DNA from: Thermoproteota archaeon
GTDB taxonomy: Archaea > Korarchaeota > Korarchaeia > B14-G2
Direction of reading: 5' to 3'
Length of the DNA stretch: 22,365 nt
Assembly (NCBI GenBank): GCA_003661385.1
Contig: QMWA01000011.1
Coordinates: forward strand, 1 to 22,365
The translations under genes and the position numbers were made by a program. Below, piece after piece: positions 1 to 22,365 of this stretch. Under the pieces are notes generated by a model. It was given only the letters and a program-made list of their open reading frames with translations, did not search any database and was not told the DNA's origin. Numbering within the stretch: position 1 is the first letter of the stretch; the number at the start of each line of letters is the position of its first letter.

Positions 1-1
1 A

Positions 2-154
2 CTAGTTCAGCTCGATAAGGCTGCTAGATCGCTTAAAGAAGATCTAGACGAGGATCAGCTGAGGAGCATCATCTACCTACTCGATGCTCTCAAGAGGACG
101 GAGGACGTAAAGAAGTCTGTTACGGGGGAGATGGAGAAAGTAGAGAGCAGGTAG
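2..154 (+). CDS. C-terminal end of an unknown protein (partial)
   Basis: The window opens inside an open frame that runs 50 codons to a TAG stop at 152-154. The visible tail is hydrophilic, rich in Lys, Glu, Asp and Arg, and looks helical, possibly a coiled coil. I see no recognisable motif, so no function is proposed. The next gene begins 4 bases after the stop, in the same direction, which suggests a common transcript. The upstream part lies outside the window. The reading as coding rests on the open frame, the charged composition and the tight spacing. Confidence 0.5.
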   Translation, partial: LVQLDKAARSLKEDLDEDQLRSIIYLLDALKRTEDVKKSVTGEMEKVESR

Positions 155-158
155 CAAG

Positions 159-644
159 ATGCCGTTCTTTAACCCCCTACTCGACGAGAAAGAGTTCAAG
201 AGGGTATACATTAGGTACCCAGGAGTAGTTGAAGATGTGATCAAGACACTTACAAGGCTTACTGAAAGGGAGGAGAAGCTGCTGGTTCGAAGGAGAGGTA
301 CTATCGCTGTGGTAACGCGAACTTTCTCATGCAGAATATACTTTAACGGGAAGCTTGTTAAGCTCAATAGCAGAGTCATTAAGGCTCTTGAAAAGGAGGC
401 AAAGAAAGAAAGGCCATACCAGCTCCCAATAGATGTCATTGTCGAAGTGAAGTATAGAGTTAGCGGAGAGAGGAGAAGACCGAGGAAAGACGTGATAGTT
501 ATCAGGATAAGGAAGACCAGGAAGGGAGCCTATCTGATGTATAGTGCGAAAAAGACTAGCATGATGAAGCCTAGGCTCGTAGTTAAAATACTAGCTGACA
601 TGTTAAAGGCAAGTGTCACAGAAAGTCTATCAGCAACATTGTAA
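159..644 (+). CDS. Conserved-looking basic hypothetical protein
   Basis: A 161-residue protein starting with ATG, 4 bases after the upstream stop; a weak AGGTAG lies just ahead of the start. I do not recognise the family. It is strongly basic, with Arg/Lys clusters in the middle (around residues 44-46 and 104-110, including ERRRPRKD) and near the C-terminus. Predicted strand-rich stretches such as GTIAVVTRTFSCRIYFNG and DVIVIRIRK alternate with basic segments, and there are no membrane segments or signal peptide. The composition would suit a nucleic-acid-binding or ribosome-associated protein, but that is inference only. It is followed 22 bases later by the PRC-barrel gene and is probably co-transcribed with it. 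Confidence 0.7.
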   Translation: MPFFNPLLDEKEFKRVYIRYPGVVEDVIKTLTRLTEREEKLLVRRRGTIAVVTRTFSCRIYFNGKLVKLNSRVIKALEKEAKKERPYQLPIDVIVEVKYRVSGERRRPRKDVIVIRIRKTRKGAYLMYSAKKTSMMKPRLVVKILADMLKASVTESLSATL

Positions 645-651
645 GAGGGCT

Positions 652-660
652 GAGGAGGAG
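652..660 (+). promoter_or_regulatory. Shine-Dalgarno that selects the TTG start of the PRC-barrel gene
   Basis: The purine run GAGGAGGAG lies 6 bases ahead of a TTG at 667 and just after the stop of the previous gene (642-644). This is the best ribosome-binding site near the gene. It favours TTG at 667 over the in-frame GTG at 613, which would overlap the upstream gene by 32 bases and has no comparable site. Confidence 0.6.
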
Positions 661-666
661 ATAATA

Positions 667-1008
667 TTGGAGGCATGTGAGGTAGTTGAGCTGAAGTTCC
701 CAGGAGAGCTTATAGGTAAGGAGGTTATAGATAGCAATGCTCGAAGAATAGGGGTTGTTAAGAGAATATTGGTGGTAATACCCCAGATGTCCATCAGAAT
801 GATAGTGCAAGGTAAAGGTGAACAGGAACTACCAATATCAGAAGAAGACATAGCTAAGGTCAGCGGGCTTATTCAGCTAAACAAGAGCTATGAAAAACTA
901 GAGGAGATAGATGTAGGAGAGGTCTCTAAGCTGAGAGTAAAGATATTTAGAGAGATACAGGAGAAGCTCAAGAGAACCTATGGGCGGGTAGGGTTTAAGG
1001 ATCAATAA
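667..1008 (+). CDS. PRC-barrel domain protein
   Basis: A protein of about 113 residues with a PRC-barrel-like beta domain from about residue 10 to 70. The segment FPGELIGKEVIDSNARRIGV followed by a short strand-rich stretch and the IAKVSGLIQLN end resembles the family pattern of a conserved G-K-x-V-x-D, a G-x-V turn and a closing V-G-x-I-I-x-L. The last 40 residues are a charged helical tail. PRC-barrels are small adaptor domains in RNA metabolism (RimM) and in archaeal division-associated proteins (CdpB type), so the partner here is unknown. The start is TTG at 667 because of the purine-rich site just upstream; GTG at 613 is the alternative. The gene converges on the HD-domain gene, overlapping its end by 7 bases. 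Confidence 0.7.
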   Translation: MEACEVVELKFPGELIGKEVIDSNARRIGVVKRILVVIPQMSIRMIVQGKGEQELPISEEDIAKVSGLIQLNKSYEKLEEIDVGEVSKLRVKIFREIQEKLKRTYGRVGFKDQ

Positions 1009-2276
1009 GAGACTGCCAGAGAATAGTCTGTAGACCCTAGCACCCGTATCGCAGCCTTCCTAACTTTCTCCCTATCTTCTTCAAAGCTATAAACCCTAAT
1101 TATGTTCATAAACCTCTTCATGAAGTCAATTAATTCAGATATACTTGAGCTTTCAATCTGAATAACTTCTCCGCCTACTCTCCGGTGGAGAGGGATCCTC
1201 ATATCTTCTGATGGAGGCCCCCAGTGGTAGGGCACCGTCGGTAAAGTTGGCGTGTCTATGATTATCCTCTCTATAGGCACACCAGATTCAGCTGACAGCT
1301 CTTCTCTCAGCTTATTTCTTACGGCTTCGCTCCTGAACAAGGTTACCACGTATCTATCCCTCAGGAACATGGTTCTCTCATATGCAGCTTTAAGGAGCTT
1401 CCTAGCTTCAAGTCTCTCTATTATCTTTCCAGCCTTCTGGTGCTTTTTCAGAAGAACCCATGTCGTGTAGTCATCTAAGGAGCAGTAGAACTTTGGGTCT
1501 AGCAGCTGCTCCCTGGAGATCTCATCTTCAACCTGCTCTAAAGCCATGTTTATCATGAGCTGCACTGCACGCGATGTCTTGTGAAAATATATTGCTCGGA
1601 ATGCCTCCATTCTCCCGATTAGCAAGGTTTCCAGCGCTGGAAGGGCTTTCTCATCTAGAGAAAGAACCTCCTCTATTACATCCATGTTATAGATTATCCT
1701 ATAGATATCTATGCTGCCATAGCCAGCACCCGTGTGGAGAGAATCTCTTACCACGAAGTCTAACTTATCCACATCTATGGCGCTTCTAATTATCTGATTC
1801 ATGAACTGGGGCTTAGATGAGCACATCCCAGTACATAAGGTGGAAACTTCGCTTTTCGAGAAGCCATAATCCTCTAGGATGTCTCCTATCTCAGTCTTCT
1901 CCACTAGGATCTTAGACATGTGCTCGTGGTTGAGGCCAGTTTTCTTCTCGAGAAAGGGTTCAAACGAGTGAGAGAACGGGCCGTGACCTACGTCGTGAAG
2001 AAGAGCAGCCAGCCTTATGAGCTGTACATCGTCCTCGGACATGTACTTGCTGAGTTTCTTGCCTGCTATGCCAGCTAGATGTAGAACACCAAGTGAGTGC
2101 TCGAATCTCGTGTGCGTTGCTCCAGGATACACATAGTTTGAGCCAGCTAGCTGCTGTATCCTTCTTAGCCGTTGGAACACCTGGGTATCAATCACCCTTA
2201 TCTCAGCTTCTGTTAAGGGCACATATCCGTGAACTGGATCTTTGATAAGCTTCACAAATTCCTCCTCTAGCGGCAT
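1002..2276 (-). CDS. HD-superfamily phosphohydrolase (dGTPase/SAMHD1-like)
   Basis: A 424-residue protein of the COG1078-type HD family of metal-dependent phosphohydrolases, related to dNTP triphosphohydrolases. The N-terminus carries the family signature KDPVHGYVPL and FQRLRRIQQLAG (residues 11-45). The metal-binding set is visible: H in HTRFEHS (about 55-61), HD in LLHDVGHGPFSHS (about 92-104) and a later D in AIDVDKLDF (about 167-175). The substrate is probably a nucleotide, but this cannot be read from sequence. ATG at 2276 is preceded by GTGAGGGG at good spacing. It is the last gene of the minus-strand run and lies 10 bases after the aconitase-X small subunit, so it may be co-transcribed with the mevalonate genes, although no functional link is known. 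Confidence 0.9.
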   Translation of the reverse strand: MPLEEEFVKLIKDPVHGYVPLTEAEIRVIDTQVFQRLRRIQQLAGSNYVYPGATHTRFEHSLGVLHLAGIAGKKLSKYMSEDDVQLIRLAALLHDVGHGPFSHSFEPFLEKKTGLNHEHMSKILVEKTEIGDILEDYGFSKSEVSTLCTGMCSSKPQFMNQIIRSAIDVDKLDFVVRDSLHTGAGYGSIDIYRIIYNMDVIEEVLSLDEKALPALETLLIGRMEAFRAIYFHKTSRAVQLMINMALEQVEDEISREQLLDPKFYCSLDDYTTWVLLKKHQKAGKIIERLEARKLLKAAYERTMFLRDRYVVTLFRSEAVRNKLREELSAESGVPIERIIIDTPTLPTVPYHWGPPSEDMRIPLHRRVGGEVIQIESSSISELIDFMKRFMNIIRVYSFEEDREKVRKAAIRVLGSTDYSLAVSY

Positions 2277-2286
2277 ATTAAACCCC

Positions 2287-2676
2287 TCACTTAAACAATG
2301 TCACCTGACCAGAGTCCACCTCAACTAGCTTTGACTCCTCGATGTCCCTGAATAAGCTTAAAGGGATCTTATCCACTAAGGGTATTCCAGCCAGAGCACA
2401 GCCAGCAGCTACAATGCTTCCAGCTTGGTGTGCTATCATCGCTCTAGGTGCTAGACCTCTCTTGTAAAGCCTGTATATGATGTATGCTCCAACAGTGCTT
2501 CCAGCTTCGGTTGTAAACACCAGTATACGGTTAGATACCCGCTCTCCAGCTTTAGAACCCTTCAACAGGGCACCTGTCTCCGGGTCTACATCACCTAAGA
2601 ACGAGATGGAAGTATAGAGAACTAGGGGTATGCCCTTGGCTTTTCCAGGAACTATGCATCTACCGTGAATAGTCAT
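2287..2676 (-). CDS. Aconitase X small subunit (phosphomevalonate dehydratase, swivel domain)
   Basis: A 129-residue protein matching the AcnX swivel domain (DUF126). In archaea this subunit pairs with the large AcnX subunit to dehydrate (R)-5-phosphomevalonate to trans-anhydromevalonate 5-phosphate, a step in the archaeal mevalonate pathway to isoprenoid lipids. Visible family features are the ISFLGDVDPETGALL segment near residues 25-40, the Ser loop EAGSTVGAYIIY (about 56-67), and APRAMIAHQAGSIVAAGCALAGIPLVD in parts from about residue 76 to 102. The length is typical. It follows the large-subunit gene by 21 bases, the usual pairing. The assignment to phosphomevalonate rather than another AcnX substrate such as hydroxyproline derivatives rests on the archaeal context. 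Confidence 0.92.
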   Translation of the reverse strand: MTIHGRCIVPGKAKGIPLVLYTSISFLGDVDPETGALLKGSKAGERVSNRILVFTTEAGSTVGAYIIYRLYKRGLAPRAMIAHQAGSIVAAGCALAGIPLVDKIPLSLFRDIEESKLVEVDSGQVTLFK

Positions 2677-2697
2677 ACGGGAAGGCAGGTTGACACC

Positions 2698-3881
2698 CTA
2701 CGATGTAAACTCTTGAACTATTTCTTTTAAACTAACTAACATGACTGACTTCCCTGATAGAGAGGGGATATAATGTGCGGCTTTAGCTGAGTTTGTTGCA
2801 ATGGATGAAAATGGAAGGTTCTCAATTGGTGCCACGACTGGACAAGCACCACTAAAGACCTCGACACCAGCTCTTTCTAGCAACTGAAGAATCCCAAGCT
2901 CTCGAGAATAGGCAAAGGCTTTAGGTGAGGTAAAAGCCCATATCCTTCTCCCTCTTGCGACATTTCTCCCTCTAAGCATACATGCCAGCTGCTTGAGTTC
3001 AGGTAAAGTTAGATGAGGGCACCCTATGGCAGCCACCTCAGCCTCAGATGCAGAAGATAGGGCTTCAATGACTTCAATTAGAGCTTGCTTTGTAACAGAC
3101 AGACTGTGTGGAGGCGCTCCTCGAGATGTCAGCATAGATACCCTTCCTGATGCTGCAGCAGCAGAAGCTATCAGCTTTAAAGTGCTCCATGGCAGAGCTT
3201 CTATTGCCTGCAGCTTAGCAACCTGCACATCTTGGGAGCCTATGAGGTAACCGAGAGCAGCATACTCTACGTCGCTTTGAGGCTTATAGCGTAACTCCAC
3301 TTCAATCTCTGGCTTTCTATTCTCATCAAGATGCATTCCATACTCGGGAGTCTTCCCAATGATTGCTGCTGCAATAGAGGTTATGCCGCTCTCTCGGTTA
3401 GTGTACATCTCTAGGAAGCTATTTGCAAAGCATACAGCAGAAGACTCACCCCATGCAACGTGTGCCCCAGGCCTAGTTAAGGAAATGGTGTAAGGAGTGC
3501 ATGTTAGCGTTAAGCTGGCGCCCATCTTCTGTAAGGACTTTAATACCTCAGTTTGAGCCTCTCTGAAGCTAGGAGAGTCTCCTAGGCTCCCCGGCTTCCT
3601 TAGGTCTATAGCAGCAGGATTTACTGTCGTGGGAACTTTAACTCTGACCCCACTCTCAGCTAAGTCTTTAAGTAGCTCCCTTCCAGCGTCGCCGATGTTC
3701 TTATATGAAACTGTGGCGCCTACACTATTGTGTAGGCGTTTCCACTTACATGAGCAGACTCTATGGGAATTAAGCGGGAGGCGCCAAATGCCTCTCCAAC
3801 AGAGAGGAGTACTCTCATGCACCTGTCTATGACATCCCTTTCTGAGCTTATGGGTAGTTTGTCCTGGCTTGTGAGATGCAA
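2698..3881 (-). CDS. Aconitase X large subunit (phosphomevalonate dehydratase), interrupted by a predicted 29-nt BHB intron
   Basis: This is the large catalytic subunit of AcnX-type phosphomevalonate dehydratase, a [4Fe-4S] enzyme of the archaeal mevalonate route. The body is clear: SYKNIGDAG, KVPTTVNPAAIDL, and three Cys-bearing motifs, LTCTPY, GCPHLT and SGACPVV, which are cluster-ligand candidates. The conserved N-terminus (MHLTSQDK..., EAFGASRLIPIESAHVSG) lies upstream in another frame and runs into a TAG at 3722-3720. Removing 3739-3711 by the BHB rule joins exon 1 (3881-3740) to exon 2 (3710-2698). The result is a 384-residue protein reading SAHVSGISYKNIGDAG, close to the family consensus. 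The start is TTG at 3881, with AGGTG 6 bases upstream; GTG at 3890 abuts the gcvH stop. If the transcript is not spliced, only a 53-residue peptide is made. A simple pseudogene is the alternative but fits worse. Confidence 0.88.
3711..3739 (-). other. Predicted BHB-type archaeal intron in a protein-coding mRNA
   Basis: On the minus strand the central 4-bp helix is GTGG (3745-3742) with CCAC (3716-3713). The 5' bulge is AAA (3741-3739) and the 3' bulge is AGT (3712-3710). The inner helix is the perfect 9-bp pair CGCCTACAC (3738-3730) and GTGTAGGCG (3725-3717) around an AATA loop. The outer helix has AA/TT and then ATG/CAT around one unpaired T. Cutting each bulge after its second base, as archaeal splicing endonuclease does, excises 29 nt. 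That length is 2 mod 3, exactly what is needed to join the two frames. The stop codon TAG lies inside the intron. Confidence 0.85.
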
Positions 3882-3890
3882 GAAGAGCAC

Positions 3891-4319
3891 CTACAGCTGC
3901 TCCTCGACTAGCTGCTTGTACTCCTGCGAGGAGAGAAGATTCTTCTTCTCTGATTCTAGGTTGTCTGGAGCTATCACTATCAGCCAGCCCTCTCCATAAG
4001 GGTCTCGAGATATGAGGTCATAGTTCTCTCCCTTACCGCTCTGAACCTCTTGGTTAACTTCCACCACTGTGCCGGTAAACGGCGCGTATATGTCGAATGC
4101 TCCCTTATATGACTCAACTACCCCAAAAGGGCTGCCTTGCCTTGTCTTGTCGCCTTTATTCGGTAGCATTACTCTTGTTATTTCCTCGAGCTCTTGAACA
4201 GCATATGAAGTGATACCTACACGAACTAGGTCTCCTTCTATTCTAGCCCACTCGTGGGTTTTCGTATATAGTAGATCCTCAGGGAAGTGAAGCTCTCTAT
4301 GAGCCGCCAACTTTAACAC
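3891..4319 (-). CDS. gcvH: Glycine cleavage system H protein
   Basis: A 142-residue H protein, the lipoyl carrier that shuttles the aminomethyl group between the P, T and L proteins of the glycine cleavage system. The family landmarks are YTKTHEWARIEGD (about residues 18-30), VRVGITSYA, and the lipoylation site GVVESYKGAFDIYAPFTG, in which the Lys is the attachment residue. These are followed by VVEVNQEV, the usual strand. GEGWLIVIAP near the end is also typical. The start is GTG at 4319, with TTG at 4310 as an alternative. It lies 33 bases after radA and directly before the aconitase-X gene. The P-protein genes are about 7 kb away on the same strand, and no T or L protein gene is in the window. 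Confidence 0.95.
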   Translation of the reverse strand: MLKLAAHRELHFPEDLLYTKTHEWARIEGDLVRVGITSYAVQELEEITRVMLPNKGDKTRQGSPFGVVESYKGAFDIYAPFTGTVVEVNQEVQSGKGENYDLISRDPYGEGWLIVIAPDNLESEKKNLLSSQEYKQLVEEQL

Positions 4320-4352
4320 CCAAGGTGCTACAGGGGGGGTGCTGAAAAAGTT

Positions 4353-5312
4353 TTAGATGTCCTCTACTCCAGCTTCAGTTATCTTGAAAGGCGCTTCTCT
4401 CTCTGGTAGGGTTGGGGAGTCGACTACTCGGGCTATTCTTATGTTATCAGGGCCTTTCCTGATGTATACTCTTGTTTTAGGGAGGTGAGCTAGTGTATGT
4501 CCCCCTACAGCGTTCTCAAGGCGTCCGCTTTTTATAGGACTTAAGACGTGATTGGTGATGAGCACAGCTAGGTTAAAGCTTTCAGCAACTCGTGCAAGCC
4601 AGCTTAGTTCTTCTCTTATGGCCTGTTGCCTAGCGGGTAGCATGTGTAAATCAGGGTACTCTGATCTGTAGTGGTGAAGAAGGGAGTCTACTACTACGAG
4701 CTTTATGGAAGATGAGTGCACCACCTTGTCTATTGAAGACACTATAGCATGCTGATGGCTGGCAGACAGCACTCTTATGACCTTTATGTTTGAAAGCGCG
4801 TGGTCTGAGTTCATTCCACGCAGCCTGGCTATTTCAGCTACTCTACGTGGAGAAAAAGCGCCCTCTGTGTCTACATATAGAGCACCAGAGGATAACCCCC
4901 CCTGAGCCTTGGGAAGCTGCACATTGACACACAGCTGCATAGCTAGCTGCGTCTTTCCAGCGCCATATGGCCCAAATACTTCTGTAATGCTGCTGGTCTC
5001 TATGCCACCACCGAGTATTTCATCTAGCATCCTAGATCCAGTAGTTATGTATGCTATGTTCTCCTCCATGTAGCGAGCAACCTGATAAGCTGACTCAGCC
5101 TTTATCTCAATGAGCTGCCCAGCTTCCTCTATTAGCTTCCTTATCACTCGGCGTGGCAGCCCTGTTTTCTCCCGTATCTTCTCAGATGGTGTGAGAAGTA
5201 GATCTTCGACTGTAAGTATCCCGATCTTAGCTAGCTTATCGTAGACTTCACTCTCCATCTCGAGCTTTGCTATAAGCTTAATTAAAGGAATCTTGCCCAA
5301 GAGAATCACCAT
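4353..5312 (-). CDS. radA: RadA recombinase (RecA/Rad51 family)
   Basis: A 319-residue strand-exchange ATPase for homologous recombination. An N-terminal helix-hairpin-helix domain (about residues 20-65, IGILTVEDLLLTPSEKI and TGLPRRVIRKLIEEAG) precedes the RecA core. Walker A is GPYGAGKTQ (about 115), Walker B is LVVVDSLL (about 203-210), and the DTEGAFSPRR motif lies between them. The C-terminal part shows GGHTLAH and RIARVVDSPTLPE, typical of RadA rather than RadB. The L2 stretch between NHV and GGH is short and lacks the common F-F-G-D-P element, so it is a slightly divergent RadA. It overlaps the carS stop by 7 bases, which suggests translational coupling. A divergent RecA-fold gene lies two genes upstream. 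Confidence 0.88.
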   Translation of the reverse strand: MVILLGKIPLIKLIAKLEMESEVYDKLAKIGILTVEDLLLTPSEKIREKTGLPRRVIRKLIEEAGQLIEIKAESAYQVARYMEENIAYITTGSRMLDEILGGGIETSSITEVFGPYGAGKTQLAMQLCVNVQLPKAQGGLSSGALYVDTEGAFSPRRVAEIARLRGMNSDHALSNIKVIRVLSASHQHAIVSSIDKVVHSSSIKLVVVDSLLHHYRSEYPDLHMLPARQQAIREELSWLARVAESFNLAVLITNHVLSPIKSGRLENAVGGHTLAHLPKTRVYIRKGPDNIRIARVVDSPTLPEREAPFKITEAGVEDI

Positions 5313-5785
5313 GGATGGGGCTTAAGGCCTAGTAGGTAAGCGATCGTGTTCGTAAGCACATGTAGCACAGGAGTTATCAGGATGGCTATGAGCACCTCAA
5401 CTATATCAACGGATAGCATGGCATAAGCTACAGCTGCTGCTGGAAGCATGAAATCCAGCTGGTCTATGAGGAAGGGAGCTTTCTCACCTGGAGGAATGCC
5501 CATTCTCCTCTTGATAAACGAGCCAAGCAGGTCGCCTAGCGATGCAGCAACACCAGCTAGTGCGCCGTATTCTGGAGCGCCTATAGCTAAGCCGGTTATC
5601 CACCCTGCAATCCACGCTGACACCAGCCCCCTTATTGTCTTGTGTGAGCCAAAGATTGGGCGACCATCGAGCCACCGCTTACCCAAGTCTACAGGCTTCC
5701 CACCGCCAAATATCACTGGAGCCATATTACTGACATAAGCTGGCAGGAATATCCATAGCGCTCTTGCCAGTGTGGCAAGCAGCAT
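5306..5785 (-). CDS. carS: CDP-archaeol synthase
   Basis: A 159-residue integral membrane protein of the CarS (former DUF46) family. It activates unsaturated archaetidic acid (digeranylgeranylglyceryl phosphate) with CTP to give CDP-archaeol, the precursor of polar archaeal lipids. Family motifs are YVSNMAPVIFGGGKPVDLGK (about residues 17-36), DGRPIFGSHKTIRG (about 40-53), SLGDLLGSFIKRRMGIPPGE (about 83-102) and the LIDQLDF segment. About four to five hydrophobic membrane segments are visible and the length is typical. ATG at 5785 lies 19 bases after the upstream stop. Its place in the same run as the mevalonate-pathway AcnX subunits fits a lipid-synthesis link, with radA and gcvH in between. 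Confidence 0.93.
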   Translation of the reverse strand: MLLATLARALWIFLPAYVSNMAPVIFGGGKPVDLGKRWLDGRPIFGSHKTIRGLVSAWIAGWITGLAIGAPEYGALAGVAASLGDLLGSFIKRRMGIPPGEKAPFLIDQLDFMLPAAAVAYAMLSVDIVEVLIAILITPVLHVLTNTIAYLLGLKPHPW

Positions 5786-5804
5786 GCTACCAGTCTAATG
5801 GTAG

Positions 5805-6368
5805 TCATGCTGGTGACTTAATAACCTTCACTACATTATCTGCAGCAACCTCCGCTATGACATCAGCCCAATAGGGGATTACATCTCCGCCTATCGGCTT
5901 TAACCCCCCTCCCTCAAGCCTAACTGACTCTACTTCGATCATAGCTATCAGGTTCTGCCTATGAGCTGCATCCCATAGGGGGGCACATACCGCGCTAAGA
6001 AACCTGAGAGGCAGCAAGCGGTCGCTGAGGTTCTGCGCTATCAGCTGTTGGTACGTCTTTGAGACACCGATGCATGCCATCAGGTCTCCTGAGCTGAGGC
6101 GGCGCTTACATAGGTAAATAGCTGCTACAGTTTCAGTATAAGCTCTTGGTCTAAGTATTATGAGCCTATGTAGGAGCTGCTCTTCACTCCTTGGAAATAC
6201 AGAAGAAAGCAGTCTTCTGTCTAGGAAGGAGCCTGCATCTATGATGCACACCCTTCTATTAGCTGTAAGCACCTCTTTAGAGGCATAGAGGATAAACTTC
6301 AGCCTGTAGTAGAGGCCTCCAAGCAGGCATATCAGTACACCAGGTTTTAGGATGCTGCCATGAGACAT
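5805..6368 (-). CDS. RecA/RadB-like protein lacking Walker A (predicted pseudo-ATPase)
   Basis: A 187-residue protein with the outline of a short RecA-fold RadB-type protein but no P-loop. Where Walker A should be, the sequence is GVLICLLGGLYYRLKF, with no GxxxxGKT. The following CIIDAGSFLDRRLL resembles the RadA/RadB YIDTEGxFSxxRL strand, and HRLIILRPRAYTETVAAI resembles the next strand-helix unit. GGGLKPIGGDVIPYWADVIAEV matches the RadB C-terminal GG-x-I-x-YW-x-D-V element. The Walker B position (LMACIG) also lacks the Asp. I infer a non-catalytic RecA paralog, perhaps a RadA partner. The start is ATG at 6368, about 26 bases below a TATA-like CTTAATATCC; ATG at 6419 is in frame but would overlap the divergent gene. 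Confidence 0.6.
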   Translation of the reverse strand: MSHGSILKPGVLICLLGGLYYRLKFILYASKEVLTANRRVCIIDAGSFLDRRLLSSVFPRSEEQLLHRLIILRPRAYTETVAAIYLCKRRLSSGDLMACIGVSKTYQQLIAQNLSDRLLPLRFLSAVCAPLWDAAHRQNLIAMIEVESVRLEGGGLKPIGGDVIPYWADVIAEVAADNVVKVIKSPA

Positions 6369-6400
6369 ATACAACCAGCGAGGCTCCAGGATATTAAGAG
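6363..6400. promoter_or_regulatory. Compact divergent promoter between the RecA-like gene and the NAD kinase gene
   Basis: Only 42 bases separate the two chosen starts (6368 and 6411). On the minus strand, CTTAATATCC (6398-6389) lies about 26 bases before ATG 6368, so that transcript would be leaderless. On the plus strand, CATATAC (6366-6372) lies at a distance that would give a short leader to ATG 6411. Both boxes are weak matches and there is no other evidence. Confidence 0.35.
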
Positions 6401-6410
6401 GGTTGCTGCC

Positions 6411-7523
6411 ATGAAACATGTCATAGGGCTTGTAGTCAACCCGATAGCCGGTATAGGAGGGATGGCTGGATTTAAGGGGTCAGATGACCCTAAGCTTGTA
6501 GAAGAAGCCTTTAAAATGGGCTACAGACCGCTATCGCCAGCCAGAGCACTAGGATTCCTTGAAGCAATCAAGAAGGAGAGTGTGGAGATCCTTACATATG
6601 GAGGAACTATGGGAGAAGACTACTGTAAAGCAGCTGGAGTAGAGTACAGGGTCATAGGACGCCCAGCTGGCAGGGATACGACAGCTGAAGACACCATTCA
6701 GGCGGTGAGAGGGATCTCCCAGAGTAAAGTGGAGATCCTCGTGTTTGTTGGAGGAGATGGGACAGCAAGAGATATCTTGATCGGGCTGAAGGGAAGAAGG
6801 ACGCCTGTAGTTGGAGTACCAGCAGGGGTTAAGGTTTTCTCTGAGGTGTTTGCTGTCTCAGCAGAAGCAGCAGCTAGCCTTGTAGTGAGTTTCCTATCCG
6901 GAGAAACTAAAGTGGAGAAGAGAGCAGTGCTAGATGCTGACGAGAAAGCATACAGGAGTGGAGAGATTGTGATAAGGAAGCTTGGAGAGCTTTTCACACC
7001 TGTTAGTGAGGAGTACACGCAGGGGGGGAAGAGTGCTACTCCTATGAGCGGCCTGTCTAGCATAGCAAGAGGGATTGCTGAAGCCATTTCCGAAGAGCTT
7101 AAGGGAGCTCTCTGCATATTTGGCCCCGGATTGACCGTCAAGGAGGTAGCAGAAGCCCTTGGAGTGCACAAGAATGCTACATCGCTAGTGGCGGCAGCCG
7201 ATAAGAAGATAATCTCAATAGATCCAGACGCAAGAGGCTTAGAGAAGCTTGCTCAGAAGCACGATAAGGTAAGGGTAGTGATCTCACCCATTGGAGGGAC
7301 CGGTTTCCTTCTTGGTCGCGGAAACCAGCAGATAACACCTAATGTTCTGAAAAAGGCAGGAAAAAGAGGGATAATAGTAGTCTCAACACCATCCAAAATA
7401 GCATGTATAAGGCAGCTGCTTGTAGACCCTGATCTAAGAGAAATTAGGCAGTATTTGGGGGAATACATCAGGGTTATAACAGGATACAGGGAGTATGTAG
7501 TAAGGAGAGTTAGGTACTTGTGA
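6411..7523 (+). CDS. ATP-NAD kinase family protein (COG3199 type)
   Basis: A 370-residue protein of the archaeal ATP-NAD/polyphosphate kinase-like family. It starts with the family opening MKHVIGLVVNPIAGIGG. The nucleotide-binding GGDGT motif is in ILVFVGGDGTARDI (about residues 102-115), followed by PVVGVPAGVKVFSEVFAVSA, typical of the family. The C-terminal half has IFGPGLTVKEVAEALGV and SPIGGTGFLLGRGNQQITP. It probably phosphorylates NAD or a related dinucleotide, but members with this architecture are largely uncharacterised. An in-frame ATG at 6360 would add 17 residues, but the family start and the short spacer favour 6411. It is divergent from the RecA-like gene, and tRNA-Ile follows 42 bases after its stop. 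Confidence 0.88.
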   Translation: MKHVIGLVVNPIAGIGGMAGFKGSDDPKLVEEAFKMGYRPLSPARALGFLEAIKKESVEILTYGGTMGEDYCKAAGVEYRVIGRPAGRDTTAEDTIQAVRGISQSKVEILVFVGGDGTARDILIGLKGRRTPVVGVPAGVKVFSEVFAVSAEAAASLVVSFLSGETKVEKRAVLDADEKAYRSGEIVIRKLGELFTPVSEEYTQGGKSATPMSGLSSIARGIAEAISEELKGALCIFGPGLTVKEVAEALGVHKNATSLVAAADKKIISIDPDARGLEKLAQKHDKVRVVISPIGGTGFLLGRGNQQITPNVLKKAGKRGIIVVSTPSKIACIRQLLVDPDLREIRQYLGEYIRVITGYREYVVRRVRYL

Positions 7524-7533
7524 CCACATGTTA

Positions 7534-7543
7534 AGTTTAAAAG
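7534..7543 (+). promoter_or_regulatory. TATA-like box for tRNA-Ile
   Basis: AGTTTAAAAG lies about 27 bases upstream of the first base of tRNA-Ile at 7566, the usual archaeal box A distance. It sits in the gap after the NAD kinase gene. Confidence 0.5.
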
Positions 7544-7596
7544 CTGAGACATAAGAGAGTATCCAGGGCCCGTAGCTCAGCCTGGATGGAGCGCCG

Positions 7597-7611
7597 CCCA
7601 AGTGGGTGCAT
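7597..7611 (+). other. tRNA-Ile intron 1 (15 nt, position 29/30)
   Basis: The central helix is GCGC (7591-7594) with GTGC (7606-7609), including one G-U pair. The 5' bulge is CGC (7595-7597), cut after 7596. The 3' bulge is ATG (7610-7612), cut after 7611. The inner helix is only CC/GG around an AAGT loop. This is a very small intron in the anticodon stem, a non-canonical site. Confidence 0.8.
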
Positions 7612-7619
7612 GCCTTATA

Positions 7620-7666
7620 AGGGGCTCCCCGGTACACAAATACATGTCCCCCCGGGGGGCTAAGAC
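7620..7666 (+). other. tRNA-Ile intron 2 (47 nt, position 37/38)
   Basis: The central helix is CTTA (7614-7617) with TAAG (7661-7664). The 5' bulge begins TAA (7618-7620), cut after 7619, and the 3' bulge is ACA (7665-7667), cut after 7666. The intron body can pair 7624-7630 with 7654-7660, which leaves a slightly relaxed 5' bulge. This is the standard archaeal tRNA intron site. Confidence 0.78.
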
Positions 7667-7709
7667 AGCCGGAGGTCGGGGGTTCAAGTCCCCCCGGGCC
7701 CACTCCTTT

Positions 7710-7736
7710 TGATTTCGATGATTTCAATGATTTCAA
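7710..7736 (+). repeat. Three tandem 9-bp repeats
   Basis: TGATTTCGA (7710-7718) is followed by two copies of TGATTTCAA (7719-7727 and 7728-7736). They lie between tRNA-Ile and the TATA-like box of the next gene. They could be a regulator site or simple slippage. Confidence 0.7.
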
Positions 7737-7741
7737 GCATC

Positions 7742-7752
7742 AAAATATATTA
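7742..7752 (+). promoter_or_regulatory. TATA-like box for the DUF354 gene
   Basis: AAAATATATTA lies about 35 bases ahead of the TTG start at 7783, which predicts a short or absent leader. No Shine-Dalgarno is evident, consistent with a nearly leaderless transcript. Confidence 0.5.
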
Positions 7753-7782
7753 TCCCTCAAGAACAGGCAGAACAGACCTACC

Positions 7783-8832
7783 TTGAAGGTATGGATAGAG
7801 CTAGCAAATGCCCCACACTGTCTCTTCTTTTACCCAGTGAAGAAGAAGCTCATGGAGCTAGGATGCGAGATAGTAGTGACATATAGGTCATATGGTTATA
7901 CCTCAGCACTCGTTAGGAAATTGTACTCTGATGTCAATTGCTGGCGTATCGGCAGACACGAGAAGACTCTCAAAGGAAAGCTGATAAGCTACGCTAGGAG
8001 AGTAAGAGACCTTAGCTCACTGATATCGAAGGTCAATCCCGACGTACTTCTTACTAAAGCTTCACCCGATGCTACTAGAGTGGCCTTCGGGCTTGGAATA
8101 CCATCCATTGTAATCTATGATAATGATAAGAACCCCCACCAGTGTAAGCTGACATTCCCTCTAGCAGACAGAGTGATATTACCAGAGTGCTTTCCAGCTG
8201 AGAAAGCAGTCGAGTATGGAGCTAGAATGGAGAACATAAGGGCTATAAAGGGAGTACTCGAGGTAAATCACCTTGATGTTACATTTGAAAACAGGCTTCC
8301 TACTAGAGTTCAGAGAGCACTCGAGAGTGAGAATAGCAGAGTTATAGCCATGAGAGACTCTCCAAACTCATCTTCATACTGCAGTGTTAGCATAGGCAGG
8401 GTTTTATGTGAAGCTGCTGAGAAGATCTCAAAGAGCATAGGAAAAGCTGTTTTCATAATGTTCCCAAGAGAAAGAACGTATTTAAGCAGAATAAACGGGA
8501 ACATCATCGTGCCAAGAAGGGTTGTGAACACGATTCAGCTCTTTAGAAGAATAGACCTCATGATCGGTGGAGGAGGGGCTATGACTCGGGAGGCAGCTCT
8601 CGTTGGAGCACCTACGATCAGCTGCTATCCAATGGAGCAAGTAGCGCCTACCAGGGAGCTTGCCAACAGAGGACTCATAGAGGAGTGCAGAGTAGATCCT
8701 AAGGAGATAGTTGATGTTGGACTGGAGATAATAGATGAGAAACCTGAGTATGCTGAGAGAGCATCAAGATACCTTAGGGAGTGCGGCAAGCCTTCAGAAG
8801 CCATTATAGAGGAGGTTTTTAAGCTGGTATAA
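7783..8832 (+). CDS. DUF354 family protein (GT-B glycosyltransferase-like)
   Basis: A 349-residue protein starting at TTG with MKVWIELANAPHCLFFYPV, matching the opening of DUF354 proteins (MKVWIDLANSPHVLFF...), which fixes the start. The family has a GT-B-like two-domain fold and is often linked to surface-sugar genes. An N-terminal Rossmann-like half ends near residue 170. The second half contains the glycine-rich DLMIGGGGAMTREAALVGAP stretch (about 264-283) and SCYPMEQVAPTRELANRG, resembling the nucleotide-sugar-binding part of UDP-GlcNAc 2-epimerase or MurG-type enzymes. The substrate is unknown. It lies next to two lipid-carrier sugar-phosphate transferases, so a role in glycan assembly is likely. 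It converges on, and overlaps by 14 bases, the small membrane protein gene. Confidence 0.85.
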   Translation: MKVWIELANAPHCLFFYPVKKKLMELGCEIVVTYRSYGYTSALVRKLYSDVNCWRIGRHEKTLKGKLISYARRVRDLSSLISKVNPDVLLTKASPDATRVAFGLGIPSIVIYDNDKNPHQCKLTFPLADRVILPECFPAEKAVEYGARMENIRAIKGVLEVNHLDVTFENRLPTRVQRALESENSRVIAMRDSPNSSSYCSVSIGRVLCEAAEKISKSIGKAVFIMFPRERTYLSRINGNIIVPRRVVNTIQLFRRIDLMIGGGGAMTREAALVGAPTISCYPMEQVAPTRELANRGLIEECRVDPKEIVDVGLEIIDEKPEYAERASRYLRECGKPSEAIIEEVFKLV

Positions 8833-9076
8833 TCCTCTTAAAGTATATTCTCTTGGAAAGAAGGTACCATACATATAGCATTGCCAGTAGAATCGCCGTC
8901 GAAACCACAACCTTCGCTATGCCCACAATATACATTATGAGCAAAGACCTACCAGGCTTTATGGGGATTATGAGGAATTTTATTACAAGTAGAGCAGCAA
9001 TCACAAGCGCCCAGCCATAAACCACGAGAAGAAGAGCCCTTATGAAGTCTGAGTCGAGCAGGTGGTTAAGCACCAA
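8819..9076 (-). CDS. Small two-helix membrane protein
   Basis: An 85-residue protein with two long hydrophobic segments (about residues 14-36 and 45-70), separated by a short polar KPGRS turn and ending in a basic tail (SKRIYFKRIIPA). I do not recognise the family. The start is TTG at 9076, inside the end of the upstream transferase gene (11-base overlap), with GAGGTG 4 bases before it, so translation is probably coupled to the transferase. The arrangement suggests a small partner of the lipid-carrier transferase, or a flippase-like accessory, but this is inference. Its 3' end overlaps the DUF354 gene by 14 bases. Confidence 0.65.
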   Translation of the reverse strand: MVLNHLLDSDFIRALLLVVYGWALVIAALLVIKFLIIPIKPGRSLLIMYIVGIAKVVVSTAILLAMLYVWYLLSKRIYFKRIIPA

Positions 9077-10046
9077 GTAACACCTCAGTTGCTATAGAGA
9101 GGACTGTAGAGAAAACGGAGAGCAGCACTATTTGTCTAATAAGAAGCTTTTCATCCTTAGGACTAGTTGATGTAAGCAAGCCAACGAGAGTTATTGGCGC
9201 CCTTGGGTCTTTGTTAGCATAGATTAGCCCGCTTCTGACTATCACAGGCCTAGCCTCCAATCTCGTCCTCTCAAGAAAGCCTTTAACGCTAGTAAGGTAT
9301 GAGAAGCTATTGAGGACATATGGGAGCATAGCCATCACCAGATAGAACTCTAAGCCTGAAAGTATAGCTATTCCAGCCATCACAGCGCCTATCATATGCG
9401 ACCCGCAGTTTCCTGCAAAATATTTTGCAGGAAACCAGTTATAGTATAAATATACGGCGAGTGTGAATAACATCGGTACGGACAGCAAGATAGGCTTTGT
9501 AGAGCCCTTAAAGTAAGCGAGAAGTATCCCACCTAAGAGCATGATGATACATGTGGATGGCAGAACCCCATTCATGACATCGATCATGTTCGCGGAGTTA
9601 GCTACAACACTGACGTAAATGGGAATGATTATAAAGTAGAAGATCGTTAAACGAGTCATACCAACTATGGGAAGCCTTGGGTATGGATTCAATTCGGCGG
9701 TAAAAAGACCTACAGATGGAAGGGTGAAGACCACCCCCTTTACTGGACCACTTATTCCTGCTACATCATCTAACATACCGAGAGTGAAGCTAAGCACTGC
9801 AACAAGCATTATGGCAAGGTAGAATCTTGACATGCAGGAGGCGGCTATGGCTGCTGCTGCATAGCATGCAACAAGTGTCAGAAGCAGGGGGATTCCACCA
9901 AATTCGATGGCGACATGATCCCAGTTCTTGTGAACATCTATCCCAGTGAGGCCTATAGCCTTAAACCTCGGCTCTAAGTGTCTAAATGCTAGGAAACCAA
10001 GCGTAGAAGCTGCTATCTGCGATAAAAGCATAGTATGGAGGTGCAT
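9066..10046 (-). CDS. Polyprenyl-phosphate sugar-1-phosphate transferase (glycosyltransferase 4, MraY/WecA/AglH-like), copy A
   Basis: A 326-residue membrane enzyme of the GPT family that transfers a sugar-1-phosphate from a nucleotide sugar onto a dolichol- or polyprenyl-phosphate carrier. Motifs in order are IDVHK (about residue 36), GMLDDVAG (the Mg-binding Asp pair, about 89-96), NSANMIDVMNGVLP (about 150-163) and YNWFPAKYFAGNCGSHMIGA (about 207-226). About nine to ten hydrophobic segments are present. It likely initiates N-glycan or surface-glycan assembly, but the sugar cannot be told. ATG at 10046 would be almost leaderless from the shared promoter; ATG at 10031 is an alternative. A paralog is transcribed divergently 56 bases away. 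Confidence 0.88.
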   Translation of the reverse strand: MHLHTMLLSQIAASTLGFLAFRHLEPRFKAIGLTGIDVHKNWDHVAIEFGGIPLLLTLVACYAAAAIAASCMSRFYLAIMLVAVLSFTLGMLDDVAGISGPVKGVVFTLPSVGLFTAELNPYPRLPIVGMTRLTIFYFIIIPIYVSVVANSANMIDVMNGVLPSTCIIMLLGGILLAYFKGSTKPILLSVPMLFTLAVYLYYNWFPAKYFAGNCGSHMIGAVMAGIAILSGLEFYLVMAMLPYVLNSFSYLTSVKGFLERTRLEARPVIVRSGLIYANKDPRAPITLVGLLTSTSPKDEKLLIRQIVLLSVFSTVLSIATEVLLGA

Positions 10047-10064
10047 GCTCCCTAGGTTTGACCA

Positions 10065-10093
10065 GCTAGTCTTTTAAGTTTAACAAGACTAGC
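10065..10093. promoter_or_regulatory. Symmetric bidirectional promoter or operator between the two transferase genes
   Basis: GCTAGTCTT (10065-10073) and AAGACTAGC (10085-10093) form a perfect 9-bp inverted repeat around TTAAGTTTAAC. The centre offers a TATA-like box in both directions: CTTTTAAG on plus and GTTAAACTTAAAAG on minus. About 27 bases downstream on each side fall ATG 10103 and ATG 10046, so both transcripts would be leaderless or nearly so. Confidence 0.6.
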
Positions 10094-10102
10094 AGCCAAC
10101 TG

Positions 10103-11041
10103 ATGCTGCTGGCAGAGGTGCTTATAGCTCTAACTTCGATGCTAGCTTCTAGCAGCCTTCTGTGGGGAGCATTAAGGCTGCAGATAAAAAAAGACTACTT
10201 AGCTAAGGACTTACATAAAATAGGTGAGAGGTATGCTTTCAGGCTTGGAGGAATCGCGGTACTTGGAGGCTTTTATGCTGGGTGTGCAGTTGCCCTAGCT
10301 TGCTTTAGGATATCAATACCTGCGGGACTTATTGCTTCTACTATGCTCTTTGCTTTAATAGGAGTGGTCGATGATATGATAGGACTTACTCCAGTTGAGA
10401 AAGTTACTTATGCAGCTATAGCATCAGTTCCTGTGGTAGCGGTCCCCAGCTCAATAGCTAGCTGCAGTTTCATTGTAGGTAAATCTACGCTGCTTGCAGT
10501 AGCCTTCTCTGTACTCCTTAGCGGATTTACAGCCAATGCGGTTAATACCCTAGCGGGATATAATGGGCTAGAAGGGGGAGTTACGTCCATTATGGCCACA
10601 GCTATCCTCGTGTACACATATGTAAGGCATGGGAGTCTTGAGATTACCCTTCCCTTATCAGCGCTACTAGGTTCCTTAGTCGGCTTCCTGAGGTACAATA
10701 GGTATCCTGCTAGAGCTTTCCCAGGGAACATTGGAACCTTTTTCATGGGAGGCACACTTGCATCTCTCAGCATATACTCAGGCTCGCATCTACTTCTAGT
10801 AGTACTCCTAGCACCTCACTCAGTAGACTTCATGTTAAAGCTTAGTCAGAGATTCACCTGCAGAGAGAAGCCTCATGCAAAGGTTAGAGAAAACGGGGTG
10901 ATAGAGCCCCCACCATATAGGTCTCTAATAGCAGCAGTACTAAGCAAGGCGAGGTTAACAGAGAAGCAGCTTGTCCGAGTAATCATATTAATTGAGGGAG
11001 GGGTTGCTGCCGCTGGAGTCCTAGTTCTACTAGCGCTCTAA
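10103..11041 (+). CDS. Polyprenyl-phosphate sugar-1-phosphate transferase (glycosyltransferase 4, MraY/WecA/AglH-like), copy B
   Basis: A 312-residue membrane protein of the same family as its divergent neighbour. Motifs are KDLHKIGE (about residues 35-42), IGVVDDMIGL (about 90-99, Asp pair), NAVNTLAGYNGLEGG (about 149-163) and RYNRYPARAFPGNIGTFFMGG (in two parts, about 202-222). The last shows the archaeal PGN-x-G form. It carries about nine to ten membrane segments. It keeps the canonical N-x-x-N-x-x-x-G-x-NG motif better than copy A and is likely the housekeeping enzyme of the pair, though this is inference. The start ATG at 10103 agrees with a leaderless transcript from the central TATA-like box. 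The tRNA-Gln promoter begins just after its stop. Confidence 0.9.
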   Translation: MLLAEVLIALTSMLASSSLLWGALRLQIKKDYLAKDLHKIGERYAFRLGGIAVLGGFYAGCAVALACFRISIPAGLIASTMLFALIGVVDDMIGLTPVEKVTYAAIASVPVVAVPSSIASCSFIVGKSTLLAVAFSVLLSGFTANAVNTLAGYNGLEGGVTSIMATAILVYTYVRHGSLEITLPLSALLGSLVGFLRYNRYPARAFPGNIGTFFMGGTLASLSIYSGSHLLLVVLLAPHSVDFMLKLSQRFTCREKPHAKVRENGVIEPPPYRSLIAAVLSKARLTEKQLVRVIILIEGGVAAAGVLVLLAL

Positions 11042-11047
11042 CGACAT

Positions 11048-11057
11048 CTTTATATCC
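11048..11057 (+). promoter_or_regulatory. TATA box for tRNA-Gln
   Basis: CTTTATATCC is centred about 28 bases before the first tRNA base at 11080, in the 38-base gap after the transferase stop. Confidence 0.6.
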
Positions 11058-11079
11058 TACACTGGCCTAGCTATCTGGA

Positions 11080-11165
11080 AGCCCCGTGGTGTAGCTGGCC
11101 AAGCACGAGTCCTTGAATGCCGGACTTTGGATCCGGAGACGCCGGTTCGAATCCGGCCGGGGCTA
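11080..11165 (+). tRNA. tRNA-Gln(UUG) with a 12-nt BHB intron in the D arm
   Basis: The acceptor stem AGCCCCG (11080-11086) pairs with CGGGGCT (11158-11164); the discriminator is A and CCA is not encoded. The T arm is GCCGG/CCGGC around TTCGAAT, and the anticodon arm is CCGGA-CUUUGGA-UCCGG with anticodon UUG (11127-11129). Between the D arm and the anticodon stem there are 12 surplus bases, removed as an intron at 11106-11117. The mature form is 74 nt. The A1-U72 pair and overall sequence are typical of archaeal tRNA-Gln. The last three bases overlap the stop codon of gcvPB on the other strand. Confidence 0.93.
11106..11117 (+). other. tRNA-Gln intron (12 nt, position 24/25)
   Basis: The central helix CAAG (11100-11103) pairs perfectly with CTTG (11112-11115). 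The 5' bulge is CAC (11104-11106), cut after 11105. The 3' bulge is AAT (11116-11118), cut after 11117. The remaining inner part is one G-C pair with an AGT loop. The mature D stem becomes GTGT/GCAU. This is among the smallest introns that a BHB can hold. Confidence 0.82.
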
Positions 11166-12698
11166 CTTGCCACCCTTCAGGTACATCCTCCATGACAACA
11201 CTGGCCTTTTAGCTGCCTGCGCTTCATCAACCCTCCTAACTGATGTGTTATGGGGGGCAGTTAGGACAGATTCAGGAGAGCTATAGCATTCCTCAATTAT
11301 CCTCTTCATAACCTCATAGAATAGATCCAGATCCTGCTTAGTTGCAGACTCTGTAGGCTCTACCATCATAGCCTCACGTACTATCAAGGGAAAGTATACA
11401 GTCGGTGGGTGTATGCCAAAGTCTAAGATTCTTTTGGCAATATGAGCCATTCTTACTCCAGTCTCCCTCCTAACTTTCCTCAAGCTAACTGTAAACTCAT
11501 GAGCCCTTAGCCTACCTCCATCAAAGGGGACTTCTATACACTCTATAGACTTGAGCTTCTTAAGCAAGTAGTTTGAGTTGAGCACAGCTATGCCAGAGAC
11601 TTCTCTTAACCCCTCCAAGCCTAGGGCCTTAATGTATACCAGCGCCTTGAGGAGTACTGGGAAGTTACCGAGATATGGATGCACTCTCCCAATCGACTTG
11701 GGCCCACGATCCTTAAGCCTATAGACACCCTTCTCGCATACGATGTCTGGTGAAGGCAGATACTCAGCTAGCTCTTCAACTGCCCCAACTGGACCTGCCC
11801 CAGGGCCTCCACCGCCATGTGGCGTCGAGAATGTTTTATGGAGGTTGAGGTGAGCTATATCAACTCCCAGCTCGGAGATCTTAACCCTCCCGACTAAGGC
11901 ATTCAGGTTTGCTCCATCATAGTACACTAGACCTCCAACATCATGAACTATTTCACATATCTCCTTAACCCTATGCTCAAAGATCCCTAGAGTATTAGGA
12001 ACTGTAAGCATGATCCCAGCAGTTCTACGCGATACTGTCGCCTTAAGAGCCTCAATATCTACTGTACCATCCTCTCCACTTGGTATTTTGACCACTTTAA
12101 AGCCGCACATAGCAGCGCTGGCAGGATTAGTGCCGTGTGCAGAATCAGGGATCAGCATTTCATCTCTGTCTTCACCACGTAGCTTATGGTACTTCCATAT
12201 CATCTTACACCCTGTATACTCTCCGCCAGCACCAGCAAAGGGCTGGAGTGTAAAGTCATGTAGCCCAGTTATCTCACAGAGGAGCTTCTTAAGCTCATAT
12301 AGTATCTTCAGGCAGCCTTGAATCCACTCTTCTGGAGCATGTGGAGAAGCCATCTGAACCTGCTCAAAGCGGGCTATACGCTCACATATCTTGGGATTGT
12401 ACTTCATCGTGCATGAGCCCAACCAGTATGGGCCGCTATCGACACCATAGTTCATCTGGCTAAGCCTAGTGTAATGCCTAACAACCTCTACCTCACTGAC
12501 CTCAGGTAAGGCTAGCTCCCTCCTAAGGACGCTTGGAGGCACTAGCTTGCTTGGTTCGCCTACTCTTGCTTTAACTCTCTCTTCTATCGGAGAGAACTTG
12601 AATCCAACCTTACCACGCTGGGAGAGCTCGAATATAGTGGGCTCTAGCAGCTGCTCACTACTTCTCCACCTAGCTTGAGTACAGGGCTGAGGCTTCAA
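11163..12698 (-). CDS. gcvPB: Glycine dehydrogenase (decarboxylating) subunit 2
   Basis: A 511-residue PLP-bearing half of the split P protein of the glycine cleavage system. It decarboxylates glycine and loads the aminomethyl group onto lipoyl-GcvH. The PLP lysine is visible in DIAHLNLHKTFSTPHGGGGP (about residue 284). Other conserved parts are GSCTMKYNPK (about 92-101), LQPFAGAGGEYTG and PDSAHGTNPASAAMCGF. The start is ATG at 12698, overlapping the stop of gcvPA by 4 bases, so translation is coupled. Its N-terminus is a little long compared with many archaeal versions, but the ARWRSSEQLLEPTIFELS part fits the family. Its stop codon overlaps the last three bases of tRNA-Gln on the opposite strand. 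Confidence 0.96.
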   Translation of the reverse strand: MKPQPCTQARWRSSEQLLEPTIFELSQRGKVGFKFSPIEERVKARVGEPSKLVPPSVLRRELALPEVSEVEVVRHYTRLSQMNYGVDSGPYWLGSCTMKYNPKICERIARFEQVQMASPHAPEEWIQGCLKILYELKKLLCEITGLHDFTLQPFAGAGGEYTGCKMIWKYHKLRGEDRDEMLIPDSAHGTNPASAAMCGFKVVKIPSGEDGTVDIEALKATVSRRTAGIMLTVPNTLGIFEHRVKEICEIVHDVGGLVYYDGANLNALVGRVKISELGVDIAHLNLHKTFSTPHGGGGPGAGPVGAVEELAEYLPSPDIVCEKGVYRLKDRGPKSIGRVHPYLGNFPVLLKALVYIKALGLEGLREVSGIAVLNSNYLLKKLKSIECIEVPFDGGRLRAHEFTVSLRKVRRETGVRMAHIAKRILDFGIHPPTVYFPLIVREAMMVEPTESATKQDLDLFYEVMKRIIEECYSSPESVLTAPHNTSVRRVDEAQAAKRPVLSWRMYLKGGK

Positions 12699-14044
12699 GC
12701 AACCTCACCTAGGGCTTTTATAAGATGTTCTATATCAGATGCACTATGGAACTCGTTTACACCTATTAAGAGCGCGTTTGATGCCGGCTCAAAGGGTCTC
12801 CCAAACAGAAATCCCTCAGCTGCTAGCTTCTCTCGGATGCTAGCAGCGCTTACATTGGAAAGCTTGATAGCGAAGTCTCTGAAGAACGGTGCAGGTATAG
12901 CAGGGGCTTTTATCCAAGGTAGCTCATCTAGCAGGCTTGCTAGGTATGCAGCATATGATATCAGCCTTTCAGCAAGCTCTCTCAGACCGGACTTACCGAG
13001 CAGTGCCAGGTAAATCGCTGCCCTTATCGCGTTCAGCGCGGAGTTCGTGCATATGTTGGAGGTCGCCTTCTCTCGCCTTATATGCTGCTCCCTGGTTTGC
13101 AGAGTAAGCACATAAGATCTCGTACCATCTGCATCTGTAGTGATCCCAACAAGCCTACCCGGCATCTGCCAGATTAGCTTATCATCCCACCTGCATGCTA
13201 GAATGCCAGCTAGAGCCCCGCCTAATGCTGGATAGTTCCCAAGAGGCTGAGCTTCTCCTGTTACTATGTCAGCTCCATACTCAGAGGGAGGCTTTATCAG
13301 AGCTAGTGATATGAGGTCGACTCCTACTACAGCTAGCGCTCCTTTCCTATGAGCAGCCTCAACTAGCATCTCTGGATCAGAATAAATGACTCCTGTGAAC
13401 GCTGGGTTTTCAAAGAACAGGGCAGCAGTGTCCTCTGATATGGCTTGTTCAAGCCTATCTTGCGGGATAGATCCTGTCTCTAGGTCGCACATCACCTCTC
13501 GAAGGACTATGCCAGTGGGCTCCAGGTACGTTTCTATGACGGACCTAAGCTCCTCTGAGATAGGAGAGACTACAACAACCTCCCTCCTCCTAGTTACTCT
13601 CGCAGACATTAGGAGAGCCTCTGCAGTTGCTGTTGTATAGTCGTACATAGACGCATTAGCCACATCCATCCCAGTAAGCTCACAGATAAGAGACTGGTAC
13701 TCGAATAAAGCTTGTAAAGCTCCCTGAGAGACCTCAGGCTGGTATTGGGTATAAGAGGTATAGAACTCCTGCCTAGATGCCAGCTCGTCTACAGCAGCAG
13801 GGACATAGCAGAACCTTGGAATCCCGCCTACAAAGTACTTCCGTGGATCTATATGCCTATTCATGGATAAAGTCTCCTTTAGCTCAAGCAAGACTTCCAT
13901 TTCGCTTAAGCCAGAGGGGATCTCGACCTCCGAGGAGGCGCCTATTGCACTTGCAAAGAGGCTGCCCAGGTTGCTAAAGCCTAGTTCACGCAGCATCTCA
14001 AGCTTAATCTCATCAGAGCTGTTGGGGATCCACTGGTGAGGCAT
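12695..14044 (-). CDS. gcvPA: Glycine dehydrogenase (decarboxylating) subunit 1
   Basis: A 449-residue N-terminal-half subunit of the split P protein, which forms the alpha2beta2 enzyme with GcvPB. Its family opening, HQWIPNSSDEIKLEMLRELG, is clear. Further signatures are FVGGIPRFCYVPAAVDEL (about residues 47-64), YTSYTQYQPEVSQGALQALF, and GMDVANASMYDYTTATAEA (about 124-142). The fold is that of a PLP enzyme, but the lysine lies in the partner subunit. It starts at ATG 14044, 27 bases after the methylthiotransferase gene, and is followed by gcvPB with a 4-base overlap. The three genes are probably one transcript. Confidence 0.96.
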   Translation of the reverse strand: MPHQWIPNSSDEIKLEMLRELGFSNLGSLFASAIGASSEVEIPSGLSEMEVLLELKETLSMNRHIDPRKYFVGGIPRFCYVPAAVDELASRQEFYTSYTQYQPEVSQGALQALFEYQSLICELTGMDVANASMYDYTTATAEALLMSARVTRRREVVVVSPISEELRSVIETYLEPTGIVLREVMCDLETGSIPQDRLEQAISEDTAALFFENPAFTGVIYSDPEMLVEAAHRKGALAVVGVDLISLALIKPPSEYGADIVTGEAQPLGNYPALGGALAGILACRWDDKLIWQMPGRLVGITTDADGTRSYVLTLQTREQHIRREKATSNICTNSALNAIRAAIYLALLGKSGLRELAERLISYAAYLASLLDELPWIKAPAIPAPFFRDFAIKLSNVSAASIREKLAAEGFLFGRPFEPASNALLIGVNEFHSASDIEHLIKALGEVA

Positions 14045-14071
14045 ATGCTCACCTTCAGGCTGAAGAGCTAG

Positions 14072-15355
14072 CTACTTAAGTCTTAGCACAGTTCCCTTGA
14101 GGTAGGTTGGAGCACACCCCTCCACCCTTACCTCGCACCACCTCCCTAAGGCAGAGGAGGGGGCATCTACTACAATAGGCTTATAGGACCTAGTCCTAGC
14201 AATAAGCCCGCCTCTGGGCCCCTCCTCAACTATGAGCGCTTCGACAACTTCGCCAACATACTGGGCATTCTGCTCCATAGCAGCCTTTCGGAAGACAGCT
14301 AAGAGCTTCTTCACCCTCCTCTTGACAACCTGGGGGTCTAGCTGCTTCAGAGTAGATGCTGGAGTCAGCGGTCTATGCCCGTATCTCGATATGTTAAGGA
14401 CATCAGGCTTAACTTCCTCTATCACAGCTAGAGTATCGTTAAAGTCACTCTCAGATTCTGTCGGGTAGCCAACTATAACATCTGTTGCTATAGTACACTG
14501 CAACTTCTCCCGGAATAACCTAGCTAGCTCCAGGAAGTCAGCTACTGAGTAGGTGCGATTCATATCAGCTAGCACCTTATCTGAGCCAGACTGAAGAGGA
14601 AGGTGAATGAAATTGTAGACCTTCTCATGAGATACGGCTTCAACCAGCCCATTTAACACCAGAGTGGCTGAGGAGGGGTTCATCATGCCAACTCTTATCA
14701 TGAAGTCCCCAGGCACATTAGCAACCTCCTTAACCAGGTCTGGTAGCTGATAATGCCTGTAGAGGTATGAAGCAGTGTCCTGTGAGGTCAGCCACACCTC
14801 CTTAATGCCATCAGCTACAGCTTCACGCACCTGCTTGAGAATAGAGACAAGAGGTCTCGATAGCAGAGCCCCTCTGGCAAACCTAACACAACAGAAGGAA
14901 CAAGCAAACTTGCATCCATTGGATATAGCCACAATTTCTATCAGAGGATTCATCCTGAAGGACTTATGAATGGAGATAGGAGAATACTCCTTTACCACGG
15001 ATATTCCTCCCTTCAGCGCAAGTTCACATGCATAGGGGAATCTACCAATAGAGTGGGGGGTTATAATCGAGCAGCTCAAGTCCTTCACAAGCTTCATGAC
15101 AGACTTTGGTGAGATAAGATATATGCAACCAGAGACTATGAGAGGCTTCCCAATATTGGCTAGCGCTTTTATTCTGCTGAGCATCCGAGCTTCTGTTGGC
15201 GACTTGACAGCGCATGTGTGTACTACAAGAATGTCAGCTTCATTGGGATTGTTTACCAACTCAAGATTCCTAAAGTGCCTTCTAGCTAAGGATATCATCA
15301 GCTCTAGATCTGACCTGTTAGCTGGACACCCATAGCACTCTACATATAGCCTCAA
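14072..15355 (-). CDS. MiaB/MtaB/CDKAL1-type tRNA methylthiotransferase
   Basis: A 427-residue radical-SAM methylthiotransferase, probably making ms2t6A at position 37 of tRNAs that read ANN codons, as archaeal CDKAL1-like enzymes do. The N-terminal UPF0004 domain carries three cluster cysteines in ECYGCPANR, VHTCAVKS and VSGCIYL. The radical-SAM motif is CKFACSFC in SNGCKFACSFCCVRFARG, and FIHLPLQSGSDKVLADMNR is the usual family element. A C-terminal TRAM-like domain (about 365-427, YVGEVVEALIVEEGPRGG) closes the protein. The start is TTG at 15355, since family members open with a short Y-V-E-x-Y-G-C leader and GGTGTGGTGAG lies just ahead; GTG at 15385 is in frame. It heads the gcvPA-gcvPB run. 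Confidence 0.9.
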   Translation of the reverse strand: MRLYVECYGCPANRSDLELMISLARRHFRNLELVNNPNEADILVVHTCAVKSPTEARMLSRIKALANIGKPLIVSGCIYLISPKSVMKLVKDLSCSIITPHSIGRFPYACELALKGGISVVKEYSPISIHKSFRMNPLIEIVAISNGCKFACSFCCVRFARGALLSRPLVSILKQVREAVADGIKEVWLTSQDTASYLYRHYQLPDLVKEVANVPGDFMIRVGMMNPSSATLVLNGLVEAVSHEKVYNFIHLPLQSGSDKVLADMNRTYSVADFLELARLFREKLQCTIATDVIVGYPTESESDFNDTLAVIEEVKPDVLNISRYGHRPLTPASTLKQLDPQVVKRRVKKLLAVFRKAAMEQNAQYVGEVVEALIVEEGPRGGLIARTRSYKPIVVDAPSSALGRWCEVRVEGCAPTYLKGTVLRLK

Positions 15356-15680
15356 CTCACCACACCATGTGCGCCGTACTTCCACTAATACACATGGCTA
15401 AATCTGAAACACCAACTTGAAATAAATAACTACACACGACGGAAACCTTAGTCAAAAAGTAGGCAGACATAGGTCTACTCCATGTAGCATTATTATTTCA
15501 TCAAGAGAAGCATGTCATGCTATGGCTGAAGCATAGATATGAGTGCATGTGGGGTAACTATTAGAAATGTTAATCAGTAATCTAGAAAAATGAGATGTAT
15601 ACATTAATAGCTGAGAGTTGCCATAGAAGGGAGGAGAGTTAAAGTAGGTATTACCTTGCATAATAGAAGTGGTGCGTGGG
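15356..15680. other. Divergent intergenic region before ftsZ
   Basis: About 325 AT-rich bases lie between the methylthiotransferase start and the ftsZ start, by far the longest gap in the window. I see no gene in it. For the minus-strand gene, GTTATTTATTTC (15430-15419) is a TATA-like box. For ftsZ, GTATACATTAATAG (15598-15611) is a possible box that would leave a leader of about 50 bases. A short hairpin CTATG/CATAG lies near 15517-15536. No tRNA, CRISPR or clear C/D-box RNA was found by eye. Confidence 0.4.
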
Positions 15681-16874
15681 ATGGCAAGCACATACAAAAT
15701 TGATGCAATAGACATGCTAGATATACCTCCGAACATAAGGTACCTCTATGTTGTTGCAAGAAAACTTCTGAAGAGTGAGGAGGAGGAAGGGAGGATAGTA
15801 GCGCTGCCAGAGCATGCATTGAAAACCAGGCACATAGTCAAGGTGATCGGTGTAGGAGGGGGAGGATGTAATACTGTGACTAGGCTGGCTAGCCTTGGTG
15901 TTAATAATGCTGAGCTGATAGCCTTAAACACAGATATAGCTCACATGAAGAGAGTAACAGCCCACAAGAAGGTCCTGATAGGCCAAGACCTCACTAAGGG
16001 AAGGGGGTGCGGTGGTAACCCAGACTGCGGCTTCAGAAGCGCTGAAGAGAGTGCAGCTGAAATAGAGGAACTCATAGGTGAAGCTGAGGTAGTATTCGTT
16101 GCGTTAGCACTCGGAGGTGGGACTGGAACGGGAGCTGCGCCAGTGATATGCAAGATAGCTGAGGAGAAAGGGGCGCTTGTGTTTGTGGTAGCCACGCTCC
16201 CGTCCCCAAGACATGAGAGGGTAAGGTATGAGAAGAGCCTCCAGTGGATCAATAGGATACGCGAACATGCTCATACCATAGCCTTAGTCTCCAACTCCCA
16301 GATATTCGAGCTATTTAAGGAGCTTCCACTGAACGAAGCCTTGAAGCTAGCTGATACAGGGCTTGCCTTGATGGTCAAGGGGCTAACTGACATAATCAAC
16401 GAGGAAAGGCCTGGCATAATAAACATAGACCTAGCAGATCTCAGGGCTATAGCAACAAAGGACACAGACTCCGTGATCCTGATAGGATATGGGGAGGGGG
16501 AGAGAAGAGCAGAGGACGCACTCTATACAGCATTGAACTTCCCGCTGTTCCCTGAAATAGACCTGACAACCACTAGAGCTGCAATAATATACATTAGAGG
16601 GCCAGACGACTTGTTAGCTAGCGAGGTCAACTACATTCTAGAGGCGTTCCGAGAGAAGATACCAGAGGACGCTGAAGTCATATGGGGCTACGAGACTGAT
16701 GCCACAATGGAGGGGCTTGAGCTGATCTTAGTGGTCTCAGGGGTGGCAAACATAGAAGCACCTTCAACTATTCCAGCAGTCCAGTGGCAACTATCTCAGG
16801 CTCGTGGCAGACCTCGTGTGAGGGATAAAAGGAGGATACTTGAGGAAGTACTCGACAAGAATGACTGGATATAA
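15681..16874 (+). CDS. ftsZ: Cell division protein FtsZ
   Basis: A 397-residue tubulin-family GTPase that polymerises into the division ring. Evidence is the N-terminal glycine loop VIGVGGGGCNTVTRL (about residues 57-71), INTD-like ALNTDIAHMKRV, the tubulin signature LALGGGTGTGAAPV (about 144-157) and the T7 catalytic loop NIDLADLRAIATKDTD (about 249-264). A preface of about 50 residues precedes the GTPase core. Cysteine replaces usual residues in GGGGCNTV and GRGCGGNPDCG. The C-terminus ends in a basic stretch and DKNDWI, a possible partner-binding tail. ATG at 15681 is chosen; in-frame GTG codons at 15669 and 15672 are alternatives. No sepF or cdv gene is in the window. The rpa-like gene downstream has its own promoter. 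Confidence 0.96.
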   Translation: MASTYKIDAIDMLDIPPNIRYLYVVARKLLKSEEEEGRIVALPEHALKTRHIVKVIGVGGGGCNTVTRLASLGVNNAELIALNTDIAHMKRVTAHKKVLIGQDLTKGRGCGGNPDCGFRSAEESAAEIEELIGEAEVVFVALALGGGTGTGAAPVICKIAEEKGALVFVVATLPSPRHERVRYEKSLQWINRIREHAHTIALVSNSQIFELFKELPLNEALKLADTGLALMVKGLTDIINEERPGIINIDLADLRAIATKDTDSVILIGYGEGERRAEDALYTALNFPLFPEIDLTTTRAAIIYIRGPDDLLASEVNYILEAFREKIPEDAEVIWGYETDATMEGLELILVVSGVANIEAPSTIPAVQWQLSQARGRPRVRDKRRILEEVLDKNDWI

Positions 16875-16887
16875 GCTGATTAATCAC

Positions 16888-16896
16888 TTATAAATC
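16888..16896 (+). promoter_or_regulatory. TATA box for the RPA32-like gene
   Basis: CTTATAAAT in the 52-base gap after ftsZ is about 27 bases before position 16919, giving a leader of under 10 bases to ATG 16927. It probably starts the translation-factor to topoisomerase run. Confidence 0.6.
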
Positions 16897-16926
16897 CCCT
16901 CCACCCCGATATTTCTGTGGTTTTGA

Positions 16927-17565
16927 ATGAGTGAAGCTTATACTCCAGTGTCAATAGCCCAGCTGATCTCGGAAGCTGATAGAGAGAGAGCAAGCAAGGC
17001 ATTAACATGCAGAGTAGCAGGTGTTGTAACAAGTATAGAGGACAAAGGAGGGGCAGTCGAGCTTGTCTTAGATGACGGGAGCGGGTACAGGCTGCCAGTG
17101 GTTGCTAGGAAGAGTAGCATATTGCAACCAGAGATAGCAAGAGGCTGCTTCATAGAGGTTCTTGGGAGAGTGTGGAATAGAAGAGGAGAACCCGTAGTAT
17201 TTAGCGAGCTAGTAATCAAGATAGACGTTATGAGGTTCCTGCTTAGGAAGTTAGAGACCATTAGGAGAAGAAGGATAGCCCCCACAGCTAGAGCTGAGGC
17301 TACCGAGGAAGTGCATGAGGTGAAAGTGGAGGCTCCAACTGGAGCCGAGGTAGCTACAGAGCACCAGGATGTAGCTTCTCTGCTGATTCAGGTGATAGGA
17401 GACAATGAATATACATTAGAGGAGATAGAGGGAAAGTTAAAAAAGTATGGAGTTAAAAGAGAGGACATAGTGAAAGCAATCATACAGCTTGAGGAAGAGG
17501 GCCTAATCTACGCTGTAAGAAGGGGTATAGGCCCTCAAAAGTACAAGGTGTTAAGGAGGGATTAA
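16927..17565 (+). CDS. OB-fold plus winged-helix protein, RPA32 (RPA2)-like
   Basis: A 212-residue protein with an N-terminal OB fold of the tRNA_anti/RPA type (about residues 25-105: CRVAGVVTSIEDKGGAVELV, LDDGSGYRLPVV, FIEVLGRVWNRRGEPVVFSE). A Lys/Arg/Glu/Ala-rich linker (about 112-145) follows, and then a C-terminal winged helix (about 147-212, YTLEEIEGKLKKYGVKREDI, AIIQLEEEGLIYAV). This is the arrangement of the middle subunit of replication protein A, a single-strand DNA-binding complex. Other RPA subunits are not in the window. It is followed one base later by the aIF2-beta gene, linking replication and translation genes on one transcript. Confidence 0.8.
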   Translation: MSEAYTPVSIAQLISEADRERASKALTCRVAGVVTSIEDKGGAVELVLDDGSGYRLPVVARKSSILQPEIARGCFIEVLGRVWNRRGEPVVFSELVIKIDVMRFLLRKLETIRRRRIAPTARAEATEEVHEVKVEAPTGAEVATEHQDVASLLIQVIGDNEYTLEEIEGKLKKYGVKREDIVKAIIQLEEEGLIYAVRRGIGPQKYKVLRRD

Positions 17566-17566
17566 A

Positions 17567-17986
17567 TTGTCTACAACCGAAGAGGAGTACCTGGCCATGC
17601 TAAAAAGGGTGAGAGAGAAGCTCCCCAAGGTTCTCGAGACCTCAGAGAGGTTTGTCATACCAGATCCCGAAGTAGTTCATGAAGGAGGCTACACGCACAT
17701 CTTGAACTTCAAGGAAATAGCTGATGCAGTAGACAGAGATCCAGATCACATCATCTTGTTTTTATCACATGAGCTTGGAGTCCCTATAGTTAAGGCTGCT
17801 AAGAGGCTCATCCTACAGGCTAGAGTGAAGAGGAGGCTTATTGAGGACAAGATCCAGAAGTATATCAAGAACTATGTCATATGCCCTGAGTGCGGTAAGC
17901 CTGATACAAAGCTAATAAAGCAGAAGAGGTACGTTTACTTGAAGTGTGAAGTTTGTGGAGCTGAGACTCCTGTTAGAAAGGTCTAG
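17567..17986 (+). CDS. Translation initiation factor 2 subunit beta (aIF2-beta)
   Basis: A 139-residue subunit of the heterotrimeric factor that brings Met-tRNAi to the small ribosomal subunit. It shows the N-terminal helix, the central alpha-beta core (RFVIPDPEVVHEGGYTHI, NFKEIADAVDRDPDHIILFL, SHELG) and the C-terminal zinc ribbon CPEC...CEVC (about residues 105-131), with KLIKQKRYVYLKC between the pairs. The start is TTG at 17567, one base past the previous stop, with AAGGAGGG 6-8 bases upstream, a strong ribosome-binding site. The length is typical of archaeal members. Confidence 0.96.
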   Translation: MSTTEEEYLAMLKRVREKLPKVLETSERFVIPDPEVVHEGGYTHILNFKEIADAVDRDPDHIILFLSHELGVPIVKAAKRLILQARVKRRLIEDKIQKYIKNYVICPECGKPDTKLIKQKRYVYLKCEVCGAETPVRKV

Positions 17987-17993
17987 TGGGGTG

Positions 17994-18338
17994 ATGTTCA
18001 TCGCAAGCAGTAAAGAGAGGAAGAATGAAGCTGAAACCGCTACTGATAAGGAGATGGAGGAGGTACTTCCAAGCCCAGGAGAGTGTGTAGGAGTAGTGTT
18101 AGAGCCTCTTGGAGCAGGCAGAATGAGAGTCCAGTGCGCTGATGGAGTCATTAGAGTATGCAGGATAAGGGGTAAGCTCAGAGGGAAGAGGAGCTGGCTT
18201 AAGCCAGGTGACGTAGTCCTGGTGTCAGTATGGGAGTTCCAACCGAGAAAAGGCGATATAGTGCTAAAATATGACGCAAAACAGGTCAGATGGCTGATAA
18301 AACACGGCTACATCGATGAAAGCTGGATAGCAGAATAG
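17994..18338 (+). CDS. Translation initiation factor 1A (aIF1A)
   Basis: A 114-residue single OB-fold factor that acts in the ribosomal A site during start-codon selection. The OB fold covers about residues 30-95: GECVGVVLEPLGAGRMRVQC, DGVIRVCRIRGKLR, VWIxxGD-like SWLKPGDVVLVSVWEFQPRK and DIVLKYDAKQVRWL. Before it is a charged tail of about 28 residues. ATG at 17994 is preferred; GTG 17991 is adjacent and the ribosome-binding purines (GTGGGG) overlap this spot. It follows aIF2-beta by 7 bases and precedes RIO1 in the same frame, with only a TAG between them. Confidence 0.95.
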   Translation: MFIASSKERKNEAETATDKEMEEVLPSPGECVGVVLEPLGAGRMRVQCADGVIRVCRIRGKLRGKRSWLKPGDVVLVSVWEFQPRKGDIVLKYDAKQVRWLIKHGYIDESWIAE

Positions 18339-18350
18339 CAGGGGATCAGG

Positions 18351-19085
18351 ATATCTAGAGAAGCAGTAGCTAGGAAGATATTCGAGGAAGGAAGAGTATA
18401 CCAAGCAGTTTTAGACAGAAGGACGATAAGGAACCTGATAGCATTAGCCAACAGAGGAGTGATAAAGAAAATCGGATGGATAATCTCTGCAGGAAAGGAG
18501 GCGCATATATTCTCTGGAGAGGGAGAGCATGGAGAGATAGCCATAAAAATACACAGCGTACAGATGGTGAGATTCCGAAAGCACAGAGTATACATGAGAG
18601 GAGACTACAGGTTTGATACAGCCCCACTGTCAGGCAGAAAGATGTATGCTGTCTGGGCTAGGAAAGAGTACAGGAACCTGCTGAAAGCGTATAGAGCTGG
18701 AGTCAGTGTGCCTAAGCCGATAGCGATAAGGGAGAATGTTGTTGTCATGGAGTTTATAGGAGAAGATGGGCTTCCAGCACCTCTGCTAAAGGATGCTGAG
18801 GTGAAAAACCCGGAGGAACTCGCGTCTAGGATATTAAATGATGTGGAAAAGCTCTATAGAGAGAGCAGACTTGTGCACAGTGACTTAAGCGAGTACAACA
18901 TAATGTACTGGAGAGAAAGACACTACATCATAGACTGGTCTCATGCTGTTGCAATAGACCACCCTAAAGCCATAGAATTCCTCTACCACGATGTGAAGGC
19001 TGTGACAGCCTTCTTTAATAGGGAGTATAAGGTTGAGACCCCAGACGCAAAGGAAGTTGTCAAAAGGATAGTTAGAGGGGGCTGA
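18351..19085 (+). CDS. RIO1-type serine protein kinase (non-standard start suspected)
   Basis: A RIO1 kinase/ATPase, involved in small-subunit ribosome maturation. Visible are the P-loop ISAGKEAHIFSGEG, the AIKIHS lysine, YMRGDYRFD, the hinge MEFIGEDGLPAP, the catalytic LVHSDLSEYNIM and the metal-binding IIDWSHAV (usually followed by Q; here H). The first standard start is GTG at 18459, yet the family's N-terminal winged helix is coded upstream in the same open frame (FEEGRVYQAVLDRRTIRN, LIALANRGVIKK), back to about 18354. Between the aIF1A stop (18336-18338) and 18459 there is no ATG, GTG or TTG. ATA at 18351 behind GGGGATC is my best guess, giving 244 residues. A sequence error or another expression mechanism is possible. 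Confidence 0.85.
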   Translation: MSREAVARKIFEEGRVYQAVLDRRTIRNLIALANRGVIKKIGWIISAGKEAHIFSGEGEHGEIAIKIHSVQMVRFRKHRVYMRGDYRFDTAPLSGRKMYAVWARKEYRNLLKAYRAGVSVPKPIAIRENVVVMEFIGEDGLPAPLLKDAEVKNPEELASRILNDVEKLYRESRLVHSDLSEYNIMYWRERHYIIDWSHAVAIDHPKAIEFLYHDVKAVTAFFNREYKVETPDAKEVVKRIVRGG

Positions 19086-19086
19086 G

Positions 19087-19653
19087 ATGGCAGAGGAAGA
19101 GCTTAGGATCCCAATTGATCGAGTTGGAGCTCTAGTAGGAGCTTCAGGGTGGGCTAAGAGGCTGATAGAGAAGACCCTTGGCGTCAAGCTGAAAATTGAC
19201 AGCAACACAGGAGACGTTAAGATAACCTGCGAAGACGAGAGCTCTGCTGCAGTCGCCATGTGGAAAGCTAAGAGAGTTATAGAAGCCATAGGCTTGGGCT
19301 TTAACCCAAAGAAGGCACTTCTCCTAGCAGGAGACGAGTACACGCTAAGTGTAATCGACTTAAGCGAGTATGCACCCACAAAGAACTCTCTAATCAGGAT
19401 TAAGGGGAGGATAATAGGAAGGAAAGGTAAAGCCAGAGAAAACCTTGAAAGGTACACAGACACATATATTTCGGTTTATAGAGATAAGATAGCCATAATA
19501 GGGAAGATAGAAGACGTTAAGCTGGCTGAAAAAGCTATAGAGATGCTAATAGAGGGAGCAGAGCATTCAACAGTCTATAAGATGCTGGAGAGAGAAAGCT
19601 GGAGGAGAAAGCGCGACGAGCTCCTTAGAAAAGGCGGGATCCCGCTCTGGTAG
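19087..19653 (+). CDS. KH-domain protein, archaeal Dim2/Pno1 homolog
   Basis: A 188-residue RNA-binding protein with two KH domains. The first is divergent (about residues 6-70, IPIDRVGALVGASGWAKRLI). The second has a good GxxG loop in IRIKGRIIGRKGKARENLE (about 101-119). The C-terminal STVYKMLERESWRRKRDELL is typical of the Pno1/Dim2 family. It acts in 16S rRNA 3'-end maturation and binds near the same region as RIO1; the adjacency of rio1 and dim2 is a widespread archaeal arrangement. ATG at 19087 lies one base after the RIO1 stop, and the gene is followed by top6B 8 bases later. Confidence 0.93.
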   Translation: MAEEELRIPIDRVGALVGASGWAKRLIEKTLGVKLKIDSNTGDVKITCEDESSAAVAMWKAKRVIEAIGLGFNPKKALLLAGDEYTLSVIDLSEYAPTKNSLIRIKGRIIGRKGKARENLERYTDTYISVYRDKIAIIGKIEDVKLAEKAIEMLIEGAEHSTVYKMLERESWRRKRDELLRKGGIPLW

Positions 19654-19661
19654 GTGATGCC

Positions 19662-21209
19662 ATGCCTAGAAGAGAAGAGTACGTTGAAATAAGCCCCTCA
19701 GACTTCTTCTACAGAAACAAGGACATAGCTGGCTTCGACAACCCTGTGAGAGCAACCTATATGATAGTCCGGGAGCTCGTCGAGAACGCTTTAGACGCAT
19801 GTGATAGAGCAGGCAGAGCAGGCAACATATACGTAGCATTCAGAGGAAAAGGAAGTGGGGTATTCCAGGTTGAAGTGCTAGATGACGGGATAGGGGTACC
19901 AGAAGACGAGATACCTAAAGCCTTCGGGAAAGTCCTTTACAGCTCAAAATACGTCCTAAGGCAGAGCAGAGGGACATTCGGGCTAGGAGGAACCATGGCA
20001 CTACTCTACGGGCAGATAACAACACACGAACCATTTGAGGTATGCTCCTCGATAGGAGACGGCTACGCCGCTAGATACAGGCTGAGAATAGACATACAAA
20101 ACAACAAACCAATAGTAGAGAGAAAACAGAGGATAAAGGTTCCCCCAGGAGCCACATTCACCCTAGTAAAGCTCACCTTCGAGGGAAACTACGAGAGAGC
20201 AAAGGGGAAGATCTTAGAATACCTAAAGCAGACAGCAATAATAACACCCTACATCAACATAGTGTTCAGAGACCCAAAGGGAGCAATATACGTCTTCCCA
20301 AGAGCTACAACAAAGCTCCCAGAGGAACCTAAGGAAAGCAAGTACCACCCATATGGTGTTGACGTCGAGGTCTTGAAGAGGCTGATAAGCGAGACAAAAA
20401 CCAGGAACCTAGTGTCCTTCCTGTCAAAGAGCTTCCAGAGCATGGGAAGGCAGACAGCAATCAAAGTACTGAAGAAAGCCAGGCTAGATCCAGAGAAAAA
20501 CCCAAGAAAGCTGACTGACAGAGAGCTAGTCAAGCTGGTCAGAGCGCTGCGAAGCTACGACAAGTTCAGAGCACCAGACGCATCATGCCTATCCCCAGTA
20601 GGAGAAGAAGCCCTAGAGAAGGGAATAGTCAAGGAGCTACGCCCAGAATTCGTCAAAGTCGTGCAAAGACCTCCATCAGCCTACGAGGGGCACCCATTTA
20701 TAGTTGAGGTGGGAGTAGCATATGGAGGAGGAGTCCCAGCTACAGGAGACATAGTACTCTACAGGTTCGCCAACAGAATCCCACTCCTATACGATGCTGC
20801 AAGTGATGTAGCATATAAGGTCATCAGGAAGATAGACTGGAGCACATACTACGTGGATCCAGCTAGGACGCCTATGGCAGTCTTCGTCCACATATGCTCC
20901 ACCAAGATCCCATTCAAAACCGTGGGCAAGGAGTTCATAGCCGACAAGCCAGAGATAGCAAGGGAAATAGAGCTTGGAATAAGGGAGTGCGCCAGAGCAT
21001 TGAGAAGCTACATACTGAAGAAGATAGCCAAGCAGAGAATAGTAGAGAGATACAAGATAATGAGGAAGTACTATGAGATAATATCTGAGTCCCTCTCTGA
21101 GATACTGGGCCGGAGAATAGACCCAACCCCCGTCCTGAAGAGGATAGCCAAGCCAGCTGGCGAGGAGGTGAGTGAGAATGGAGAAGCTGACAATAGAGAA
21201 AATCTATGA
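19662..21209 (+). CDS. top6B: DNA topoisomerase VI subunit B
   Basis: A 515-residue ATPase subunit of the type IIB topoisomerase. The GHKL ATP-binding site is clear: ELVENALDACDRAG (about residues 38-51), LDDGIGVPEDEI (about 75-86) and RGTFGLGGTMALLYGQ (about 103-118). An H2TH-like region (about 240-310, FQSMGRQTAIKVLKKARLDP) and the transducer domain follow. The switch lysine lies in STKIPFKTVGKEFIADKPE (about 410-428). The C-terminal helix leads into the subunit A contact. ATG at 19662 is preceded by GGTGATGCC. It overlaps the start of top6A by 32 bases, the normal coupled layout. Confidence 0.97.
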   Translation: MPRREEYVEISPSDFFYRNKDIAGFDNPVRATYMIVRELVENALDACDRAGRAGNIYVAFRGKGSGVFQVEVLDDGIGVPEDEIPKAFGKVLYSSKYVLRQSRGTFGLGGTMALLYGQITTHEPFEVCSSIGDGYAARYRLRIDIQNNKPIVERKQRIKVPPGATFTLVKLTFEGNYERAKGKILEYLKQTAIITPYINIVFRDPKGAIYVFPRATTKLPEEPKESKYHPYGVDVEVLKRLISETKTRNLVSFLSKSFQSMGRQTAIKVLKKARLDPEKNPRKLTDRELVKLVRALRSYDKFRAPDASCLSPVGEEALEKGIVKELRPEFVKVVQRPPSAYEGHPFIVEVGVAYGGGVPATGDIVLYRFANRIPLLYDAASDVAYKVIRKIDWSTYYVDPARTPMAVFVHICSTKIPFKTVGKEFIADKPEIAREIELGIRECARALRSYILKKIAKQRIVERYKIMRKYYEIISESLSEILGRRIDPTPVLKRIAKPAGEEVSENGEADNRENL

Positions 21210-22287
21210 GATAGCTGAGAAAATAGGAGAGATGATAGAGAGGGGAGAACCTCCTCTGCTTGAGTACCCACCAGCATCCACAAGCAACATAGAGTTCAGT
21301 GAACACGAGGGGTACAAGTTCGCACCCAAGTACTGGTCTAAGATACTTGGAAGCCACATCAAGAGCGTCAAGACGCTCGCAGGCGTGATATTCGCATTAG
21401 AAAGGTGCCTAGACCACATGAAAAGCGGGCTCACAATGACCAAGAGAGACTTCTACTACCTCCATAAAGTCGAGAAATTCAAGGGGACACTATTCCCATC
21501 AGATCAGAGAGAAACAGACACCAGAATAGTCCTACTAGAACTCATAACAGGCCTATCCAGAGAAATGCTCTCAATAACATCCGACCCAAGAGGAGAAGTC
21601 TATGGTGACATAACCCTAGTCGACAAAAGCGGGAACACCATAAAGCTCAACAAAGTAGGTGAAATGGGCTACGCTGTCCCACCAAACCCAGAGCACATAA
21701 AGTTCAAGGAGATAAACGTCAAAGCAGTGCTAGCAGTAGAGAAAGTAGGACCAGCAAAGAACATGATAGAGCTAAAGATCCCAGATGAGTATAACATCGC
21801 GATAGCAATGCTACATGGCCAGCCCTCAAGGAGCATGAGAAGATTCCTCAGAATGATCAGCGACAAAGGAGTCCCAATAGCAGTCCTAGTAGACCTATCA
21901 CCATGGAGCATCAGAATAGCATCCACCGTAATATACAACAGCATCCACTCAGCCCACATACCAGGGCTAGCAACCCCAACAGCCAAGTTCATAGGAATAC
22001 ACTCATCAGACGTTGAAGAAGGAGGGTTCTTCGAGAAGGTAAGCAAAGTAGCTCTCGAACCTCTAACGGAAGAAGACCTAAAGTGCGCCAAAGACAACCT
22101 CTCAATACCAAGCCTGATGGGAAAGACGTGGATAAGAGAAAACAAGTGGTTCCTAGAAAAGAAGAAGAAGGCAGAACTCGAGATTTTCAAGGCAATGATA
22201 AGAAAATCCTCAGAACTAAAGGACCTATACATCAGATACCTTAACATGAAGTTCGAGGAACATTTAAATCTAAGCTTGAAAGAGTAA
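21178..22287 (+). CDS. top6A: DNA topoisomerase VI subunit A, with an atypical Toprim motif
   Basis: A 369-residue Spo11-like DNA-cleaving subunit. The 5Y-CAP domain has the catalytic tyrosine motif KRDFYYLHK (Tyr93/Tyr94). In the Toprim domain the Glu is kept in AVLAVEK, and the glycine-loop region reads MLHGQPSRSMRRFLRM. The metal-binding D-x-D-P-W/Y-G motif, however, reads VDLSPWS (D239-L-S241), so the second Asp and the Gly are both Ser. LATPTAKFIGI downstream is typical. ATG at 21178 is chosen because GAGGTGA lies 6 bases ahead; GTG at 21172 is in frame. The gene is otherwise intact, of normal length and in the usual operon. The 3' end contains the tRNA-Glu TATA box. Confidence 0.95.
   Translation: MEKLTIEKIYEIAEKIGEMIERGEPPLLEYPPASTSNIEFSEHEGYKFAPKYWSKILGSHIKSVKTLAGVIFALERCLDHMKSGLTMTKRDFYYLHKVEKFKGTLFPSDQRETDTRIVLLELITGLSREMLSITSDPRGEVYGDITLVDKSGNTIKLNKVGEMGYAVPPNPEHIKFKEINVKAVLAVEKVGPAKNMIELKIPDEYNIAIAMLHGQPSRSMRRFLRMISDKGVPIAVLVDLSPWSIRIASTVIYNSIHSAHIPGLATPTAKFIGIHSSDVEEGGFFEKVSKVALEPLTEEDLKCAKDNLSIPSLMGKTWIRENKWFLEKKKKAELEIFKAMIRKSSELKDLYIRYLNMKFEEHLNLSLKE
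22261..22270 (+). promoter_or_regulatory. TATA-like box for tRNA-Glu inside the top6A 3' end
   Basis: CATTTAAATC, within the last codons of top6A, is centred about 30 bases before the first base of tRNA-Glu at 22296. Confidence 0.45.
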
Positions 22288-22295
22288 CCATAGGT

Positions 22296-22365
22296 GCTCC
22301 GGTAGTGTAGCCAGGCCAAGCACGGCGGCCTTTCGAGCCGCTAACGCGGGTTCAAATCCCGCCCG
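22296..22365 (+). tRNA. tRNA-Glu(UUC), cut by the window end
   Basis: The acceptor 5' strand is GCTCCGG (22296-22302). The D arm is GTGT...GCAC, and the anticodon arm GCGGC-CUUUCGA-GCCGC has anticodon UUC (22332-22334). The T arm is GCGGG/CCCGC around TTCAAAT. The window ends at position 68; the last three bases, CCG, match the start of the acceptor 3' strand. No intron is seen, unlike the other two tRNA genes here. Confidence 0.95.

Follow-up and report, generated by a model that had tools for sequence, protein, structure and literature searches.

The window, as we use the term here, is the whole 22,365-nucleotide stretch that was analysed; it constitutes an entire contig (C11) of a 1.74-Mb archaeal MAG assembled in 206 contigs and 91% complete. 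This source genome is labelled G000, and G006, G007, G009, G020, G021, G025 and similar labels denote other genomes of its class. On the minus strand of the window lies a gene for the AcnX large subunit that matches the Pfam family PF04412 in two frames, with profile positions 2–56 at 3720–3878 and positions 47–400 at 2713–3717. These two matches bear out the initial annotation, which had placed the conserved N-terminus and the body of the protein in different frames. They are also the only PF04412 matches in the genome, leaving a single, split copy; a second intact copy, which would have refuted the intron reading, was sought genome-wide by profile search and none was found. The features of the locus are listed below in the order in which they are transcribed.

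3891–4319, minus strand: glycine cleavage H protein gene, the upstream neighbour on this strand, with a stop codon directly adjoining the alternative AcnX GTG start at 3890
3740–3881, minus strand: predicted AcnX exon 1, from a TTG start at 3881 (or the GTG at 3890), ending SAHVSG; Pfam AcnX positions 1–53
3742–3745, minus strand: 5' strand of the central helix, GTGG, in exon 1
3739–3741, minus strand: 5' bulge, AAA; predicted 5' splice site 3740/3739
3711–3739, minus strand: predicted BHB intron, 29 nt, ACGCCTACACAATAGTGTAGGCGCCACAG; the standard cuts fall between bases 2 and 3 of each 3-nt bulge
3717–3738, minus strand: inner hairpin, 9 bp, CGCCTACAC/GTGTAGGCG with an AATA loop; stem 3738–3730 / 3725–3717
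3720–3722, minus strand: TAG stop of the unspliced AcnX frame, inside the intron
3713–3716, minus strand: 3' strand of the central helix, CCAC, in the intron
3710–3712, minus strand: 3' bulge, AGT; predicted 3' splice site 3711/3710
2698–3710, minus strand: predicted AcnX exon 2, from (I)SYKNIGDAG to the stop
2287–2676, minus strand: AcnX small (swivel) subunit, the next gene downstream; Pfam PF01989, and NCBIfam PRK03955 below that model's cut-off

Read along the minus strand, the break has the order GTGG-AAA-CGCCTACAC-AATA-GTGTAGGCG-CCAC-AGT, with the two bulges on opposite strands. The complete BHB proposed earlier at this position, built of a 4-bp central helix, two 3-base bulges and a 9-bp inner hairpin, is confirmed, and its exon-side outer helix consists of just two A-U pairs. 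Because the outer helix is so short, the motif as modelled is a minimal (near-relaxed) BHB and not a full hBHBh' structure. The predicted fold has a z of -6.1, and at 37 °C the central and inner pairs form with a mean probability ≥0.96, whether 30, 75 or 150 nt of flank are included; at 75 °C, the model gives the central helix a probability of ~0.5–0.6.

Excision of the 29 nt by the standard cuts (3739 to 3711) generates a 384-aa open frame that contains SAHVSGISYKNIGDAG and restores the family consensus, as had been anticipated from the letters alone. The spliced protein matches PF04412 over its full length (positions 1–400) at 381 bits, compared with 330 and 40 bits for the pieces taken alone. 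Left unspliced, the message stops at the intronic TAG (3722–3720), with a product of 53 aa from the TTG at 3881, the length previously stated, or 56 aa from the GTG at 3890. Using a profile built from 37 AcnX relatives, we also scored 2,626 possible removals, a test that is independent of RNA structure. The best three are all 29-nt removals cut inside both bulges (394.2, 394.2 and 393.5 bits), the standard cut being the third of them, and the best removal of any other length reaches 387.4 bits. In the alignment of the spliced protein with the 37 relatives, the junction falls without a gap, at a residue that is I or V in nearly every sequence. The comparison of related AcnX genes that the initial annotation had called for found them intact: the insert is absent from the homologues, and every other AcnX match above the cut-off is stop-free. 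Searched against the genome contigs, the spliced protein recovered homologues of 34–41% identity only, all of them distant. The AcnX frames of other class members lack the insert and are longer, at ~480–610 aa, possibly because they include a fused small subunit. In a quick tree, the spliced protein sits on a long branch next to these class members, with a support of 81.

To rank BHB-like sites and estimate chance occurrence, we devised a simple BHB score. Across the two strands of the window, the AcnX site has the top score among ~1,580 BHB-like sites. Counted over both strands, 871 kb of G000, approximately half of the genome, contain only 8 short-intron sites that reach the AcnX score, from which we estimate at ~1e-5 the chance that such a BHB would fall at the exact AcnX break, with a 3-nt tolerance. 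The AcnX site also comes first in a scan of 871 kb that requires the best coding frame both before and after the BHB. The other top sites of the splice scan were inspected by eye and rejected, being either gene boundaries or uninterrupted ORFs in a different frame (L084 5773, L086 11441, L081 12677, L081 11338 and L091 1480, and likewise L079 19242, L080 13808, L226 4445 and L215 4564).

The body of AcnX encoded by exon 2 is stop-free, and the spliced protein has cysteines in the motifs TCTPY, GCPH and GACPVVAP. In the archaeal phosphomevalonate dehydratase of A. pernix (PMDh), the Fe-S cysteines are C122, C297 and C356 (PMC10040528). We take the three AcnX cysteines to be the equivalents of these residues on the basis of the motifs, without an alignment to A. 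pernix PMDh. Since these three presumed Fe-S motifs are kept and a separate small swivel subunit (PF01989) is intact beside the large-subunit gene, AcnX is likely a phosphomevalonate dehydratase, although its substrate has not been shown.

We consider it very probable that the 29 bases are a real BHB intron removed by the tRNA-splicing pathway, a judgement made without RNA data and from one assembly. The nascent AcnX pre-mRNA would fold into the computed BHB, a two-domain endonuclease would cut each bulge between its second and third bases, and RtcB would join the exons into what is, by sequence, one 384-aa reading frame; both enzymatic steps are inferred from the presence of the genes and from the known tRNA/cbf5 pathway. 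The claim central to the initial annotation, that the AcnX large-subunit gene contains a BHB intron, is supported by the unique copy, by the exact restoration of length and frame, and by relatives free of the insert. It gains further support from other BHB-split protein genes in G000 and from an endonuclease with a loop proposed to be substrate-broadening, both described below. One could instead envision that a short palindromic insertion broke the gene and left a scar that is never spliced. The AcnX hairpin does resemble small palindromic elements, and RNA data that could speak against a scar are lacking. Such an insertion, however, would have to have created a complete BHB with bulge cuts that yield the exact AcnX family length, in a gene whose body remains stop-free and keeps the CTPY, GCPH and GACPVVAP motifs, with no second AcnX copy found and the small subunit intact next door. 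In addition, the inner hairpin is unique: a genome-wide search that allowed up to 3 mismatches found no further copies. We therefore give a scar only a slim chance.

AcnX is not the only protein-coding gene of G000 that is interrupted in this manner. The cbf5 gene is split by a 22-nt BHB intron (L076 639–660, plus strand, contig C4; also L085 6638–6659), whose removal restores KVGHCGTL-D-PPASGLLP, with the cut falling after the first base of the catalytic Asp codon. A cbf5 pre-mRNA intron is known from Desulfurococcales and Sulfolobales, where it has been attributed to the tRNA-splicing endonuclease (Watanabe 2002; Yokobori 2009, PMC2738675); this crenarchaeal intron, 16–44 nt in size, sits at the same Asp-codon site as in G000 (PMC2738675). 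An insert at the cbf5 Asp codon is also present in five other genomes of the class (G006, G007, G009, G020 and G021; L135, L136 and L138–L140), the codon is read through in 17, and one locus (G010) is uninformative. The G020 insert forms a very strong 33-nt BHB. The insert of G006 is just 16 nt, with a relaxed structure. The best-sequenced genus of the class has an intron-free cbf5, like Korarchaeum, whose cbf5 is reported to lack the intron (PMC2738675).

The third interrupted gene is pcm, which encodes protein-L-isoaspartate methyltransferase and is split near profile position 60 in G000, G006, G007, G009, G020, G021 and G025. In G000, a 20-nt intron with a BHB lies at the frame break (L081 5004–5023, minus strand, contig C2), and BHB introns of 20–29 nt occupy the same site in all seven genomes (L081 and L205–L210). 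Each has the central helix CGCC/GGCG, and removal, read from the sequences, yields TISAPHMV or TISAPHIV. Compensatory changes are found at six of the nine inner pairs across the seven genomes, and 94% of the inner-helix cells are paired, versus 83% in shuffles, of which 0 of 500 match the observed value, and 33–49% for slid partners. This pattern shows that selection acts on the structure of the pcm intron, and it is the strongest evidence that mRNA BHB introns are processed in this lineage. Several genera share the pcm intron, with its compensatory changes, whereas the AcnX intron is a singleton so far, and comparison supports the former better than the latter. All three G000 introns (AcnX, cbf5 and pcm) are phase 1 and lie inside highly conserved motifs. 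In 391 kb of G009, we found no further convincing BHB-split gene beyond pcm.

The splicing endonuclease of G000 is one protein of 367 aa with two endonuclease domains, in which the catalytic region is present, although activity has not been shown. Its C-terminal half is nearest to the crenarchaeal catalytic subunits (A. pernix 3p1z, E = 2.8e-32). This fused two-domain architecture differs from the hetero-tetramer of the Desulfurococcales/Sulfolobales cbf5 system; korarchaea are reported to have endonucleases of the alpha4 or alpha2 type. The loop specific to crenarchaea is present in the G000 enzyme; its K-P-K aligns to K44-P45-R46 of A. pernix, residues that are reported to be important in cleavage and have been proposed to broaden the specificity (PMC12397907). 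Because the AcnX outer helix has only two A-U pairs, cleavage would probably require a broad-specificity endonuclease, and the K-P-K loop fits this need. The loop reads K-P-K/R in six of six endonucleases from intron-bearing genomes versus one (G013) of 19 from genomes without introns (L041 and L176–L199), nearly all intron-free relatives having K-P-E/D/Q at this position. This association rests on related sequences and is suggestive only: the 19 intron-free endonucleases form one side of a tree branch (support 70/86), and the loop difference may therefore reflect a single event. The RtcB ligase gene is present in G000, but with a 1-nt frameshift close to the end of contig C181 (L077 3535–3550, minus strand), in the G run GACGGGTCTGC. 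Inserting one G into this run restores ELDGVCIEGVNWA, and the frameshift is probably an error of sequencing or assembly; if it were not, the gene for the ligase would be broken. With a single missing G and no BHB at the break, RtcB was not counted among the intron-bearing genes. The frameshift implies that the assembly of G000 is not error-free.

With the other introns and the enzymes in hand, three further explanations of the AcnX break can be weighed. The first accepts the intron and adds an extension made in the initial annotation, namely that splicing is regulated and switches AcnX and isoprenoid synthesis. An unspliced mRNA would indeed yield only the 53-aa fragment, but every such intron truncates its product if unspliced, no sequence feature points to regulation, and the other two introns reside in unrelated genes, for tRNA/rRNA pseudouridylation and protein repair. 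The extension remains an untested speculation that we think improbable. Less plausible still is programmed ribosomal frameshifting or bypassing, in which the hairpin would act as a stimulator and full AcnX would be made from unspliced RNA. A stable hairpin does overlap the in-frame stop, yet 3-nt bulges on opposite strands are needless for frameshifting and defining for the endonuclease; moreover, ~10 extra residues would fall in a gap-free alignment block, and cbf5 and pcm of G000 have the same anatomy. Finally, an assembly or sequencing artefact, which the 206 contigs and the apparent 1-nt deletion in the RtcB G run might invite, can hardly be entertained, since a 29-nt non-copy insertion with a base-exact BHB corresponds to no known error type and the BHB splits of cbf5 and pcm in G000 recur in independent genomes.

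Excision of a genuine BHB intron thus remains our reading of the AcnX gene, for which covariation of the intron itself is unobtainable because there is one MAG and no close relative in the comparison set. The class, which is probably korarchaeal, comprises several genera with cbf5 and pcm mRNA introns; the AcnX intron is an additional one, found in this lineage only so far. A possible but distinctly tentative history is that mRNA BHB introns have been repeatedly gained and kept in the class, those of cbf5 and pcm being ancestral to several genera and that of AcnX a later gain. As the AcnX and pcm introns of G000 both begin with ACG and end with AG, the AcnX intron may have been gained by reverse splicing of an existing intron. 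If repeated gain is true, splicing would be a permanent part of how these cells express their genes.

The open-access papers name cbf5 as the sole coding-region archaeal BHB intron, together with one Haloferax 5'-UTR case. We found no other coding-region archaeal BHB intron and no published report of a pcm intron in the open-access literature, the subscription literature being outside the scope of this search; to our knowledge, and within that scope, the pcm intron is unreported. The AcnX intron thus adds to the known, very small class of BHB introns in archaeal protein genes. Compared with the cbf5 intron of Desulfurococcales and Sulfolobales, whose site is identical to that of the cbf5 intron in G000, the AcnX intron has a different host gene, one genome so far and no cDNA. 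HVO_1309 of Haloferax volcanii carries a BHB intron in its mRNA that is cut by the splicing endonuclease (PMC7714728). Like the AcnX intron, it is mRNA-borne; unlike it, it lies in the untranslated leader and therefore leaves the reading frame unchanged. The BHB introns of archaeal tRNA and rRNA share the motif and presumably the enzymes, but the AcnX host RNA is an mRNA, so the precision of splicing decides the reading frame. AcnX, pcm and cbf5 would together make three host genes and extend the range beyond Desulfurococcales and Sulfolobales, suggesting that archaeal protein genes are less rarely hosts to BHB introns than one well-known example implied. Gene finders break up such intron-bearing genes in archaeal genomes, and this lineage offers a comparison of mRNA-intron gain, loss and enzyme specificity.

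Many tRNAs of G000 also appear to be intron-bearing. At the edge of the window, a tRNA on the plus strand (22296–22365) is truncated by the contig end. Neither ARAGORN nor Rfam at its gathering score detected an intron-rich tRNA at 7569–7703, plus strand, which has the pairing ends GGGCCCG/CGGGCCC and the T arm GGGGGTTCAAGTCCCCC, with ~60 extra bases between. ARAGORN calls positions 11080–11166, plus strand, tRNA-Ile(aat), which resembles a tRNA-Gln(TTG) with an intron of ~8–18 nt before the anticodon stem, and many trial excisions turn the call into Gln(ttg).

Follow-up and report, generated by a model that had tools for sequence, protein, structure and literature searches.

A korarchaeal tRNA-Ile gene with two introns and an encoded UAU anticodon, and the probable reading of AUA without TiaS

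In most archaea AUA is decoded by tRNA-Ile2(CAU), in which TiaS converts C34 to agmatidine (PMC11938285). Is AUA read in that way in the korarchaeal genome considered here, or directly by a tRNA-Ile whose gene already encodes a UAU anticodon? The question is raised by a gene at 7566-7702 on the + strand of the window, by which is meant the whole 22,365-nucleotide stretch of DNA analysed (contig C11 of the source genome, G000). The source genome, an assembly of 1.74 Mb that is 91% complete, is the sole member of its family among the genomes searched. AUA is the commonest isoleucine codon in the window: ATA accounts for 345 of the 549 isoleucine codons (63%) and for 5.0% of the 6954 codons in the 24 window open reading frames. 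Its share of isoleucine codons is 29/38 in ftsZ, 35/41 in top6B and 25/34 in top6A, which bears out the original prediction that ATA is common in window genes, top6A and ftsZ among them. Korarchaeum and Nanoarchaeum are already known from the literature to have a UAU tRNA-Ile, and the arrangement in K. cryptofilum and N. equitans corresponds to the one described below (PMC6000648, PMC8450103).

The gene is complete and is interrupted by two introns, both in the anticodon arm. Exon 1 (7566-7596), delimited by sequence and cloverleaf fold in agreement with relatives, supplies the acceptor 5′ strand, the D arm and positions 26-29, and ends in CCG. The 15-nt intron that follows, CCCAAGTGGGTGCAT (7597-7611), is at the noncanonical position 29/30, and its excision restores a perfect CCGGC/GCCGG anticodon stem. 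Exon 2, GCCTTATA (7612-7619), comprises positions 30-37, with the anticodon TAT at 7616-7618. The second intron, of 47 nt (7620-7666), is at the canonical position 37/38, as judged from inspection of the sequence and from relatives, whose UAU genes have introns at this site. Exon 3 (7667-7702) supplies A38, the 3′ side of the anticodon stem, the variable loop, the T arm, the acceptor 3′ strand and discriminator A73; CCA is not encoded at the 3′ end. On inspection, the UAAG before the 3′ site of the second intron can pair with C32-U33-U34-A35 in a bulge-helix-bulge-like arrangement, with a 5′ bulge that appears relaxed and not of textbook form. Moving the cut by one base (7621-7667) gives an identical mature RNA, and the two cuts are indistinguishable. 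The three exons when spliced give GGGCCCGTAGCTCAGCCTGGATGGAGCGCCGGCCTTATAAGCCGGAGGTCGGGGGTTCAAGTCCCCCCGGGCCCA, 75 nt, in which all four helices are perfectly paired (−38.8 kcal/mol for the cloverleaf fold). The anticodon loop is C32-U33-U34-A35-U36-A37-A38 (CUUAUAA), and the anticodon is therefore UAU. A tRNA-Ile at exactly 7566-7702, with this loop once both introns are removed, had been predicted; the perfect cloverleaf, and orthologs in the class whose stems agree with it, confirm both points.

No tRNA gene is listed at 7566-7702 by ARAGORN or by Rfam at gathering score, and a whole-genome search with a tRNA model gave only 17.8 bits, for 7604-7702, the 3′ part of the gene. It is missed by plain tools because the two introns interrupt the anticodon arm. 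Of the 26 genomes in the class Korarchaeia, 25 have an orthologous UAU gene, so its occurrence is not due to chance; wherever both could be read, a genome has one UAU gene and a separate GAU gene. The one exception, G019 (72% complete), gave GAU only. In most class relatives the 29/30 intron is missing and the sequence runs GCCCGC-CTTATA, then the intron, then A-GCGGG, and it is this largely uninterrupted 5′ anticodon stem that fixes the splice pattern. An intron at the 29/30 site of the window gene is also found in G020, G021 and G025 and is absent from the other relatives, while every class relative with a UAU gene has the 37/38 intron in it. In one class genome, G002, the UAU gene has one intron and the GAU gene none, which fits the pair published for Candidatus Korarchaeum cryptofilum OPF8 (PMC6000648); G002 is probably that genome. 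A scan of named genomes with the ATP-NAD kinase neighbouring the tRNA gene found no relatives.

The nearest known system is the tRNA-Ile(UAU) of K. cryptofilum, which likewise combines a UAU anticodon, an Ile-type body near identical to that of its GAU tRNA and a 37/38 intron with absence of TiaS, the last as found in G002, the probable OPF8 genome. The window gene differs in its extra 29/30 intron and in the greater length (47 nt) of its 37/38 intron. The GAU partners differ too: that of the source genome (L035/L070, contig C2, up to 25860) is readable with three introns, of 12, 14 and 20 nt, whereas the K. cryptofilum GAU gene has none and that of most class relatives is also intronless.

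Taken on its sequence, the gene is best explained as encoding the korarchaeal AUA-reading tRNA-Ile, with two introns that are spliced out and an encoded UAU anticodon, TiaS being both unneeded and absent; we put the probability of this at about 0.93. The archaeal splicing endonuclease and ligase would remove both introns, as structure and orthologs suggest, leaving a mature tRNA that should bear the genomically encoded UAU. IleRS would be expected to charge it, since it has an Ile-type body, U33, A37 and A73 and is almost identical to the GAU tRNA; the anticodon would pair with AUA by ordinary Watson-Crick pairing. As the encoded UAU would read AUA directly, neither the TiaS/agmatidine step nor a C34-Ile2 tRNA would be needed. 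The archaeal tRNA-Ile2(CAU)/TiaS pair does the same job, the reading of AUA as isoleucine, but there C34 is modified after transcription and TiaS is required, whereas T34 is encoded in the window gene. A comparable replacement of both modified-C34 tRNA and enzyme by an encoded UAU is known from Mycoplasma mobile and other bacteria without TilS (PMC4810244, PMC8450103), though the enzyme lost there is TilS, in archaea TiaS, and the bacterial UAU genes are mostly intronless among the matches listed. Direct AUA decoding, as originally predicted, is thus favoured by the gene itself, by its orthologs, by the absence of TiaS and by the way in which TiaS and UAU genes replace each other across archaea.

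That replacement appears strict. Of 150 archaeal genomes, 63 have TiaS only, 73 a UAU tRNA-Ile only, none both and 14 neither (Fisher p about 8e-29, a value that ignores phylogeny). The UAU set of 73 consists of 50 genomes caught by a pattern of GCTCAG D arm plus anticodon, 18 caught with GCTTAG, and five class members with intron-split genes recognised by inspection; a match in G091 (loop GATTTTATA) was discarded from the GCTTAG set as not being a tRNA. Outside the class, UAU was found in 0 of 63 TiaS genomes vs 48 of 61 others. Counted by family outside the class, 26 of 66 families have TiaS, 31 have UAU and none has both (p about 6e-11, phylogeny again being ignored). The genomes in which neither was caught (G019, G032, G038, G060, G068, G074, G085, G094, G098, G102, G108, G114, G116 and G120) may have UAU genes with other D arms or with stem introns, may owe the result to draft gaps, or may have a third way of reading AUA. 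Among the named matches listed, UAU genes occur in Woese-, Pace-, Micr-, Aenigmat-, Diaphero-, Nano- and Altiarchaeota, mostly DPANN, and also in Thermoproteota MAGs, one Thermoplasmata MAG and some bacteria. Among 167 archaea surveyed in 2018, UAU was found in two genomes (PMC6000648), the pair also noted with tRNAscan-SE 2.0 (PMC8450103). The supposition that UAU tRNA-Ile is confined to a few lineages, made when the gene was first noticed, was accordingly too narrow. A search of open-access text found no paper on the TiaS/UAU complementarity or on intron bias in DPANN.

The UAU genes are, in addition, strongly biased towards introns. Among D-arm pattern matches, 47 of 50 archaeal genomes have an interrupted UAU gene vs 11 of 68 with an interrupted GAU gene, and an intronless form was seen in 3/50 UAU genomes vs 57/68 GAU genomes. 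Where both genes were caught (26 genomes), 20 combine an interrupted UAU gene with an intact GAU gene and 0 show the reverse; 16 of these 20 discordant genomes come from a single family, so that relatedness inflates the counts and few of the cases are independent. A 37/38 intron, of 19-54 nt, is present in 57 of the 61 parsed archaeal UAU loci among the named matches listed; of the 14 bacterial loci there, 12 parse without an intron. All four of C32-A35 are paired with the intron by the central helix in 40 of the 57 named loci, again among the matches listed. Such pairing is expected of any bulge-helix-bulge intron at the 37/38 site.

This bias suggests, by analogy with the eukaryotic case, an intron-dependent wobble modification in archaea. 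Yeast tRNA-Ile(UAU) has an intron, and Pus1 makes ψ34 and ψ36 only on the precursor, with its anticodon-intron helix (PMC11408192). Eukaryotic tRNA-Ile(UAU) resembles the window gene in having UAU within an intron-containing precursor with the intron at 37/38; its anticodon becomes ψAψ through the intron-dependent Pus1 (PMC11408192), whereas pseudouridine in the archaeal tRNA is hypothetical, and in eukaryotes AUA is also read by an IAU tRNA (PMC4810244). By the same analogy, the very tRNA described above may have its U34 modified in an intron-dependent manner, to pseudouridine for instance, such that it reads AUA and not AUG, with the 37/38 intron kept for that purpose. The intron counts, the 20:0 discordance, the contrast with bacterial loci and the yeast Pus1 precedent all favour this; the relatedness behind those counts and the few archaeal UAU genes that are intronless speak against it, as does the finding, made in a B. 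subtilis tilS deletion strain, that a UAU suppressor tRNA lacking modification shows strong binding to AUA and only weak binding to AUG (PMC4810244). In organisms with neither TilS nor TiaS, unmodified U34 is thought likely (PMC4810244). Nor does the TruA/Pus1-type family track UAU. A single-copy and divergent TruA-like gene is in 18 of 25 UAU class genomes, outside the class the family turns up in 11 of 48 UAU genomes, and overall it is in 29/73 UAU genomes vs 48/63 TiaS genomes, a distribution that gives no support to TruA as the U34 enzyme. Since TruA does not track UAU and intronless UAU genes exist, intron-dependent modification is put forward as a hypothesis only, and we consider it possible but doubtful. 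Its fuller form seems unlikely, if worth stating: in archaea that have lost TiaS, the helix of intron and anticodon would serve as substrate for modification of the wobble U, to pseudouridine or otherwise, and the 37/38 intron would be kept for that reason, U34 then reading A and not G. Such a system would match the eukaryotic ψAψ, whether by convergence or through common ancestry, and would probably depend on an enzyme other than TruA/Pus1 or on a guide RNA.

Direct reading by an encoded UAU also has to be weighed against decoding by a CAU tRNA whose C34 carries agmatidine or some other modification, made by an enzyme that is highly diverged or fell outside the assembly, the UAU tRNA then being redundant. 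The original prediction had pointed to tiaS and an Ile-type CAU tRNA as the genes to look for. The TiaS_FLD domain (PF08489) has no match in the source genome even at E 1, and none in any of the 25 class relatives, while the positive controls, 63 of the 150 archaeal genomes and four archaeal control genomes, do match. The source genome alone is weak evidence, being a 91%-complete draft, and the absence therefore rests on the class, where 15 of 26 genomes are at least 90% complete with low contamination. A full-length TiaS protein query also gave no full-length match in the class; the weak matches, mostly of 30-60 residues over the zinc-ribbon part (query ~357-428), were rejected. One class genome of 2.9 Mb with 6% contamination, G017, has two genes (L220, C123 around 15182-22171) resembling only the N-terminal part of TiaS, at 33% and 29% identity, which might be taken to favour a diverged enzyme. 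They were rejected as TiaS, and are likely to be paralogs of other function, since they cover only TiaS residues ~9-165 and have no FLD match.

The CAU tRNA itself was looked for in several ways. A search of the source genome with the acceptor/T-arm sequence CGGGCCCA gave one UAU tRNA-Ile, one GAU tRNA-Ile and a third match (contig C149), which reads as tRNA-Arg(CCG) with introns and was rejected as Ile2(CAU). Two patterns and the tRNA model revealed no Ile2(CAU) in the source genome or class; of these, the CAU D-arm pattern detects Ile2 poorly, giving two matches in only 9 of the 63 TiaS-positive genomes. The sole CAU tRNA recognised in the source genome is elongator Met. The tRNA inventory, based on pattern and model searches, is incomplete for CAU, as tRNA searches did not locate initiator Met; this, and the draft state of the genome, leave a modified-C34 route some room. 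Against it are the uniform lack of TiaS_FLD in the class, the failure of UAU and TiaS to coincide in any of the 150 genomes and the published absence of Ile2(CAU) from K. cryptofilum, which has the UAU tRNA-Ile (PMC8450103), and it is regarded as very improbable.

That a different splice pattern yields some other mature anticodon, or that the gene is a pseudogene, might be argued from its two introns (one noncanonical), the relaxed bulge at 37/38 and its poor showing with general tRNA tools, but is scarcely credible when the anticodon stem is perfect only with the proposed intron removal, orthologs whose 5′ stem is unbroken show CCCGC-CTTATA, the 29/30 intron is common to three relatives and, if this gene is set aside, no tRNA found in the genome would read its commonest isoleucine codon.

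Other tRNA genes of the window and genome may be recorded here. That at 11080-11166 is called tRNA-Ile(aat) by ARAGORN, or tRNA-Leu(gag) with introns allowed, and reads better as tRNA-Gln(UUG), with stem CCGGA/TCCGG, loop CTTTGGA and a ~12-nt intron near 25/26. At 22296-22365 there is a tRNA-Glu(UUC), loop CTTTCGA, its acceptor 3′ strand truncated by the contig end. In many tRNA genes of the source genome (L014, L025, L026, L012) introns lie at noncanonical sites; in elongator Met, among others, such an intron is in the T loop. The load recalls Thermoproteales, for which a heavy tRNA intron load has been described.

The window gene is thus a new korarchaeal example, at the level of the family, of the published exception to agmatidine decoding. 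Over 150 genomes, and 66 families outside the class, TiaS and UAU tRNA-Ile act as strict alternatives, and UAU is therefore to be seen as a second major archaeal solution to the reading of AUA, not as a peculiarity of two species. That UAU genes are so biased towards introns may offer one new handle on how, in these archaea, U34 avoids reading AUG, and would turn its discrimination between AUA and AUG into a simple test on one tRNA.
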